A DNA stretch of 64,000 nt from Lachnospiraceae bacterium MD335 (GTDB lineage Bacteria; Bacillota; Clostridia; Lachnospirales; Lachnospiraceae). The notes beneath the pieces are model-generated. The model made no database searches and was not told the origin of the DNA. It saw nothing but the letters and a program-made list of their open reading frames with translations. The first letter of the stretch is position 1, and each line of letters starts with the position of its first letter. A program made the position numbers and the translations under genes. The stretch lies in contig KE159630.1 of NCBI GenBank assembly GCA_000403335.2, positions 247,172 through 311,171 of the forward strand, given 5' to 3'. This document shows positions 1 through 64,000 of this stretch, in pieces.

Positions 1-2
1 CA

Positions 3-212
3 AAGCATCCGTATCAAAGTACGCTGTATTCGGATGAAAAGGAGCTTCCCCAGTGGCTCAGGGATCTTGACAGAACCGCAGAAGGACGCGCGCAGATTGC
101 GCTTTTGAGCGGTACGCTCAGCCGCAGGCTGCTTCAGAAAGGCGGACGGCTTTTGTTAGACCCTGTATGCGTCCGCGGCGTAAAAGGAAGGGCGGACAAT
201 TTTCATAAGTAG
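3..212 (+). CDS. 3' end of an unrecognised gene (partial)
   Basis: An open frame runs in from the window edge and ends at a TAG at 210-212, giving 69 C-terminal residues. The tail is rich in Arg, Leu and Gly and has no motif I recognise. It lies 27 bases before a family 2 glycosyltransferase on the same strand, so it probably belongs to the same polysaccharide cluster, but the fragment is too short to assign a function. The other two forward frames hit stops within the first 110 bases, which supports this one. Confidence 0.55.
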   Translation, partial: KHPYQSTLYSDEKELPQWLRDLDRTAEGRAQIALLSGTLSRRLLQKGGRLLLDPVCVRGVKGRADNFHK

Positions 213-239
213 CGTAAAACCGGCAGAAAGGAATGGGCG

Positions 240-1220
240 ATGGCAAAATCGACGATTGTGATACCCAACTACAATGGAATAAAATATATCGAAACATGTC
301 TTGACAGCATTTATCAGGGCACGGTCACGGACGTGGCGGTCATCGTCGTGGACAATGCTTCGACGGACGGCAGCCTCGCGCTTGTCGAGGAAAAATTTCC
401 GCAGGTGCGCGTTATCAAAAACAGTGAGAACACGGGATTTAGCGTTGCTGTAAATCAAGGCATTGCGGCAAGCGTTACCCCTTATGTCATCCTTTTAAAT
501 AACGACACGAGAGTGGATAAAACGTTTGTTCGAGAACTTGAGAGAGCGCTTGACAACGACCGGGACCATAAAATCTTCTCGGCGTCGGCACGGCTGATTT
601 CGCTGTACGACAAAGATAAGACAGATGATGCCGGGGATTTTTACTGTGCGCTTGGCTGGGCATTTGCAAGAGGAAAAGGGAAAAATCCGGTTCTTTATAA
701 GAAGGATTGCGAAATTTTTGCGGCATGTGCGGGCGCGGCAATTTACAGACGGTCGCTTTTATCCGATGAGCAGGTGGGGCTTTTTGACAAAGAGCACTTT
801 GCCTACTTAGAGGACATCGACATCGGATACCGCGCAAAAATTTACGGATACCGCAACCGGTTTGCCGCAAATGCCGTCGTGTATCATGCAGGCAGCGCCA
901 CAAGCGGTTCAAGGTATAATGAATTTAAGACGAAGCTTGCCGCAAGAAACAGTGTCTATCTGATTTATAAAAATATGCCCTTTTTGCAGATTTTAATCAA
1001 CCTGCCGTTTCTTGCTGCGGGTTTTTTTATAAAGACTATGTTTTTTATAAAAAAGGGCTTAGGCAAAGCGTATGTGTCGGGGCTTGCAAACGGTGTGCGG
1101 CTGTCATTCAGCCCCGAAGGAAGAGCGCATAAGCAGAAATTTTGCGCTAAACGACTCGCAAATTATTGTAAGATCCAGTTGGAATTATGGCTGAATTTGG
1201 TAAAGCTGATACAGGGATAA
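240..1220 (+). CDS. Family 2 glycosyltransferase (GT-A fold)
   Basis: This 326-residue protein should transfer a sugar from an NDP-sugar to a glycan acceptor at the inner face of the membrane. The GT-A start (STIVIPNYNG), the VVDNASTDGS loop and the NNDTR metal-binding segment near residue 85 are visible, followed by the acidic LEDIDIG segment typical of GT2 enzymes near residue 192. A hydrophobic stretch around residues 250-275 may anchor it to the membrane. The ATG at 240 follows GAAAGGAATGG. It resembles rhamnosyltransferase-type enzymes; donor and acceptor cannot be read from sequence. It sits upstream of a polyprenyl-phosphate sugar transferase, suggesting exopolysaccharide assembly. Confidence 0.85.
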   Translation: MAKSTIVIPNYNGIKYIETCLDSIYQGTVTDVAVIVVDNASTDGSLALVEEKFPQVRVIKNSENTGFSVAVNQGIAASVTPYVILLNNDTRVDKTFVRELERALDNDRDHKIFSASARLISLYDKDKTDDAGDFYCALGWAFARGKGKNPVLYKKDCEIFAACAGAAIYRRSLLSDEQVGLFDKEHFAYLEDIDIGYRAKIYGYRNRFAANAVVYHAGSATSGSRYNEFKTKLAARNSVYLIYKNMPFLQILINLPFLAAGFFIKTMFFIKKGLGKAYVSGLANGVRLSFSPEGRAHKQKFCAKRLANYCKIQLELWLNLVKLIQG

Positions 1221-1224
1221 AGTC

Positions 1225-1250
1225 GTTACTGGAACGGAGTGAACAGTAAC
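1225..1250. repeat. Perfect 7-bp hairpin after the GT2 gene
   Basis: GTTACTG (1225-1231) pairs with CAGTAAC (1244-1250) around a 12-base loop, five bases after the stop codon. It is followed by an A-rich stretch, not a T-run, so it is not a standard intrinsic terminator on the + strand. It may be a transcript-end stabilising hairpin or a dispersed palindrome. Confidence 0.4.
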
Positions 1251-1360
1251 ATAAAATAAAAATCTTCGACACAATGATACAAAATTGTTGTACTTTTTGC
1301 GCGAATAATGTAAAATAAAAAAAGCGCAATAAAATAAGAAATTCACAATCCTGATTTGAA

Positions 1361-1401
1361 GCCTTTTATAATATGGAAAAGAAAAGGGAATTATAAAAGG
1401 C
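1361..1401. promoter_or_regulatory. 12-bp perfect inverted repeat over a TATAAT box
   Basis: GCCTTTTATAAT (1361-1372) is exactly reverse complementary to ATTATAAAAGGC (1390-1401), with a 17-base spacer, 22 bases before the TTG start of the sugar transferase. The left arm ends in TATAAT (1367-1372), which could be a -10 box with a weak -35 TTCACA at 1342-1347 (19-base spacing). It could be an operator covering the promoter or a leader hairpin. The rest of the 203-base gap shows only A/T-rich sequence. Confidence 0.5.
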
Positions 1402-1423
1402 AGGGGGAGTTAGGGTGAGATAA

Positions 1424-2833
1424 TTGATAAGAGATAATCAGAAATATTTCAACAGACTGCTCGTACTGCTCGACGCGCTGGTTGTCGCAGCCACATACTG
1501 GCTGGCATGGTTTTTGTGGATTAATGTCTATGTTAAGGTAAACAATCCGGAGACAGGCATTCTTCCTATGGAAATATACGTTACGGCGTTTGCGGCGATT
1601 GTACCGGGCTATCTGATTTTGTATAATGTATTTGACATGTACTCGTCGAAGCGCACTTCAAGGACGATGTACGAAGTGTTTAACATTATAAAGGCGAACA
1701 CGGTGGGACTTGTAGCCGTTATGGTGGTGCTTTTTGCGATTAACATCCCCGATTTTTCACGAGGAATGGTGGGTGTATTCTACGGTTTCAATATTGTCGC
1801 CGAGTCGATGATGCGAAAGGGCGTTCGGATTGTGCTGCGTTATGTCCGCAGAAAAGGATACAATCTCAAGCATATGCTCTTAGTCGGATATTCCAGGGCG
1901 GCGGAGGAATACATCGGCAAAATCAAGGCAAATCCCGAGTGGGGCTATGAAGTGTGCGGCATTCTTGATGACCGCGTACCGGTGGGAGCCGTTTATAAGG
2001 GCGTTCGCGTTATCGGTGAGATTGATACGCTAAGTGCGATGCTTCCGGAAAACGAGCTGGATGAAATCGGCATTACACTCTCGCTGTCCGATTATGACAG
2101 GCTGGAGTCGATTGTCAATATCTGTGAAAAATCAGGCGTTCATACAAAGTTTATTCCGGATTACAACAGTGTGATTCCAAGCCGTCCTTATTTGGAAGAT
2201 ATGGACGGACTTGCAGTAGTCAATATCCGGCGTGTGCCGCTTACCAATTTGGTAAACAGGGTGTTAAAGCGCATTGTGGATATGATTGGCGCGTCGATTG
2301 CGATTATTTTGTTTTCGCCCGTTATGCTGATTGCGGCAGTCGGTGTAAAGACAACAAGCAAAGGACCGCTGATTTTTAAGCAGGAGCGTGTCGGACTGCA
2401 CAACAGACCGTTTCAGATGTATAAGTTTCGGAGCATGGAGGTGCAGCCTGCCGAGGAGGAGAAAAAGGGGTGGACAAAGAAAAATGACCCGCGTGTTACG
2501 AAAATCGGAAAGCTGCTCCGCAAGACAAGCATTGATGAACTTCCGCAGTTTTTTAACGTATTGAAGGGTGACATGAGTCTTGTAGGACCCCGTCCCGAAC
2601 GACCGCTTTTTGTGGAGAAATTTAAAGAAGAAATACCGCGGTATATGATAAAGCATCAGGTGCGCCCGGGGATTACCGGCTGGGCACAGGTAAGCGGTTA
2701 TAGAGGAGACACCTCGATTCGCAAGCGTATCGAGTATGATTTGTACTATATTGAAAACTGGTCGATGACATTTGATATTAAAATCTTATTTCTCACTTTT
2801 TTCAAGGGCTTTATCAGTAAAAACGCATACTGA
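1424..2833 (+). CDS. Polyprenyl-phosphate sugar-1-phosphate transferase (initiating EPS transferase)
   Basis: This 469-residue membrane protein should load the first sugar phosphate onto undecaprenyl phosphate to start exopolysaccharide repeat-unit synthesis. It has the WbaP/EPS-type architecture: about four N-terminal membrane helices (residues 12-130), a CoA-binding-like Rossmann segment (LLVGYSRAAEEYI), a membrane re-entrant helix near residue 290, and the C-terminal catalytic domain with the KFRSM segment, DELPQFFNVLKGDMSLVGPRP and RPGITGWAQVSGYRG. Start is TTG at 1424 with GGGTGAG upstream; an upstream GTG is closed by a stop. The LCP gene follows after 27 bases, so the two are probably co-transcribed. 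Confidence 0.9.
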   Translation: MIRDNQKYFNRLLVLLDALVVAATYWLAWFLWINVYVKVNNPETGILPMEIYVTAFAAIVPGYLILYNVFDMYSSKRTSRTMYEVFNIIKANTVGLVAVMVVLFAINIPDFSRGMVGVFYGFNIVAESMMRKGVRIVLRYVRRKGYNLKHMLLVGYSRAAEEYIGKIKANPEWGYEVCGILDDRVPVGAVYKGVRVIGEIDTLSAMLPENELDEIGITLSLSDYDRLESIVNICEKSGVHTKFIPDYNSVIPSRPYLEDMDGLAVVNIRRVPLTNLVNRVLKRIVDMIGASIAIILFSPVMLIAAVGVKTTSKGPLIFKQERVGLHNRPFQMYKFRSMEVQPAEEEKKGWTKKNDPRVTKIGKLLRKTSIDELPQFFNVLKGDMSLVGPRPERPLFVEKFKEEIPRYMIKHQVRPGITGWAQVSGYRGDTSIRKRIEYDLYYIENWSMTFDIKILFLTFFKGFISKNAY

Positions 2834-2860
2834 ATTCCAGTATCAGACAGGAGAAATGAA

Positions 2861-4216
2861 ATGCAGGATTACAATGACAATAAACCAAACGGAAACAGAC
2901 AAGGAGCAAGACGCCCCGCAGGCGGTCAGCAGCAAGGCGGTCAGCCAAGGCGCCGTCCGGCAAACGGACAGCCGCAGGGTACGGCAAAACGCCGCCCTGT
3001 AAACGGACAGGGACAGGCGCAGGGTACGGCAAAGCGCCGTTCCGCAAACGGACAGGGGCAGGCGGCAAGAGGACAGCAGCGTCCGCGCCCGAATACGGCT
3101 CCGAAAGCCAAAAGGAAAAAGAATGCAAAGAAAAAGAAGTGGAAGATCGCACTGTTTGCAGTGGAGATTTTGGTGATCTGTACGCTTGTCGGTGTCTTTT
3201 GGGCAATGTCAAAGGCAAACAAAATTCAGCATGTAAAGATAACGGATGAAGAGAAAAAAGAGGAGCTTGCAATTGATGAAACCATTGCGGACAGCGAGGT
3301 GCTCAAGGGCTACCGCAATATTGCCTTGTTTGGCGTGGATTCCCGCGATCAGCAGCTTGATAAGAGCACGCGTACGGATACGATTATGATCGCCTCCATC
3401 AATCTTGATACGAAAGAGGTCAGACTGATTTCCGTATACCGTGATACGTGGCTGAATTTAAGCACAGATAGTTATAATAAGGCAAATGCCGCATATGCAA
3501 GAGGCGGATATAAACAGGCGATGGCAATGCTGAACATGAATCTTGATCTTGATGTGGAGGACTTTGTCACGATTGGTTTTGACGGTCTGATTGATGTGAT
3601 TGACGCGGTAGGCGGTGTGGAAATTGACGTAAAGCAGGCGGAGATTAATTATATTAACGACTATCAAATCAGTATGGTAGGTCATCCCGATGGTACGACA
3701 AATGCAAAGGGTGAGCCGAACTATGTAGCGGACCCCGGAACGTACACAGCTGTTACCCGTGCGGGTGTGCAGACTTTAAACGGACTTCAGGCGACGGCTT
3801 ACGCGCGCGTGCGTTATGTGGGAAACGACCTTGAGCGTGCACAGAGACAGCGTACCGTGCTTACAAAGGTGGCGGAAAAGGCGATGACGCTCAATCCGGC
3901 AACGCTTAATAAAATTGCGGATGCGGTATTTCCAAAGGTAATGACATCGCTGTCGCTTACCGAAATATTAGAGCTGCTCAAGGATATTGCAAGCTATGAC
4001 ATAGGTGAAACAACCGGTTTTCCGTTTGAAGACTATATTGTACCAAACGGTCGTGTGGGAAGCGCCAGCGTGGTCGTGCCTGTGGACTTGGAGCAGAATG
4101 TAATCCTTTTGCACAAGTTTATGTTCGGCGACGAGGACTATGAGCCTTCGGAAACCGTAAAGAAGTGCAGCAAAAAGATTGCATCAGATACAGGAATAAG
4201 CTATAAGGGAGAATAG
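2861..4216 (+). CDS. LytR-CpsA-Psr family glycopolymer ligase
   Basis: LCP proteins transfer lipid-linked glycopolymers to peptidoglycan outside the cell. Here 451 residues show a basic, low-complexity N-terminus rich in Gln, Arg and Gly (residues 1-85), one membrane helix (about 92-116) and an extracellular LCP domain with RTDTIMIASI, the arginine-containing VYRDTWL and the later YARVRY segment. The cytoplasmic tail contains two near-perfect copies of a QGTAKRR..NGQ unit, mirrored by a DNA repeat at 2958-3050. ATG at 2861 follows AGGAGAA. It lies directly after the initiating sugar transferase, so it may attach the polymer made by this cluster. Confidence 0.9.
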   Translation: MQDYNDNKPNGNRQGARRPAGGQQQGGQPRRRPANGQPQGTAKRRPVNGQGQAQGTAKRRSANGQGQAARGQQRPRPNTAPKAKRKKNAKKKKWKIALFAVEILVICTLVGVFWAMSKANKIQHVKITDEEKKEELAIDETIADSEVLKGYRNIALFGVDSRDQQLDKSTRTDTIMIASINLDTKEVRLISVYRDTWLNLSTDSYNKANAAYARGGYKQAMAMLNMNLDLDVEDFVTIGFDGLIDVIDAVGGVEIDVKQAEINYINDYQISMVGHPDGTTNAKGEPNYVADPGTYTAVTRAGVQTLNGLQATAYARVRYVGNDLERAQRQRTVLTKVAEKAMTLNPATLNKIADAVFPKVMTSLSLTEILELLKDIASYDIGETTGFPFEDYIVPNGRVGSASVVVPVDLEQNVILLHKFMFGDEDYEPSETVKKCSKKIASDTGISYKGE

Positions 4217-4227
4217 AAGATGCCGGT

Positions 4228-4255
4228 AAGGGGACCGAAAATAAGGCCCCCTTTT
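4228..4255 (+). terminator. Probable intrinsic terminator after the LCP gene
   Basis: AAGGGGACC (4228-4236) pairs with GGCCCCCTT (4245-4253) with one A/C mismatch around GAAAATAA, ending in a short TTTT. It lies 12 bases after the LCP stop and before the likely start of the next gene, which argues against the upstream ATG at 4220 as that gene's start. Confidence 0.5.
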
Positions 4256-4288
4256 AGGCATTATATGCTGACAGCACGGAGGAGCGGA

Positions 4289-5221
4289 ATGCAGTACACT
4301 GTGGACATTATACTGCCGACTTATAAGCCGTCAAAAGAATTTTTTGATTTAATCAGGCTTTTGGAGTCGCAGACATATCCGATTCATAAAATTATAATAA
4401 TGAATACGGAGGAGAAATACTTTGAGCGGCTTTTTCATGGTACCAAAATTTTGAAAGTGTATCATAATATTGAGGTACATCATCTTTCTGCAAGGGAGTT
4501 TGATCATGCGGGTACGCGCAGAAAAGCCCTAAAATATTCCAATGCAGATATTTTTGTGTGTATGACGCATGATGCCATGCCTGCGGACACGGACTTGATA
4601 CAGGCGCTTGTCGATGCGCTGATGTGCGGGGAAGATGTCGCGGCAGCTTATGCAAAGCAGCTTGCGCGTCCCGATTGCCGCGAAATTGAGCGGTTTACGA
4701 GAAAATTTAATTATCCGGACGAACCCGGCGTCAAATCTGCACAGGACATTGAGCGGCTGGGAATCAAGACGTTTTTTTGTTCGAATGTATGTGCGGCATA
4801 CAACCGGGCAATTTACGACGTGTTGGGCGGTTTTGAAAAACGCGCGATTTTCAATGAGGATATGATATACGCGGGACATGCGGTGAAGGCGGGAAAGCGC
4901 ATTGCTTACGCGGCGGATGCGAAGGTCATTCATTCGCATAACCTTACATGTATGCAGCAGTTTCGAAGAAATTTTGATTTAGGCGTATCACAGCGGGAAC
5001 ACCCCGAGGTATTTGACGGAATTTCGTCAGAAAGCGAGGGTTCAAGGCTTGTGGCAGACACGGTCAGACATCTATGGGATACGAAACACAAAAGACTGAT
5101 ACCGTATCTTTTTGTGTCGAGTGCTTTTAAGCTTGCAGGGTACAAACTTGGAAAGGCATATCGGCATTTACCTGCAAAGGCGGTATGGTGGTGCAGTTCG
5201 AATAAGAATTATTGGAAATAA
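4289..5221 (+). CDS. Family 2 glycosyltransferase
   Basis: This 310-residue protein has a GT-A start (VDIILPTYKPS), a disordered-loop region and THDAMPA near residue 92 in place of the usual DXD, plus the late NEDMIYAGHAVKAG segment and a hydrophobic C-terminus. It resembles rhamnosyltransferases of polysaccharide clusters. The start at 4289 is chosen because GGAGGAGCGG precedes it and the mature-type start MQYTVDIILP begins there; an in-frame ATG at 4220 would place 23 extra residues across a terminator-like hairpin. It follows the LCP gene, so it may decorate the same wall or extracellular polymer. Sugar specificity is unknown. Confidence 0.82.
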   Translation: MQYTVDIILPTYKPSKEFFDLIRLLESQTYPIHKIIIMNTEEKYFERLFHGTKILKVYHNIEVHHLSAREFDHAGTRRKALKYSNADIFVCMTHDAMPADTDLIQALVDALMCGEDVAAAYAKQLARPDCREIERFTRKFNYPDEPGVKSAQDIERLGIKTFFCSNVCAAYNRAIYDVLGGFEKRAIFNEDMIYAGHAVKAGKRIAYAADAKVIHSHNLTCMQQFRRNFDLGVSQREHPEVFDGISSESEGSRLVADTVRHLWDTKHKRLIPYLFVSSAFKLAGYKLGKAYRHLPAKAVWWCSSNKNYWK

Positions 5222-5224
5222 GAA

Positions 5225-5277
5225 CTACGAACGGTGTTCGTAGGGCAGCTTTGTGCCTGCGCTCAAATTCGCAGGTG
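5225..5277 (+). promoter_or_regulatory. Two hairpins in the short glmS leader
   Basis: CTACGAAC (5225-5232) pairs perfectly with GTTCGTAG (5236-5243) across a three-base loop, and a second hairpin pairs CCTGCG with CGCAGG at about 5256-5275. The whole gap before glmS is 82 bases, too short for the roughly 150-base glmS ribozyme. The first hairpin may end the upstream transcript, though no T-run follows. Confidence 0.4.
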
Positions 5278-5303
5278 TATTTAAAATCAGGAGGAATATA
5301 AAT

Positions 5304-7130
5304 ATGTGCGGAATTGTAGGATATATCGGAACACATGAGGCGGCGCCCGTGATACTGGAAGGGCTCTCAAAGCTTGAGTACAGGGGTTATGATTCAGCAG
5401 GAATGGCTGTTTTTAACGGAGAGAAAATACAGATTCAAAAGTCGGTAGGACGGTTAAAGGTGTTGGAGGAGCTTACGCATGATGGTGCGACAATGCCCGG
5501 AATGATTGGAATCGGTCACACAAGATGGGCGACGCACGGTGCGCCGAGCGATGTCAATTCACATCCGCATTATAATCAGCAGGAGACGATTGCGGTCGTA
5601 CACAATGGTATTATTGAAAATTATCTGCCTTTAAAGGAAAAGCTGAAATCAAAGGGATACGAGTTTGTATCGGAGACCGATACGGAGGTGCTTGCGCACT
5701 TAATTGATTATTATTATAAAGGAAATCCACTCGAGGCAATTACAAAGGTCATGCACCGCGTACAGGGTTCCTATGCACTCGGCATCATCTTTGCGGAGCA
5801 TCCCGATCAGATTTTTGCGGTTCGCAAGGACAGTCCGTTAATTGTCGGACAAAATGAGACAGGATGTTTTATTGCGTCGGATGTTCCTGCCATATTGAAA
5901 TATACGAGAAAAGTGTACTTTATCGAAAATCAGGAGGTTGTGCGCCTGCGCGCCGATCACATGCATTTTTATACCGTGGACGAGGAAGAGATTGAAAAAG
6001 AACCCGTCACGATTGATTGGGACGCAAATGCTGCGGAAAAGGGCGGTTATGAGCACTTTATGCTCAAGGAAATGTATGAGCAGCCAAAGACCGTGACGGA
6101 CACATTGATGCCGCGAATCAAAAACAATGACATTGTGATTGAGGAGCTTGGCATGAGCGATGAGGAAATGAATGCGATCCGAAAGATTTTCATTGTGGCA
6201 TGCGGTTCGGCATACCATGCCGGAGTGACGGGAAAATACGTGATTGAGGGGCTGGCACGCATTCCCGTAGAGGTAGAAGTAGCGAGCGAATTCCGCTATC
6301 GAAACCCGATTTTGGAAGAAGGCACAATGGTTGTGGTAATCAGCCAGTCGGGAGAAACAGCCGACACGCTTGCGGCGCTTCGGGAGTCGCAAAAACGCGG
6401 TCACAAGGTGCTGGGCATTGTAAATGTGGTTGGCAGCTCCATTGCAAGAGAGGCGGATAATGTAATGTACACGTGGGCAGGGCCGGAGATTGCGGTTGCG
6501 ACTACAAAGGCTTACAGTGCGCAGTTGATTGCGCTGTACCTGCTTGCGATGAAATTTGCAAAGGTGCGCGAAACGCTTGACGAAGGCATGTTCCGCTCCA
6601 TGCTGGCGGACTTAAAGCGGCTTCCGGGGCAGATTGAGCGGCTTCTTGCGAATAAACAGCGGATACAGCGCTTTGCAAACCGTTATATCGGTGCGAAGGA
6701 TGTATTCTTTATCGGCCGCGGTATTGACTATGCAATCTCGATGGAGGGTTCGCTCAAATTAAAGGAGATTTCATATATTCATTCCGAGGCATATGCGGCA
6801 GGAGAATTAAAGCATGGAACCATTTCACTGATTGAGGAGGGAACGCTTGTCGCGGCAGTGGCGACACAGGATGCGCTGTTCCAAAAAACGCTCAGTAACA
6901 TGGTAGAGGTCAAGGCAAGAGGGGCGTTTGTGCTTGCGGTGACAAATGAAGGCAATACGGATATAGAGAAAGCGGCGGATTACTGTATTTACCTTCCGCG
7001 TACCAATCCGTATTTTACTAATTCGCTGGCGATTATACCATTGCAGCTTTTTGGATATTATGTGGCGGTCGGCAAGGGATGTGACGTAGATAAGCCTAGA
7101 AATTTGGCAAAGTCGGTTACTGTTGAGTGA
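5304..7130 (+). CDS. glmS: Glutamine--fructose-6-phosphate aminotransferase (isomerizing)
   Basis: GlmS makes glucosamine-6-phosphate from fructose-6-phosphate and glutamine, the first step to UDP-GlcNAc. The 608-residue protein has the N-terminal nucleophile glutaminase (MCGIVGYIG, catalytic Cys2; GIGHTRWATHG; VVHNGIIENY) and two SIS isomerase domains (VACGSAYHAG; ISQSGETADT; GRGIDYA; ELKHGTISLI), ending in the canonical LAKSVTVE. The start at 5304 is fixed by the catalytic Cys2 and by AGGAGG upstream; the frame stays open upstream but that would bury the nucleophile. No glmS ribozyme is present. It adjoins wall-polymer genes, matching its role in amino-sugar supply. Confidence 0.97.
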   Translation: MCGIVGYIGTHEAAPVILEGLSKLEYRGYDSAGMAVFNGEKIQIQKSVGRLKVLEELTHDGATMPGMIGIGHTRWATHGAPSDVNSHPHYNQQETIAVVHNGIIENYLPLKEKLKSKGYEFVSETDTEVLAHLIDYYYKGNPLEAITKVMHRVQGSYALGIIFAEHPDQIFAVRKDSPLIVGQNETGCFIASDVPAILKYTRKVYFIENQEVVRLRADHMHFYTVDEEEIEKEPVTIDWDANAAEKGGYEHFMLKEMYEQPKTVTDTLMPRIKNNDIVIEELGMSDEEMNAIRKIFIVACGSAYHAGVTGKYVIEGLARIPVEVEVASEFRYRNPILEEGTMVVVISQSGETADTLAALRESQKRGHKVLGIVNVVGSSIAREADNVMYTWAGPEIAVATTKAYSAQLIALYLLAMKFAKVRETLDEGMFRSMLADLKRLPGQIERLLANKQRIQRFANRYIGAKDVFFIGRGIDYAISMEGSLKLKEISYIHSEAYAAGELKHGTISLIEEGTLVAAVATQDALFQKTLSNMVEVKARGAFVLAVTNEGNTDIEKAADYCIYLPRTNPYFTNSLAIIPLQLFGYYVAVGKGCDVDKPRNLAKSVTVE

Positions 7131-7158
7131 TGAAGCATCCGATAAGGAGAGAAATAAT

Positions 7159-8715
7159 ATGAGAAACAACAAAAAAAAGCCGTCGGTTTTCAAAAACATC
7201 CTGGTTATTACAGGATGCACGATGTTTGCAGCGCTTTATGCGGTGACTGTGCTCTATATTTTGTCAGGCGTGTTTGACATGTCTTTTTATGTGCGTTCGT
7301 TTGGTTCTTTTGCCAGGGGCGGCATGGAAAAATCCCAGTCGGATGAGAAAGAGTCGCTGCCTGCGTGGGTTGACAGAGTGGAGATTGAGCTTGAAACGCA
7401 GACGGACAATTGGGGAACGAAGGACTGGGAAAGCGCCGATACCATAGAGCAGGAACCACGGTTTGACGCAGATGCCGACAAGGCGGATGAAAGAGAGTCC
7501 ATAGAAAAACCGAAAGCGAATGAAGAAACGGCAAAGGAGACGCAGGAGCGTCATACAACACAGCCGGAAACAAATGAGGACGAGACAACAGAGCCCGAAA
7601 GGGAACAGGAAAAAGACCAGGAGATAAAAGCGGAACAGGAGACAGACGAGAAAAAGAACAGTAAAGCGGACATTCACATAGGAAACGTAGAGACGATACA
7701 GCAGGCGGATACGGCAAAGGCGGTTGTGACCGATGTGACGCAGGTCGTAAAGGCGGCGATGCCGTGTGTAGTATCCATTACAAACGAGTATACGGCGTAC
7801 GATTACTGGTATGATGAGGAATATGACGAGGAGGCAAACGGCTCGGGTATTATCATTGCACAAAACGATGAGGAGCTGCTGATTCTGACCAACTATCATG
7901 TGGTTGAGGACGCCAACGATTTGTATGTCCAGTTTATTGATGATACGGAGGTTGTGGCATACGCGAAGGGTGTTGCGCCAAACGAGGATTTGGCGGTTGT
8001 AAGCGTTCTGTTGGAAGATGTGCCAAACGCCGCACTCGATACGATTGCGATTGCAGCGCTTGGGGATTCGGATGCGCTTGAGGTTGGAGAGCCTTCTATT
8101 GCAATCGGAAATTCACTCGGCTACGGACAGTCGGTGACGACAGGTGTTATCAGCGCACTCAACTGCGATATATTTGAGGATGACGAGGAGATTAATCTGA
8201 GCAGCCTGATACAGACCGACGCGGCGATTAATCCCGGAAATTCCGGCGGTGCGCTGCTCAATGTAAACGGCGAAGTTGTCGGGATAAATTCAAGCAAAAT
8301 TGCGGATTATGCGATAGAGGGAATGGGATATGCCATTCCGATTAACACAGCGCGCCCGATTGTGGATGAGCTTGTAAAACAGGAGACAAAGCGAAAGGTT
8401 GCAGTTGAAAAACGCGCGTTTTTGGGCATATCAGGAACGGATGTTTCCGAGGATGCGATGGAGAAATACGAGATGCCGGAGGGCGTCTATGTCTCAAGCG
8501 TTCTTTCCGGTACGGCGGCAGAGAAGGCTGGAATCAAAAAAGGAGACATCGTTACGGCGATTGATGACCAAAAAGTAACCTCCATGTCGAGGGTTCAGAG
8601 CATATTGGAATATTATGAGGCGGATACAAAAGCGGAAATTACGCTGATGCGCATTCAGGACGGAGATTACGAGAAGATGACAGTGGAAGTGACATTCGGG
8701 TTAAAGCAGGATTAG
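7159..8715 (+). CDS. HtrA/DegP-like membrane-anchored serine protease (S1C)
   Basis: A 518-residue extracytoplasmic quality-control protease. After a short basic N-terminus there is one membrane helix (about residues 12-35), a long Glu/Lys/Thr-rich acidic linker (about 60-170), a trypsin-like domain and a C-terminal PDZ domain. The catalytic triad is visible: His in LTNYHVVED, Asp in NEDLAVVSV and Ser in NPGNSGGALLN. The PDZ starts around FLGISG and includes GIKKGDIVTAIDDQ. The ATG at 7159 follows AAGGAGAG; a TTG at 7123 would overlap glmS. The linker is longer than in most HtrA proteins and probably spans the cell wall. Confidence 0.93.
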   Translation: MRNNKKKPSVFKNILVITGCTMFAALYAVTVLYILSGVFDMSFYVRSFGSFARGGMEKSQSDEKESLPAWVDRVEIELETQTDNWGTKDWESADTIEQEPRFDADADKADERESIEKPKANEETAKETQERHTTQPETNEDETTEPEREQEKDQEIKAEQETDEKKNSKADIHIGNVETIQQADTAKAVVTDVTQVVKAAMPCVVSITNEYTAYDYWYDEEYDEEANGSGIIIAQNDEELLILTNYHVVEDANDLYVQFIDDTEVVAYAKGVAPNEDLAVVSVLLEDVPNAALDTIAIAALGDSDALEVGEPSIAIGNSLGYGQSVTTGVISALNCDIFEDDEEINLSSLIQTDAAINPGNSGGALLNVNGEVVGINSSKIADYAIEGMGYAIPINTARPIVDELVKQETKRKVAVEKRAFLGISGTDVSEDAMEKYEMPEGVYVSSVLSGTAAEKAGIKKGDIVTAIDDQKVTSMSRVQSILEYYEADTKAEITLMRIQDGDYEKMTVEVTFGLKQD

Positions 8716-8764
8716 GATACCGGCATATTTATATCACGGGTTTGTGGTCAAATGGAGGTTAAGA

Positions 8765-10351
8765 ATGGCAAAGAGAGACGATTTTGATTTAGACGATTTG
8801 GATATGGAAATGCTGGATATGAGTGAAGGCGGCGATGAAGTCAAGGATGACGAATATGAGGAGGATAAGGAAAACGACTATGAGGACGTGTGCTTTATCT
8901 GCAGGCGTCCCGAGAGTAAGACGGGCAGAATGTTTAAGCTTCCGAATCATATTTCCGTGTGTTCCGATTGTATGCATAAGACGATGGATACAGTCAGCCA
9001 GTTTGACTATCAGGGCATGTTGAATTATACAAACATGGGTTCTGACAAGGAGAATGACGGAAAAAATAATAAGAGACGTTTTCCGAACATAAGTTTTGTA
9101 AATATCGCCGACCTTCAGGGAGACGGCGGAATTCCCAACCGCCAAAAGCTGAAAAAGAAAAAGACGAAAGAGAAGAACAAGGACGAGGCTGTCTTTAACA
9201 TTCATGATTTGCCCGCGCCGCACAAAATAAAGGCACAGCTTGATGATTTTGTGGTAGGGCAGGATTATGCAAAAAAGGTTATTTCGGTGGCGGTTTATAA
9301 TCACTACAAGCGTGTGAGTACGGGCACAATGGATGATATCGAGATTGAAAAATCCAATATTTTACTGTTAGGTCCCACGGGCTGCGGAAAGACTTATATG
9401 GTAAAGACACTTGCAAGGCTTCTTGATGTGCCTTTGGCGATTGCAGACGCGACATCGCTTACGGAGGCAGGCTATATTGGTGACGACATTGAGTCTGTTG
9501 TTTCCAAGCTTCTTGCTGCCGCAGACAATGACGTAGACCGGGCGGAACAGGGAATTGTCTTTATTGACGAGATTGACAAGATTGCAAAGAAGAAAAACAC
9601 GACTTCACGCGATGTAAGCGGAGAGTCGGTGCAGCAGGGAATGCTCAAGCTTTTGGAGGGAGCAGACGTTGAGGTGCCGGTCGGAGCAAACAGCAAAAAC
9701 GCGATGGTACCGCTTACCACAATCAATACAAGAAATATTTTGTTTATATGCGGCGGGGCGTTTCCGGACCTTGAGGATATTATTAAACAAAGGCTTACGA
9801 AACAGTCCTCCATCGGTTTTAACGCGCAGCTAAAGGACGCGTTTGACAAGGAGGAGAATCTGTTAAAGAAGGTGGCAGTCGAGGACATTAAGAAATTCGG
9901 CATGATACCGGAATTTATCGGACGACTGCCGATTATCTGCCCGATGGACGGGCTGACCGAGGAGAGCTATATAAAAATTTTAAAAGAGCCGAAAAACGCG
10001 ATTTTAAAACAGTATCAGAAGCTTTTGGAGCTTGACGAGGTAAAACTCAACTTTGATGACAGTGCACTGGCTGCGATCGCAAAGAAAGCGCAGGAGCGCG
10101 ATACGGGTGCAAGAGCGCTGCGTGCGATTATCGAGGAATTTATGCTCGATATTATGTATGAAATTCCAAAGGATGATAACATCGGAGAGGTCACAATCAC
10201 GGGGGATTATATTAATGGTACGGGCGGTCCGGTGATTGAGATTCGCACGGAAACGGTTCACGGAAAGACACAAAATGAGCAGATCGAGGAAAAACCGGCA
10301 GCAGAGCCTGAAAAGCCCAAATTGGAGGAGCATAATTTTTATGAATTTTAA
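8765..10351 (+). CDS. clpX: ClpX-type AAA+ unfoldase with extended N- and C-termini
   Basis: ClpX unfolds substrates and feeds them to ClpP. This copy is 528 residues, about 100 longer than usual. It opens with an Asp/Glu-rich segment (2-40), then a four-cysteine zinc finger (CFIC...CSDC), a charged linker, and a complete AAA+ module: Walker A GPTGCGKT, GYIG pore loop, Walker B IVFIDEID, and the IGF loop (SSIGF) that docks on ClpP. A charged tail of about 40 residues follows. ATG at 8765 has GGAGG upstream. No clpP or tig is nearby, so this may be a second ClpX-like gene. The next gene starts inside its 3' end. Confidence 0.88.
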   Translation: MAKRDDFDLDDLDMEMLDMSEGGDEVKDDEYEEDKENDYEDVCFICRRPESKTGRMFKLPNHISVCSDCMHKTMDTVSQFDYQGMLNYTNMGSDKENDGKNNKRRFPNISFVNIADLQGDGGIPNRQKLKKKKTKEKNKDEAVFNIHDLPAPHKIKAQLDDFVVGQDYAKKVISVAVYNHYKRVSTGTMDDIEIEKSNILLLGPTGCGKTYMVKTLARLLDVPLAIADATSLTEAGYIGDDIESVVSKLLAAADNDVDRAEQGIVFIDEIDKIAKKKNTTSRDVSGESVQQGMLKLLEGADVEVPVGANSKNAMVPLTTINTRNILFICGGAFPDLEDIIKQRLTKQSSIGFNAQLKDAFDKEENLLKKVAVEDIKKFGMIPEFIGRLPIICPMDGLTEESYIKILKEPKNAILKQYQKLLELDEVKLNFDDSALAAIAKKAQERDTGARALRAIIEEFMLDIMYEIPKDDNIGEVTITGDYINGTGGPVIEIRTETVHGKTQNEQIEEKPAAEPEKPKLEEHNFYEF

Positions 10352-10988
10352 TCCCAAAAACTACAAATGGTTTGCACGTCCTCCAAAATTCACGAAGCGT
10401 ATGCTTTTTATGATGGGTGGAGTTCTTATGATGGGGTTTGGTCTTTCTATCTTACGTGACATTAATCTCGGCACGGATTCCTGTTCCTGCTTTACGCAGG
10501 GCATCAGCAGCTTCCTGCCGTTTGGCTTCGGCACATGCCTTGTTTTGTTCCATATCGTGACGCTTTGTTTCGTGTTGAAATTGGACATTGGCATGATTGG
10601 ATTCGGGACACTGGGAAATATGCTGTTTTTGGGATACATTTCCGACTTTTTTAAATGGCTGTGGTCCGTGACGCTTCCGGCAGGATTTTTTGAGGGAACA
10701 TTAGTACGATATGTGCTTTTGCTGCCGGCATTGGCGGTTTTTATGGTAGGCGCTGCGGCTTATATGAGTTCGGGACTTGGTGCGTCGCCGTTTGACGCAC
10801 TGCCGTTTATTATTTCGGATCATGTGAAAAGACTTCCGTTTAAGGCGGTGCGTATTTTATGGGATTTGTTTTTTATGATAACGGGCACAATCCTTGGCGG
10901 AGATTTCGGAATTGTGACGCTTTTGTGTGCTTTTTGCTTGGGGCCTGTAATTGCATGGGTGCAGAAAAAGCTGGAGGTATTGATATAA
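10341..10988 (+). CDS. YczE-family integral membrane protein
   Basis: 215 residues with about five membrane helices and the family-typical LGTDSCSCFTQGIS and GLGASPFDALPF segments, as in the uncharacterised YczE/YitT-like group. The ATG at 10341 overlaps the last 11 bases of clpX and is preceded by GGAGGAG, so the two are translationally coupled. Function is unknown; YczE-type proteins are often next to regulators or exporters. An upstream in-frame ATG at 10236 would overlap clpX by over 100 bases and is unlikely. Confidence 0.8.
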   Translation: MNFNPKNYKWFARPPKFTKRMLFMMGGVLMMGFGLSILRDINLGTDSCSCFTQGISSFLPFGFGTCLVLFHIVTLCFVLKLDIGMIGFGTLGNMLFLGYISDFFKWLWSVTLPAGFFEGTLVRYVLLLPALAVFMVGAAAYMSSGLGASPFDALPFIISDHVKRLPFKAVRILWDLFFMITGTILGGDFGIVTLLCAFCLGPVIAWVQKKLEVLI

Positions 10989-10991
10989 TCC

Positions 10992-11822
10992 ATGACAAAA
11001 CTGGAAGAATATTATAATAAATTTAACGAAGAAAAGCGGCTGAACTCGCGGCATGGACAGGTCGAATTCCGCGTTTCGATGAAGTATATACACAAATATC
11101 TTGACAGGGCAGCCGCGAGTCTTGACAATGCGGCTGCTTTTTCCGATATTGGGGATAAAAGGGCAAAGATAAAGGTTTTGGACATCGGCGCGGGCACGGG
11201 GAGATATAGTGTGGCGCTTGCAAATGAGGGATATGACGTGACTGCGGTTGAGTTAGTCAGGTATAACCTCGGGATTTTGAAGCAGAAGGCGAGCACGGTG
11301 CACGCGATGCAGGGAAATGCCATGAATTTAAAAAAGCTAAACGACGAAAGCTTTGACGTGACCCTTTTATTCGGTCCGATGTATCACTTGTTTGGCTTTG
11401 ACGATAAAAGCAAAGCGCTTGGTGAGGCAAAACGCGTGACAAAGAAGGACGGGGTACTTTTGGCGGCATACTGTATGAACGAGTACAGTGTTATCACATA
11501 TGGCTTTAAAGAGCAGCATATTCTTGAATGTATGGAACAGGGACGTTTTACGCAGGACTTTAAAACCATATCGGGTCCTGACGAATTGTATGATTATATG
11601 CGGATAGAGGACATTGACGCATTGAATCAGGCACAGGGGTTAGAGCGCATTGAGATCATATCGCCGGACGGAGCGGCAAATTATATGCGTCCGTTTTTAA
11701 ACCGGCTTTCGGATGAAGAGTTTGAACTGTTTGTACAATATCAGATGGCAGTCTGCGCACGGGCGGATTTACTGGGCGCGGGGGCACACACGGTTGATAT
11801 TTTAAGGAGGAGTGACACATGA
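10992..11822 (+). CDS. Class I SAM-dependent methyltransferase
   Basis: The 276-residue protein shows the Rossmann motif I VLDIGAGTGRYSVALA (around residue 58) and a methyltransf_11-like core with LLFGPMYHLF. Such enzymes move a methyl group from S-adenosylmethionine to a small molecule or macromolecule; the substrate cannot be read. The stop codon overlaps the start of the following TPR gene (ATGA), so the two are translated from one message and may act together. GGAGG lies about 14 bases before the ATG. Confidence 0.85.
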   Translation: MTKLEEYYNKFNEEKRLNSRHGQVEFRVSMKYIHKYLDRAAASLDNAAAFSDIGDKRAKIKVLDIGAGTGRYSVALANEGYDVTAVELVRYNLGILKQKASTVHAMQGNAMNLKKLNDESFDVTLLFGPMYHLFGFDDKSKALGEAKRVTKKDGVLLAAYCMNEYSVITYGFKEQHILECMEQGRFTQDFKTISGPDELYDYMRIEDIDALNQAQGLERIEIISPDGAANYMRPFLNRLSDEEFELFVQYQMAVCARADLLGAGAHTVDILRRSDT

Positions 11823-14800
11823 ACTTGAATCAAGTGATGATGGAGTTAGATAATCTTTTTACACAGGAGCGTATCATTGAGGTGCCGCAGTTTTTGGAGG
11901 AACATATTGCACAGGCACGTGAACAGGGTGCGCAGGATGTGATGCTCACGCTATATAATGAATGTATCGGGTTTTTTAGGGAAACGGGGCAGTATGACAA
12001 ATCAATTGCATATTGCGGCGAAGCGCTTGCTTTGATGGAAGAGATGGGCTTAAACGGGACCATGCCGTACGCGACAACGCTGCTAAACATTGCGAATGCA
12101 CATCGTGCGGCGGGGCATTTGCAGGAATCCCTGGAGTTTTATAACAAAGTGCGCCCGATTTATGTGGCAAGGCTCAAAGAGGATGATATGTACTTTGCAG
12201 GGCTTTACAATAATTTAAGCCTTTTGTATCAGGAGATGGGGGATTTCGGTGCGGCAAAGGAGCAGTTGAAGAATGCGCTTGAGATTGTGAGCCACAAGGA
12301 GAATACAGCGTTTGAGGTGGCTGTGACGCAGGCAAATCTTGCCAATACCTGTATTGAGCTTGGGCAGGATGACGAGGCGAAGGAAAGAGCCGAGGAGGCA
12401 ATCCGCATTTTTGAGGAAATCGGAGTTGATGATGCGCATTACAGTGCAGCGCTGTCGGCGCTTGGAAGCCTTTACTATATGGATAAAGACTATGAAAACG
12501 CGCTTGCGGCAATGGAAAAAAGCAGGGAGTGCGTGGCTAAATATCTTGGTGCGGAGAATATCCAGTATCAACGGCTGAGTGATAACATTGCGATTATCAG
12601 GGAGAAGCTTGGAGAGAAATCCCCGGATGTTTCGGATGAGATTTTGGAAGAGGCTCAGGAACCGGTAGAAGCCGTTATGGAGCAGGAGAAGGAGCAACCT
12701 AAGTCTGCAATGGACGATGAGGAGATTGATCGGATTCTCGGGATTGACATTGATAACGACGGGTGGGCATCCGTAATCAGGGCGGATAAAAAGACGGATG
12801 ACGAAACACAAGAGGGTGAAAAGGAGCATGAGGACGATACGACAGTAAAAGCCGGGGAGGAGAACGAAATGGAGGAAAACTACAGTCCTGCCGACAGTGT
12901 GAGCACCTTTGACATCGGATCGGCATTTGCGGACATCAAAGCGACTGCGGCCCAAAAGCTTCAGGAGCAGTATATTAGTGAGGCGCAGGCGGATGAGATG
13001 TTCGGGAACGGTGAGAACAGCATGGGGGAATCGTATGATGAGGATAAGGCAGTGGATGCTGTGATAGCGGAGGTTATGGACGAGATTGCTGTCGAAGTCG
13101 GGGAGGTATCAGAGACGAAGGAACCGGATTCAGAGGAAGCGGATGCCATGGAAGACGATATATTGGAAGAATTAGAGTTAGACGAAACGAACGACGATTT
13201 GACACCAGATATTTCAGGTTTGGAGCTTTGCCGCAGATATTATGAGGAATATGGAAAGCCCATGATTGCGGAAAAATTTCCGGAATATGAGACACGGATT
13301 GCGGCAGGCTTGGTGGGAAAAGGGTCGGATTGTTTCGGATTTGATGATATGCAGTCGAGAGACCACGATTTTGGACCGCGCTTTTTATTGTGGGTTACAA
13401 AAGATGTGTATGAGCAGATCGGAACGGCGCTCGAGGCAGAGTATGAGAAGCTTCCGGATACGTTTTTGGGTGTAAAACGCATTGAAACCTTTCATGGCAA
13501 GGACCGTGCAGGGGTTATGGTAATAGAGGATTTTTATAAAAATACACTTGGGTTTGATTTAATCGGAACACTTACCAGTGAAAGCAAGGGTTTGACGCAA
13601 ATTAAAAGCTGGCTTGCCGTGCATGACTATGCGCTGGCAGCAGCGACAAACGGTGCGGTTTTCAGAGATGATGAGGGGATCTTTACTTCATATAGAACTC
13701 TGCTTTCAGGGTATTATCCCAAGGCTGTCTGGTACAGAAAGATTGCGCAGGCATGTGCACTGTTTTCACAGAACGGTCAGTACAATTTGGCGCGTATGAG
13801 AAAGCGTGGACAGCTTGTGTCGGCGGAGCTTGCAAAAGCCGAGTGCGTAAAGCAGGCAATGAAGCTTACCTATTTATTAAACAAAAAGTATGCGCCGCAT
13901 GACAAGTGGCTGTTTAAAGCGTTGCCGGACAATCCGGATATGGTGCTTATGCAGGAGGAACTGCAGTCTCAGAACGCATCGGCAGAGAACGTGGCACAGC
14001 TCGTCACAAAGATTAGTCTCACAAGCGCAGACAAAGCGCATGAGACACAGCTTACGACTGCGATCGAATCGCTTGCGGTGATTTTTGCAAATACATTGGA
14101 ACGTTTGAATATAATAGGAAGCTGTGATCTGTATCTCGACGCGAACACGGCAGAACTGATTGCAAAAAGCGACGCGCTTTTGGCGGCGGCGATGGCGGAT
14201 GTCCCGACCATTACGGCACTATCTCTTTCTATTGCAAAGGCAGAATTTGAAGCGTTTGATAAGGTTCAAAATGCAGGCGGAAGAGCAAGCTGTCAAAACA
14301 ACTGGCCGACTTTTAAGGTGATGCGCATGAGCCAGTATATGACGTGGAACGAAGATATGCTGCTGCAGTATTTGTATGAGTTTAAGACAAATTACGCAAA
14401 TGGCAGAAACATGATAGAGGAAAAATACGCGAGGATGATGGCGTCAACGGCGCCTGAAGAGTATGCGCTATTTGCAGACAGGCTTCCCGAGATTTCGAAG
14501 GAAAAGCAGGAAATTATGGAGCAGATTATCGCGTTGCAGGTCAAGTGGATGGAGGAGTTTGCGCAGCAATATCCGAAACTTGCAGGAAATGCCCGCACGA
14601 TACACACAGCCGAGGATTTGCCGTATGATACCTCCTATGAGACCTATTTAAGAGGTGAGCTTGGCACGTATTCTGATAGGCTGATAGAGATGTACGGGCG
14701 ATATGTTGTGGAGTATGCAAAGAGCGGAAAAAGCCTGGCGCGGGAGATAATGGCGAATACAATTAAGTTTTATGGCTATAAGAGTTTTGAGGAAGCGCAG

Positions 14801-14827
14801 CAGAAAGAGATGCCAGGGCAGCAGTAG
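11819..14827 (+). CDS. Three-part protein: TPR array, nucleotidyltransferase-like DUF4037, DUF4125
   Basis: A 1002-residue cytoplasmic protein. Residues 1-270 are tetratricopeptide repeats (several A..LGD/Y..A units). Residues 270-465 are a very acidic, probably disordered linker. From about 470 a DUF4037-type region begins, with GKGSDCFGFDDMQSRDHDFG: a GS followed by spaced acidic residues, as in the nucleotidyltransferase fold. From about 815 the segment NAGGRASCQNNWPTF starts a DUF4125 region to the end. I recall these domain families as uncharacterised; the nucleotidyltransferase reading is inference from the GS/D-x-D pattern. The gene overlaps the upstream methyltransferase by four bases and ends at a strong terminator. 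Confidence 0.75.
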   Translation: MNLNQVMMELDNLFTQERIIEVPQFLEEHIAQAREQGAQDVMLTLYNECIGFFRETGQYDKSIAYCGEALALMEEMGLNGTMPYATTLLNIANAHRAAGHLQESLEFYNKVRPIYVARLKEDDMYFAGLYNNLSLLYQEMGDFGAAKEQLKNALEIVSHKENTAFEVAVTQANLANTCIELGQDDEAKERAEEAIRIFEEIGVDDAHYSAALSALGSLYYMDKDYENALAAMEKSRECVAKYLGAENIQYQRLSDNIAIIREKLGEKSPDVSDEILEEAQEPVEAVMEQEKEQPKSAMDDEEIDRILGIDIDNDGWASVIRADKKTDDETQEGEKEHEDDTTVKAGEENEMEENYSPADSVSTFDIGSAFADIKATAAQKLQEQYISEAQADEMFGNGENSMGESYDEDKAVDAVIAEVMDEIAVEVGEVSETKEPDSEEADAMEDDILEELELDETNDDLTPDISGLELCRRYYEEYGKPMIAEKFPEYETRIAAGLVGKGSDCFGFDDMQSRDHDFGPRFLLWVTKDVYEQIGTALEAEYEKLPDTFLGVKRIETFHGKDRAGVMVIEDFYKNTLGFDLIGTLTSESKGLTQIKSWLAVHDYALAAATNGAVFRDDEGIFTSYRTLLSGYYPKAVWYRKIAQACALFSQNGQYNLARMRKRGQLVSAELAKAECVKQAMKLTYLLNKKYAPHDKWLFKALPDNPDMVLMQEELQSQNASAENVAQLVTKISLTSADKAHETQLTTAIESLAVIFANTLERLNIIGSCDLYLDANTAELIAKSDALLAAAMADVPTITALSLSIAKAEFEAFDKVQNAGGRASCQNNWPTFKVMRMSQYMTWNEDMLLQYLYEFKTNYANGRNMIEEKYARMMASTAPEEYALFADRLPEISKEKQEIMEQIIALQVKWMEEFAQQYPKLAGNARTIHTAEDLPYDTSYETYLRGELGTYSDRLIEMYGRYVVEYAKSGKSLAREIMANTIKFYGYKSFEEAQQKEMPGQQ

Positions 14828-14856
14828 TGTATAAAATCCATAAATAGAGATAAAAT

Positions 14857-14892
14857 AAAAGTGCAACATTTTTCATAAAATGTTGCACTTTT
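14857..14892. terminator. Bidirectional terminator that also fits a recombinase site (site 1)
   Basis: A perfect 16-bp stem (14857-14872 with 14877-14892) around TCAT, with A and T runs at both ends, can end both the TPR gene (+) and the recombinase gene (-). Read differently, it is two 10-bp inverted arms GTGCAACATT (14861-14870) and AATGTTGCAC (14879-14888) around the 8-bp spacer TTTCATAA. The same arm/spacer/arm pattern occurs at 15641-15668 and, more weakly, at 21922-21949. Confidence 0.8.
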
Positions 14893-14967
14893 GTATTATT
14901 TGTTCTTACACTTAATATATCGGAGAAGATTAAAAATACTTTAGCTGTTATTTAAAATTTTTTAAAA

Positions 14968-15552
14968 TTATAAATTTATTTGCATAAATACTGCATCACG
15001 TTCATCTTGTCGGATTCCAAGGTATCTTTGTGTCACACGGAAGGAAGAATGGTTGTAAATTTCCATCAGCATAACGGAATCGGTTCCTGATTTGTAGGCA
15101 AAATAACCGAAGGTTTTGCGCAGCGAATGGCAGCTTATGTGTTCCTCCAAACCGGTCTGTGCAGCAGCTTCCTTAATAATCCGGTATGCCTGCACGCGGC
15201 CGATTGGCTTATTTACTGTTTTTTGACTCGCAAAAATATAGTTACCACGGCAGCACTTTGAAGATGGTAAATGTTCCATAAAACAACGCAATGCGGCTAC
15301 TGCGGCGTTATTGAGCGCAATAACGCTATGCTTTCCTGTTTTCTGTTCATCAAGTTCTAAATGTGATTTGAATCTGTTGGCGGAAAAGTTATATACATCA
15401 GACCATTTTAATGAAAGAATATCACTTATTCGAAGCGCAGTGTTCAAACCGATTACAATTAACAAATAATTTCTGTAATTTTCTTTTTTCAAATAATAAT
15501 TTTTAAATTCTTCTAAAACTTCCTTATCTTTTATTGGTATTGTTGTACTCAT
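14968..15552 (-). CDS. Short tyrosine recombinase (FimB/XerD-like DNA inversion enzyme)
   Basis: A 194-residue site-specific recombinase with all catalytic residues: Arg41 (ALRISDIL), Lys in EQKTGKH (71 or 74), His142-x-x-Arg145 (CHSLRKTF), His168 and nucleophile Tyr177 (RYLGI). It has only a reduced N-terminal region, like FimB/FimE-type invertases that control phase variation and unlike phage integrases with arm-binding domains. Start at 15552 is chosen for AGGAGGATTTT just upstream; a longer frame to 15621 lacks a good ribosome site. It is flanked by matching inverted-arm sites and lies beside a large inverted repeat with two flagellin genes, so inversion of that island is its likely job (inference). 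Confidence 0.9.
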   Translation of the reverse strand: MSTTIPIKDKEVLEEFKNYYLKKENYRNYLLIVIGLNTALRISDILSLKWSDVYNFSANRFKSHLELDEQKTGKHSVIALNNAAVAALRCFMEHLPSSKCCRGNYIFASQKTVNKPIGRVQAYRIIKEAAAQTGLEEHISCHSLRKTFGYFAYKSGTDSVMLMEIYNHSSFRVTQRYLGIRQDERDAVFMQINL

Positions 15553-15640
15553 AAAATCCTCCTTTTTATGCAATTTTGCACTAATTTTTTCAAGCATATC
15601 CAAATTACGGCAGAGGTTCAATGCTTAGTTAACTATAAAA

Positions 15641-15668
15641 ATGCAACATTTTATGAAAAATGTTACAT
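15641..15668. promoter_or_regulatory. Candidate recombinase site 2
   Basis: ATGCAACATT (15641-15650) and AATGTTACAT (15659-15668) are inverted arms with one mismatch around the spacer TTATGAAA. The spacer equals the reverse complement of the spacer in site 1, so sites 1 and 2 are in opposite orientation and bracket the recombinase gene. This is also the outer edge of the left copy of the long inverted repeat. Confidence 0.6.
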
Positions 15669-15746
15669 TAAAACGTTTGTTCTATCATGGCAAGGCGGCA
15701 CGGTACGGCAAGAGCCGGATATTACCGAAAACAAGGAGGTTAAAAC

Positions 15747-15944
15747 ATGCTTCGGTTATCAGTTACGAAAAATGAGTACCTTATGATTGGCAAGGATGTC
15801 AGGCTGACATTTCTCGGGAGCAATGACAGGTCATTAAAGATTATGATTGATGCCCCGAAGGAAATTAACATTGCAAGAGGAAAAGCGATTGAAAAACGTG
15901 CAATGGAACAGGAGATGACGGCTGACAGGGACTGGTTTGACTAG
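15747..15944 (+). CDS. csrA: CsrA RNA-binding translational regulator, left copy
   Basis: 65 residues matching the CsrA family: beta strands with LMIGKDVRLTFLG, then IDAPKEINIARGKAIEKR containing the conserved arginine that contacts RNA. CsrA dimers bind GGA motifs in hairpin loops and block ribosome sites; in Bacillus it represses flagellin translation. AAGGAGG lies 8 bases upstream. Its flagellin gene starts 227 bases downstream with a GGA loop hairpin and a GGA-containing ribosome site in between. The protein is identical to the right copy, pointing to recent duplication or ongoing gene conversion. No fliW, the usual CsrA antagonist, is in the window. Confidence 0.93.
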   Translation: MLRLSVTKNEYLMIGKDVRLTFLGSNDRSLKIMIDAPKEINIARGKAIEKRAMEQEMTADRDWFD

Positions 15945-16096
15945 GCAGTAAAACACAAAAAGGTTAATAAACCGCAGGCGTCCAAAGCCGTGGAAGGCGC
16001 CTATGGCAGAGGGCGGCTGCGGATTATTATATAAGGGTTGTCTTGTATGGGAGAATCCGGTTTACAACTAAATATTGGAACTAAAAACTATGAAAC

Positions 16097-16167
16097 GGGC
16101 AACGGATATGCCCATGACACGCGGGACAGGTTTTTGCAATCCTGACCGCAGATTACACGGAGGTAAT
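16097..16167 (+). promoter_or_regulatory. Candidate CsrA-binding sites in the left flagellin leader
   Basis: GGGCA (16097-16101) pairs with TGCCC (16109-16113), presenting ACGGATA in the loop, an A-x-GGA in a hairpin loop as CsrA prefers. A second ACGGAGG overlaps the flagellin Shine-Dalgarno about 60 bases downstream (near 16157-16163). Two sites, one over the ribosome site, mirror the arrangement known for Bacillus hag. The same elements occur in the right leader (21491-21507 on the opposite strand). Confidence 0.6.
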
Positions 16168-16171
16168 TATT

Positions 16172-17641
16172 ATGGTAGTACAGCACAATTTACAGGCAAT
16201 GAATTCTAACAGAATGTTAGGCATTACACAGGGAAGCTTATCAAAGTCAACAGAGAAATTATCCTCAGGCTATGCAATTAACCGTGCGGCGGATAACGCA
16301 GCAGGACTTGCGATTTCAGAGAAGATGAGAAAGCAGATCAGAGGACTTACACAGGCATCCGCAAACGCTGAGGACGGCATCAGTTCCGTACAGACGGCAG
16401 AAGGCGCTTTGACAGAAGTACATGACATGCTTCAGAGAATGAACGAGCTTGCGGTTCAGGCAGCAAACGGCACGAACTCTGCAGATGACCGTTCATACAT
16501 TCAGGACGAAATTGACCAGATTACACAGGAAATTGACCGTGTAGCTGAGACAACCAAGTTCAATGAGACATACCTGTTGAAAGGCGATATCCTTGGAAAA
16601 AAAGGATATTCGTTCCAGTATAAAATAGGAAAAGCGCAGGCTGCAGCAGTTACCTTTAGTAAGCATGAAGCTACTTCCGCAACTGTTAAGGTCACATTTG
16701 CAACTCCTGATAAGAAAAATAAGGTGTCCGTAAGTGACCAAAACAATCTTGCGAAGGCATTGAGAGACCAAGGCGTTACAGTTTCAGCAAAAACTGTAGT
16801 TAATACAACAGTTGCTGGTGGAAACATAACAACTGCGACAACATCACAGTATGTTTTGGAGTTGAATGGAAGCGATGCTAAGGCAAATTACAAAGTCACT
16901 GAAACTGCTACTAAAGGAACATTTGAAATTCAGGATTTAGATGGAAATAAGATTGCAGAGGTTGTAGTGGGAGGTATCAAATCAGGGAACACTGCCGTTA
17001 TGACAGCAAACAAGGCGGCTGCGGCTTTGAGTACAGATGAAATTTATGAATTCTATGATAAAGATGGTAATGCAATTTCGGAAAATAATCTTAGCAATTA
17101 CTTTACAGTAAACACTGCTGGCAGCGTTATTGCAAAAGCAGATGCTCCGGCAGTATATGACGCACTCGGCAATGAGCTTTCTCTTTCAGACATTGCAACT
17201 AGTTATATTGGGAAGTCTCAGAATCAGACAGCAGCATTAGGCATGAGCTTCCACGTAGGCGCTGACGGAACAGACAACAACAAGATTAACATCAACATTG
17301 ATGCCATGACAGCAAAGAGCCTTGGCGTAAACGGCTTAAAGGTTAGCGGTGAAGACGGATCAAATGCTACAGATGCAATCGATACCATTAGCGCAGCTAT
17401 CAAAAAGGTATCTACACAGCGTTCCGCTCTTGGTGCTGTTCAAAACCGCTTAGAGCACACGATTAAGAACCTGGATAACATTGTTGAGAATACAACATCA
17501 GCTGAATCTGCAATCCGTGATACGGATATGGCTAATGAGATGGTGAAGTACTCAAACAACAATATCCTCTCACAGGCAGGTCAGTCTATGCTTGCACAGG
17601 CGAACCAGTCTAACCAGGGCGTACTTTCAATCTTAGGATAA
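16172..17641 (+). CDS. fliC: Flagellin A
   Basis: The filament subunit, 489 residues. The conserved D0/D1 ends are intact: VVQHNLQAMNSNRMLG at the start with the LSSGYAINRAADNAAGLA core, and AESAIRDTDMANEMV plus LAQANQSNQGVLSILG at the end. The middle (about 140-365) is variable and rich in Thr, Ala, Asn and Val, as expected for the exposed D2/D3 region. ACGGAGGTAATTATT precedes the ATG. It is exported by the flagellar type III system and has no signal peptide. It differs from flagellin B mainly in this central region, which is shorter here. I found no convincing sigma-28 promoter in the leader. Confidence 0.96.
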   Translation: MVVQHNLQAMNSNRMLGITQGSLSKSTEKLSSGYAINRAADNAAGLAISEKMRKQIRGLTQASANAEDGISSVQTAEGALTEVHDMLQRMNELAVQAANGTNSADDRSYIQDEIDQITQEIDRVAETTKFNETYLLKGDILGKKGYSFQYKIGKAQAAAVTFSKHEATSATVKVTFATPDKKNKVSVSDQNNLAKALRDQGVTVSAKTVVNTTVAGGNITTATTSQYVLELNGSDAKANYKVTETATKGTFEIQDLDGNKIAEVVVGGIKSGNTAVMTANKAAAALSTDEIYEFYDKDGNAISENNLSNYFTVNTAGSVIAKADAPAVYDALGNELSLSDIATSYIGKSQNQTAALGMSFHVGADGTDNNKININIDAMTAKSLGVNGLKVSGEDGSNATDAIDTISAAIKKVSTQRSALGAVQNRLEHTIKNLDNIVENTTSAESAIRDTDMANEMVKYSNNNILSQAGQSMLAQANQSNQGVLSILG

Positions 17642-17723
17642 GATTTATCTTGGGATAATTCTCTCTAAGATATGATTTGTTAGAATATTTGCTGATAAAA
17701 CTATCAGAGTGTCAAAACGGAAA

Positions 17724-17763
17724 ACAAAAGACTGCCGTACCATTTGGTGCGGCGGTCTTTTGT
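17724..17763 (+). terminator. Terminator after flagellin A
   Basis: A long stem pairs 17724-17741 with 17746-17763 (ACAAAAGACTGCCGTACC with its near-complement, two mismatches) around a four-base loop. It lies 83 bases after the flagellin stop. The remainder of the gap to 17927 is A/T-rich with a TTGACA at 17812-17817 and TATTAA 17 bases later, a possible weak promoter for the next small gene. Confidence 0.75.
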
Positions 17764-17927
17764 CATATATTTTAATATCATATTTCACTTAAAAATATAT
17801 GTGTAAAATGTTTGACAAATATTATAGCCATCTTTATTAATTTGTAGTATACTAAAGACGGAACGTAACCTGTTTTATAAAATCGGGGATATTAACCATC
17901 ATTATATTGTAGCAGGAGGTGAACATT

Positions 17928-18077
17928 ATGCCGACAAATGCCGAGGTTATTGAAAACTTAGCACGCAAACTTGAACGCGTACGCGTATTAAATGACCTGA
18001 AAGAATGCCAAACATTAGAAGAATACCAGGAACTCACAAAAAAATATGAAGCACTTTGTAATGATGATAGGAATTAA
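17928..18077 (+). CDS. Small protein of 49 residues, unknown function
   Basis: ATG at 17928 follows AGGAGGTGAACATT, a very strong ribosome site, and the frame runs 49 codons to TAA at 18075-18077. The protein is charged and helical (ENLARKLERVRVLNDLKE), without a membrane segment or a motif I know. A clear hairpin follows at 18096-18124. It lies within the flagellin island, downstream of flagellin A, so a flagellar or regulatory role is possible but unproven. Confidence 0.65.
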   Translation: MPTNAEVIENLARKLERVRVLNDLKECQTLEEYQELTKKYEALCNDDRN

Positions 18078-18095
18078 TCATATAACGGAATTTAG

Positions 18096-18124
18096 AGAGG
18101 ATGTCTGTATACATGACATCCTCT
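18096..18124 (+). terminator. Hairpin after the 49-residue gene
   Basis: AGAGGATGTC (18096-18105) pairs perfectly with GACATCCTCT (18115-18124) around a nine-base loop, 18 bases after the stop codon. The run of T after it is poor, so termination efficiency is uncertain. Confidence 0.6.
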
Positions 18125-18166
18125 TGAAGAATAGACATATTGCACAAATTAGTCGGTATTTATTTT

Positions 18167-18301
18167 CTATGTACCGCTCCGTGCTGCACCTATTTTTTCC
18201 ATAATCCCTTTATTAGTTAATTCCTTAATGTTCTTCTTGACTGCCCTTGTCGTCAGACACAATCCTTCAACAATAGCAGCCTGCATTATCCTTGGATTAT
18301 C
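18167..18301 (-). pseudogene. C-terminal winged-helix remnant of a RecG/AlbA-type regulator
   Basis: On the minus strand, after the glycosyltransferase stop, a shifted frame encodes about 45 residues with LTTRAVKKNIKELTNKGIM and EKIGAARSG. This resembles the C-terminal helix-turn-helix of putative DNA-binding proteins with AlbA/ATPase domains. No start-proximal domains are present; the frame upstream is glycosyltransferase sequence. It is most likely a leftover from a rearrangement inside the flagellin island. Identification is from pattern memory and moderately sure. Confidence 0.4.
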
Positions 18302-19379
18302 CATAAGCATCTCCAACCACCTGTGCCCTCTGCCGCAGGCATTCCTCATATTTCCCTTGAAAAAAAGTGCAAAGCTCCTCTTCGCCAAACCTGTGATACA
18401 ACTCCACGATATGGCGGTAGCAGTTTGTAAGCTCGTCGCCGAGCGTCTTGGCGTCAGGCAGCACAGTGGCTTTGACATATTTCATCAGGGCTTTCAGGGG
18501 TTCCTGATTATCCATCAGAACATTGGCATAATAGTAGGCGTACTTAGCGTTCTCGTCGCACTCCGGCTCATAATGCTCCATCAACGCCAGCGCCTTTTGA
18601 CGGTATCCGGCGCAGACATAGGCTTTTGCCAATCCTTCTATCATGTATTGTACATAGGTAAGGGAGCAGGATGGGTTATACGCCAGTCCTTTTTCATAAT
18701 AAAGGATTGCCTTTTCGTACTTTTCAAGTACCAGCTCAGACTGGGCAATTTGAAAACAGATGTAGGGAGTTTCGCCCTGTGTCGCAAGCTGATGATATAA
18801 AAGGATTAAATTTCGCTCCTGTTTCTGCCTCATTTCAGCAGGGGACAGAGCATATCCGTAATGGACAACCTCAATGGGGAGTTGGAAGCATGGCGTTTCT
18901 GCTAATTTCTTGTATGGATTTTTGGGGACAAGCTGTTCGTGTATCGGGTTTTCGAAATGGTAGTATCTGCGGTCATAATGCCGTGGGACATCGTCCGTCG
19001 CGTAAGTCAGCTGTGCGTCTTTCATGACAACAAGATTGTGAATGCGCAGACTGCCCCTGTATTTTGGATAGGAGCTGACACTCGCATTCAGGGCATCCAT
19101 ATCCGCCTGTGTGACGTACTCGTCACAATCAATTGCTAAAATCCAGTTATTCGAGGCTTGGGCAGCACAGAAATTTCTTGCATCACTAAAGCTGTCTGTC
19201 CATGTCATGTCAAGCACCTTATCGGCATACTGCCGTGCAAGCTTTTTTGTCGCATCCGTGGAGCCTGTATCGGCAACAACAAGCTCCATCGGATATGGAC
19301 ACAGCCGTTTCAGACACTCTGCTATGTGTTTTTCTTCATTTTTGGCAATAATACAGACAGAAATCGGAATATTCGTCAT
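18297..19379 (-). CDS. Family 2 glycosyltransferase with TPR tail, candidate flagellin glycosyltransferase
   Basis: 360 residues. The N-terminal GT-A domain has ISVCIIAKNEEKHIAECL, VVADTGSTDATKKLA and the metal-binding AIDCDEYV; the C-terminal half (from about 200) looks like tetratricopeptide repeats (ALAYNPSCS, GYRQKALALMEHY). This SunS-like layout is common in enzymes that glycosylate proteins. It lies directly downstream of flagellin B on the same strand and between the two flagellins, so O-glycosylation of flagellin is the best guess. GAGGAGAACATA precedes the ATG. Donor sugar is unknown. Confidence 0.85.
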   Translation of the reverse strand: MTNIPISVCIIAKNEEKHIAECLKRLCPYPMELVVADTGSTDATKKLARQYADKVLDMTWTDSFSDARNFCAAQASNNWILAIDCDEYVTQADMDALNASVSSYPKYRGSLRIHNLVVMKDAQLTYATDDVPRHYDRRYYHFENPIHEQLVPKNPYKKLAETPCFQLPIEVVHYGYALSPAEMRQKQERNLILLYHQLATQGETPYICFQIAQSELVLEKYEKAILYYEKGLAYNPSCSLTYVQYMIEGLAKAYVCAGYRQKALALMEHYEPECDENAKYAYYYANVLMDNQEPLKALMKYVKATVLPDAKTLGDELTNCYRHIVELYHRFGEEELCTFFQGKYEECLRQRAQVVGDAYG

Positions 19380-19403
19380 TATGTTCTCCTCTATTAAAAT
19401 TTA

Positions 19404-19431
19404 GAGCCGTCGCACATATGTACGACGGCTC
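19404..19431. terminator. Hairpin between flagellin B and the glycosyltransferase
   Basis: GAGCCGTCG (19404-19412) pairs perfectly with CGACGGCTC (19423-19431). On the minus strand it follows flagellin B and precedes the glycosyltransferase start by about 25 bases, with TAAATTTT after it. It may cut expression of the glycosyltransferase relative to the abundant flagellin message. Confidence 0.6.
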
Positions 19432-19492
19432 CTGTGCTTTGTTTTGACACTTTGATAGTCTTACCAACAATGCTTCTAACAGTTTCCGTGCT

Positions 19493-19540
19493 ATCCTACG
19501 AAAATCTTATCCTACGAAAATCTTATCCTACGAAAATCTT
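19493..19540 (-). repeat. Three tandem 16-bp repeats at the flagellin B stop
   Basis: ATCCTACGAAAATCTT occurs three times in a row without interruption, running into the stop codon of flagellin B (read on the minus strand, the stop region GGATAAG is reiterated). Flagellin A has a single comparable stop region. The unit is not a multiple of three and lies after the stop, so the protein is unaffected. Confidence 0.85.
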
Positions 19541-21434
19541 ATCCTAAGATGGAAAGTACGCCCTGATTAGACTGGTTCGCCTGCGCAAGCATTGACTGAC
19601 CTGCCTGTGAAAGGATGTTAGCGTTCGAATACTTCACCATCTCTGTAGCCATATCCGTATCACGGATAGCAGATTCTGCGCTCTGTGTATTCTCAACAAC
19701 GTTGTCTAAGTTCTTGATTGTGTGCTCTAATCTGTTCTGAACGGCGCCAAGAAGTGAACGCTGTCTTGAAACGGTCTCTATCGCATCAGAAATTGCATCA
19801 ATTGCATAGGTTGCAGCCTTTCCTGAATTATCTTTTACATTCAAATTCTTTACGCCAAGTCCTGCTGCGGACATGGTCTTGATGTTAACGCCAATCTTGT
19901 TGGTCATATCGGCATCAGCGCCTACATGGAGTGCAAATGACAATGCGTTGTCAATTTCAACCGTACCCTGCGTAATTTCGAATACACCATCTCCTTTGTG
20001 CTTAACAGACGCATTTACATCTGCGCCTATGCTGGAAGCCACTTGAAGTTCTTCCTTCATCATGCGGTACGCATCCTGCAAAGAGATGTCTGTCTTTTCA
20101 GAAGATGATACATCTATTGCATAATAATTTGTTCCATTTACGTCTACCTGATTCCCCGCCTTAACAAGCTCTGCAATATCATCAGCTGTAAATGCCGAAC
20201 CGTCTAACTTTTTCGTTACGCCTACAGTATATTCGACTGCTGTTGCATTGGAATTTTCCTTTATTTTAACCGTGTCACCCGCAGCTAATTTTTTTATTTC
20301 TTTTTGGAGATCTTCAACAGATACAATTCCTTTATTCTTTCCGCCGTTTTCCGTTGTACTTACGATGGAATTTGTTGCTCCGGTTGCCTTAATTGTATAA
20401 ACGTCGCCTTCTTTTGCTACATAAGCGGCATCTGCGGCTTTGCTTCCCTCAGTCTTATAGAAACCGCTTGTAGCATGGTAAACACCGTCCGGTGAATATG
20501 CATATCCGACACCATTCGCATGAGTTGTGGCATTCTCTACATATGTGTATTCTACACCATCCTCATCAACGATTGTATCTCCTGCCTTCCATGCAGTATA
20601 GCCTGTTACTGTACCTGCTGATAAATCAAGACCATTTTTGCCGACAAGTGTTGTTGTAATACCTAATGATGTTGTATGTGTTGCACCTTCACTTACTGTA
20701 ATCGTAAGGTTATTGCCTTCTGCGTCAACAACCTTAACGCCAGCCGTCGCGCTTACGTCAGTAGACGCTACGCTTACTGTATAAGTAACGCCGTTTTGTA
20801 CAATTTTGTCACCCTTAGCAGCTGCAAAGCCATTCATGGAATTATAAGAATCTGTTCTCTTAGAACCAACGATATTATAATCCGTTCCGCCGATTTTTAC
20901 AGTATCGCCAATCTTTAAAGAATCAGCCGTAAACGTAGACTTTCCGTTCTGACCTGCAACAAGTTTTCCCTTAAGACCTGCATCATGCGCTTCAAGTGTC
21001 TTTGTGCCTTTTGTGCCGTCGCCCTTTAAGAGATAAATTTCATTGAACTTTGTTGTCTCGGCAACACGGTCAATTTCTGTCGTAAGCTGTGAAATCTCAT
21101 CCTGAATATAAGAGCGGTCTGTCTCAGACTGCGTACCGTTTGCTGCCTGATTTGCAAGCTCATTCATTCTCTGAAGCATATCATGAACTTCTGTCAAAGC
21201 GCCTTCTGCTGTCTGTACTGCACTGATGCCGTCCTCAGCGTTTGACGATGCCTGTGTTAAACCTCTGGTTTGTTTTCTCATCTTCTCAGAAATTGCAAGA
21301 CCTGCTGCGTTATCAGCCGCACGATTAATCTGATAGCCTGATGATAACTTCTCTGTAGACTTTGATAAGCTTCCCTGTGTAATGCCCAACATTCTGTTAG
21401 AATTCATTGCCTGTAAATTGTGCTGTACTATCAT
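19539..21434 (-). CDS. fliC: Flagellin B
   Basis: A second filament protein, 631 residues, in the opposite direction to flagellin A. The conserved ends are nearly the same as in A (IVQHNLQAMNSNRMLG; LAQANQSNQGVLSILG), while the middle (about 140-500) is longer and unrelated in detail, rich in Gly, Thr, Ala and Val. ACGGAGGTAAT precedes the ATG. Its leader and preceding csrA are near-copies of those of flagellin A. Whether both are expressed together or alternately cannot be told from sequence; the inverted layout and nearby recombinase suggest alternation. Confidence 0.96.
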   Translation of the reverse strand: MIVQHNLQAMNSNRMLGITQGSLSKSTEKLSSGYQINRAADNAAGLAISEKMRKQTRGLTQASSNAEDGISAVQTAEGALTEVHDMLQRMNELANQAANGTQSETDRSYIQDEISQLTTEIDRVAETTKFNEIYLLKGDGTKGTKTLEAHDAGLKGKLVAGQNGKSTFTADSLKIGDTVKIGGTDYNIVGSKRTDSYNSMNGFAAAKGDKIVQNGVTYTVSVASTDVSATAGVKVVDAEGNNLTITVSEGATHTTSLGITTTLVGKNGLDLSAGTVTGYTAWKAGDTIVDEDGVEYTYVENATTHANGVGYAYSPDGVYHATSGFYKTEGSKAADAAYVAKEGDVYTIKATGATNSIVSTTENGGKNKGIVSVEDLQKEIKKLAAGDTVKIKENSNATAVEYTVGVTKKLDGSAFTADDIAELVKAGNQVDVNGTNYYAIDVSSSEKTDISLQDAYRMMKEELQVASSIGADVNASVKHKGDGVFEITQGTVEIDNALSFALHVGADADMTNKIGVNIKTMSAAGLGVKNLNVKDNSGKAATYAIDAISDAIETVSRQRSLLGAVQNRLEHTIKNLDNVVENTQSAESAIRDTDMATEMVKYSNANILSQAGQSMLAQANQSNQGVLSILG

Positions 21435-21939
21435 AATATTACCTCCGTGTAATCTGCGGTCAGGATTTCAAAACCCGGTCCGCGTGTCATGGGCATATCC
21501 GTTGCCCGTTTCATAGTTTTTAGTTCCAATATTTAGTTGTAAACCGGATTCTCCCATACAAGACAACCCTTATATAATAATCCGCAGCCGCCCTCTGCCA
21601 TAGGCGCCTTCCACAGCTTTAAGCGCCTGCGGTTTATTAACTGTTTTAATCAAACCAGTCCCTGTCAGCCGTCATCTCCTGTTCCATTGCACGTTTTTCA
21701 ATCGCTTTTCCTCTTGCAATGTTAATTTCCTTCGGGGCATCAATCATAATCTTTAATGACCTGTCATTGCTCCCGAGAAATGTCAGCCTGACATCCTTGC
21801 CAATCATAAGGTACTCATTTTTCGTAACTGATAACCGAAGCATGTTTTAACCTCCTTGTTTCCGGTAATATCCGGCTCTTGCCGTACCGTGCCGCCTTGC
21901 CATGATAGAACAAATGTTTTGATATAACATTTTTCATAG
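21266..21939 (-). repeat. Right arm of the long inverted repeat
   Basis: The minus strand here repeats the left arm: site-like sequence, csrA, leader with the GGGCA-ACGGATA-TGCCC hairpin (21491-21507), and the flagellin 5' end. Outside the arm the sequences part company at once: the left flank has the recombinase gene and the right flank has trpS. The inner boundary is approximate. Confidence 0.85.
21646..21843 (-). CDS. csrA: CsrA RNA-binding translational regulator, right copy
   Basis: Encodes the same 65-residue protein as the left csrA, including the APKEINIARG segment with the RNA-contacting arginine. AAGGAGG precedes the ATG. It lies 211 bases upstream of flagellin B. Keeping two identical copies next to two divergent flagellins suggests that each flagellin is carried with its own repressor, or that inversion and conversion keep the arms alike. 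Confidence 0.93.
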   Translation of the reverse strand: MLRLSVTKNEYLMIGKDVRLTFLGSNDRSLKIMIDAPKEINIARGKAIEKRAMEQEMTADRDWFD

Positions 21940-21949
21940 AGTGTATCAT
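21922..21949. promoter_or_regulatory. Candidate recombinase site 3
   Basis: Read on the minus strand: arm ATGATACACT, spacer CTATGAAA, arm AATGTTATAT. The spacer differs from site 2 by one base and the right arm matches in 8 of 10 positions; the left arm is weaker. The site is inverted relative to site 2 (15641-15668), so recombination between them would flip about 6.3 kb. Just outside it, GAACCTAAGAA occurs twice as a direct repeat (minus strand, about 21963-21992). The rest of the gap to trpS is A/T-rich apart from the trpS promoter. Confidence 0.5.
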
Positions 21950-22130
21950 CTTAAATTCGATTCTTAGGTTCAGAAAGTTTCTTAGGTTCATTGCAGTCAT
22001 TGCGGGTCAGCCTGTTTCCAAAAAAGTTATAAACATAAACATTTTTAGCATTTGTTAATTATCACTTCTCAAAATGATAAAATGAAAGCTTCTGGGGAGA
22101 GATATGAGAAAAACGCAAATTACAAGAATA

Positions 22131-22159
22131 TTGACGTTTCCAAGAAATAATGCTAGTAT
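22131..22159 (+). promoter_or_regulatory. Sigma-A-type promoter of trpS
   Basis: TTGACG (22131-22136) and TAGTAT (22154-22159) are separated by 17 bases, giving a leader of only about 40 bases before the trpS start. That is too short for a T-box, which often controls trpS in Firmicutes. Confidence 0.65.
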
Positions 22160-22204
22160 AACAGAAGATTACAAATTAGTATAAAAGCCAAAGGGGAAAA
22201 CAAG

Positions 22205-23311
22205 ATGAGCAAAATTATATTAACTGGTGACAGACCGACAGGAAGACTTCACATCGGGCATTACGTAGGTTCGCTCAGACAGCGTGTGGAGCTTCAAAAT
22301 TCAGGGGAATTTGATAAAACATATATTATGATAGCAGACGCGCAGGCACTGACCGATAACTTTGAAAATCCCGAAAAAGTGCGTCAGAATGTGATAGAGG
22401 TGGCGCTTGATTATCTTGCGGTGGGGCTGGATCCGGCAAAAGCGACGCTCTTTATCCAGTCGCAGATTTCCGAACTTACAGAACTTACATTCTATTACAT
22501 GAACTTGGTTACGGTTGCAAGGCTGCAGCGAAATCCGACCGTAAAAAATGAAATCCAGCTTCGCAATTTTGAGGCGAGCATTCCTGTAGGATTTTTCACA
22601 TACCCGATCAGTCAGGCGGCAGATATTACATTCTGCAAGGCGAACGTTGTGCCGGTGGGCGAGGACCAGCTTCCCATGATAGAACAGACAAAGGAAATCG
22701 TGCACAAGTTCAACTCCGTGTATGCACCCGAAAATCCTGTGCTGGTAGAACCAAAAGCACTGATTCCAAAGGCAGAAGCGTGCAAGCGTCTTCCCGGAAC
22801 AGACGGAAAGGCAAAGATGAGCAAGTCGCTTGGAAACTGCATTTATCTTGCGGACAGTGCAGACGAGGTACGCACAAAGATTATGAGCATGTACACAGAC
22901 CCGCTTCACTTGCAGGTGAGCGACCCCGGACATTTGGAGGGGAATACCGTGTTTACGTATCTTGACGCGTTTGCCAAAGACGAGCATTTTGCGCGTTATT
23001 GTCCTGACTATGCAAATCTTGACGAGATGAAGGCACATTATCAAAGAGGCGGACTTGGAGACGTGAAAGTCAAAAAGTTCTTAAACAATGTCGTTCAGGA
23101 GGAGCTTGATCCGATTAGAAAGCGGCGCGCCGAATATGAGAAGGATATTCCAGAGATTTACAATATCTTAAAGAAGGGTTCCGACGCAGCAAGAGAAGCT
23201 GCGGCACAAACGCTGTCGGAAGTGAAAAATGCAATGAAAATAGATTATTTCCAGGATATGGAGCTGATACAGGAACAGAGCAAAAAATATGCAAATGAAA
23301 AAAGGGGTTGA
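22205..23311 (+). CDS. trpS: Tryptophanyl-tRNA synthetase
   Basis: Class I synthetase that charges tRNA-Trp. The 368-residue protein has the HIGH signature in [12 protein letters not shown], the [15 protein letters not shown] segment, and the KMSKS signature in [11 protein letters not shown]. It is somewhat longer than the usual 330 residues because of a charged C-terminus. AAAGGGG lies upstream of the ATG. It is a single-gene unit with its own promoter and a terminator overlapping its stop. Confidence 0.97.
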
Positions 23312-23321
23312 CCCTTTTTTT
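23298..23321 (+). terminator. Intrinsic terminator overlapping the trpS stop
   Basis: AAAAAAGGG (23298-23306) pairs with CCCTTTTTT (23312-23320), five-base loop, followed by T. The trpS stop codon lies in the loop, so the hairpin forms as the ribosome leaves. Confidence 0.8.
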
Positions 23322-23420
23322 ATTGCTTTTTTAGAAAATAAACATTATAATTATAGATGAAAAAAATACATTTTGTAATATTTCTTTGCAAACTGTGCTA
23401 TAATAAAAAGGGGTAATGAA

Positions 23421-24767
23421 ATGAAAAATACATTCTATTTATTAAATATGGATGTTTGCGGAATAAAAAATATCCAAAAGAATGTGCATTTGAGTTTCTA
23501 TAAAAAAACAGTTGATAAAGAGTTTGATTCGGAAAAGTATCGGGTGAAAGCAATTTATGGTGAGAATGGTGCGGGAAAGTCTGCTCTTATAACGGCAGTT
23601 AAAATCTTCCAGAATTTAATATTAGATGATAATTATTTAAATGATTCGAAAACACAGATATTTTTGGATGAAATCATCAATAAAGCAACGCAAACTTTTT
23701 GCTTTGAATGCGAATTTCTTTTTAGTTCGAATAACACAAGCAGGGTATATCACTATTCAGTATGCATAGGAAAACGTGAAAACGGAATATATGAAATCCA
23801 GTCTGAACACCTGAAGGTGAAAAATGGCAATTATGCGAATAGCAGGTATAAAATGGTTTTTGAAATTGAAAATGGCGAGCTGGCATTTCTTGATTGTGGT
23901 GATAACGAACGAGAATGGATAGAGAAGAAATCAATGAATTTATTATCTTCGCATTCTTTTGTTGGATTGTATATGAAAAATTTTGAAGTGGATTATATAT
24001 TCAATGATTTGGTTAGCGCTAGTTTTTTTATTCATATCATAGCATGTTCAACGCTTGCACTTGTAATAAACGTGTATATTGCGGAAGAGGATCAGCATGA
24101 ATTGTATTTTTTACGAAAAAAGTTAAAAGGAAACGTATTGCATAAACAGAAAATGATTGATGAGCTTTTCGGTTATGAAGATGGGTTCAATACATTTTTC
24201 CGTGTGAATGAAAGTCATGTTGATAAAAAGAGTTTTGAGGAGTATAAGGAAAGAATTAACCAGCTGACACGGTTTATCAAAATTTTTAAATCAGATTTGG
24301 TATCTATTGATATTGACGCAAAAGAAAATGGAGGGGAATATATATGTGACTTAAATTTGAACTATGGCGGGTATGTGATTAATAAAGAGTTTGAAAGCAC
24401 GGGAATTAAAAAGTTGATAAGGCTGTTTGACTGTTTTGTGGCTGCAAGCAGAGGAAGAATTGTATTTGTGGACGAAATGGATTCGAATCTGAATGATGTG
24501 TATTTATGTAAACTTGTTGAATATTTTATGTATTACGGCAAAGGACAATTATGCTTTACAACCCATAATTTAGACCCGATGACGGTGTTAAAGGAGAATA
24601 AAAATTCCATTGATTTCTTATCCAGTGACAAGCATTTGGTTTCGTGGACATCCCGGGGAAATGCATCGCCGGATAACTGCTATAAAAATGGAATGATTGA
24701 AGACTCTCCGTTTAATATTGATGCGACGGATTTTGTGGGAATTTTTGGGGAGTATCGTGAACCATAA
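23421..24767 (+). CDS. Solitary AAA15-type ATPase (ABC/SMC-like), possible defence protein
   Basis: 448 residues with an ABC-ATPase-like head split by an insertion. Walker A is YGENGAGKSALI near residue 50; Walker B with its signature segment is GRIVFVDEMDSNLNDV near residue 345; a conserved His follows in FTTHNLDPM. The inserted middle is helical and charged. The gene is clearly more A/T-rich than trpS and spoVAD around it, which suggests acquisition. Family members occur alone or with nucleases in anti-phage systems, but no partner gene is visible here, so a defence role is only a guess. ATG at 23421 follows AAAAGGGG. Confidence 0.75.
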   Translation: MKNTFYLLNMDVCGIKNIQKNVHLSFYKKTVDKEFDSEKYRVKAIYGENGAGKSALITAVKIFQNLILDDNYLNDSKTQIFLDEIINKATQTFCFECEFLFSSNNTSRVYHYSVCIGKRENGIYEIQSEHLKVKNGNYANSRYKMVFEIENGELAFLDCGDNEREWIEKKSMNLLSSHSFVGLYMKNFEVDYIFNDLVSASFFIHIIACSTLALVINVYIAEEDQHELYFLRKKLKGNVLHKQKMIDELFGYEDGFNTFFRVNESHVDKKSFEEYKERINQLTRFIKIFKSDLVSIDIDAKENGGEYICDLNLNYGGYVINKEFESTGIKKLIRLFDCFVAASRGRIVFVDEMDSNLNDVYLCKLVEYFMYYGKGQLCFTTHNLDPMTVLKENKNSIDFLSSDKHLVSWTSRGNASPDNCYKNGMIEDSPFNIDATDFVGIFGEYREP

Positions 24768-24837
24768 AGAGCCTGTATAGTTATGATAATTTTAGGAAAA
24801 ATAAATGTCATAATAAAAAATAACAGGAGGATACCAC

Positions 24838-25935
24838 GTGGAAAACAATGCATCAAAAAACAAACCCCTCGGCACATCGAGTGTGGCATATGCAAAGCCG
24901 GTGCTGATTATGGGCAGCGGAAACATTGTAGGGCAGATGGAAAATGAAGGACCGCTTGCGGGCAGCTTTGATAAGGTAAGCGACGACAAAAATGATATGT
25001 TCGGCGAAGATTCGTGGGAAAAGGCGGAAAGCCAGCTGCAAAAGCAGGCGGTCGCGCTTACGCTGCAAAAGACATGCGCGCAGGCGGATGACGTCCGCTA
25101 TTTATTTGCCGGAGATTTGCTCGGACAAAATATCGCAAGCTCGTTTGGGATAAAGGATTACCACATTCCCCTTTTTGGTCTTTACGGCGCGTGCTCGACG
25201 TGTGGGGAGTCATTAGTCCTTGGCAGCATGAACATTGCGGCAGGCTATGCGGACAGGGTAATTGCGCTGACCTCAAGCCACTTTGCAAGCGCACAGAAGG
25301 AGTTCCGTTTTCCGCTGGAGTATGGGAGCCAGCGTCCGCTGTACGCGTCGTGGACCGTAACCGGAAGCGCGGCGTTTCTGCTTCAGGAAGGAAATGCAAA
25401 CGGAAAATCGACAACGGGCAGGCAGATTAAAAACGTATTGGAATCGGAGCATGGCTGCAAAGTCGGAATAACGGGAGTTACGGTTGGAAAAATAGAAGAC
25501 TTCGGTATTAAGGATTCCTTCAATATGGGATGTGCAATGGCGCCGGCTGCGGCATGGACCATTTCCACGCATTTCAAGGATTTCGGAAGAACACCGGACG
25601 ATTATGATGCGATTTTTACCGGAGACCTCGGAAGCGTGGGACAGCAGGCTTTGTTTAATCTGCTTTCACAGGAGGATATTGATATTTCGGAAAATCATTA
25701 CGATTGCGGCATGTTGATTTACGATGCCAAGAAGCAGGACGTTCACGCGGGCGGAAGCGGCTGCGGCTGTTCGGCAGTGGTATTGTCTGCGCATATTCTG
25801 CCAAAGCTTGCAAAAAAGCAGTGGAAGCGGATTTTATTCGTGCCGACAGGCGCACTGCTTAATAAAACATCCTTCAATGAGGGCCAAAACGTTCCGGGAA
25901 TCGCACATGCGGTTGTTATTGAGGCGTTATCATAA
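24838..25935 (+). CDS. spoVAD: Stage V sporulation protein AD
   Basis: A 365-residue thiolase-fold protein matching SpoVAD, which in spore formers acts with SpoVAC and SpoVAE in moving dipicolinic acid into the spore. Recognised by FAGDLLGQ, FGLYGACSTCGESL, the GSAAFLL segment and the closing LLNKTSFNEGQNVPGIAHAV. It begins with GTG at 24838 after AGGAGG. The usual neighbours spoVAC and spoVAE are absent; it sits between an AAA ATPase and an acyl-CoA synthetase. Either the operon is split in this genome or only this part is kept. Confidence 0.93.
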   Translation: MENNASKNKPLGTSSVAYAKPVLIMGSGNIVGQMENEGPLAGSFDKVSDDKNDMFGEDSWEKAESQLQKQAVALTLQKTCAQADDVRYLFAGDLLGQNIASSFGIKDYHIPLFGLYGACSTCGESLVLGSMNIAAGYADRVIALTSSHFASAQKEFRFPLEYGSQRPLYASWTVTGSAAFLLQEGNANGKSTTGRQIKNVLESEHGCKVGITGVTVGKIEDFGIKDSFNMGCAMAPAAAWTISTHFKDFGRTPDDYDAIFTGDLGSVGQQALFNLLSQEDIDISENHYDCGMLIYDAKKQDVHAGGSGCGCSAVVLSAHILPKLAKKQWKRILFVPTGALLNKTSFNEGQNVPGIAHAVVIEALS

Positions 25936-26108
25936 CAGGTTGTTGCAGCAAATGCAAGGGTGTAAGCCGAACTGTTGTAACAAATATACAAAACTTTAGG
26001 AAAACGGTAGAAATTTCGCTACAATAGTGATAAAATAAAAAAGTATGCAAATATTGAAAATGGGAAATTTTCATCATTTACGAAAAACACAAGCGAGGAG
26101 TTACAACA

Positions 26109-27743
26109 ATGCCGATAACTGACATATTAGAGAGAAACTGTAAATTATACGCAAATGACATTTGTCTTGTTGAAATCAATCCTGAGATGAAGGAGACAAG
26201 ACGTGTCACATGGAAAGAGTATGATCTGATAGAGCCTAATCCCGTGACGCATTACCGCAGGGAAATTACGTGGAGTGTGTTTAACGAAAAGGCAAACCGT
26301 TTTGCGAACCTTTTGATTGAGCGGGGCATCAAAAAGGATGACAAGGTGGCAATCCTTTTGATGAACTGTTTGGAATGGCTTCCAATCTATTTTGGAATTT
26401 TAAAAACAGGGGCGCTTGCCGTACCGCTGAATTTCCGTTACGCCTCCGATGAGATTGAATACTGTCTGAACCTTGCTGAAGCGGATGTGCTTGTTTTTGG
26501 ACCGGAGTTTATCGGGCGTGTGGAGGAGATTGCGGATAAAATCAGTAAAAACAGGCTTTTGTTTTTTGTAGGAGACAACTGTCCAAGCTTTGCCGAGGAT
26601 TATACAAGCCATACGGCAAACTGTTCAAGTCAGACACCCATGATACCGTTGACTGATATGGACAATGCAGCGATTTATTTTTCGTCCGGCACGACAGGCT
26701 TTCCCAAAGCAATCCTGCACAATCATGAGAGTCTGATGCATTCGTGCAAGGTTGAGCAGAACCACCACGGACAGACGAAACAGGATGTTTTCTTGTGTAT
26801 CCCGCCTCTTTACCATACCGGCGCGAAGATGCACTGGTTCGGAAGCTTTTTGGAGGGCGCAAAGGCAGTGCTTTTAAAAGGTACGAAGCCCGAATTTATT
26901 TTGGACGCGGTTTCCAAGGAAAAATGTACGATTGTGTGGCTTTTGGTGCCGTGGGCACAGGATATTTTGGATGCCATAGACAGAGGCGACATCAAATTGG
27001 AGAACTACGAGCTTTCACAGTGGCGGCTGATGCATATCGGTGCACAGCCTGTACCGCAAAGCCTGATTCAGCGGTGGAAAAAAGTTTTTCCGCATCATCA
27101 GTATGATACCAACTACGGACTGAGTGAATCAATCGGTCCCGGCTGCGTGCATTTGGGTGTGGAAAATATACATAAAGTCGGTGCAATCGGAAAGGCAGGT
27201 TACGGCTGGGAGGTTAAAATCGTGGACGAAACCGGCAATACGGTGAAGCGCGGTGAGGTCGGTGAGCTTGCGGTCAAGGGACCGGGCGTCATGACCTGTT
27301 ACTACAATGACGAGAAGGCGACTGACGAGGTTTTAAAGGACGGATGGCTTTTTACGGGCGATATGGCGCAGGAGGACGAAGATGGTTTTATCTTCCTTGT
27401 GGACCGGAAAAAGGATGTGGTCATCAGCGGCGGCGAGAACATTTATCCCGTGCAGATTGAAGACTTTCTTCGCACGAATGACAAGGTTAAGGACGTGGCT
27501 GTCATCGGAATACCGGATAAACGGCTCGGTGAGATTACGGCAGCAGTCATTGAAATAAAAGAAGGCATTGAGGCGACAACGCAGGAAATCAATGATTACT
27601 GTATGAAGCTTCCCAAATACAAACGTCCGAGAACCATTATTTTTGCCGACATACCAAGAAATCCGACCGGTAAAATTGAAAAGCCGAAGCTGCGGAAAAT
27701 GTATGGCGGAGAGAGCCTTGTAGCAGCCCAAAACAGAGGGTAG
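26109..27743 (+). CDS. AMP-dependent acyl-CoA synthetase/ligase
   Basis: ANL-superfamily enzyme of 544 residues that activates a carboxylic acid to acyl-AMP and then a thioester. The phosphate-binding loop is IYFSSGTTGFPKA (about residue 195), the adenine motif is YGLSES, the hinge motif is GWLFTGDMAQEDEDGF, and the catalytic lysine is in PTGKIEKPKLR near the C-terminus. Substrate is unknown; medium- or long-chain or aromatic acids are possible. It runs into the PocR-domain gene after only 21 bases, hinting at shared expression. Confidence 0.9.
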   Translation: MPITDILERNCKLYANDICLVEINPEMKETRRVTWKEYDLIEPNPVTHYRREITWSVFNEKANRFANLLIERGIKKDDKVAILLMNCLEWLPIYFGILKTGALAVPLNFRYASDEIEYCLNLAEADVLVFGPEFIGRVEEIADKISKNRLLFFVGDNCPSFAEDYTSHTANCSSQTPMIPLTDMDNAAIYFSSGTTGFPKAILHNHESLMHSCKVEQNHHGQTKQDVFLCIPPLYHTGAKMHWFGSFLEGAKAVLLKGTKPEFILDAVSKEKCTIVWLLVPWAQDILDAIDRGDIKLENYELSQWRLMHIGAQPVPQSLIQRWKKVFPHHQYDTNYGLSESIGPGCVHLGVENIHKVGAIGKAGYGWEVKIVDETGNTVKRGEVGELAVKGPGVMTCYYNDEKATDEVLKDGWLFTGDMAQEDEDGFIFLVDRKKDVVISGGENIYPVQIEDFLRTNDKVKDVAVIGIPDKRLGEITAAVIEIKEGIEATTQEINDYCMKLPKYKRPRTIIFADIPRNPTGKIEKPKLRKMYGGESLVAAQNRG

Positions 27744-27764
27744 CATGTAAATGGGGGTAGAAAC

Positions 27765-29030
27765 ATGAGAGGCATAAAGCTCACGGAGCTTATCGATGTG
27801 AAAATATTGCAGCGGATGCAGGATGCTTTTTCTGAATTCACAGGAATGGCGTCTCTGACGACGGATGAAAAAGGCATACCCGTCACAAAAAGCAGCGGTT
27901 TTACGCATCTGTGCATGGACTTGGTGCGCAAATGCGAAAAAGGCAGGTGCAGATGCGAGGAATGTGACCGAATGGGTGCAATCCATACATATGAGAACGG
28001 AACGCCTACAGTATATACCTGTCATGCGGGGCTGACGGATTATGCTGCGCCGATTATGGTGGATGAATATATGATCGGAAGCGTTATCGGCGGGCAGGTA
28101 CGCAAGGAGCCTTTGGACGAGGCACAGGAGCGTGCGATGGCGCGGGAGTTTGGGATTGATGAAGACGCTTATCTTGAGGCATCACGAAAAATTCATTTTG
28201 TGGATGAGGTACAGATTAAAAGGGCGGCAAAGTTTCTGACGGAGCTTGCGGCGGTGCTGTCCGACATGGCGTATCAGAATTATATTGCGCTGCAAAACAG
28301 CACAAAGCTTGAGCAAATATCAAGAAGTCAGACAAAACGCATGGTGGATATTTATTCCAATATGGAAAAAACATTTTCCCTTTGGATAGAGAGTGCAAAG
28401 CTTTCACTGGCAAATCATGATCCGGAGGCGATGGCAGCCTCTATGGAGGTGTTGGTGAAAAACGGCAACGAAATTTTGGCGGCATTCGGAAATACGGTAG
28501 AGTACGCAAAAATGACAGACAGCGGACTTTCGCTCAAGGAAACGGCATATAATCTTCAGCATATTATCAATGATGCAATAAAAATACAGCGAAAAGTGAT
28601 TCGTGATAAGAGGAACAGGGTTAAAATCAATACGTCCGACGAGATGTCCGTCTGTTTTTTCGGTGATATGGGACGGCTTAAGCAGCTGATGTCAATGCTT
28701 GTGAAAATCGGGAACACCTTTACGCAAGACGGTATAATAGAAATCAATGCATGTACGGAAAAAGTCGATTATGCGGATATGATTGTAATGGAAGTCAAGG
28801 ATGACGGAAACAAACTGCAGGAGAGCGATATTGCGGCATTAAACAAATATATGCAGCATGTAAATATGAACCTGTTAAACTGCACGGAGGAAGAGGAGAA
28901 GTCGCTGTTTATTCTGCGGATGCTGGTGGAGCAGCTTTCCGGAAGAATTCTCTTTGAATCTGCGGCGGACGGCGGAACGGTTACAAGAGTGATTGTACCG
29001 CAGCTGGAAATGAAGCAAATGAGGGATTGA
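27765..29030 (+). CDS. PocR-domain sensor with a degenerate histidine-kinase-like C-terminus
   Basis: 421 residues. The N-terminus (about 5-170) is a PocR ligand-binding domain with the cysteine pattern CEKGRCRCEECDR and YTCHAGL. The C-terminus resembles a histidine kinase ATPase domain, but the N-box reads RLKQLMSMLVKIGNTFT, lacking the conserved Asn, and the G1 box reads DDGNKLQ where DxGxG is expected. No clear phospho-accepting His motif is present. It may therefore sense a ligand and signal by binding, without kinase activity. The GGDEF/EAL gene starts two bases after its stop, so the two form one signalling module. Confidence 0.8.
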   Translation: MRGIKLTELIDVKILQRMQDAFSEFTGMASLTTDEKGIPVTKSSGFTHLCMDLVRKCEKGRCRCEECDRMGAIHTYENGTPTVYTCHAGLTDYAAPIMVDEYMIGSVIGGQVRKEPLDEAQERAMAREFGIDEDAYLEASRKIHFVDEVQIKRAAKFLTELAAVLSDMAYQNYIALQNSTKLEQISRSQTKRMVDIYSNMEKTFSLWIESAKLSLANHDPEAMAASMEVLVKNGNEILAAFGNTVEYAKMTDSGLSLKETAYNLQHIINDAIKIQRKVIRDKRNRVKINTSDEMSVCFFGDMGRLKQLMSMLVKIGNTFTQDGIIEINACTEKVDYADMIVMEVKDDGNKLQESDIAALNKYMQHVNMNLLNCTEEEEKSLFILRMLVEQLSGRILFESAADGGTVTRVIVPQLEMKQMRD

Positions 29031-29031
29031 T

Positions 29032-30690
29032 ATGATGGTTGATGCAAAGAACTATGCGGATGCAATGGATCAATTTCATATACGGATTGCAAATGTCTGC
29101 GAGTTGGATTCTCCTGAAATCGCAAGTGCGTTAGATGCAGTCTGCAAGGTTTTGCGCGTGGCAAAGATTGACATGCGCTGCTATGACGCCATAAGTTTGG
29201 CGAAACGTAAAAACGGCAGATGCATTCTGCTATATAACGGCGCCAAACCTGATGAAAGCGCGGTTTTTATTAAGCGTGAGAGTACAGACAGAGGAAATGT
29301 GGTTATTTACAGCTTTTATAAAACGGATGACGGCATGGAATGGGGAGAGGAGGAGCTTGATAAAATTAAGGTTCTTCAGACCTGTCTTTTTGCCTATAAT
29401 GCAAGAGTACGGCTTGCGCAGATTGCAGATCAGTTTACGTTTCATGATACGCAGCTTGGCATGTATAACCTGAATTTTTTCATGAAACACGCGGGTATGC
29501 TGCTTGCGGAAGGCGTGGTGGAGCAATATGGCGTCTGCTATTTTAATCTAAAGCACTTTTCCGTGGTCAACCAACGGTTTGGCAGGGAAAAGGGCACTAG
29601 AATCATGGTGGAATATATTGAACAGCTTGAGGAGCTATTGGAAGATACAGAACTGGTGTGTAGAATTGGCGGCGATAATTTTATCGTGCTGTTTCGAAAG
29701 GAAAAGCTTGACCTCATTATCCGGCATATGAAAGGGCTTGAGATTGATACGGAAGATGAAGGAGAAAGCGCGTTTGTATCTGCCGTGGCGGGGTATTATA
29801 TGGCGGATAAAACAGTTCATTACCCGTCGGATTTAATGGATCGGGCAAATGTGGCGATGAATGTGGCAAAGCACAGCAATACGACGGACAGGGTATTTTA
29901 CGATGATGCGCTGCTTGCGCTGTCAAATGAGCGCAAACAGATTGAGACGATGTTTCCTGATGCGATACGCAACGAGGAATTTAGAGTGTACTATCAGCCG
30001 AAAGTGTTTATGAAGGATTATAAGCTCAAGGGCGCCGAGGCGCTCTGCCGCTGGTATCACGAGGGTAAAATTGTTGCACCTGATAAGTTTATACCGGTGC
30101 TGGAGCAGAGTAAGGACATCTGTGACCTTGACTTTTATATGTTGGACCATGTGTGTGCCGATATACGGCGCTGGCTGGATGAGGGCAGGCGTGTTGTGAA
30201 GGTATCGGTAAACCTTTCAAGATGTCATTTGGGAAACAGTCATCTTTTGCAGAGTATTCTTGATACCATAGACCGGCACAATGTTCCGCATGAGTATATT
30301 GAAATCGAGCTTACGGAGACGACCACGGATGTCAGCTTTAACGATTTAAAGGACATGGTTAACGGCTTGCGGGAGCACGGAATTAGTACGTCCGTGGACG
30401 ATTTCGGTGTGGGATATTCGTCATTTAATTTAATCCGCGAAATTCCGTGGAACGTTATCAAGATTGACAAAAGTTTTCTGCATGACGAGGGGGATGAGCT
30501 TTCGGGCAAAAACCGTGCCATGCTCAAATATGTTATTGCCATAGCGCAGGAGATGGGAATGGTGACAATCTGCGAGGGTGTGGAGACGATTGAGCAGATA
30601 CGGCTTTTGAAAGAATACGGCTGCTTTATGGCGCAGGGCTTTTACTTTGATAAACCGATGCCGCGGGAGCAGTTTGAGGAGAAACTTTAA
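29032..30690 (+). CDS. GGDEF-EAL protein, probable c-di-GMP phosphodiesterase
   Basis: 552 residues without membrane helices. After an N-terminal segment of about 135 residues comes a GGDEF domain whose signature is GGDNF (about residue 212), so cyclase activity is doubtful. The EAL domain keeps the catalytic set: AEALCRW, the ELTET metal site, DDFGVGYSS, KIDKSF and EGVET, then QGFYFDKPM. It should hydrolyse c-di-GMP, which controls motility and adhesion in clostridia. Placed directly after the PocR sensor, its activity is likely tuned by that protein. Confidence 0.92.
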   Translation: MMVDAKNYADAMDQFHIRIANVCELDSPEIASALDAVCKVLRVAKIDMRCYDAISLAKRKNGRCILLYNGAKPDESAVFIKRESTDRGNVVIYSFYKTDDGMEWGEEELDKIKVLQTCLFAYNARVRLAQIADQFTFHDTQLGMYNLNFFMKHAGMLLAEGVVEQYGVCYFNLKHFSVVNQRFGREKGTRIMVEYIEQLEELLEDTELVCRIGGDNFIVLFRKEKLDLIIRHMKGLEIDTEDEGESAFVSAVAGYYMADKTVHYPSDLMDRANVAMNVAKHSNTTDRVFYDDALLALSNERKQIETMFPDAIRNEEFRVYYQPKVFMKDYKLKGAEALCRWYHEGKIVAPDKFIPVLEQSKDICDLDFYMLDHVCADIRRWLDEGRRVVKVSVNLSRCHLGNSHLLQSILDTIDRHNVPHEYIEIELTETTTDVSFNDLKDMVNGLREHGISTSVDDFGVGYSSFNLIREIPWNVIKIDKSFLHDEGDELSGKNRAMLKYVIAIAQEMGMVTICEGVETIEQIRLLKEYGCFMAQGFYFDKPMPREQFEEKL

Positions 30691-30709
30691 AAAAGCAGGG
30701 AGACCTTTT

Positions 30710-32050
30710 ATGGACTTGTTTGAATATATGAGAAATACGGCAAAGGAGAAAGAATCTCCGCTTGCCTCGCGGATTAGACCTGCCACGCTTGATGAGGTGG
30801 TAGGTCAATCGCATATTATCGGAAAGGATAAGCTTTTGTACCGTGCAATCAAGGCGGATAAGCTTAGCTCCATTCTGTTTTACGGACCGCCCGGAACGGG
30901 AAAAACGACGCTTGCGCAGGTGATTGCAAACACCACAAGCGCTGATTTTGTGCAGATTAACGCAACCTCCGCGGGGAAAAAGGATATGGAGGAGGTTGTG
31001 AACCGGGCAAAGGAAACGCTTGCCATGTACGCAAGACGCACGATTTTGTTTATTGACGAGATACACCGCTTTAACAAGGGGCAGCAGGATTATCTTTTGC
31101 CGTTTGTTGAGGACGGTACGGTGATCTTAATCGGCGCGACTACGGAAAATCCGTATTTTGAAGTAAATTCTGCGCTGATTTCGCGTTCCGTTGTGTTTGA
31201 ATTAAAGCCGCTTGCAAGAGAGGACATCAAAGAGCTGATAAAGCGTGCGGTTTACGATAAGGAAAAAGGAATGGGGAGCTTTGACGCGGAGATTGACGAG
31301 GAGGCGCTTTCCTTTCTTGCCGACGTTTCAGGAGGAGATGCAAGACATGCGCTCAACGCGGTGGAGCTTGGCGTTATGACGACGCAGCGCAGCGCCGACG
31401 GGAAAATCCACATTAATATCGGCGTGGCGCAGGAGTGTATTCAGAGGCGCCGCGTGATGTACGACAAAAACGGCGATAACCATTACGATACGATTTCGGC
31501 ATTTATTAAGAGTATGCGGGGGTCCGACCCGGACGCAGCGGTTTATTATCTTGCAAAAATGCTGCACGCGGGCGAGGACGTGAAGTTTATTGCACGCCGC
31601 ATTATGATTTGCGCATCGGAGGACGTGGGAAATGCAGACCCGCAGGCTCTGAATGTGGCGGTAAGTGCGTCGCTTGCAGTCGAGCGCATCGGAATGCCGG
31701 AGGCGCAGATTGTTTTGTCGCAGGCGGCAATCTATGTTGCGTGCGCGCCGAAAAGCAATGCGGCATGCAACGCAATTTTTGCAGCGGGCGAGGAAGTGAA
31801 AAGAAGCGGCAATCTGCCGGTACCGCCGCACTTGCAGGACGCGCACTATAAGGGAGCCGCAAAGCTTGGACGCGGTACGGGCTACAAATACGCGCACGAC
31901 TATCCCAACCATTATGTGGAGCAGCAGTATCTTCCGTATGAGCTAAAAGGGGAGACGTATTACGAGCCTTCGTGGAACGGATATGAGGCGAAAATCAGAG
32001 AACACATGAAACGCATCAAGAGCGAGGCGGAAAAAATAGAGAATGGTTAA
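30710..32050 (+). CDS. rarA: Replication-associated recombination protein A (RarA/MgsA)
   Basis: AAA+ clamp-loader-like ATPase of 446 residues acting at stalled forks. Seen: RPATLDEVVGQSHI, Walker A GPPGTGKTTLA, Walker B ILFIDEIHRFNKGQQD, sensor GATTENPYF, and the C-terminal tetramerisation domain ending in YLPYELKGETYYEPSWNG. ATG at 30710 is chosen for the start MDLFEYMR and for CAGGGAGA upstream; a longer frame overlaps the EAL gene. Confidence 0.95.
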   Translation: MDLFEYMRNTAKEKESPLASRIRPATLDEVVGQSHIIGKDKLLYRAIKADKLSSILFYGPPGTGKTTLAQVIANTTSADFVQINATSAGKKDMEEVVNRAKETLAMYARRTILFIDEIHRFNKGQQDYLLPFVEDGTVILIGATTENPYFEVNSALISRSVVFELKPLAREDIKELIKRAVYDKEKGMGSFDAEIDEEALSFLADVSGGDARHALNAVELGVMTTQRSADGKIHINIGVAQECIQRRRVMYDKNGDNHYDTISAFIKSMRGSDPDAAVYYLAKMLHAGEDVKFIARRIMICASEDVGNADPQALNVAVSASLAVERIGMPEAQIVLSQAAIYVACAPKSNAACNAIFAAGEEVKRSGNLPVPPHLQDAHYKGAAKLGRGTGYKYAHDYPNHYVEQQYLPYELKGETYYEPSWNGYEAKIREHMKRIKSEAEKIENG

Positions 32051-32065
32051 AGGTACTTTTAAGCA

Positions 32066-32090
32066 GACCTTAGCATTTACTGCTAAGGTC
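32066..32090 (+). terminator. 10-bp perfect hairpin after rarA
   Basis: GACCTTAGCA (32066-32075) and TGCTAAGGTC (32081-32090) pair around TTTAC, 15 bases after rarA, followed by GTAAGAAAGCG and no T-run. The loop resembles that of the hairpin at 35498-35520 before rho. Confidence 0.5.
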
Positions 32091-32123
32091 GTAAGAAAGC
32101 GTAACGCAGTGAAAGCAATATGA

Positions 32124-32639
32124 CTAAAAAAGCGCCTGCATTAAATATTTGTAGATTTCTTCATTTTTATTGTACCACCCGTCACACACGGCTTCCGCCA
32201 TCTCTTCGGTAGGGACAGAGAGCCTGATATTGACAAGCTCAATGTCCTTTTCTTTTGCAATAAGCTGTGCCTCAAACTCACCGGAAACGGACTTGTAGTA
32301 GTTTGCCGTGATAGAAGCTTCGTTTTTCAGCTCCAAATGTTTTTCCGCAAGAAACGTGTCAATGTCGTGCTGAATGGCATCGCTGATGCGGTTTCCAAAA
32401 TAGGACAGGGTGTTTTGCCCCTCCTGCGTAATTGAGTAATATGTGCGGTTCATGGAGGTATCAGCCTTTATCAGCTCCGTGTCAAGCAAATCCGAGATGA
32501 CCTGCTGGAGCGTCATGTAGTTTGTATATTCCTTTTCAAGGATAAAGCCGCTGATTTGCGCGTTGGTCAGCTTAAATTTCACTTTGTCCAGCATGTACAG
32601 GACAATCAGTTTATAAAGCGTCGATGGGTCTTGCGTCAT
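32124..32639 (-). CDS. DUF4364 winged-helix protein
   Basis: 171 residues starting TQDPSTLYKLIVLYMLDKV, a pattern I associate with DUF4364, a Firmicute family with a winged-helix N-terminus (residues 1-80) and a small alpha/beta C-terminus. Probably a DNA-binding regulator; target unknown. It is downstream of malic enzyme on the same strand with a 25-base gap, so the two may be co-transcribed. Confidence 0.8.
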   Translation of the reverse strand: MTQDPSTLYKLIVLYMLDKVKFKLTNAQISGFILEKEYTNYMTLQQVISDLLDTELIKADTSMNRTYYSITQEGQNTLSYFGNRISDAIQHDIDTFLAEKHLELKNEASITANYYKSVSGEFEAQLIAKEKDIELVNIRLSVPTEEMAEAVCDGWYNKNEEIYKYLMQALF

Positions 32640-32664
32640 GAAAATTCCTGCCTTTCATCATTTC

Positions 32665-33816
32665 CTATACAATATGGGATTTTACTGCCTCCGCGACAAG
32701 TTCTGCAACCTTAGGATTGAACGCCTCGGGCATAATATTGTCCTCGTTTAACTCGTCCTCAGGTACAAGACCTGCGATTGCATTCGCGGCAGCAAGCTTC
32801 ATTTCCTCCGTAATCTGTGTGGCACGTCCTTCCAGCGCACCTTTAAAGATACCAGGGAACGCAACCACGTTGTTGACCTGATTGGGAAAATCGCTTCTTC
32901 CGGTACCGACTACCCTTGCGCCCGCAGCTTTCGCCACATCCGGCATAATTTCAGGAGTGGGATTTGCCATCGCAAATAAAATGGAATCGGGCGCCATTGA
33001 TTTTACCATTTCGGCTGTTACAATATTCGGGGCGGAAACGCCTACAAAAATATCCGCGCCCTTCAACGCGTCGGCAAGAGAGCCTGTCTCGTTATTGGGA
33101 TTTGTCAGCTTTGCCATTTTTTCCTGCATCCAGTTAAGACCCTGTGTCGAAGTGGAAACAATGCCGACCTTATCGCACATAATCACGTTTTCAAAACCGT
33201 ACGTAAGCAGAAGCTTCGTAATCGCAACACCTGCGCTGCCTGCGCCGTTTACGACCACCTTACACTGTTCCTTTTGCTTTTTCACAACCTTGAGTGCATT
33301 GATGATGCCTGCGAGCACCACAATCGCCGTTCCGTGCTGATCATCGTGGAACACGGGAATATCAAGGATTTCTTTTAAACGTTCCTCAATCTCAAAACAG
33401 CGCGGTGCGCTGATGTCCTCAAGATTAATGCCGCCGTACGCAGGTGCAAGCCATGTAACCGCTTTGATGATTTCCTCGGTGTCCTGTGTGTCAAGGCAGA
33501 TTGGAACCGCGTTTACGCCGCCAAATTCCTTAAAAAGAACGGCTTTTCCCTCCATAACGGGCATTGCCGCGTAAGGTCCGATATTGCCAAGTCCCAAAAC
33601 CGCGCTTCCGTCAGAAACGACGGCTACGGTGTTTGCCTTCATTGTATACTGATAAGCGGCATCTTTATTTTCAGCGATTACCTTGCAGGGTTCCGCAACG
33701 CCGGGGGTGTAGGCGAGCGAAAGCGCCTCTCTTGATTTTACCGGAGTTTTCGATACGGTTTCGAGTTTTCCGTTCCATTCCTTGTGAAGTGCAAGTGCTT
33801 TTTCCTGAAGTGTCAT
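32665..33816 (-). CDS. NAD(P)-dependent malic enzyme
   Basis: 383 residues; oxidatively decarboxylates malate to pyruvate and CO2. Signatures include SLAYTPGVAEPC near the N-terminus, SDGSAVLGLGNIG for the nucleotide-binding region, VFHDDQHGTA, and the second Rossmann GAGSAGVAITKLL. Short form without a phosphotransacetylase domain. GGAGACTTTACAT lies before the ATG. The divergent 227-base region upstream carries TTCGCAATAAAG and TTCGTAATAAAG as direct repeats (about 33913-33949), possible operators for this gene or the MATE gene. Confidence 0.94.
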   Translation of the reverse strand: MTLQEKALALHKEWNGKLETVSKTPVKSREALSLAYTPGVAEPCKVIAENKDAAYQYTMKANTVAVVSDGSAVLGLGNIGPYAAMPVMEGKAVLFKEFGGVNAVPICLDTQDTEEIIKAVTWLAPAYGGINLEDISAPRCFEIEERLKEILDIPVFHDDQHGTAIVVLAGIINALKVVKKQKEQCKVVVNGAGSAGVAITKLLLTYGFENVIMCDKVGIVSTSTQGLNWMQEKMAKLTNPNNETGSLADALKGADIFVGVSAPNIVTAEMVKSMAPDSILFAMANPTPEIMPDVAKAAGARVVGTGRSDFPNQVNNVVAFPGIFKGALEGRATQITEEMKLAAANAIAGLVPEDELNEDNIMPEAFNPKVAELVAEAVKSHIV

Positions 33817-34043
33817 ATGTAAAGTCTCCTATCTAAAATAATTTTTTGGATTGAATTTAATAAAGTTTTGTATGAAATTCTTCTTATATTAATGTATAAT
33901 AAATTTGGAGACTTCGCAATAAAGAATTCAATGCATTTCGTAATAAAGTCAAAAATTTCTTCTTTTTATGGAAAATTCAGAAAATTTTCAATTACCTGAA
34001 CCAGTAACACTTATGGATGAAACAAAAAATGGAGGATTACAGA

Positions 34044-35417
34044 ATGAAAACAATGAGTTATGAAGAAAAATACAAAATGATGACGGAAACGCCTGTTAAT
34101 CGGCTGATTCCCAGGCTGGCAGTACCAACGATTATCAGTATGCTGACTACCTCCATATATAATATGGCGGACACGTTTTTCGTAAGTCAGTTGAGTACAA
34201 GCGCTTCCGGAGCGGTCGGGGTGAACTTTTCCCTAATGGCAATGATTCAGGCGATTGGATTTACGCTTGGTATGGGAAGTGGAAATTATATGTCCAGAAT
34301 GCTGGGTGCAAAAGAACAGGGAAGGGCGCAGAACGCATGCTCCACAGCGGTATACACAGCCTTTGTCCTTGGACTGGTTTTGGCGGTTTTCGGAATTTCC
34401 AACATTGACTGGCTGGTCCAGGCGCTTGGCGCAACGCAGACCATTGCCCCCTACGCTAAGGATTACGGCAGATACATATTGCTTGCGGCTCCCTATATGA
34501 CGGTTTCGTTTGTGTTTAACAATCATCTGCGCTCTCAGGGAAATGCCGCGCTTTCGATGATCGGTATTACAACCGGCGGTATCCTGAATGTGATTTTGGA
34601 TCCTGTTTTGATATTTGGACTTGACATGGGTATTTCAGGAGCGGCAATTGCCACAATTTTCAGTCAGTTTGTCAGCTTTATGATTTTGCTTACGCTGGTT
34701 ATCCGTTCCAAAAATGTATTAAAACCTCTGCCGCATTATTTTACGTTTCAGGGATGGGTGTACAAGGAAATTCTTGCTGCCGGTATGCCGACGCTTGGCA
34801 GACAGGGACTGGCAAGCGCGGCGTCTGTTCTTTTGAATGTGGCGGCATCCGGCTTTGGAGATGCGGCGGTAGCGGCAATGTCGATTGTCACACGAATTAT
34901 GATGTTTATCAATTCCGCGCTGATTGGTTTCGGACAGGGATTTCAGCCTGTGTGCGGATTTAATTTCGGAGCGGGGCGGTATGATCGCGTATTGGAGGCA
35001 TATTTTTTCTGCCGGCGTGTAGCCTTTGTATTTTTGCTGACGATGGGAGTAATCATGTTTGCAATATCCACACCGATGATGCACCTGTTTCGAAAGGATG
35101 ACGCGGAGGTAATCCGCATTGGCTCGGCTGCCTTGAAGATGCAATGCTGTCTGCTCCCGTTCCAGTCCTATGTTATCATGGGAAATATGCTGGCGCAGTC
35201 AATCGGTTACAGCTTTCGTGCCACCCTTACCGCAGTCAGCAAGCAGGGATTGTTTTTTGTACCGGCAATTTTGATACTGCCAAGGCTTTTTGGCGTGACA
35301 GGGCTTGAGCTGGCGCAGCCCGTGGCGGATGCGCTTACGTTTATGCTGACCTGGGTGGTCATTACGATGGTGGTAAAAGAGCTTCGCAGGATGGTGCAGA
35401 AAGATGCGGACGAATGA
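34044..35417 (+). CDS. MATE family multidrug/cation antiporter
   Basis: 457 residues with about 12 membrane helices. N-terminal PVNRLIPRLAVPTIISMLTT and YNMADTFFVSQL, and the mid-protein GFGQGFQPVCGFNFGAGRYDRV are typical of MATE exporters. The ATG at 34044 follows TGGAGGATTACAG; an in-frame ATG at 34017 has no ribosome site. Substrate unknown. Divergent from malic enzyme. Confidence 0.92.
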   Translation: MKTMSYEEKYKMMTETPVNRLIPRLAVPTIISMLTTSIYNMADTFFVSQLSTSASGAVGVNFSLMAMIQAIGFTLGMGSGNYMSRMLGAKEQGRAQNACSTAVYTAFVLGLVLAVFGISNIDWLVQALGATQTIAPYAKDYGRYILLAAPYMTVSFVFNNHLRSQGNAALSMIGITTGGILNVILDPVLIFGLDMGISGAAIATIFSQFVSFMILLTLVIRSKNVLKPLPHYFTFQGWVYKEILAAGMPTLGRQGLASAASVLLNVAASGFGDAAVAAMSIVTRIMMFINSALIGFGQGFQPVCGFNFGAGRYDRVLEAYFFCRRVAFVFLLTMGVIMFAISTPMMHLFRKDDAEVIRIGSAALKMQCCLLPFQSYVIMGNMLAQSIGYSFRATLTAVSKQGLFFVPAILILPRLFGVTGLELAQPVADALTFMLTWVVITMVVKELRRMVQKDADE

Positions 35418-35497
35418 CAAAAATTTTTCTTCCTATTTTTGAGAAAATGAGTTATAATGTGATTGAATATAAAATTAAGTGTAATTGTTCAGATCAG

Positions 35498-35520
35498 CGC
35501 TGCGCATTTGCTGCGCAGTG
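35498..35520 (+). promoter_or_regulatory. Hairpin in the rho leader
   Basis: CGCTGCGCA (35498-35506) pairs with TGCGCAGTG (35512-35520, one wobble pair) around TTTGC. It lies 101 bases before the rho start in a leader of about 200 bases. It might serve as the upstream gene's end or as part of rho autoregulation. No T-run follows. Confidence 0.4.
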
Positions 35521-35620
35521 CGTAAGGACGCCTGAATTAAAATTCTAGTAGCTGTATCTTTATGTAGCAGAAGCATTTCAGAACAGTTTTTCCCATTTAT
35601 ATATTTTTTAGGAGGCATTC

Positions 35621-37039
35621 ATGAGAGAAAAATACGAATCACTTGCGCTTTCAGAGCTCAGGGAAATTGCAAAGGCACGCGGCTTAAAAGGAATAAGCGC
35701 GCTGAAGAAGGCAGATTTAATTGAGCATATGCTTGAGGCGGACGAAAAGGATAAGGCAGACGGGAAAGATGTAGAGCCCAAGCCTGTACTGAAAGGAATT
35801 GGTGAGCGCCCTTCCCATGAGAGGCGCGAAGGCGGCGAACGGAGGGAGTTCCGGCGCGAAAAACCGCAGCAGGCAGACGGCGAGAAGCAGGAGGGGTATC
35901 CCACAGAGCTGGACAGCGGGCTGACGGCAAGAGGAATTTTGGAGGTTATGGCGGACGGCTTTGGCTTTATCCGAAGCGAAAACTTTCTGCCGGGTGAGAA
36001 CGATGTCTATGTGGCGCCGAGCCAAATCCGCCGCTTTAATCTGCGCACGGGTGATATTATTGAGGGAAATACCCGCATTAAGACGATGAACGAGAAATTC
36101 AGCGCACTTTTGTATCTGAAAAAAATCAACGGATACCCGCCTGAAATTGCGCTTAGAAGACGCAACTTTGAGGATATGACGCCGATCTTCCCCAATGAGC
36201 GCATCCGGCTTGAGACGGGAAAATCAAGCATTGCAATGCGTATTATGGATCTGATGAGTCCTGTGGGAAAGGGGCAGCGCGGTATGATCGTGTCGCCGCC
36301 TAAGGCAGGTAAGACGACCTTATTAAAGGAAGTTGCAAAGTCCATTTTAAAAAATGCGCCGGATATGCATATGATTATTCTGCTAATTGACGAGCGCCCT
36401 GAGGAAGTAACGGACATCAAAGAGGCAATCGAGGGACCAAACGTCGAGGTGATTTATTCTACGTTTGACGAGCTGCCAGAGCATCATAAGCGCGTTTCGG
36501 AGATGGTAATTGAGCGCGCAAAGCGTCTTGTGGAACACAAGAAGGACGTGTGTATTTTGTTGGATAGCATTACGCGTCTGACGCGCGCCTACAACCTTAC
36601 GGTTCCGCCCAGTGGGCGTACGCTTTCCGGAGGTCTTGATCCGGCGGCGCTGCATATGCCCAAGCGCTTTTTCGGCGCGGCAAGAAATATGCGTGAGGGC
36701 GGAAGCCTTACCATTCTTGCAACAGCGCTTGTGGAGACAGGCTCTAAAATGGACGATGTGGTGTACGAGGAATTTAAGGGCACCGGCAATATGGAAATGG
36801 TGCTTGACCGAAAGCTTTCCGAACGGCGCGTATTCCCTGCGATTGATATTCCGAAATCGGGAACAAGACGTGAGGATTTGCTGTTGGATGAGGAGGAGCT
36901 TGAGGCAATCAACATTATGCGTAAGGCATTAAACGGCTTGAAGCCGGAGGAAGCGGTTGACAAGATACTGGATATTTTTACACGCACTAGGGATAACGCG
37001 GAGTTTGTTGCAACCGTAAAAAAGATGCGGTTTATTTAA
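35621..37039 (+). CDS. rho: Transcription termination factor Rho
   Basis: Hexameric RNA helicase, 472 residues. N-terminal SAP-like helix bundle (LALSELREIAKARGLKG), a short Arg/Glu-rich insert (about 45-90), cold-shock RNA-binding fold (GFGFIRSENFLPG), then the ATPase domain with Walker A PPKAGKTTLL, LLIDERPEEVTD, the DSITRLTRAYN Q-loop region and GGSLTILATALVETGS. AGGAGGCATTC precedes the ATG. Confidence 0.97.
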   Translation: MREKYESLALSELREIAKARGLKGISALKKADLIEHMLEADEKDKADGKDVEPKPVLKGIGERPSHERREGGERREFRREKPQQADGEKQEGYPTELDSGLTARGILEVMADGFGFIRSENFLPGENDVYVAPSQIRRFNLRTGDIIEGNTRIKTMNEKFSALLYLKKINGYPPEIALRRRNFEDMTPIFPNERIRLETGKSSIAMRIMDLMSPVGKGQRGMIVSPPKAGKTTLLKEVAKSILKNAPDMHMIILLIDERPEEVTDIKEAIEGPNVEVIYSTFDELPEHHKRVSEMVIERAKRLVEHKKDVCILLDSITRLTRAYNLTVPPSGRTLSGGLDPAALHMPKRFFGAARNMREGGSLTILATALVETGSKMDDVVYEEFKGTGNMEMVLDRKLSERRVFPAIDIPKSGTRREDLLLDEEELEAINIMRKALNGLKPEEAVDKILDIFTRTRDNAEFVATVKKMRFI

Positions 37040-37098
37040 CATAAAAAGTTACTTTTTTTATTATAATTATGATATTATTATGAAAATACAAAAAGTGC

Positions 37099-37127
37099 TT
37101 GCGTATCGGAAAAACCTGTGCTATACT
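37099..37127 (+). promoter_or_regulatory. Sigma-A promoter for rpmE
   Basis: TTGCGT (37099-37104) and TATACT (37122-37127) at 17-base spacing, 66 bases before the rpmE start. Confidence 0.7.
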
Positions 37128-37192
37128 GAATAAGCTTGTTTATGACATGGAATGAAAATTGTAAGAAATGCATTTATAGAGAGGTGAAAAAG

Positions 37193-37399
37193 ATGAGAGA
37201 GGGAATACATCCAAATTACTATCAGGCAAAAGTTACCTGCAACTGTGGAAACACATTTGTAACAGGTTCTACAAAGCCTGAAATCCACGTGGAAATTTGT
37301 TCAAAATGCCATCCGTTCTACACAGGACAGCAGAAGTCGGCAACGGCTCGCGGACGTATTGAGAGATTTAACAAGAAGTACGGCGTAGAAAGCAAATAG
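37193..37399 (+). CDS. rpmE: 50S ribosomal protein L31, zinc-binding form
   Basis: 68 residues with the four-cysteine zinc pattern (CNCG and [13 protein letters not shown]) of the C+ form of L31. AGAGGTGAAAAAG precedes the ATG at 37193, and the family start MREGIHPNY begins there; the frame extends upstream but without homology. It heads the rpmE-DUF1385-prmC-prfA cluster common in Firmicutes. Confidence 0.97.
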
Positions 37400-37419
37400 G
37401 AAGCGTATCATAAAAGAAA

Positions 37420-37455
37420 AGGTTGAGGTAAGCGGATTATCTCAACCTATTTTTT
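37420..37455 (+). terminator. Terminator after rpmE
   Basis: AGGTTGAG (37420-37427) pairs with CTCAACCT (37441-37448), then TTTTTT at 37450-37455. It separates rpmE from the next gene. Confidence 0.85.
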
Positions 37456-37523
37456 GATGCGAAAGGGCATCTAATGGAGATTTGTTGTACGGTTGCATAA
37501 AAGAAAGGACATAGGGAGTCAGA

Positions 37524-38492
37524 ATGTCTAAAAATAGAAAAAGCCACTACTCGGGAATCGGAGGTCAGGCAGTTCTTGAGGGTGTCATGATGAAAAACAG
37601 CGATAAGTATGCTGTCGCTGTGCGAAAGCCTGACGGAGAAATCGACATACAGACAGAAGAATATAAAGGGTTCTGCGGTGATAAAAAATTCACAAAAATT
37701 CCGTTTATCAGGGGTGTTTTTTCCTTTATCGACTCTCTTGTGCTTGGTATGAAGGTTACCATGCACTCCGCGTCGTTTTATGAAGAGGATGAGGAGAGCG
37801 GCAAAAAGGAGGAAAAAGCTGCCGGAAGCAAAGCGGATGATATTATGATGGGGATTACGGTAGCGTTGTCCGTGATTATTGCCGTGGCGCTTTTTATGGT
37901 GCTTCCGTTTCTGCTTTCTGATTTGCTTGGCAAGGTGGTGCGCAATGCAAGTCTGATTGCGATTTTTGAGGGACTGATAAGAATACTGATTTTTGTGGGA
38001 TATATTGTTGCGATTTCGCTTATGGAGGATATTAAGCGTCTTTACATGTATCACGGCGCAGAGCATAAGTGCATTAACTGTATTGAGCGCGGCAGAACGT
38101 TAACCGTAAAGAACGTAATGCGCAGTTCAAGGCAGCATAAGCGCTGCGGCACAAGCTTTCTGCTGTTTGTGGTGCTTGTCAGCGTGATTGTGTTCTTTTT
38201 TATCCGCGTTGACAATTTGGCATTGAAAATCGTGATCCGGCTTTTGCTGGTACCCGTGATTGCGGGAATTTCGTATGAGATTATCCGGCTTGCAGGAAGA
38301 AGCGACAATGTGATTGTACAGATTATCTCACGCCCCGGTCTGTGGCTTCAGAAGCTTACCACAAGAGAGCCGGACGAGGACATGGTAAAGGTTGCAATCG
38401 CGTCCGTAGAGGCGGTGTTTGACTGGAAGAGTTATTTAAAGGAAGAGTTTCAATATACGGATGAACAGCTTCGGGCAGACGAAGAACCGTAG
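37524..38492 (+). CDS. DUF1385 (YqhQ-like) membrane protein
   Basis: 322 residues, starting with the family motif GIGGQAVLEGVMMKN. Several membrane helices follow (about 110-175 and 215-250), with MYHGAEHKCINCIE and RCGTSFL, the conserved His/Cys region between them. Function is not established; it is almost always beside prmC and prfA, as here. The prmC start is 10 bases past its stop. Confidence 0.92.
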   Translation: MSKNRKSHYSGIGGQAVLEGVMMKNSDKYAVAVRKPDGEIDIQTEEYKGFCGDKKFTKIPFIRGVFSFIDSLVLGMKVTMHSASFYEEDEESGKKEEKAAGSKADDIMMGITVALSVIIAVALFMVLPFLLSDLLGKVVRNASLIAIFEGLIRILIFVGYIVAISLMEDIKRLYMYHGAEHKCINCIERGRTLTVKNVMRSSRQHKRCGTSFLLFVVLVSVIVFFFIRVDNLALKIVIRLLLVPVIAGISYEIIRLAGRSDNVIVQIISRPGLWLQKLTTREPDEDMVKVAIASVEAVFDWKSYLKEEFQYTDEQLRADEEP

Positions 38493-38502
38493 CGGAGGAG
38501 AT

Positions 38503-39360
38503 ATGACCTACAGGGAATTGTATGCGTATGGCGTTAAGGCGCTGGAGGAAGCCGGCGTAGCGGAGGCGGCGCTGAATGCAAGGCTGCTGCTTGAGTATGT
38601 GTGCCGTACGGACCGCAATACGCTTTTGGTTCATGGCGACAGCGTGCGCAGTCCGATAGAAGAGGAATTTTATAAAATAACGATAGAGAAGCGCATGCAG
38701 CACATTCCGCTGCAGCACATTACAGGTGAGCAGGAGTTTATGGGGCTTGTTTTCCGGGTAAATGAACATACGCTTGTTCCGCGGCAGGACACGGAAATTC
38801 TTGTAGAGGAAGCGATGCGGTATTTGGGCGACGGGATGCGGATTTTGGATTTGTGTACCGGGTCCGGCTGTATTTTGCTGAGTCTGTTAAAGTATAGCAA
38901 TGAGTGTGAAGGGATCGGGATTGACATTTCCGAAAAGGCGCTTTTGGTGGCGCGGGAAAATGCCGGAAGGCTTGGATTGGACGCGTCGTTTTTGTGCGGC
39001 GACCTGTTTGAACCGCTTGCGGATTTTTTGTCCGAACGCACGCGCGATAAGCTGTTTGACATCATCATATCCAATCCGCCGTATATTCCAAGCGGTGAGA
39101 TTGCAAAGCTGATGCCGGAGGTGCGGGATCATGAGCCGCATATGGCGCTTGACGGTATGGAGGACGGATTATATTTTTACCGTAGAATTATTGATAAAGC
39201 GCCGTCTTATTTGAGAAAGAGCGGAAGGTTGTTTTTTGAAATCGGATGCGAACAGGCCAAAGCGGTCAGTGCACTGCTGCGGGAAAAGGGGTTTGGAGCG
39301 ATAGAGGTAATAAAGGATTATGCGGGTTTGGACCGTGTGGTTAAGGCTGATTTGTGCTGA
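38503..39360 (+). CDS. prmC: Release factor glutamine N5-methyltransferase
   Basis: 285 residues. Methylates the Gln of the GGQ motif in release factors using SAM. Motif I is ILDLCTGSGCILLSLL and the catalytic NPPY is in ISNPPYIPSGEI. Start at 38503 follows CGGAGGAG. prfA, its substrate gene, follows. Confidence 0.95.
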   Translation: MTYRELYAYGVKALEEAGVAEAALNARLLLEYVCRTDRNTLLVHGDSVRSPIEEEFYKITIEKRMQHIPLQHITGEQEFMGLVFRVNEHTLVPRQDTEILVEEAMRYLGDGMRILDLCTGSGCILLSLLKYSNECEGIGIDISEKALLVARENAGRLGLDASFLCGDLFEPLADFLSERTRDKLFDIIISNPPYIPSGEIAKLMPEVRDHEPHMALDGMEDGLYFYRRIIDKAPSYLRKSGRLFFEIGCEQAKAVSALLREKGFGAIEVIKDYAGLDRVVKADLC

Positions 39361-39415
39361 TGTTAAATGAAGAAGGAACAGGTTTTTTAGCGTTGGCAGT
39401 ATGGAGGATAGAGAA

Positions 39416-40492
39416 ATGTTTGATAAATTGGAGGATTTGCTGCACCGTTTTGAGGAAATTTTAAATGAACTGAATGAGCCGACGGTGGCGGAAAATCAGG
39501 CGCGTTTTCGGGCGCTGATGAAAGAGCAGAGCGATTTGACGCCGATTGTGGAGGCGTATCGGGAATATAAGAAGTGCAATGAGACGGTGGAGGATTCGCT
39601 TTCCCTTTTGGATTCGGAAAATGACGAGGAAATGCGGGAGATGTTGAAGGAAGAGCTCAATGATGCGAAAAAGCGTATTGAGGAGCTTGAGACGCAGCTC
39701 AAGGTTCTGCTTTTGCCAAAGGACCCGAATGATGACAAGAACGTTATCGTGGAAATCAGGGCAGGTGCAGGCGGAGACGAGGCGGCTCTGTTTGCGGCGG
39801 AGATATATCGAATGTATGTTCATTACGCGGAGGGAAGGCGCTGGAAGGTTGAGCTTTTAAATGTGGATGAAATCGGCATCGGCGGCATGAAGGAAGTGCA
39901 GTTCGTGATTACGGGACAGGGTGCATATTCACGCATGAAATACGAGAGCGGCGTGCACCGCGTGCAGCGTGTGCCCGAGACGGAGAGCGGCGGACGGATT
40001 CACACGTCTACGATCAGCGTTGCGGTGATGCCGGAGGTGGATGAGGATATTGACATTGTGATTGACGAGAAGGATATTCGTGTGGACGTTATGCGTGCGT
40101 CGGGAAATGGCGGACAGTGCGTCAATACGACAGACTCGGCGGTACGTCTGACGCATTACCCTACGGGAATTGTGGTGTACAGTCAGACGGAGAAATCGCA
40201 GCTGCAAAATAAGGCAAAGGCGTTTGCGCTGTTAAAGTCAAAGCTCTATGATATGGAGCAGCAGCAGCGTCACGACGCGGAGGCGGAGCTTCGCAGAAGC
40301 CAAATCGGTACGGGTGACCGTTCGGAGAAAATCAGAACGTACAATTTCCCGCAGGGACGCGTCACGGACCACAGAATTAATCTGACGCTGTATAAGCTTG
40401 ACAAGATTATGAACGGTGATATTGAAGAGATATTGGACGCATGTATTTCCGCGGATCAGGCGGCGAAGCTGGTGAAGATGAATGAGGATTGA
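39416..40492 (+). CDS. prfA: Peptide chain release factor 1
   Basis: 358 residues. Recognises UAG and UAA and triggers peptide release. Shows [15 protein letters not shown], the tripeptide-anticodon region, and the GGQ loop in [21 protein letters not shown]. The ATG at 39416 has GGAGG at good spacing; the ATG at 39401 lies at the site itself. Confidence 0.96.
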
Positions 40493-40531
40493 GAGAAGAG
40501 TAAGCTTAAGAGATCGTAAAAGGTGAATGTT

Positions 40532-41155
40532 TTGGAAGATATATTAAAAAAAGATGGATTATCATTTCTTCTATTAGAGCAGTTATCTTACCAATCTGAA
40601 TTAGGAATACGGTTAAAGAAAAATTTACATTATTTCGAACGAAAAACGTTGTTTGATGAGTTGATGAAGGTGAATAAGTGGTATGATACTTGTGAATATC
40701 TTTGTGATATTGTAATTGATTATCGAATCAAAAGTATTCAATCAGCAATATTAAAATATGAAAGGTATTATCCGGACCGTCAGGCTGCCAAAGTATTCAA
40801 TGATATGTTAGGATTTCGTACACTTTGTGACAATTATGAAGGGGTATTGGGTTTACGGGAATGTAAACATATCCGTGTGGCGGATATGTCTGTTGGGAAA
40901 GCAAACGATGATGGATACAGAGGTGTCCATATATACTTTCAGCTAAGTAATTTTCATTACCCGATTGAGCTCCAATATAATACATATTATGACAGACAGT
41001 TTAATAACTGGTTGCATAAATATGTATATAAAAGAGAAAATGATAATCAGATTGGATGTATTTTGCGTCAGTTCTATGAGAATGCTGAAATCAGGAATGA
41101 GAATGAATTTAGGGAGATGCTAAAATATGTGTTATCTAATTGCAAAAAAATTTAA
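40532..41155 (+). CDS. RelA/SpoT-like small alarmone synthetase, candidate toxSAS toxin
   Basis: About 207 residues, only a synthetase-like domain. Visible: YRIKSIQSAILKYER, matching the R-x-K-S..S segment; FNDMLGFR, matching the catalytic D-x-x-G-x-R; GYRGVHIYFQL; and PIELQYNT with the second acidic residue. Such stand-alone synthetases make (p)ppGpp, or as toxSAS enzymes make ppApp or pyrophosphorylate tRNA ends. The region is A/T-rich compared with prfA, suggesting transfer. A small gene overlaps its 3' end, the layout of toxin-antitoxin pairs. The start may be TTG 40532 (AAAGGTG upstream) or GTG 40523. Confidence 0.78.
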   Translation: MEDILKKDGLSFLLLEQLSYQSELGIRLKKNLHYFERKTLFDELMKVNKWYDTCEYLCDIVIDYRIKSIQSAILKYERYYPDRQAAKVFNDMLGFRTLCDNYEGVLGLRECKHIRVADMSVGKANDDGYRGVHIYFQLSNFHYPIELQYNTYYDRQFNNWLHKYVYKRENDNQIGCILRQFYENAEIRNENEFREMLKYVLSNCKKI

Positions 41156-41354
41156 TGATATAGGTTGTTTGGCGATACAAATGACACATGGCCGGCATTT
41201 GGCAGAGTTTAAAGAAAAGCTCATGCAGGCTGTGGGGACTGATACAATTCAGTTGGTGACGATTAGCCGTCCGTCTGCCTACGGTGAGTATGAACCGTAT
41301 CATTTTGCGGATACAGAACAGGAGTTTGAAAAAAAGGTTATAGAAATGAAATAG
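41127..41354 (+). CDS. Small protein overlapping the synthetase gene (DUF6718-like)
   Basis: 75 residues starting CYLIAKKFNDIGC with THGRHLAEFKEKL, similar to what I recall as DUF6718. Its ATG lies 29 bases inside the 3' end of the alarmone synthetase gene, with AGGGAG upstream, so the two are translationally coupled. Position, size and overlap fit an antitoxin for a toxic synthetase, though no sequence motif proves this. Family assignment is from memory and not certain. Confidence 0.65.
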   Translation: MCYLIAKKFNDIGCLAIQMTHGRHLAEFKEKLMQAVGTDTIQLVTISRPSAYGEYEPYHFADTEQEFEKKVIEMK

Positions 41355-41481
41355 GAAGAAATAGATTGTTTCTGTTTTACAGAGACAGTCTTTTTTTCGC
41401 AAATTTATGCTCAATTTTCACAAATTAAATGTTTGGTTTTATACAAATGTTCTATTCTTGAGAAAAAATATGGCAGCAGTA

Positions 41482-41511
41482 TTGAAAATATGTGACATTT
41501 TAAAGTATAAT
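41482..41511 (+). promoter_or_regulatory. Promoter of the chemoreceptor gene
   Basis: TTGAAA (41482-41487) and TATAAT (41506-41511) with 18-base spacing, 43 bases before the ATG. No sigma-28-like GCCGATAA is seen here. Confidence 0.65.
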
Positions 41512-41554
41512 TATATTAATTCACTGCCAAATTCGATAAAAAGGAGAGAAACGT

Positions 41555-43120
41555 ATGAAGTTAAAACAGAAATTGCTTATGTTAGTAATGATTCCTGTTG
41601 TATTGTTAGGATTAGGCGTGGCGTTAATCGCGGCGCAGCTCGCAAAAACTTCTATGGTAGAGAGTACGAAGACACAGTTAGCGATTGCATGTGAGGGGTA
41701 TAGCGGGAATGTCAATGCGTTTAATGCGCAGGACATTGACATTACAGTGTTCGTTGGTGACACGCGGGCGGTCAGTTCCATTGACGGCGTTGTCGGAACG
41801 CAGGCGTCAGCCGAAGTTATAGCCAAAACCTTACAGGGGCAGGAGATTTATTTCAGTACGAATGCAAATGTAAACGGACAGCCGTATTACGGATATTACA
41901 TTCCGACGGCAAACGGTATGCTGTTTGCCGGCAAACCGCAGGCGGAGGTTAAACAGAACATCAACGCTTTAATTGGAACGATTGTGGGATTTTCCGTAGC
42001 CGCAATGATTATTGTGGCGATTATCGCTTACATTGTTTCCGGCAGGATTGCAGCGTTGATTATTAACGTCAGCCGGACGGTACATTATGTGGCGGAGGGT
42101 GACCTCACCTGTGAGGTGCAGGATATTAAAGGGCATGACGAAGTAATCGCCATGAATAATTCCGTCAAGGGAATGGTTATGAATTTGCGCGAGGTGCTTT
42201 CCAAAACGCTTGGCGTCAGCCGGGAGGTTTTAAATTCTTCGGAAGCACTGAGCGATACTTCGACATCGACTTTGCATGCGTGTGAGGAGATTGCCAGGGC
42301 GATTGAGGATGTGGCACAGAACAATACGGCGCAGGCAGGGATTGCCTCAGATGTTTCGACAGGCGTTGCCGTTATGCAGGAGAAAACGGGGGATATTTCT
42401 GCTAGTGTCAGTGATATTGAAAGCTGCTCCGCAAGTTTGGTGGAAAATTGCAACGATATGCGGTTGAAAATTACCGCGACACAGAAGAATAGCGCGATGA
42501 TGTCGGAGAGCGTTATTGGGATTAAGGAAAAGATTGATGAGACAAACAAGGTAATCGCAAAGATGTCTGAAATTCTTGCAGGAATCGAAGACATTGCATC
42601 ACAGACAAAGCTGCTGTCCCTGAATGCTTCCATAGAGGCTGCAAGAGCGGGCGAGTTTGGAAAAGGGTTCAGCGTTGTTGCCGACAGTATCCGTACCTTG
42701 TCGGAAAATACAGGACAGGAACTTATCAGCATTAAGGATATTATTGCGAACATAACAAGCGACTTTAAGGAGTGCGCGGACAGCATTGACATTGCGGTGG
42801 AGAATAATAACGAGAGCGCTAAGAGCATTTCGGAGGTTATCAGCTCGTTCGAGGCGGTTGACTATGCAATTCAGGATACATCAAAACAGGTAGAGTTGAT
42901 TAGCGTGGCAGTAGAGGAGACCAATAAGCAGTTGGTTGAGGTGGCGCGTGAGATTACGACGCTGGGTGAGGCGTCTGAGAGTAATGCGGCGGCAAGCCAG
43001 CAGGTGAACGCTTCTGTTGAGGAGCTGACGGCTTTGATGGGCTCCGTAGACCAAAGCGCGGGGGATCTTTCCGAAGAGGCAAAGAGCCTGCAGGAGGCGC
43101 TCAAAATCTTTAAATTATAA
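41555..43120 (+). CDS. Methyl-accepting chemotaxis protein
   Basis: 521 residues: membrane helix at 5-27, a short extracellular sensor of about 100 residues (small Cache-like), a second helix at about 140-165, a HAMP segment ([16 protein letters not shown]), and a long coiled-coil signalling domain with the hairpin tip [22 protein letters not shown]. It senses a small molecule and controls CheA in the flagellar pathway, fitting the flagellin genes in this window. The ligand is unknown. Confidence 0.94.
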
Positions 43121-43407
43121 AAAATGCTTGAAAGTGTCCGTTTTGTATGTTATCATATAATGAGCGTTAGCAAGAAGAGCAAACATGTTTGTTCGGCAAG
43201 CGGCGATTATAAATCGCAGATTTATAATCTGTGAAGTTGTAAAAAACAGGAATTTCATACGGTATTTTATGGAAATAAAAAGACAACGGTGTCACTGGCA
43301 TATAGATGTTTTTGTGATGCATTTGTCAATCAAATCATGAAGCTTATCCGTCCCGGCGTACATCTGTATACCGGGACGTTCCTTGTCTTATTGGAGGAGG
43401 AGAAAAA
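43121..43407 (+). promoter_or_regulatory. 287-base structured leader of aspS
   Basis: Contains a perfect 12-bp palindrome CAAACATGTTTG near 43182-43193, a perfect 11-bp hairpin GATTATAAATC (43205-43215) / GATTTATAATC (43219-43229), and just before the gene an 8-bp hairpin CGTCCCGG/CCGGGACG followed by TTCCTTGTCTT, terminator-like. I looked for the T-box consensus (GGTGG-ACCGCG) and did not find it. Could be an uncharacterised leader or simply a terminator for the MCP gene plus repeats. Confidence 0.45.
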
Positions 43408-45144
43408 ATGTATCGGGATATGACTATGAAAGAGATTGGCGAAGAACACATCGGAACGACATTACAGGTTGCGGGGTGGGTGGAAAACATACGTGATCAC
43501 GGCGGTGTTTCTTTTATTGATTTGCGGGATATGTACGGTGTTTTGCAGGTGGTGATGCGTGACACAACGCTTCTGCGCGGTATTGTAAAGGAGATGTGCG
43601 TATCTGTTGAGGGATTGGTTGAAAAGAGAGACGCGGAAACCTACAATCCGAAAATACCGACCGGAACCATTGAGCTTGAGGCAAAGAAGGTGACGGTTCT
43701 TGGAAAAGTATATCAGCAGCTTCCGTTTGAGATTATGACTTCAAAGGAAACACGCGAGGAAGTGCGGTTAAAGTACCGCTATTTGGATTTGAGAAACGCA
43801 AAGGTGCGGGACAACATGATTTTCCGCTCTCAGGTGATTGCTTTTTTGCGCCAAAAGATGACAGAGCTTGGGTTCCTTGAGATTCAGACGCCGATTTTGT
43901 GCGCGTCGTCGCCGGAGGGGGCGCGGGATTATATTGTGCCATCGAGGAAATATAAAGGCAAATTTTACGCGCTTCCGCAGGCTCCGCAGCAGTATAAACA
44001 GCTTTTGATGGTGTCGGGGTTTGACAAATATTTTCAGATTGCGCCGTGTTTCCGCGATGAGGACGCGCGGGCAGACCGTTCGCCGGGGGAGTTTTATCAG
44101 CTTGATTTTGAGATGAGCTTTGCGACGCAGGAGGATGTGTTCCGGGTGGGCGAGGAGGTACTCTCTGCTACATTTGAGAAGTTTGCGCCAAAGGGATATA
44201 CCGTTACGAAGGCGCCGTATCCTGTGATTAGCTTTCAGCAGGCAATGCTGGAGTTTGGAACGGATAAGCCGGATTTGCGCAATCCGCTGCGCATTATAGA
44301 TGTGACGGACTTCTTTCAAAAGTGTAGTTTTAAGCCGTTTCTTGGCAGGACGGTGCGCGCGATTAAAGTACATGCCGAGATGTCGAAGGGCTTTCATGAG
44401 AAATTGCTTAGTTTTGCGACAGGCTTGGGTATGGGCGGCCTTGGGTATCTTGAGATTGCGGACGATTTAAGCTACAAAGGACCGATTGACAAGTTTATTC
44501 CGCAGGAATTGAAGCGGGAGCTTGCGGATATTGCGGCGCTTGCAGCGGGCGATACGATTTTCTTTATTGCGGATAAGGAGGAGCGTGCCAATTATTATGC
44601 GGGACAGCTTCGCACGGAGCTTGGAGAGAAGCTTGACTTGTGTGAGAAGAATGCGTATCGGTTTTGTTATGTGAATGATTTTCCGATGTATGAGCGCGAC
44701 CCGGAGACGAAGCAGGTTGGCTTTACGCACAATCCGTTTTCGATGCCGCAGGGGGGACTTGCAGCGCTTGAGAAGGAAAACCCGCTGGAGATTTTGGCGT
44801 ACCAGTATGATATTGTGTGCAATGGCGTGGAGCTGTCAAGCGGCGCGGTGAGAAACCATGATATTGACATTATGGTAAAAGCATTTGCAATTGCGGGGTA
44901 TGATGAGGAGACGTTAAAGGCGAAGTTCGGCGCGCTGTATCAGGCGTTCCGGTTTGGCGCGCCGCCGCATGCGGGAATGGCGCCGGGCGTGGACAGGATG
45001 CTGATGCTGCTTAAAAATGAGGAGAATATCCGTGAGACGATTGTGTTTCCGATGAGCAGCTCGGCGCAGGATTTGATGTGTGCATCGCCGAATGACGTGA
45101 CGGAGCAGCAGCTTCGGGAGGTGCATATTAAGGTTCGGGATTAA
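43408..45144 (+). CDS. aspS: Aspartyl-tRNA synthetase (probably non-discriminating)
   Basis: Class II synthetase of 578 residues: N-terminal anticodon-binding OB fold (VAGWVENIRDHGGVSFIDL), motif 2 FRDEDARADRSPGEFYQLD, a bacterial GAD insertion in the middle, and motif 3 GMAPGVDRMLMLL. The gatCAB genes follow directly, which suggests that this enzyme also charges tRNA-Asn with Asp for GatCAB to amidate (inference from context). GGAGGAGG precedes the ATG. Confidence 0.95.
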   Translation: MYRDMTMKEIGEEHIGTTLQVAGWVENIRDHGGVSFIDLRDMYGVLQVVMRDTTLLRGIVKEMCVSVEGLVEKRDAETYNPKIPTGTIELEAKKVTVLGKVYQQLPFEIMTSKETREEVRLKYRYLDLRNAKVRDNMIFRSQVIAFLRQKMTELGFLEIQTPILCASSPEGARDYIVPSRKYKGKFYALPQAPQQYKQLLMVSGFDKYFQIAPCFRDEDARADRSPGEFYQLDFEMSFATQEDVFRVGEEVLSATFEKFAPKGYTVTKAPYPVISFQQAMLEFGTDKPDLRNPLRIIDVTDFFQKCSFKPFLGRTVRAIKVHAEMSKGFHEKLLSFATGLGMGGLGYLEIADDLSYKGPIDKFIPQELKRELADIAALAAGDTIFFIADKEERANYYAGQLRTELGEKLDLCEKNAYRFCYVNDFPMYERDPETKQVGFTHNPFSMPQGGLAALEKENPLEILAYQYDIVCNGVELSSGAVRNHDIDIMVKAFAIAGYDEETLKAKFGALYQAFRFGAPPHAGMAPGVDRMLMLLKNEENIRETIVFPMSSSAQDLMCASPNDVTEQQLREVHIKVRD

Positions 45145-45234
45145 AGCACGAAAAGATTTTCTAAGTCCTCACAAAACGCGAACTAAGAAAATCTAAAGTT
45201 TCGTGCTGGAAGAACGCAAAGGGCGGCGTTCTTC
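45145..45234 (+). repeat. Two stacked hairpins between aspS and gatC
   Basis: AGCACGAAA (45145-45153) pairs with TTTCGTGCT (45199-45207), and inside it AGATTTTCT (45154-45162) pairs with AGAAAATCT (45186-45194). Immediately after, GAAGAACGC (45209-45217) pairs with GCGTTCTTC (45226-45234). All stems are perfect. There is no T-run, so this may be an mRNA processing or stabilising element within the operon. Confidence 0.65.
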
Positions 45235-45256
45235 AAAAGAAAGTAGGGAGGTTGAA

Positions 45257-45547
45257 ATGGCTAATATTATTTCTGATGAAACGATTGAATATGTGGGAAT
45301 TCTTGCGAAGCTCGCGCTTTCTGACGAGGAGAAAGCGCAGGCAAAGAAGGATATGGGGCGAATGCTGGATTATATTGACAAGCTTGGAGAGCTTGATACA
45401 ACAGGGATTGAACCGATGTCGCATGTGTTTCCCGTGCAGAATGTCTTTCGGGAGGATGTGGTAACGAACGGCGGCGAAAGCAGGGAGACGCTGGAGAATG
45501 CACCGGAACAGAAAGACAACATGTTTATAGTGCCTATAACAATATAA
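45257..45547 (+). CDS. gatC: Asp/Glu-tRNA amidotransferase subunit C
   Basis: 96 residues; wraps around GatA in the amidotransferase that converts Asp-tRNA-Asn or Glu-tRNA-Gln to the amides. Seen: [43 protein letters not shown] precedes ATG 45257. gatA follows 13 bases after the stop. Confidence 0.95.
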
Positions 45548-45560
45548 AGAGGAGAGCGGG

Positions 45561-47165
45561 ATGGATTTATTATTGTACAGTGCCGTGGAGCTTGCGGCGG
45601 CAATCAAAGAGGGAAAGGCAACTGCCGTGCAGGCAATGGAGGCGGTGCTTGCTAGGATAGGGGAAACGGAAGGAACAATCAACGCTTATGTGACGATTGA
45701 TAAGGAAGCGGCGCTTGCGGCGGCACAACGGACGCAGGAAAAGATTGCATCGGGTGCGTTTGCCGGACCGCTTGCGGGTGTTCCGGTGGCAGTGAAGGAC
45801 AACCTGTGTACGAAGGGGATACTGACGACCTGTGCGTCAAGGATGCTTGGAAACTTTGTTCCGACTTTTTCGGCTGAGGCGGTTACAAAATTGGAACATG
45901 CAGGTGCGGTGGTAATCGGAAAGACGAACATGGATGAATTTGCAATGGGCTCCACGACAGAAACTTCTGCATATGGAGAAACGAAAAATCCGTGGAATTT
46001 GGCGCATGTGCCGGGGGGCTCGTCGGGCGGTTCGGCAGCGGCAGTGGCGTCGAACGAATGTTTTTTTGCGCTTGGCTCGGATACGGGCGGCTCAATACGG
46101 CAGCCGGCGTCTTTTTGCGGTGTTGTGGGGCTAAAGCCGACTTATGGAACGGTTTCAAGGTATGGGTTGGTTGCGTACGGTTCTTCCCTGGATCAGATTG
46201 GACCTCTGACGAAAAACGTATCGGACTGCGCTGCGGTGTTGGAAGTGATTGCCGCGCAGGATGAAAAAGATTCGACGTCCATAAAACGGGAGGATACGGA
46301 TTTTGCGGCTGCATTGCTTGAAGATGCGGCGGGGCTGCGGATTGGCATTCCGCGGGATTATTTTGGTGAGGGGCTTGACGCGGAAGTCAGGAAAGCGGTG
46401 CTTGCGGCGGCAGATGCGCTTTCTGGGAAGGGCGCTGTCGTTGAGGAGTTTGATTTGGGACTTGTGGAGTATGCGATTCCCACCTATTATACAATCGCGG
46501 CTGCCGAGGCAAGTTCGAACTTAGAGCGTTTCGACGGTGTGAAGTACGGTTACCGCGCACAGGAATTTGACGGGCTGCACGAGATGTACAAAAAGACGCG
46601 TTCGGAGGGCTTTGGCGCAGAGGTAAAGCGCAGGATTATGCTCGGCTCGTTTGTGTTAAGCTCCGGTTATTACGATGCGTATTATCTCAAGGCATTAAAG
46701 GTAAAGGCTATGATTAAAAAGGCGTTTGACGACGCGTTTGCGAACTTTGATTTAATTTTAGGACCTGTTGCGCCGACGACTGCGCCAAGGCTTGGCGAGA
46801 GCTTATCGGACCCGCTCAAAATGTATCTTGGTGACATTTATACAATCTCCGTAAATCTTGCGGGACTGCCGGCAATTTCCGTTCCGTGCGGAAAGGACAC
46901 AAAAGGGCTTCCGATTGGGTTACAGTTGATTGCGGACAGCTTTCAGGAGAAAAAACTGCTGCGGGCAGCCTACACCTACGAACAGCTGCGCGGCGCGTTT
47001 GATTTATGCACAGACCCGTGCAGAGGAAATATGCCGCTAAGGCGGCGCACGGGTCGCGCGGCGAGTAGAGAAGATGCTTCTTCCCTACTCGATTGGGACA
47101 TTAGGAAAGGACGGGGAATGGAAAATGTCAGTGAAAAATGCATTGCAGATTGCAACACAATATGA
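45561..47165 (+). CDS. gatA: Asp/Glu-tRNA amidotransferase subunit A with an unusual C-terminal extension
   Basis: Amidase-family subunit, 534 residues, about 50 more than usual. The Ser-cis-Ser-Lys machinery is intact: Lys in [25 protein letters not shown], and [12 protein letters not shown]. Family homology ends at about residue 480 (TYEQLRGAF). The last 54 residues, rich in Arg, Ser and Asp, are read from a structured repeat (47005-47090) and then overlap the start of gatB by 41 bases in another frame. The extension looks like an insertion that removed the original stop; it may not affect activity. AGAGGAG precedes the ATG. Confidence 0.93.
47005..47090 (+). repeat. Structured dispersed repeat, copy A, inside the gatA 3' end
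   Basis: GACCCGTGC (47013-47021) pairs with GCACGGGTC (47047-47055), enclosing GCCGC (47033-47037) / GCGGC (47042-47046); a second hairpin pairs GAGTAG (47063-47068) with CTACTC (47085-47090). About 36 of the first 45 bases match copy B at 52888-52969, and changed stem bases are matched by changes on the other side (for example GCCGC/GCGGC here, GCCAT/GTGGC there). Confidence 0.7.
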
Positions 47166-48579
47166 AACGGTAATAGGACTTGAAGTGCATGTGGAGCTTG
47201 CAACTAAGACGAAAATATTCTGCGGCTGTTCCACGGAATTTGGAGGAGCGCCGAATACGCATACCTGTCCCGTGTGCACTGGAATGCCGGGAACGCTTCC
47301 TGTGCTCAATAAACAGGTGGTGGAATACGCGATGGCAGTGGGACTTGCGACAAACTGCGAAATCACGCGTCTGTGTAAATTTGACCGGAAGAATTACTTT
47401 TATCCGGACAATCCGCAGAATTATCAAATCAGTCAGCTTTACCTGCCAATCTGCCGAAACGGTCATGTGGAGATTGAGACGGCGGACGGAAAAAAGAGCG
47501 TCGGTATTCATGAAATCCACATGGAGGAGGACGCGGGAAAGCTGCTTCACGACGAGTGGGAGGACTGTTCGCTTGTGGATTATAACCGCTCGGGGGTGCC
47601 TCTCATCGAGATTGTGTCAGAGCCGGATATGCGCAGCGCCGAGGAGGTGATTGCCTATTTGGAGAAGCTTCGCATGACGATACAGTATTTGGGTGCGTCG
47701 GACTGCAAACTGAACGAAGGTTCGATGCGTGCCGATGTCAATTTGTCCGTGCGCGAAGTGGGTGCGGAGAGATTTGGAACACGTACAGAGATGAAGAACC
47801 TGAATTCATTCCGTGCGATTACGCACGCGATTGAACATGAGCGTGAGCGTCAGATTGAGCTGCTTGAGGCGGGGCAGCAGGTGATACAGGAGACAAGACG
47901 CTGGGATGATAATAAGGAGTATTCTTATGCGATGCGTTCAAAAGAAGACGCGCAGGATTACCGCTATTTCCCGGACCCTGATTTGGTGCCCGTGTATATC
48001 AGTGATGCGTGGATTGCCGCGATAAGGGACGGTCTGCCCGAGTTTCGTGAGGAAAAAATGGCGCGTTATAAAGAAGTGTTTGACATTCCAGAGTACGACA
48101 TTGGCATTATTACGGACACAAAGCATATGGCGGATTTGTTTGAAGAGACGGTGGCAATCTGCAATCAGCCCAAAAAGGTGTCAAACTGGCTGATGGGTGA
48201 GACGCTTCGCCTGTTGAAGGAGAACGCAATGGATGCGCAGGATATTCGCTTTTCTCCCGGGAATCTTGCAAAATTAATTGGTTTGGTGGACAGTAAAGCG
48301 GTTAATTCTTCTGTGGCGAAGGAAATATTTGCAGTCATGTTTGACGAGGACATAAACCCTGAAACGTATGTGGAGGAGCATGGACTGAAAACCGTAAATG
48401 ACGAAGATGCGCTTAGAAAGACAATCGAGGAAGTGATTGCCGCAAATCCGCAGTCGGTGGAGGATTACCGTGGCGGAAAAGAAAGAGCGCTTGGCTTTTT
48501 GGTTGGGCAGACCATGAAAGCGATGAAGGGAAAAGCGGACCCGGGTATGGTAAACCGGGTTTTGAAGGAATTGTTGTAA
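47125..48579 (+). CDS. gatB: Asp/Glu-tRNA amidotransferase subunit B
   Basis: 484 residues. Binds the mischarged tRNA and activates its side chain. Shows [18 protein letters not shown], the zinc-site cysteines in FCGCSTEFG and NTHTCPVC, the EEDAGKL segment, and the C-terminal YqeY-like helical tail. ATG at 47125 with ACGGGGAATGG upstream. It starts inside the extended gatA frame. Confidence 0.95.
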
Positions 48580-48620
48580 TTATTCATCTGTGGCACAAAA
48601 AATAGTAGGAAATGCACTGC

Positions 48621-48634
48621 AGTTGTGTTATAAT
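48621..48634 (+). promoter_or_regulatory. Extended -10 promoter element
   Basis: TGTTATAAT (48626-48634) is an extended -10 (TG one base before TATAAT) about 95 bases before the YvyF-like gene. No good -35 is seen, as expected for this class. Confidence 0.5.
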
Positions 48635-48729
48635 TACAGTAAACTTAAACTGTTAGGTTATGTCAGCATACGAAAGCCTGTCTAAGGCTGTCAGAATGGA
48701 TTGCCTGCAGAGTGAGAGGGGGACGCTGT

Positions 48730-49188
48730 ATGGATACAAAATTGATGCAATATGTACAGATTTATGATGTGCCGACTGTATGTAATAGCTGCGGCGGTGT
48801 GTTGGTCTACAAGGGACTGGGAGAGTACCACTGCGAGAAGTGCAGAACCAAGGAATACGACAATTACGGAAAGACGCGCAATTATATTGAAAAAAATCCC
48901 GGCGCGTCGGCGGTTGACATCGAGAAGAACACCGGCGTAAGCAAGGCGGCAATCCGTGAGATGTTAAAGGAGTCACGCTTCGAGATTGTCGAGGGTACGA
49001 AATCGTTTTTGCGCTGTGAAGGCTGCGGGAAGGAAGTGCGCAGCGGCAGATACTGTTCGGAGTGCGAGAAGAATATTCATTTGACCATCGAGAAGCAGCA
49101 GCGCGAGAAGCTGCGCGAAAATATGCAGGGCTTTGCGATGAACAAAGGCGGCGAAACGGGGCAGAGGCGATTCGTGCGGGATAAGTAG
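48730..49188 (+). CDS. YvyF-like flagellar-operon zinc/HTH protein
   Basis: 152 residues with an N-terminal zinc ribbon (CNSCGG and CEKCR), a helix-turn-helix (YIEKNPGASAVDIEKNTGVSKAAI), and a second zinc ribbon (CEGCGKEV and CSECE). This matches the TIGR03826/YvyF type, usually in flagellar operons next to flgM; the extra N-terminal ribbon is unusual. Here it is alone after gatB with its own promoter. A role in flagellar regulation is plausible but unproven. Confidence 0.75.
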   Translation: MDTKLMQYVQIYDVPTVCNSCGGVLVYKGLGEYHCEKCRTKEYDNYGKTRNYIEKNPGASAVDIEKNTGVSKAAIREMLKESRFEIVEGTKSFLRCEGCGKEVRSGRYCSECEKNIHLTIEKQQREKLRENMQGFAMNKGGETGQRRFVRDK

Positions 49189-49227
49189 GGGAGCGCCAAG
49201 TTGCCGGAGATTGTGTTGTGATGAGAG

Positions 49228-49255
49228 AAGGAGCGTTGAGGAATGCTCCTTTTTT
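49228..49255 (+). terminator. Terminator after the YvyF-like gene
   Basis: AAGGAGC (49228-49234) pairs with GCTCCTT (49245-49251) around a ten-base loop, followed by TTTTTT. Confidence 0.85.
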
Positions 49256-49356
49256 GAATTTATAGGGAGAAAAAATTTCAAAAAGGGGTTGAAATCACAG
49301 AACATATATTCTATAATAAGTATGGGTTACGGAAAAGATTAGTGGAGGAAATCATC

Positions 49357-51729
49357 ATGGCAAAGTCAAAAAAAAGTGAACAAATTACAAAGGGTATTAT
49401 TACTGAAACGCTAAGTGCAATAGATGGTTATCCTTCAGGACAAAATGTTAAAGTGAATGGAATTACATGGTTTAAAGAAGACAGCTACAATGGGACAGAG
49501 TATGACTGGATTGGTGATGTTTTTTCCAAGGCATCAAAAAAGCAGACATTGAAAAGTAAAGGAACGCCTGATTTTATGATAGTAAAGGAACAATCAAATG
49601 TGATTGTTGTGATTGAGTGCAAGGGGAGTGTAGATAAACATAGTAGCCTTTCAGATGTGAAAAATTACAAAACGCATGGTTATGGTTTGGCGGAAGAAAC
49701 GGAAAATTATGCTATAAACGGTGCATTATGGTACGCATCTTTTTTGAAGGATAGTTTTGATGTTGTGGCAATTGCTGCTTCGGGACAGTCTGTTCATGAA
49801 TGCAGAGTGACCTCATTTGTATGGCCAAAGGGAGGCAACTATACGGATGTTGAGGTTTTGGAGGATAAATGTCTTGATAAAGCGTCATTTTCAATTTGCC
49901 AATATGAAGGGCATATTGAAATTGCGTTAAAACGTTATGCCAAGACGGAGGAGGCAGTTCGAAAAACATTAAGAAGATATACATTAAGCTGCGCAAATTT
50001 TTTGCGTCAGAATGGAATTGAGGATAATTCCAAGGCAGGGTTTATTTCCTCGATTGTTTTGGGGCTGACGAATACAAAATCAAAATTGTATATTGACACA
50101 AAAAATGCGATTGATAAAAAGAATGCGTCTAAATCAAAAAAAATGCTTTTTGATCCGATTGGAAAAAATGCGGCAAAATTTCTGAAGGATTCGTTATATG
50201 GTGCGGGTACCGTATATGAGCCGGATTATATTGAAGGCATTTGGGACATAGATGAGATACCATTGGGAAAAAGAAGGGCTTTGATTAAGTTTTATAACGG
50301 GTTACTTTCAAGAGATGAGCTTATGCAGGCGCCGAAGGGGAAGAATAAGCTGTTTTGCGACGGAGATACCGTTCTTTCATGTTGTATTTATTCGTTATAT
50401 GAAAATGTGATTGCAATTATAGAAAATTATCATGGTATTGATGTAATGGGGGAGTTTTATACTACTTTTTTGCGTTTTACAAAGGGAAATGCCAAGGAAA
50501 AGGGAATTGTTTTAACACCAAAGCATATTACGGAATTATTTTGTGACATTGCAGAATTTTATTCAGACAGTAAGTTTCGAGAAAATACAAAGATTATTGA
50601 TATTTGTTGTGGAACAGGTGCGTTTCTGATTTCTGCACTGGCTAAAATAAAAAAGAATATTAATGAGGAGCTTATTAGTGAAGAGGAAAAGAACAGAAAG
50701 TATAAAATAGCAAGGGAACATAGTTTAATAGGTGTTGAAAAGGACGCCTCAATGTATGCTTTGGCATATGCCAATATGAGATTTCATGGGGACGGGAAAT
50801 CAAATTTGTTTAATTGCTCTTCGCTATTGATGGATTCGTATGCGCCAATAGATGATAGTGGGAAAACTTATTTGGAAGATAAAAAAATTCCGTTGCATGA
50901 GGTGCTCAGGACATTTGGGGATATTGACGTGGGAATGATTAACCCGCCATATTCGCTTGACAAAAAGGATGATTCGTCCATTCGGGTATATCCGATTGAA
51001 CAGAGTATTCGGGTATATCATGATAAAAATAAGAAGCTTAAGAAAAAGGTAAGGGAACTAAAAAAGAAGGATGCAAAGGAAGAGATAGCAGCCATCAATA
51101 AGGAGATAAATGAAAATTTAATTCATATACAAGACCTGGAGAATGAATTTACGGAGTGCGGAATGCGGGAGGTGGTAATTCAGAAGGGGCAGGATGAGTT
51201 GGATTTTATTGCTTCCATGCTTCATTATCTTAAGACAGGCGGAATTGGAATTGCGATTGTACCAATGTCATGTGCCGGAAACAGCGGAGCGAAGTTAAGA
51301 GCGGAATTATTAAAACATCATACGTTATTAGCTTGTATGACAATGCCCTCACAGCTTTTTTCTGATTCACACGTGGGAGTGGCAACCTGCATTATGGTGT
51401 TTAAAGCGCATATTCCTCATGATGAAAATAAATCTGTGTTTTTTGGCAGATGGACGGATGATGGCTATAAGGTGATACCACATAACGGAAGAAAGGATAC
51501 TGGAGCGTGGAGCGCAGTTCGTAAGGAATGGATTGGACAAATTGATGGGTTGTCGCAGCAGGATGATACAATGTGGCTGAGAAAAAGGATTATGAGAACG
51601 GATGAAGCACTTCCAGAGGCGTACATAAAAACGGATTACACAAAATTAAGTGATATAGATTTTGAAAGAACGTTGAAAAAATATGCATTATATTGTTATA
51701 TGAATGAAAACGGACTTTTGGAGGAATAA
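49357..51729 (+). CDS. BcgI-like restriction-modification subunit (nuclease fused to N6-adenine methyltransferase)
   Basis: 790 residues. The N-terminal domain carries a PD-(D/E)xK nuclease signature: Asp72 in GTPDFMIV and E87-x-K89 in VVIECKG, with an upstream Glu near residue 48. The C-terminal half is a type I-like gamma-class methyltransferase: SAM motif DICCGTGAFLI (about 415) and catalytic NPPYS (about 529). A coiled coil (about 555-600) follows. With no helicase and a separate specificity gene next door, this matches type IIB (BcgI) systems, which cut on both sides of a bipartite site. A/T-rich compared with neighbours. ATG 49357 has GTGGAGG upstream. Confidence 0.85.
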   Translation: MAKSKKSEQITKGIITETLSAIDGYPSGQNVKVNGITWFKEDSYNGTEYDWIGDVFSKASKKQTLKSKGTPDFMIVKEQSNVIVVIECKGSVDKHSSLSDVKNYKTHGYGLAEETENYAINGALWYASFLKDSFDVVAIAASGQSVHECRVTSFVWPKGGNYTDVEVLEDKCLDKASFSICQYEGHIEIALKRYAKTEEAVRKTLRRYTLSCANFLRQNGIEDNSKAGFISSIVLGLTNTKSKLYIDTKNAIDKKNASKSKKMLFDPIGKNAAKFLKDSLYGAGTVYEPDYIEGIWDIDEIPLGKRRALIKFYNGLLSRDELMQAPKGKNKLFCDGDTVLSCCIYSLYENVIAIIENYHGIDVMGEFYTTFLRFTKGNAKEKGIVLTPKHITELFCDIAEFYSDSKFRENTKIIDICCGTGAFLISALAKIKKNINEELISEEEKNRKYKIAREHSLIGVEKDASMYALAYANMRFHGDGKSNLFNCSSLLMDSYAPIDDSGKTYLEDKKIPLHEVLRTFGDIDVGMINPPYSLDKKDDSSIRVYPIEQSIRVYHDKNKKLKKKVRELKKKDAKEEIAAINKEINENLIHIQDLENEFTECGMREVVIQKGQDELDFIASMLHYLKTGGIGIAIVPMSCAGNSGAKLRAELLKHHTLLACMTMPSQLFSDSHVGVATCIMVFKAHIPHDENKSVFFGRWTDDGYKVIPHNGRKDTGAWSAVRKEWIGQIDGLSQQDDTMWLRKRIMRTDEALPEAYIKTDYTKLSDIDFERTLKKYALYCYMNENGLLEE

Positions 51730-51734
51730 AGATT

Positions 51735-52856
51735 GTGATTGATAAAAAAACATGGAAACCATTTCAAGTCAATGATATTTTCGAGGTATTGAACGGAAAG
51801 GGGATTACGAAACAGGAAATTAGCGATCATCAGGGAGAATTGCCCGCAGTGCAGAGCGGAGAAAAAAATAACGGCGTTATTGGGTATATTGATCAGGAAT
51901 ATTGTGAACAAATGAAGTATACTTACTCAACGCAGGCTTGCTTAACCGTGGCGCGAACAGGTTCGGCAGGATATGTTACATTTCAGCCGAATGGGTGTTG
52001 TGTTGGAGACTCCGCTAAAATTTTAAAGCCACGGATAATGATCAACACTGAAGTTTTTTTGTTTTTCAGGACACTGTTAATGGCAAATAAGTATCGTTAT
52101 ACCTATGCAAGAAAAGTAACAGAAGATAATTATAAGAATGAAGTGATACAAATCCCGTCTACGTTAGACGGTAAGCCGGATTATGAAATGATAGAACATT
52201 ATATGAAAACACTCCATAGTGACGTGTCAGATATTCCCGACTGCTTTTTGGAAGAAGGGTATGAGAAAGCGTGTTGGTATCTGGATCACGTAAATCAGAG
52301 TAGGTTTGAAAAAAGTTATGCAGGCAGGGTGTCTGACGAGAAGATTGATTTATTTGACAGGGAGTGGTTAGAATTTCATCTATATGATTTGTTTGCTATT
52401 GACAGTGGCAATAAATTTGACAGGAGCAAGATGACACAATTTCTTCCGACGGTCAATTTTGTTGGCAGATCAAGTGAGAATAATGGAGTAACGGCGTGCG
52501 TTGATGAAATTGAGGATGTGATCCCTTATGAAGCAGGATTAATGACGGTTGCACTTGGCGGGGAATATTTAGGTTCCTGTTTTGTTCAGGACGCTCCTTT
52601 TTACACAAGCCAAAATGTAGCAATATTAAAGCCATTAAACCAAATGAGCATTTATTCTAAATTTTTTATCGCACATTTGATTCGTTATGAAAGTTCCAAT
52701 AATTATAAGGCGTTTGCAAGAGAGCTGAATGCACATATAAAAACGAATTTTGTAATCAGGCTTCCGGTAACTGATGGGCAGGAACCTGATTATGGTTTTA
52801 TGGATCGATATATCAAGTCATTATCGTTTAGTTGTAGGCTTGAAGATATAAATTAG
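51735..52856 (+). CDS. Specificity subunit of the BcgI-like system
   Basis: 373 residues built of two similar halves, each a target-recognition domain: WKPFQVNDIFEVLNGKG near residue 7 and WLEFHLYDLFAIDSGNK near residue 212, each ending with a helical segment (PDYEMIEHYMKTL; PDYGFMDRYIKSL). Two domains imply a bipartite recognition sequence with a spacer. It starts with GTG 51735, five bases after the RM subunit's stop, with GGAGG upstream. Only one S gene and no shufflon repeats are seen. Confidence 0.85.
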   Translation: MIDKKTWKPFQVNDIFEVLNGKGITKQEISDHQGELPAVQSGEKNNGVIGYIDQEYCEQMKYTYSTQACLTVARTGSAGYVTFQPNGCCVGDSAKILKPRIMINTEVFLFFRTLLMANKYRYTYARKVTEDNYKNEVIQIPSTLDGKPDYEMIEHYMKTLHSDVSDIPDCFLEEGYEKACWYLDHVNQSRFEKSYAGRVSDEKIDLFDREWLEFHLYDLFAIDSGNKFDRSKMTQFLPTVNFVGRSSENNGVTACVDEIEDVIPYEAGLMTVALGGEYLGSCFVQDAPFYTSQNVAILKPLNQMSIYSKFFIAHLIRYESSNNYKAFARELNAHIKTNFVIRLPVTDGQEPDYGFMDRYIKSLSFSCRLEDIN

Positions 52857-52887
52857 TGGGGGGCAGTCATAGGGCACCCTCCCGTTC

Positions 52888-52969
52888 TATGTACAGACTT
52901 GTGCAGAGAAAATATGCCATTAAAGTGGCGTATAGGGATACAGAAAGCAGGGAAGAAACCTTCCCTGCT
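52888..52969 (+). repeat. Structured dispersed repeat, copy B, after the RM system
   Basis: Matches copy A (47005-47090) in sequence and fold: CTTGTGC pairs with GTATAGG through several wobble pairs, enclosing GCCAT/GTGGC, followed by a perfect 9-bp hairpin GCAGGGAAG (52947-52955) / CTTCCCTGC (52960-52968). It fills the gap between the RM genes and the convergent flavin reductase gene and could end transcription in this gap. Confidence 0.7.
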
Positions 52970-52976
52970 CAATTTG

Positions 52977-53480
52977 TTACCGTGCCAAAACTTCAATAAT
53001 TTCCCCGACATACATCGTATGCATATCCCCGTCCTGATACCATTTTTCGATTTCGGGCAGCAGAAAGCTGTCTTTTGTAATTTTCATTGCTGCCATTTTG
53101 TTGCACAACAGAATAAAATCTCCTTCGTCAATAAACGGGATGGAGTGCTTATAATTCCATGTCAGTCCTGCCTCTGTCATTTTGTCACAGTTACGCCCGG
53201 AGTGGGAGCCGCAGTAGTTGAGCGCGGCGCGATGTCCTGCACCCATAAATGAGACGGAGAAAAAGTCGTTGCTGTCTATAAATTCTTTCGTGAATCTTGA
53301 GTCGCGGATGAAGATAAAGGCAACGTTTTTGCCCCAAAGCACACCGACACCGCCCCAACTTACCGTCATGGTATTTGCCGCATCTTTGGTTCCTGCGGAG
53401 ACAAGTCCCCAATCCTGACCGATGGTTTTGAATGGATTAAATTCCAGCTCTTCCAGTGGAAATGGTTGAAATGAATGCAT
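52977..53480 (-). CDS. Flavin reductase family protein
   Basis: 167 residues with the flavin reductase-like FMN-binding split-barrel: NTMTVSWGGVG (family TxSWG), then IRDSRFTKEFI and FSVSFMG. Probably binds FMN and reduces it with NAD(P)H, or works as a small flavoprotein electron donor. AGAAAGGAAAGA precedes the ATG. It stands alone. Confidence 0.88.
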   Translation of the reverse strand: MHSFQPFPLEELEFNPFKTIGQDWGLVSAGTKDAANTMTVSWGGVGVLWGKNVAFIFIRDSRFTKEFIDSNDFFSVSFMGAGHRAALNYCGSHSGRNCDKMTEAGLTWNYKHSIPFIDEGDFILLCNKMAAMKITKDSFLLPEIEKWYQDGDMHTMYVGEIIEVLAR

Positions 53481-53562
53481 AAAATCTTTCCTTTCTGTTT
53501 TGATTTCTGTTTTTAATTGATTTATATAAAAATTATACTATCATATGCGGGAGATGCCGCGT

Positions 53563-53745
53563 CTATTCTTTGATTCTGTCTAATTCCGTGAGATTGATTC
53601 CGGAAGATGTGAGGATTACCTTCAATTCAATATATCTTATTTTCATGGCTTTGTATGATTCGGAATCTTTATCGGCTAAAAGCATATAGCTTTGTAATCT
53701 TGAAAACTCTTCAACAGAAATTTTCAGCATTTCTTTTTCAGGCAT
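53563..53745 (-). CDS. Small protein of 60 residues, unknown
   Basis: Starts at 53745 after AAGGTGGTGACTAT, a good ribosome site. Charged, mostly helical (ISVEEFSRLQSYMLLADKDSES). No known domain recognised. A small gene of this type could be an antitoxin or regulator, but there is no partner beside it. Confidence 0.55.
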   Translation of the reverse strand: MPEKEMLKISVEEFSRLQSYMLLADKDSESYKAMKIRYIELKVILTSSGINLTELDRIKE

Positions 53746-53794
53746 ATAGTCACCACCTTTCCATTGTTCCTGTCTGTAATGGGATAATGATTAT

Positions 53795-53920
53795 ATTACA
53801 GGAACCGCTTCGCGACCCCTGTAATCGGATGCACGGCGCAAAGAGAGCGCCTTTTATCAAAACTTGCTTTGCAAGTTGTGATAAGTTATATTACAGGAAC
53901 CGCTTCAAAAACCTTGTAAT
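53795..53920. repeat. Tandem hairpins with a 95-base period
   Basis: TATATTACAGGAACCGCTTC occurs twice (from 53792 and 53887). In each copy ATTACAGG pairs with a downstream CCTGTAAT (53818-53825) or CTTGTAAT (53913-53920). Between them are two more perfect hairpins: GGCGC/GCGCC (53835-53851) and AACTTGC/GCAAGTT (53861-53877). The 389-base gap holds no convincing gene; these repeats fill most of it. Confidence 0.65.
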
Positions 53921-54134
53921 CAAATTGATGACGCAAAAGCTCTGTCTTAACTATATTATAATTGGTAACTTATGCAGTGTAAAGCCAATTCTGACAGTCT
54001 TATTTTTTATATGCGGCGGATTTGACGGCTGATATGAAAATTTATAAGGTTTTCATAAGATTCCCGCAAGGTTCCTGTAAGGTTGACGTGATAGAATGGC
54101 AGAAAATGAAAACAAAAACAGGAGGATATGGAAA

Positions 54135-54548
54135 ATGAAAAAAACATTGTTTGCGGGAATTGGAGTGACTGCTGCTGCGGTGGCTGTGCTGATTGGTCTT
54201 TTGCTTTGGGTTACTTCGGGGGTAGGGAGTGCGTATTATTACACACAGATTGAGAACGCGAAACTGGAGGAGGTCGATTCGCGCGGCGGCGTGATTGATT
54301 TTCAGGGCGGAATGCCGTATTCCTATACGCTGACGGCTTATGACGAAAACGGAGGTGAGAAGGAGATGACATTCGGAGCGTCGAGGGAGCTTCGGGAGGG
54401 GGCGTTTCTTCGGCTGACGGTTGTGCCTGTCAGAGGCGTAGTGGAATGGAGCGAGGCGGCATATGATGAACTTCCGGCAGCGGTTCAAGGGAACTATGCG
54501 CCTGTGGCGGAAGATGCACGAAAACGCACGCAAAAACCAATATATTAG
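54135..54548 (+). CDS. YxeA-like secreted or anchored small protein (DUF1093)
   Basis: 137 residues. Membrane helix at about 4-32, then AYYYTQIENAKLEE, typical of the YxeA family, and a predicted small beta-rich domain with YSYTLTAYDENG. Probably exported or membrane-anchored. The ATG 54135 follows GGAGG at nine bases. Function unknown. Confidence 0.75.
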   Translation: MKKTLFAGIGVTAAAVAVLIGLLLWVTSGVGSAYYYTQIENAKLEEVDSRGGVIDFQGGMPYSYTLTAYDENGGEKEMTFGASRELREGAFLRLTVVPVRGVVEWSEAAYDELPAAVQGNYAPVAEDARKRTQKPIY

Positions 54549-54578
54549 AAAAAAGTGCAACAAATTTACAAATACCTC

Positions 54579-54607
54579 TTTACAAATGCGGAAATATTAT
54601 TTATAAT
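54579..54607 (+). promoter_or_regulatory. Strong promoter without a gene behind it
   Basis: TTTACA (54579-54584) and TATAAT (54602-54607) are exactly 17 bases apart. Transcription would begin near 54614 and run to the terminator at 54823-54864 with no credible reading frame between. Confidence 0.7.
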
Positions 54608-54613
54608 CTTAAC

Positions 54614-54864
54614 AGATAAAAAATAGTGGTACAAAAAAGAACTACTAAACACCTTGTTTTATGTGTGCGTATTATTATAAATAAAGAAAGGTGTTTCGTA
54701 GCATGATGCACACAAAATGCAAAAACTGCATTTTGGCGCGCGCACGGAGTCCGCAGCGGAGTGCGTACTCCTGATTGAAAGCGATGAAAGCTTTTACGGT
54801 AAAATATGGAAAAGGAAAGTTGAGTAACCAAAGGCGGTTAATGCGTTTTTTGGTTACTTTTTTT
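54614..54864 (+). ncRNA. Candidate 250-base structured RNA or leader
   Basis: Between a strong promoter and a strong terminator. A long stem pairs CTAC-U-AAACACCTT (54642-54655) with AAGGTGTTT-C-GTAG (54688-54701), one mismatch. Then AAAATGCA/TGCATTTT, and GGAGTCCGCA/TGCGTACTCC with one mismatch. The 3' end is the terminator AGTAACCAAA (54823-54832) / TTTGGTTACT (54849-54858) plus seven T. It does not fold like 6S RNA (ends do not pair) and I do not recognise a known riboswitch. The IS110 element lies between it and gltB, so it might be a displaced gltB leader. Confidence 0.55.
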
Positions 54865-54962
54865 ATGCAAAGACCGGTGCAAGGCGCGTTAGCGTTTGGT
54901 TTGATAGGAGCTTCCTGTATAATTCAAATATAAGGAATTCCAAGAAGGGTGGTTGATAAAAA

Positions 54963-55034
54963 GATACCTCAGAGTAAAATAAGATTACTGACTTTTGGAC
55001 GGTTAGTAAAAATCTTATTGAACAGAGAGGTATC
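54963..55034 (+). promoter_or_regulatory. Hairpin that hides the transposase ribosome site
   Basis: GATACCTC (54963-54970) pairs with GAGGTATC (55027-55034), AATAAGATT (54978-54986) with AATCTTATT (55011-55019), and ACTGAC with GTTAGT (one wobble). The Shine-Dalgarno GAGAGG (55025-55030) is mostly within the outer stem, so a transcript including the whole leader would be poorly translated. Confidence 0.7.
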
Positions 55035-55039
55035 CCAAG

Positions 55040-56326
55040 ATGAATTGTAACACACAAAACGCAAAAATTGCATCCATAACAGAAAAAACTTTGATTGTCG
55101 GAATCGACGTGGGAAGCGAGACCCATTATGCAAGAGCATTTGACTGGCGCAACTACGAGTACACTAAAAAACCGCTGGAGTTCAGCAACACCGAAACCGG
55201 TTTCCAGACATTCAAGGCATGGGTGGAGGAGCTTGCAGAGAGGCACGGTAAAACTGCTGTAATCCCCGGCATGGAGCCCACAGGCCATTACTGGTTCGCA
55301 TTGGGAAAATTCCTGCAGGACAACGGCATGAAGCCGGTGCATGTAAATCCCCATCATGTGAAGAAGTCGAAGGAACTGGATGACAACAATCCCAACAAGA
55401 ACGACCGGAAGGATCCCAAGACGATCGCCGCGCTTGTCAACGAGGGGAGATTCTCTTACCCTTATATGCCAGTCGGTATTTATGCGGAGATCAGGAGCTT
55501 GTCGAACCTGCGCTTTCAGACACAGGAGGAGCTTACGAGGATCAAGAACCGGCTGGCGAGGTGGTTTTCCATCTACTTTCCCGAATATAAAGACGTTTAC
55601 GGGGACTTAAAGGCAGTAAGCGGAAGGATGGTACTGAAGGTTGCACCGCTGCCGGAAGACATCCTAAAGCTGGGGGCGGAAGGTGTGAACCAGATCTGGA
55701 GGGACAGGAAGCTGAGGGGTGCCGGGATGAAGAGGGCAAAGGCCCTTTTATCGGCTGCGGAGCACAGCGTAGGGAGCAAGGAAGCGCCGGAAGCGGCGCG
55801 GATGGAGCTGGAAAATCTGCTGAGTGACATGGATGTACATGCGTCAAGAATGGAGGAACTGCTCCGGAGGATAGAAGAAAAGCTGAAGGAGATCCCATAT
55901 ATAGATAACCTGCTGGCGATCAAGGGGATTGGGATGGTAACAGTCAGCGGCTTTATAGCAGAGGTGGGGGACATAGGACGTTTTGACAACCCCAAACAGC
56001 TGCAGAAGCTGGCGGGATATGCCGTCGTGGCAAATGATTCGGGCAAGCATAACGGAGAAAGCCGTATCAGTTACCGGGGGCGGAAACGCCTGAGGTATGT
56101 GCTGTACGAGGCCGCTATATCGCTGGTGGGAAAGAACGCAGAGTTTCGGGAGATACACGAGTATTACCGGACGCGGAAGGAGAACCCGCTCAAAAAGATG
56201 CAGTCGGTGGTGGCGGTAGCCTGTAAGGCGCTGAGGATATTTTACGCGGTCCTTACCAAAGGCATCCAGTATGACCCTGAGAGGCTGCTGGGCGACATCA
56301 GGAGGCCACAGGTACAGACGGCATAA
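55040..56326 (+). CDS. IS110-family transposase (DEDD recombinase)
   Basis: 428 residues. The N-terminal RuvC-like DEDD domain has Asp23 (GIDVGSETH), Glu79 (GMEPTGHYW), Asp122 and Asp125 (NDRKDP). A helical middle (about 190-290) links to the C-terminal Tnp domain with IKGIGMVTVSGFIAEVGDI, LAGYAVVANDSGKHNGES and RGRKRLRYVLYEAA, which includes the candidate serine nucleophile near residue 333. Recombinases of this family use an element-encoded bridge RNA to choose donor and target. The gene appears intact. Codon usage is more GC-rich than the surrounding small genes. Confidence 0.93.
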   Translation: MNCNTQNAKIASITEKTLIVGIDVGSETHYARAFDWRNYEYTKKPLEFSNTETGFQTFKAWVEELAERHGKTAVIPGMEPTGHYWFALGKFLQDNGMKPVHVNPHHVKKSKELDDNNPNKNDRKDPKTIAALVNEGRFSYPYMPVGIYAEIRSLSNLRFQTQEELTRIKNRLARWFSIYFPEYKDVYGDLKAVSGRMVLKVAPLPEDILKLGAEGVNQIWRDRKLRGAGMKRAKALLSAAEHSVGSKEAPEAARMELENLLSDMDVHASRMEELLRRIEEKLKEIPYIDNLLAIKGIGMVTVSGFIAEVGDIGRFDNPKQLQKLAGYAVVANDSGKHNGESRISYRGRKRLRYVLYEAAISLVGKNAEFREIHEYYRTRKENPLKKMQSVVAVACKALRIFYAVLTKGIQYDPERLLGDIRRPQVQTA

Positions 56327-56329
56327 CAG

Positions 56330-56740
56330 CTGGAATCGAAACAGGCAATACCCTGTCAGGGTTGGACTGAGCCTCCGGGAGACGGAGCCGGGAGCTGAAT
56401 CCAGCCATGACAGAAAAGGCTGGAAGGTATGTGGAACAGTCTGGGGAAACGTCCGCCGCAAGGTGCCAGTCAGGGAAACATACAGGTCAGTAAGACTTAT
56501 ATAAAGAATGAGCCGGTAGCCGGCAGGAATATTTTCCATAGGGCATGACCCTGGTTAGGAGCTGAGCTGGCACCCTGGTTATGGACAGGCGGAACGAAGG
56601 AAGTTAGGACCCGCAAGATGGTGATCCTGGTAGACACGGGAGGTTCGCTGCCGTAGAAGGAAGGGTATACACAAGGCCATGTAGAGCGAAAAGATAGACG
56701 TTCTACTTCGTGTACCCTACATCCTCTATTTTCGTACCAG
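56330..56740 (+). ncRNA. Candidate IS110 bridge-type RNA region, 3' of the transposase
   Basis: About 400 bases without a credible reading frame but with dense pairing. GGTTGGA (56360-56366) pairs with TCCAGCC (56400-56406), one wobble, and continues with AGC/GCT; CCAGCC (56401-56406) could instead pair with GGCTGG (56418-56423). ACCCTGGTTA occurs twice (56548-56557 and 56572-56581), the sort of repeated short guide expected of bridging loops. GGGTATACAC pairs with GTGTACCC near the end. IS1111-type members carry their RNA downstream of the recombinase; this assignment is inference. Confidence 0.5.
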
Positions 56741-56846
56741 ATACAGAGAAATGTCCATTTCCTTGGCTCATTTATCTGAGAGTAACAATAAAAATTCCTT
56801 GAATTTTTAAGGAAAATCACTTGACAATATAGGGAGGAAAGTTGAG

Positions 56847-59800
56847 ATGTTTGATGCAAAATTAAATGTTCCCAAAGCGCCGCTATACAGGGCGGAATAT
56901 GAGCACGACAACTGCGGTATTGGTGCAGTCGTCAATATCAAGGGGAAAAAATCGAGGGAAACAGTGGAAAATGCCTTGCGGATTGTAGAAAATTTGGAGC
57001 ATAGGGCAGGTAAGGATGCCGAGGGCAAGACGGGTGACGGCGTTGGCATTTTGGTGCAGATTTGTCATGAATTTTTTGATAAAGTGACAAAGCCGCTCGG
57101 CATTACGCTTGGTAAAGGGCGCGAGTACGGCGTTGGCATGTTCTTCTTTCCGCAGGATGAGTTAAAGCGCAATCAGGCAAAGAAAATGTTTGAGATTATC
57201 GTTGAGAAAGAGGGCTTGGAGTTTTTGGGCTGGCGCGAGGTGCCCTGTGTGCCGTCGGTTCTCGGACATAAGGCAGTCGAGTGTATGCCCTGCATCATGC
57301 AGGCATTCGTGAAAAAGCCGGAAACAGTGGAAAAGGGGCTTGCCTTTGACAGAAAGCTATATATTGCAAGGCGCGTGTTTGAGCAGAGCTCGGACAATAC
57401 GTATGTCGTGTCGCTGAGCAGTAGAACAATTGTTTACAAGGGAATGTTTCTTGTGACACAGCTTCGGACGTTTTTTAAGGATTTGCAGAGCGCGGATTAC
57501 GTTTCGGCAATTGCAATCGTGCATTCGCGGTTTTCCACAAACACCAATCCAAGTTGGGAGCGGGCGCATCCGAACCGCTTTATCGTACATAATGGTGAGA
57601 TTAACACGATTCGCGGCAACGTAGATAAGATGATTGCCCGCGAGGAAAACATGGAGTCGGAATTTTTAAGCCGTGAGTTTCACAAGGTTCTTCCTGTCGT
57701 CAACGCGCAGGGGTCGGATTCGGCAATGCTTGACAATACGCTGGAGTTCCTCGTGATGAGCGGTATGGAGCTGCCGCTTGCGGTGATGATTACCATTCCC
57801 GAGCCGTGGGCAAACAACCGGACGATGTCGCAGGCGAAGAAGGATTTTTATCAATACTATGCAACGATGATGGAGCCGTGGGACGGTCCGGCATCAATCC
57901 TTTTTTCGGACGGGGACATTATGGGGGCCGTGCTTGACAGAAACGGTCTTAGACCGTCGCGGTATTATATCACATCGGACGACCAGCTTATCCTTTCGTC
58001 GGAGGTGGGTGTGCTGCCGATTGACGCGGCAAAGATTGTGAAGAAGGACAGACTGCGTCCGGGGAAAATGCTCCTTGTGGACACGGTAAAGGGTGAGATT
58101 ATTGATGACGATACGCTAAAGGAACGTTACGCAAAGCGTCGTCCTTACGGGGAGTGGCTTGACTCGAACCTTGTGACGCTAAAGGAGTTGAAAATTCCCA
58201 ATGTGAGGGTGCCGGAGTTTTCTTATGAGGAACGGCAGCGTATGCAGAAGGCGTTTGGCTATACCTATGAGGAGTTAAAGACCGGCATTCTGCCAATGGC
58301 GAAGAACGGCGGCGAGAGCATCGGCGCAATGGGCGTTGACACGCCGATTCCGGTACTATCGAGAACGCATCATCAGCTTTCGCACTATTTTAAGCAGCAG
58401 TTTGCGCAGGTTACCAATCCGCCGATTGATGCAATCCGCGAGGAGGTTGTTACGGCAACAACTGTTTATATCGGAAAGGACGGAAATATCCTTCACGACA
58501 CGGAGAAGAACTGTAATGTGCTAAAGGTCAATAACCCAATCCTCACAACGACGGACCTTCTAAAGATTAAAAACATGAAGCGGGAGGGTTTTCAGGTAGA
58601 GGTTATTCCGATTATTTATTATAAGAACACAAGTTTGGAACGCGCAATTGACCATCTTTATGTAGAGGTGGACCGTGCATACCGCGACGGTGTGAATATT
58701 ATTATTCTTTCGGACAGGGGCGTGGACGAAAACCATGTGGCAATTCCGTCTCTTTTGGCGGTTTCCGCGATGCAAAAGCACCTGGTGCGCACAAAAAAGA
58801 GAACGAGTGTGGCGTTGATTTTGGAATCGGCGGAGCCAAGAGAGGTGCACGATTTTGCGGCGCTGATTGGGTACGGTGCGTGTGCAGTCAATCCGTATCT
58901 TGCACAGGAATCCATTAAGGAGCTGATTGACACCGGAATGCTTGACAAGGATTATCACGCGGCGGTGGACGACTATAATGACGCCATTTTGCATGGCATT
59001 GTGAAGATTGCGTCGAAGATGGGCATTTCCACAATTCAGTCGTATCAGGGCTCGCAGATTTTTGAGGCGGTCGGGATAGATTCGGACGTGATAAATAAAT
59101 ATTTCACAAATACGGTATGCCGGATTGGCGGGATTAGTCTTGCGGATATTGCAAAAGAGGTGGACGATTTGCATTCGCTTGCGTTTGACCCGCTTGGTCT
59201 TGCGACGGATTTGACGCTTGACAGTCCCGGACAGCACAAGTCGAGAGGCGGTGCGGAGGAGCATTTATACAATCCTGCGACGATTCATTTGCTGCAGCAG
59301 GCGACAAAGCGCGGCGATTATGAGATGTTTAAGCAGTATTCCGCGCTCTTAACCGCAGAGGATTCCAATGCATCTGACGGGTGCGTGCGCAATATTAGAG
59401 GTTTGATTGATTTTAATTATCCGAAGAAGGGCATTTCGATTGATGAGGTGGAGTCGGTGGAGAGCATTGTGAAGCGGTTTAAGACGGGAGCAATGTCGTA
59501 CGGCTCAATTTCGAAGGAGGCGCATGAGACGCTTGCCATTGCGATGAATATGCTTCACGGAAAGTCCAACTCGGGCGAAGGCGGCGAGGATTTGGAGCGT
59601 ATGGTTATCGGCGCGGACGGCTTAAACCGCTGTTCGGCAATCAAGCAGGTTGCAAGCGGGCGGTTTGGCGTGACCAGCCGTTATTTGGTGAGCGCGCAGG
59701 AAATTCAGATTAAGATGGCGCAGGGCGCAAAGCCGGGCGAGGGCGGTCACCTTCCTGCGGGAAAGGTCTACCCTTGGATTGCAAAGACGAGACATTCAAC

Positions 59801-61409
59801 GCCGGGCGTTGGCTTGATTTCCCCTCCTCCGCATCATGATATTTATTCGATTGAGGATTTGGCGCAGTTGATTTACGATTTAAAAAATTCCAACAAGGAC
59901 GCGCGGATTAGTGTCAAGCTTGTTTCGGAGGCAGGCGTGGGAACCGTTGCGGCAGGTGTGGCGAAGGCGGGTGCGCAGGTGGTGCTGATTTCAGGTTACG
60001 ACGGCGGTACAGGCGCGGCGCCGAAGAGTTCTATCCACAATGCGGGACTTCCGTGGGAGCTTGGTCTTGCGGAGACGCATCAGACGCTGATACAAAACGG
60101 GCTTCGCAACAAGGTTCGTATTGAGACGGACGGAAAGCTGATGACGGGGCGCGATGTGGCGATTGCGGCAATTTTGGGCGCGGAGGAGTTTGGCTTTGCG
60201 ACGGCGCCGCTTGTGACGATGGGCTGTGTGATGATGCGTGTCTGCAACCTTGACACGTGCCCTGTAGGTGTGGCGACGCAGAATCCGGAGCTGAGAAAAC
60301 GGTTTCAGGGAAAGCCGGAGTATGTGATGAATTTTATGAAGTTTATTGCGCAGGAGCTTCGGGAATATATGGCGCGTCTTGGTGTGAGAACGGTTGATGA
60401 GCTGGTCGGGCATACGGATTTGCTAAAGGAGAAGGAGAATCTGCCGAAGGGTACGCCCGCGCTTGATTTGAGCCTGATTTTAAAGAATCCGTATCAGAAA
60501 GAAAAGGCGGTGTTTGACGCAAAGCAGGTTTATGATTTTGAACTGGAAAAGACGCTTGACGAGAAGGTTTTGTTGAAAAAGCTTGGCGGTGCGCTTGCGG
60601 CGGGTGAGAAGAAGGAGATTGCGTTAGACGTGACGAACACGGACCGCGCGTTTGGTACGATTTTTGGTTCGGAGATTACGAGACGTTATTACAATACATT
60701 GGAGGAGGATACTTACAGGGTGCACTGCAGCGGTGCAGGCGGTCAGAGCTTTGGCGCGTTTATTCCGAATGGTCTGACATTGGAGCTTGCGGGCGATTCC
60801 AATGACTATTTCGGCAAGGGCTTATCGGGCGGCAAGCTGATTGTGTATCCGCCGAAGGGGAGTGTATTCAAACAGGACGAGAATGTGATTATCGGAAACG
60901 TTGCGCTTTACGGGGCGACGAGCGGCAAGGCGTTTATTAACGGTGTTGCGGGAGAACGGTTCTGTGTGAGAAATTCGGGTGCGCTTGCGGTTGTTGAGGG
61001 CGTGGGCGACCACGGCTGTGAGTACATGACGGGCGGACGTGTGGTTGTGCTTGGCACAACGGGCAAGAATTTTGCTGCGGGCATGAGCGGCGGCATTGCG
61101 TATGTTTTGGATGAGGAGAATGACCTTTATATCAGGGTGAATAAGGAAATGGTTTTGATGGGCGAGATTACGAATAAATACGATGTGATTGAGCTCAAGG
61201 AAATGATTAAGGAGCACGTGGCATGTACGGGTTCTAAGAAGGGTAAGACCATTCTTGACAATTTTGGCGAGTATCTGCCGAAGTTTAAAAAGATTATTCC
61301 TTATGATTATGACAGAATGCTCAAGACCATTGTACAGATGGAGGAGAAGGGTCTTAGCGCGGAGCAGGCGCAGATTGAGGCATTCTATGCGAACACAAAG
61401 CAAAAATAA
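56847..61409 (+). CDS. gltB: Glutamate synthase large (alpha) subunit
   Basis: 1520 residues. Makes two glutamates from glutamine and 2-oxoglutarate with GltD. N-terminal nucleophile amidotransferase beginning at Cys22 or so (NCGIGAVV, after a short propeptide), central domain, FMN-binding synthase domain (GAKPGEGGHLPAGKV; SGYDGGTGAAPKSS), a 3Fe-4S cysteine cluster (VCNLDTCPVGVA), and the C-terminal GXGXG beta-helix (GAGGQSFGAF; GVGDHGCEYMTGG). GGGAGGAAAG precedes the ATG. Its natural promoter may be cut off by the IS110 element; TTGACA at 56821-56826 lies too close to the start to act alone. Confidence 0.97.
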   Translation: MFDAKLNVPKAPLYRAEYEHDNCGIGAVVNIKGKKSRETVENALRIVENLEHRAGKDAEGKTGDGVGILVQICHEFFDKVTKPLGITLGKGREYGVGMFFFPQDELKRNQAKKMFEIIVEKEGLEFLGWREVPCVPSVLGHKAVECMPCIMQAFVKKPETVEKGLAFDRKLYIARRVFEQSSDNTYVVSLSSRTIVYKGMFLVTQLRTFFKDLQSADYVSAIAIVHSRFSTNTNPSWERAHPNRFIVHNGEINTIRGNVDKMIAREENMESEFLSREFHKVLPVVNAQGSDSAMLDNTLEFLVMSGMELPLAVMITIPEPWANNRTMSQAKKDFYQYYATMMEPWDGPASILFSDGDIMGAVLDRNGLRPSRYYITSDDQLILSSEVGVLPIDAAKIVKKDRLRPGKMLLVDTVKGEIIDDDTLKERYAKRRPYGEWLDSNLVTLKELKIPNVRVPEFSYEERQRMQKAFGYTYEELKTGILPMAKNGGESIGAMGVDTPIPVLSRTHHQLSHYFKQQFAQVTNPPIDAIREEVVTATTVYIGKDGNILHDTEKNCNVLKVNNPILTTTDLLKIKNMKREGFQVEVIPIIYYKNTSLERAIDHLYVEVDRAYRDGVNIIILSDRGVDENHVAIPSLLAVSAMQKHLVRTKKRTSVALILESAEPREVHDFAALIGYGACAVNPYLAQESIKELIDTGMLDKDYHAAVDDYNDAILHGIVKIASKMGISTIQSYQGSQIFEAVGIDSDVINKYFTNTVCRIGGISLADIAKEVDDLHSLAFDPLGLATDLTLDSPGQHKSRGGAEEHLYNPATIHLLQQATKRGDYEMFKQYSALLTAEDSNASDGCVRNIRGLIDFNYPKKGISIDEVESVESIVKRFKTGAMSYGSISKEAHETLAIAMNMLHGKSNSGEGGEDLERMVIGADGLNRCSAIKQVASGRFGVTSRYLVSAQEIQIKMAQGAKPGEGGHLPAGKVYPWIAKTRHSTPGVGLISPPPHHDIYSIEDLAQLIYDLKNSNKDARISVKLVSEAGVGTVAAGVAKAGAQVVLISGYDGGTGAAPKSSIHNAGLPWELGLAETHQTLIQNGLRNKVRIETDGKLMTGRDVAIAAILGAEEFGFATAPLVTMGCVMMRVCNLDTCPVGVATQNPELRKRFQGKPEYVMNFMKFIAQELREYMARLGVRTVDELVGHTDLLKEKENLPKGTPALDLSLILKNPYQKEKAVFDAKQVYDFELEKTLDEKVLLKKLGGALAAGEKKEIALDVTNTDRAFGTIFGSEITRRYYNTLEEDTYRVHCSGAGGQSFGAFIPNGLTLELAGDSNDYFGKGLSGGKLIVYPPKGSVFKQDENVIIGNVALYGATSGKAFINGVAGERFCVRNSGALAVVEGVGDHGCEYMTGGRVVVLGTTGKNFAAGMSGGIAYVLDEENDLYIRVNKEMVLMGEITNKYDVIELKEMIKEHVACTGSKKGKTILDNFGEYLPKFKKIIPYDYDRMLKTIVQMEEKGLSAEQAQIEAFYANTKQK

Positions 61410-61487
61410 TGTTTCGTGCGATAAAAGACATCGCCCAGGAAATGCTAAGTTTTGGTTGTAGGAAATCTACAGAAAGTGAGAAAAAAG

Positions 61488-62981
61488 ATGGGAAAGCCAA
61501 CAGGATTTTTGGATTATGAGAGAAAAACCTCCGCGGCGCAGGCGCCGAAGGAGCGGATAAAGCATTTTAACGAGTTCCATACGCATCTTCCGATGGAGGA
61601 ACAGCAAAAGCAGGGCGCGCGCTGTATGGAGTGCGGCGTGCCGTTCTGCCAGTCGGGTATGACGCTTGCGGGCATGACCTCGGGCTGTCCGCTGCACAAT
61701 CTCGTGCCGGAGTGGAATGATTTGGTTTATACGGGAAACTGGGAACGCGCGTACAACAGGTTAAAAAAGACAAACAACTTTCCGGAATTTACGTCAAGGG
61801 TGTGTCCTGCTTTATGTGAGAACGCATGTACGTGTGGATTAAACGGCGACGCGGTGGCGACAAAGGAAAACGAGTACGCAATTATTGAGAACGCATACAA
61901 AACAGGGCTTGCGGCGGCAAAACCACCGAAGGTGCGCACGAATAAAACGGTGGCGGTTATCGGCAGCGGTCCGGCAGGGCTTGCGGCGGCAGACCAGTTA
62001 AATAAGCGCGGGCATAACGTGACGGTCTTTGAACGCAGCGACCGTGTGGGCGGGCTTTTGATGTACGGCATTCCGAATATGAAGCTCGAAAAGCACATTA
62101 TTGAGCGCAAGGTTCAGGTGATGAAAGAGGAGGGTGTTCAATTTATAACAAACACCGATATTGGAAAGGACGCGAAATCCAAAAAGCTGGTTGAGGGCTT
62201 TGACAGGGTGGTGCTTGCCTGCGGAGCGTCCAATCCGAGGGATATTAATGCGCCGGGAAGGGACGCAAAAGGGATTTATTTTGCGGTGGATTTCTTAAAG
62301 GGCGTGACGAAAAGCCTATTGGATTCGGATTTAAAGGATAACGCGTTTGTTTCGGCGAAAGGGAAAAATGTTGTGATTATCGGCGGCGGTGATACGGGGA
62401 ATGACTGTGTGGGCACTGCAATCCGCTTAGGGGCAAAGTCGGTGACGCAGATTGAGATGATGCCGAAAGCACCGGATACGAGAGCCGAGAACAATCCGTG
62501 GCCGGAATGGCCGAAGGTCTGCAAGACGGATTACGGTCAGGAGGAGGCGATTGCGCTGTTTGGGCATGATCCGCGGATTTATGAGGCGACGGTAAAGGAA
62601 TTTTTGAAGGATAAGAGCGGGAATCTTGCCGGGGTGAAAATCGTAAAGCTTGCGTGGGAGAAGGACGCGGCGACGGGCAGAATGAATATGAAAGAGGTTG
62701 AGGGCAGCGAGCAGGTGCTTGAGGCGCAGCTTGTGCTGATTGCGGCAGGCTTTTTGGGCAGTCAGAAGTATGTGACGGACGCTTTTGGGGTTGAGCTTGA
62801 CGCGCGGACAAATGTGAAGACAGAACCTGACAGCTTTCAGACGAGCGCTGCGAACATTTTTGTGGCGGGCGATATGCATACGGGGCAGTCGCTTGTGGTG
62901 AAGGCAATCCGCCAGGGACGCGAGTGCGCGCGGGCGGTGGATGAGAGTTTGATGGGGTATTCGAATATGTTTATACAGTGA
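61488..62981 (+). CDS. gltD: Glutamate synthase small (beta) subunit
   Basis: 497 residues. Passes electrons from NAD(P)H to GltB through FAD and Fe-S clusters. N-terminal cysteine-rich region (CMECGVPFCQ, CPLHN, CPALCENACTCG), FAD Rossmann motif VAVIGSGPAGLAAADQLNKRG and NADPH motif VVIIGGGDTGNDCVG. The ATG at 61488 is used because family similarity begins at GKPTGFLDYER; upstream AAAGTGAG is a modest ribosome site. Co-transcribed with gltB (78-base gap). Confidence 0.96.
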   Translation: MGKPTGFLDYERKTSAAQAPKERIKHFNEFHTHLPMEEQQKQGARCMECGVPFCQSGMTLAGMTSGCPLHNLVPEWNDLVYTGNWERAYNRLKKTNNFPEFTSRVCPALCENACTCGLNGDAVATKENEYAIIENAYKTGLAAAKPPKVRTNKTVAVIGSGPAGLAAADQLNKRGHNVTVFERSDRVGGLLMYGIPNMKLEKHIIERKVQVMKEEGVQFITNTDIGKDAKSKKLVEGFDRVVLACGASNPRDINAPGRDAKGIYFAVDFLKGVTKSLLDSDLKDNAFVSAKGKNVVIIGGGDTGNDCVGTAIRLGAKSVTQIEMMPKAPDTRAENNPWPEWPKVCKTDYGQEEAIALFGHDPRIYEATVKEFLKDKSGNLAGVKIVKLAWEKDAATGRMNMKEVEGSEQVLEAQLVLIAAGFLGSQKYVTDAFGVELDARTNVKTEPDSFQTSAANIFVAGDMHTGQSLVVKAIRQGRECARAVDESLMGYSNMFIQ

Positions 62982-62994
62982 GGATTTGTTGATG

Positions 62995-63024
62995 AATGAG
63001 TAAGGAGCTGCTTCCTTACTCATT
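62995..63024 (+). terminator. 12-bp perfect hairpin after gltD
   Basis: AATGAGTAAGGA (62995-63006) pairs with TCCTTACTCATT (63013-63024), six-base loop, 13 bases after the stop. There is no T-run, but no gene continues downstream. Confidence 0.6.
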
Positions 63025-63129
63025 ATTGTGATATGGGAAGGATTTGGAGCGAGCAGTATTTTATTTCCATACTGCAAAGATTATCTTTTTATATTGCTGT
63101 TATTCACGCCCGCAAGTATCCGGCAAGTG

Positions 63130-63433
63130 CTTTTTCAAAATTTCCGCAAAGAAAGGCAGCCTGCGTTTTAGGAAGCCAGTCATGGATTTTTCCGTGTTGG
63201 CAGAAAGTTGTACCAATGGTTTTTCGGAAATGGTAAGCCAGGCGGCAACAGCGGTTACAACATTTCTTTTTAACCTCATTATGATGAAGCTGCTTGGTGA
63301 AAACGCAGCTGCGGCAATCACAATCATGATTTATATGCAGTTTTTCCTGAGTGCCTTTTACATCGGTTTTTCGATGGGAGTAGCCGATGTTATCAGCTAT
63401 AACTATGGGAAGCTGTCGGCGGTTTTGAAATAA
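63130..63433 (+). pseudogene. Fragment of a MATE family transporter
   Basis: About 85 residues from the middle of a MATE protein: FSVLAESCTNGFSEM, TTFLFNLIMMKLLGE and YIGFSMGVADVISYNYGK, which is the start of the second helical half. The first half is missing and the frame closes after this fragment, so the gene is broken. The rest of the 672-base gap between gltD and the regulator has no other gene I can support. Confidence 0.7.
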
Positions 63434-63563
63434 CAATCAAAGCCGCCGTTTAAGATTTTGGAAATCGTAATAACGGTTATACGAGTGCTCAAGGAAACAG
63501 CACTGATATTGGTGCAGATAATGGGACGGGACGATGTTTCAGGGAATTAGATAGAAGAATAGG

Positions 63564-63585
63564 TATTTAAAAATATTTTTAAATA
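63564..63585. promoter_or_regulatory. Perfect 22-bp palindrome, candidate operator
   Basis: Positions 63564-63585 read the same on both strands (TATTTAAAAAT and its complement). It ends 5 bases before the -35 box and is similar to ATTTAAAGAT sequences further down. ArsR-family repressors bind such A/T-rich palindromes, so autoregulation is likely. Confidence 0.6.
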
Positions 63586-63589
63586 GTTG

Positions 63590-63618
63590 TTGATTGTCTC
63601 ATACAGATTTCGTATAAT
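63590..63618 (+). promoter_or_regulatory. Promoter of the ArsR-family gene
   Basis: TTGATT (63590-63595) and TATAAT (63613-63618) with 17-base spacing, ending 35 bases before the TTG start. Confidence 0.75.
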
Positions 63619-63653
63619 CTATTTAAAGATTTATTGAAATAGGGGGCGGTATA

Positions 63654-63923
63654 TTGGCGGTCAATGAAATCCTTGCAGCATTGGCAGATGAAAACCGAAG
63701 GAAAATTCTGCAGAAATTAAAGGAGGGAAAAATCAGTTCCGGTGATTTGGCAAATGCTTTAGGCATGACGCCGCAGGCGCTGTCATACCACTTATCAAAA
63801 TTAAAGAAGGCGGATTTGATTTATGAAACAAAATATAAGAATTTTATTTATTATGAATTGAATTTGTCTGTACTTGATGAAACGATTCTGTGGATCAGCG
63901 AGTTACGAGGAGGTCAGAAATGA
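63654..63923 (+). CDS. ArsR-family repressor, SdpR-like
   Basis: 89 residues, a winged-helix repressor: ILAALADENRRKILQKLKEG, recognition helix MTPQALSYHLSKLKKADLI, wing YYEL. No metal-binding cysteines, as in SdpR-type autorepressors. It starts with TTG at 63654 after ATAGGGGGCGG. Its stop overlaps the next start (ATGA), and the next gene looks like an SdpI-type membrane protein, so this is an autorepressor/immunity pair. Confidence 0.85.
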   Translation: MAVNEILAALADENRRKILQKLKEGKISSGDLANALGMTPQALSYHLSKLKKADLIYETKYKNFIYYELNLSVLDETILWISELRGGQK

Positions 63924-64000
63924 AAACAAAGAAAACGGTGTATTATACTTTGATGTATCTTCCGTTAGCGGCTGCCTTACTTGCATTGCCGCAGCTTCCT
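63920..64000 (+). CDS. SdpI-like membrane protein (partial, runs off the window)
   Basis: Begins at ATG 63920 with GGAGGTCAG upstream and encodes a basic start followed by a membrane helix (TLMYLPLAAALLALP). Only 27 residues are in the window. The pairing with an SdpR-like gene suggests the DUF1648/SdpI family, which gives immunity to secreted toxin in Bacillus; this rests on context. Confidence 0.55.
   Translation, partial: MKTKKTVYYTLMYLPLAAALLALPQLP

Follow-up and report, generated by a model that had tools for sequence, protein, structure and literature searches.

A predicted flagellin phase switch carrying its own tyrosine recombinase in Lachnospiraceae bacterium MD335

The window, a stretch of 64,000 nucleotides from contig KE159630.1 of Lachnospiraceae bacterium MD335, contains a small recombinase gene beside two csrA-flagellin units that face each other, as the preliminary description had recorded, with flagellins of 489 and 631 aa. 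Unit 1 consists of csrA (15747-15944, plus strand; 65 aa, PF02599 at 56 bits) and a flagellin gene, the predicted target of the switch (16172-17641, plus strand; 489 aa, PF00669 and PF00700). In unit 2, the 631-aa flagellin gene (19539-21434, minus strand; ORF and profile match) is accompanied by an ORF (21646-21843, minus strand) for a CsrA protein identical to that of unit 1. A family-2 glycosyltransferase gene with TPR (18297-19379, minus strand; PF00535 at 60 bits) lies between the two flagellins; to assign it a role in flagellin glycosylation would be a guess.

The recombinase gene (14968-15552, minus strand), identified as an ORF with an ATG start, by profile match and by alignment, encodes 194 aa comprising the catalytic domain only. 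The protein scored 93.6 bits against the PF00589 (Phage_integrase) profile, where the cut-off is 27.1, and is a member of that family; the nearest solved chain was XerA (5hxy, E 3e-8). For two DNA-invertase subfamilies, NF007371 and NF007370, which we take to be FimE and FimB, the scores were 52.9 bits (cut-off 222) and 47 bits (cut-off 221), respectively, both below cut-off; the recombinase is related to these subfamilies but is not a member. In an alignment with 74 relatives, one further relative with an internal stop being excluded, R41 was invariant in all 72 sequences with a residue at that column (72/72), and K71, K74, H142, R145, H168 and Y177 were each conserved in 74/74. The catalytic R...K...HxxR...H...Y set is complete, as had been claimed for the 194-residue enzyme. 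Glycosyltransferase genes adjoin some of its relatives. A 42% relative is encoded elsewhere in the MD335 genome, where a phage terminase gene adjoins it.

Two putative recombination sites lie on either side of the recombinase gene. Site 1 (14861-14888, plus strand; GTGCAACATT/TTTCATAA/AATGTTGCAC) was detected as an inverted repeat and in a genome-wide pattern search, and site 2 (15641-15668, minus strand), inverted relative to site 1 and with a weaker hairpin, as an inverted repeat and by folding. Together they form a 34-nt inverted repeat of 91% identity, bearing out the two sites previously proposed beside the recombinase; they differ at 3 of 28 positions, and their core is identical and non-palindromic. 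When the 4.96-Mb genome was searched with the 26-bp site pattern, allowing up to 3 mismatches, just two matches were obtained, sites 1 and 2, and the reversed pattern used as a control gave zero. The predicted invertible segment, from the centre of site 1 to the centre of site 2 (14875-15654), was delimited by the inverted sites and by homologous inversions; it is about 0.78 kb long and contains the recombinase gene and a sigma-28-type promoter.

The consensus of sigma-28 (SigD/FliA) promoters is TAAA-N15-16-(G)CCGATAT. The motif TAAA-N16-CCGATATA at 14916-14943 on the minus strand conforms to it and is conserved in relatives; from this sequence motif a promoter directed outward across site 1 is predicted, just inside the segment end that adjoins the recombinase 3' end. 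Two other flagellins in the genome have the same motif ahead of their matched starts, at distances of 56 and 113 bp. Site 1 itself forms a terminator-like hairpin facing the parked promoter (14847-14892, minus strand; terminator scan and fold), with a 16-bp stem and the T-rich tail ATTTTATCTC, which folds at -18.8 kcal/mol (z -7.3). Terminator-like matches covered site 1 on both strands, the total for the stretch being 3 against a shuffle mean of 1.2. On its csrA side site 2 has a weaker hairpin, and the T-rich tail is absent. Since the promoter as sequenced points away from csrA and flagellin, into the terminator-like site 1, unit 1 is predicted to be OFF. Being A/T-rich, the hairpin formed by the site may be a poor terminator.

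Related cassettes were surveyed in two sets. Set 1 comprised 75 cassettes, namely the first 38 of 49 places, 31 of 32 further places and 6 of 7 named loci; the 11 weakest of the 49, one place below 44% identity and one named locus repeating another were excluded. Set 2 comprised 54 cassettes (51 + 1 + 2 new places), one of which is common to both sets (L204 = L010). The site pair was resolved in 52/75 cassettes of set 1 and 39/54 of set 2, and the remaining 23 and 15, of which at least one (L070) runs into N, stand outside the percentages. The relaxed promoter pattern was fixed after set 1 had been viewed, and set 2 was then run with identical patterns. Among the 39 resolved cassettes of set 2, L242, L248 and L252 are without flagellin and resemble chance repeats. 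At loci of recombinase relatives with less than 50% identity, mostly from Bacillaceae, no flagellin or csrA was found alongside.

An outward sigma-28-type motif was present just inside a site in 45/52 cassettes of set 1 (43 at the 3' end of the recombinase gene, 2 at the 5' end) and in 35/39 of set 2, leaving 7/52 and 4/39 in which it was absent by the pattern used. Within 300 bp outside either site the motif occurred in 0/52 of set 1, five of which had a shorter outside stretch, and outside the sites in 0/39 of set 2. Resampling in 50 of the recombinase 3' regions gave 0.36 motifs expected against 43 observed. The central 6 bp were the same in both sites in 52/52 pairs of set 1, none of them palindromic, and in 39/39 of set 2, a match that is partly built in because the site finder picks pairs for identity. 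Several cassettes are present in some genomes, and their cores mostly differ: within-genome comparisons gave different cores in 46/49 cases and a shared core in 3/49 (1/40 in set 1, 2/9 in set 2). A T-rich tail stood on the promoter side in 43/45 promoter-bearing cassettes of set 1, the exceptions being L100, with the promoter toward csrA, and L026, with csrA units on both sides, and in 35/35 of set 2. The hairpin of the predicted ON state was equally stable in 11/45 cassettes of set 1 and more stable in 1/45.

Both orientations were observed among related cassettes. In L100, about 1 kb between the sites is inverted relative to L099 and L098 (94% and 84% identity) and the csrA-flagellin side is collinear at 86-89%; against L099, 62 bp including the site are also collinear on the other side. 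The segment of L216 is likewise inverted relative to L208, L213, L219, L220 and L235, at about 75-80%, with csrA and flagellin collinear. Among the 44 flagellin-linked promoter-bearing cassettes of set 1, the promoter faced away in 42, toward csrA in L100 and between two units in L026, and it faced away in 35/35 of set 2. Eight of the 15 set 2 cassettes without a resolved pair were inspected by eye; six faced away, one faced csrA (L216) and one lacked the motif. The ON orientation is thus rare in assemblies.

From these comparisons we conclude that sites 1 and 2 very probably bound a self-encoded flagellin phase switch, whose conserved event would be the 1 x 2 inversion. It has what the sequence of an inverton is expected to hold: inverted sites with a matching asymmetric core, and a predicted promoter facing its target in one orientation only. 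The recombinase would cut each site at its asymmetric core and invert the segment. In the OFF state, the outward transcript through site 1 would end after about 50 nt at the hairpin and T-rich tail; after inversion, the promoter would fire through site 2 into csrA-flagellin unit 1, and each cassette would switch its own flagellin independently. Comparison with relatives thereby lends strong support to the central idea of the preliminary description, a resident tyrosine recombinase inverting DNA to switch flagellin. The flip of the recombinase segment, which it had named second, is the conserved event among relatives; its significance was overlooked, the outward sigma-28-type promoter just inside site 1 having gone unnoticed.

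A reading without any switching, in which ordinary terminators, or repeats resembling transposon ends, would account for sites 1 and 2 next to a resident recombinase, is very improbable. Site 1 does score as a terminator on both strands, and nearly all assemblies show a single orientation, yet two homologous segments (L100 and L216) are inverted next to collinear csrA and flagellin, and the central 6 bp match in every resolved pair while differing within a genome in 46/49 comparisons. The two natural inversions led us to reject the sites as plain terminators only. Slightly less remote, though still quite unlikely, is that the enzyme acts mainly elsewhere, or that the cassette is switched in trans by another recombinase. 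The glycosyltransferase and phage terminase neighbours of its relatives would fit such a role, as would C. difficile RecV, described in the available parts of PMC2784873 and PMC5386303 as unlinked to its own switches; against it stand the invariance of the catalytic residues among relatives, the site pair that closely flanks the gene in 52/75 and 39/54 cassettes, and a genome without another good copy of the site.

The three-site layout originally proposed held for sites 1 and 2; site 3 is much weaker. The site-3-like sequence (21922-21949, plus strand), recognised by comparison, has the same central 6 bp as the other two sites; one arm is degenerate, with mismatches at 8/28 positions against site 1 and 5/28 against site 2, and it folded no better than shuffles. 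It lies where homology with unit 1 stops, at the outer edge of an inverted duplication of about 0.95 kb (15638-16587 / 21019-21952) whose arms match over 306 nt at 97%, 178 nt at 95% and 420 nt at 85%, and therefore provides no independent evidence of a third site. Unit 2 is a duplicate without a sigma-28-type switch promoter, and could come under the switch, if at all, only by homologous recombination or by a 2 x 3 event rarer than the switch itself.

The reaction named first by the preliminary description, a 2 x 3 flip of 6.3 kb, found no direct support, since the duplication explains the degenerate site 3, and for the same reasons this island inversion was rejected as the main event. That the recombinase inverts the island between sites 2 and 3, swapping the units beside it, perhaps alongside the 1 x 2 event, is unlikely. 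Site 3 retains the central core and one arm in the correct orientation, and the homology between the two units stops at the site. In addition, L026 (Pseudobutyrivibrio sp. ACV-2) has, besides its own pair, an intact third site (L026:4893-4918; 2/26 mismatches, same core), 5 kb from the switch and past the second csrA-flagellin unit, with a T-rich tail like that at site 1 of L014 (OR37; 40 bp at 97.5%). Larger rearrangements by such sites are therefore plausible in L026, and since one of the 41 long-locus cassettes tested does have an intact third site, we do not dismiss the 2 x 3 flip. The test was confined to loci 7 kb or longer and allowed up to 6/26 mismatches within 12 kb; an extra site-like match turned up for 7/41 cassettes, namely site 3 of the window, L026, and a further five cassettes in L095 and L101, where the matches are read as sites of neighbouring cassettes. 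The degenerate arm and poor folding of site 3 also speak against this flip, and in the tables of relatives' loci, inspected by eye, the facing-unit layout of the window was not seen. Somewhat less likely again is inversion of the island by RecA-type homologous recombination between the duplicates, without the recombinase; the long inverted arms would favour it, but it leaves the conserved sites and promoter unexplained, and the other island orientation was not seen in any relative.

The predicted cassette switch shares features with several known systems. As in the Salmonella Hin / H switch (fljBA, fliC), the recombinase gene lies in the flipping segment together with a flagellin-controlling promoter (PMC2784873, available part), and the two-unit case of L026 resembles the either/or choice made there. 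Hin itself belongs to the serine recombinases and works with an enhancer (PMC3798978, available part). The cassette encodes a tyrosine recombinase instead, its promoter is of the sigma-28 type, every unit includes a csrA, and the parked promoter is faced by a site resembling a terminator; the cassette would work like Hin but is not a Hin system. In the E. coli fim switch, small tyrosine recombinases (FimB/FimE) also turn a promoter, but the target is fimbriae, and fimB and fimE adjoin the inverted element (available part of PMC2784873) instead of lying inside it like the cassette gene. Tyrosine-recombinase inversion likewise controls flagella or a surface protein in C. difficile (RecV; flg and cwpV). 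An intrinsic terminator has been proposed for the OFF state of cwpV (PMC2784873, in the part available); according to the available part of PMC5386303, cwpV is not linked to the recombinase gene and has no promoter in its inversion region, and flg inversion acts on the early flgB operon, in contrast to single flagellins here. Bacteroides Mpi also operates many switches per genome, with one recombinase serving at least 13 invertible promoters that share a core consensus (PMC5386303, as available), whereas here every cassette encodes a recombinase of its own, usually with a private core (shared in 3/49 within-genome comparisons). Such cassettes could belong to an inverton group, largely from Clostridia, that PMC11892184 links to tyrosine recombinases; in the available main text of that paper the string 'flagell' is absent.

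There is about an even chance, in our estimate, that Lachnospiraceae possess banks of flagellin switches acting autonomously, each with its own recombinase, an internal sigma-28 promoter, usually its own core and a site doubling as a silencing terminator; with usually one core per cassette, the cassettes would seldom cross over. Lachnospiraceae flagellins are immune antigens, and a phase-variation mechanism for them did not emerge among the openly licensed papers searched. The cassettes would offer small self-contained switches with different cores. If the reading is correct, six or seven cassettes in one genome could combinatorially shuffle its filament composition, escaping antibodies, TLR5 or flagellum-binding phages, and a third site, where present, might let several flagellins compete for one switch. 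Flagellin expression in these commensals would then be a series of heritable coin flips, legible from DNA orientation in long-read or paired-read data, and its ties to host antibodies, phages and motility would become directly testable.

The 4.96-Mb host genome (19 contigs) of Lachnospiraceae bacterium MD335 encodes a 194-aa tyrosine recombinase on the minus strand at 14968-15552, flanked by site 1 (14861-14888) and site 2 (15641-15668) as inverted repeats. These were the only good copies of the site genome-wide. In agreement with the preliminary description, the annotation also contained two csrA-flagellin units pointing at each other (unit 1, 489-aa flagellin; unit 2, 631-aa flagellin). The initial ~0.95 kb of the two units were inverted duplicates, with 97 to 85% identity depending on the stretch. 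The recombinase and sites 1 and 2 of the proposed switch layout held; what had been overlooked was an outward sigma-28-type motif, TAAA-N16-CCGATATA, at 14916-14943 (minus strand). It lies in the gap separating the 3' end of the recombinase gene from site 1 and is directed across that site, with csrA and flagellin behind it. The strict sigma-28 pattern matched 23 times in the genome and the same pattern read backwards, as a control, 5 times; two other flagellins of this genome had the motif 56 and 113 bp ahead of the matched start. Relaxed motifs were absent from the 300 bp flanking the pair of sites, and strict motifs from the surroundings of unit 2. We infer that the outward motif serves as a sigma-28 promoter. 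The segment between sites 1 and 2 would be inverted by its own recombinase, and its orientation would set unit 1 OFF (promoter facing away) or ON (promoter facing csrA-flagellin).

Several other features were observed in this genome. A 1002-aa TPR protein with DUF4037 and DUF4125 (window 11819-14827) stops just short of site 1, and related sequence occupies the equivalent position in two other genomes (L008, L009). A short tandem repeat, CCTACGAAAATCTTAT, of about 3 copies (19495-19542, by eye) adjoins the end of the unit 2 flagellin. On contig C1 (377.5-391.7 kb), seven more flagellin matches are clustered together with a fragment; a fixed sigma-28-type motif stands upstream of at least two. 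A second recombinase relative (L087, 42%; contig C13, 8982-9542) adjoins a phage terminase gene and probably sits in a prophage.

Within the window's genus, 24 of 38 genomes carried relatives of the recombinase (E up to 1e-15), as did 30 of 397 sampled family genomes (E up to 1e-40). Searches of three other genera gave 39 of 77, 2 of 10 and 2 of 16 genomes with a relative. Two sets of cassettes, sharing one member, were compared. In set 1 (75 cassettes), csrA or flagellin lay within 1.5 kb in 59 and the site pair was resolved in 52, of which 45 had an outward sigma-28-type motif just inside a site. It stood at the recombinase 3' end in 43, where resampling of 50 regions gave an expectation of 0.36, and at the 5' end in two (L186, L167); csrA is on the opposite side in these two, and here too the promoter points away from it. 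Of the 52, one had an inward match and none a motif outside the sites. Set 2 gave 39 resolved cassettes out of 54; the motif was just inside a site in 35, always facing away, and outside the sites in none of the 39. Four loci (L167, L183, L186, L173) have a second architecture, in which the recombinase gene is turned around with respect to the promoter and csrA, yet the promoter-like motif is still directed away from csrA; in L183 this motif falls outside the search pattern, and an internal stop interrupts the recombinase.

The central 6 bp were equal between paired sites in 52/52 (set 1, none palindromic) and 39/39 (set 2), an identity partly built in because the finder selects for it. Within one genome, cores differed between cassettes in 46 of 49 comparisons (39/40 in set 1, 7/9 in set 2). 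Two genomes (G033, G034) hold six resolved cassettes each, some in tandem on a single contig (L101, L095). Tyrosine recombinases require core identity for strand exchange, so cassettes of one genome with different cores would be mostly insulated from one another.

Natural inversion was observed in two homologous segments, both with the promoter facing csrA. Between L100 (G033) and its paralogue L099, ~1 kb between the sites aligned in inverted orientation (94%), whereas the sequence was collinear on the flagellin side (2.1 kb, 89%) and, over 62 bp including the site, on the other side. Against L098 from another species, the L100 segment was again inverted (84%) and the flagellin side collinear (86-88% over ~4.6 kb); L099 and L098 were mutually collinear over 3.2 kb. 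In L216 (G503), whose site pair the finder missed, the segment was inverted at ~75-80% relative to L208, L213, L219, L220 and L235, with csrA-flagellin collinear. The ON state was rare among assemblies: the promoter faced csrA in these two and lay between two units in one (L026), whereas it faced away in 76 distinct cassettes scored by script (42 + 35, the shared cassette counted once) and in six more by eye. OFF may truly prevail, or assemblers may merely report the majority orientation. In one further locus (L090, G031, 10005-10859), the recombinase 5' end continues straight into a flagellin C-terminal portion, with site 2, csrA and the N-terminal portion absent; either the switch is locked or the assembly is at fault.

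The main proposal of the preliminary description was an inversion of ~6.3 kb between sites 2 and 3; if it occurred, the other flagellin would fall under the same switch. Site 3 (21922-21949) retains the core, but one arm is degraded and the homology of unit 2 to unit 1 stops there, as expected from duplication of a unit with a site at its edge. In L026 (Pseudobutyrivibrio sp. ACV-2), the segment is flanked by a csrA-flagellin unit at each end, and the promoter therefore faces one unit in either orientation. The same core recurs in a third intact site (L026:4893-4918), which lies 5 kb away past the second csrA-flagellin unit and is followed by a T-rich tail matching that of another cassette (L014) at its site 1; a larger rearrangement via these sites could explain the L026 layout.

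After the site hairpin, the promoter side averaged 6.8 T of 10 versus 1.7 on the other side. The T-rich tail was on the promoter side in 43 of 45 promoter-bearing cassettes of set 1, the exceptions being L100 and L026, both with the promoter facing a csrA unit, and in all 35 of set 2. Hairpins in the 45 were more stable in the OFF than in the predicted ON orientation in 33, equal in 11 and less stable in 1. In the window, site 1 gave -18.8 kcal/mol and site 2, as it stands, -7.3; a terminator scan gave hits over site 1 in both strands but none over site 2. Together, the tail, the stabler hairpin and the scan suggest that site 1 probably stops the idle transcript of the parked promoter. Site-pair mismatches in the 45 affected 70 of 630 outer-arm positions versus 13 of 630 inner-arm positions; this bias may stem in part from one outer arm acting as a terminator, which would not account for the inner-arm equality.

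The cassette resembles Hin in placing recombinase and promoter inside the segment with flagellin as target, and differs in using a tyrosine recombinase. Among the openly licensed papers searched, which did not include the principal survey of invertons, no account of such csrA-flagellin cassettes turned up. Three recombinase relatives (L165, L188, L190; site pair resolved in L165 only) adjoin glycosyltransferase or sugar-nucleotide genes instead of flagellin, so the same type of switch may serve other surface structures too. For the host bacterium, switching of flagellin would presumably be of benefit.
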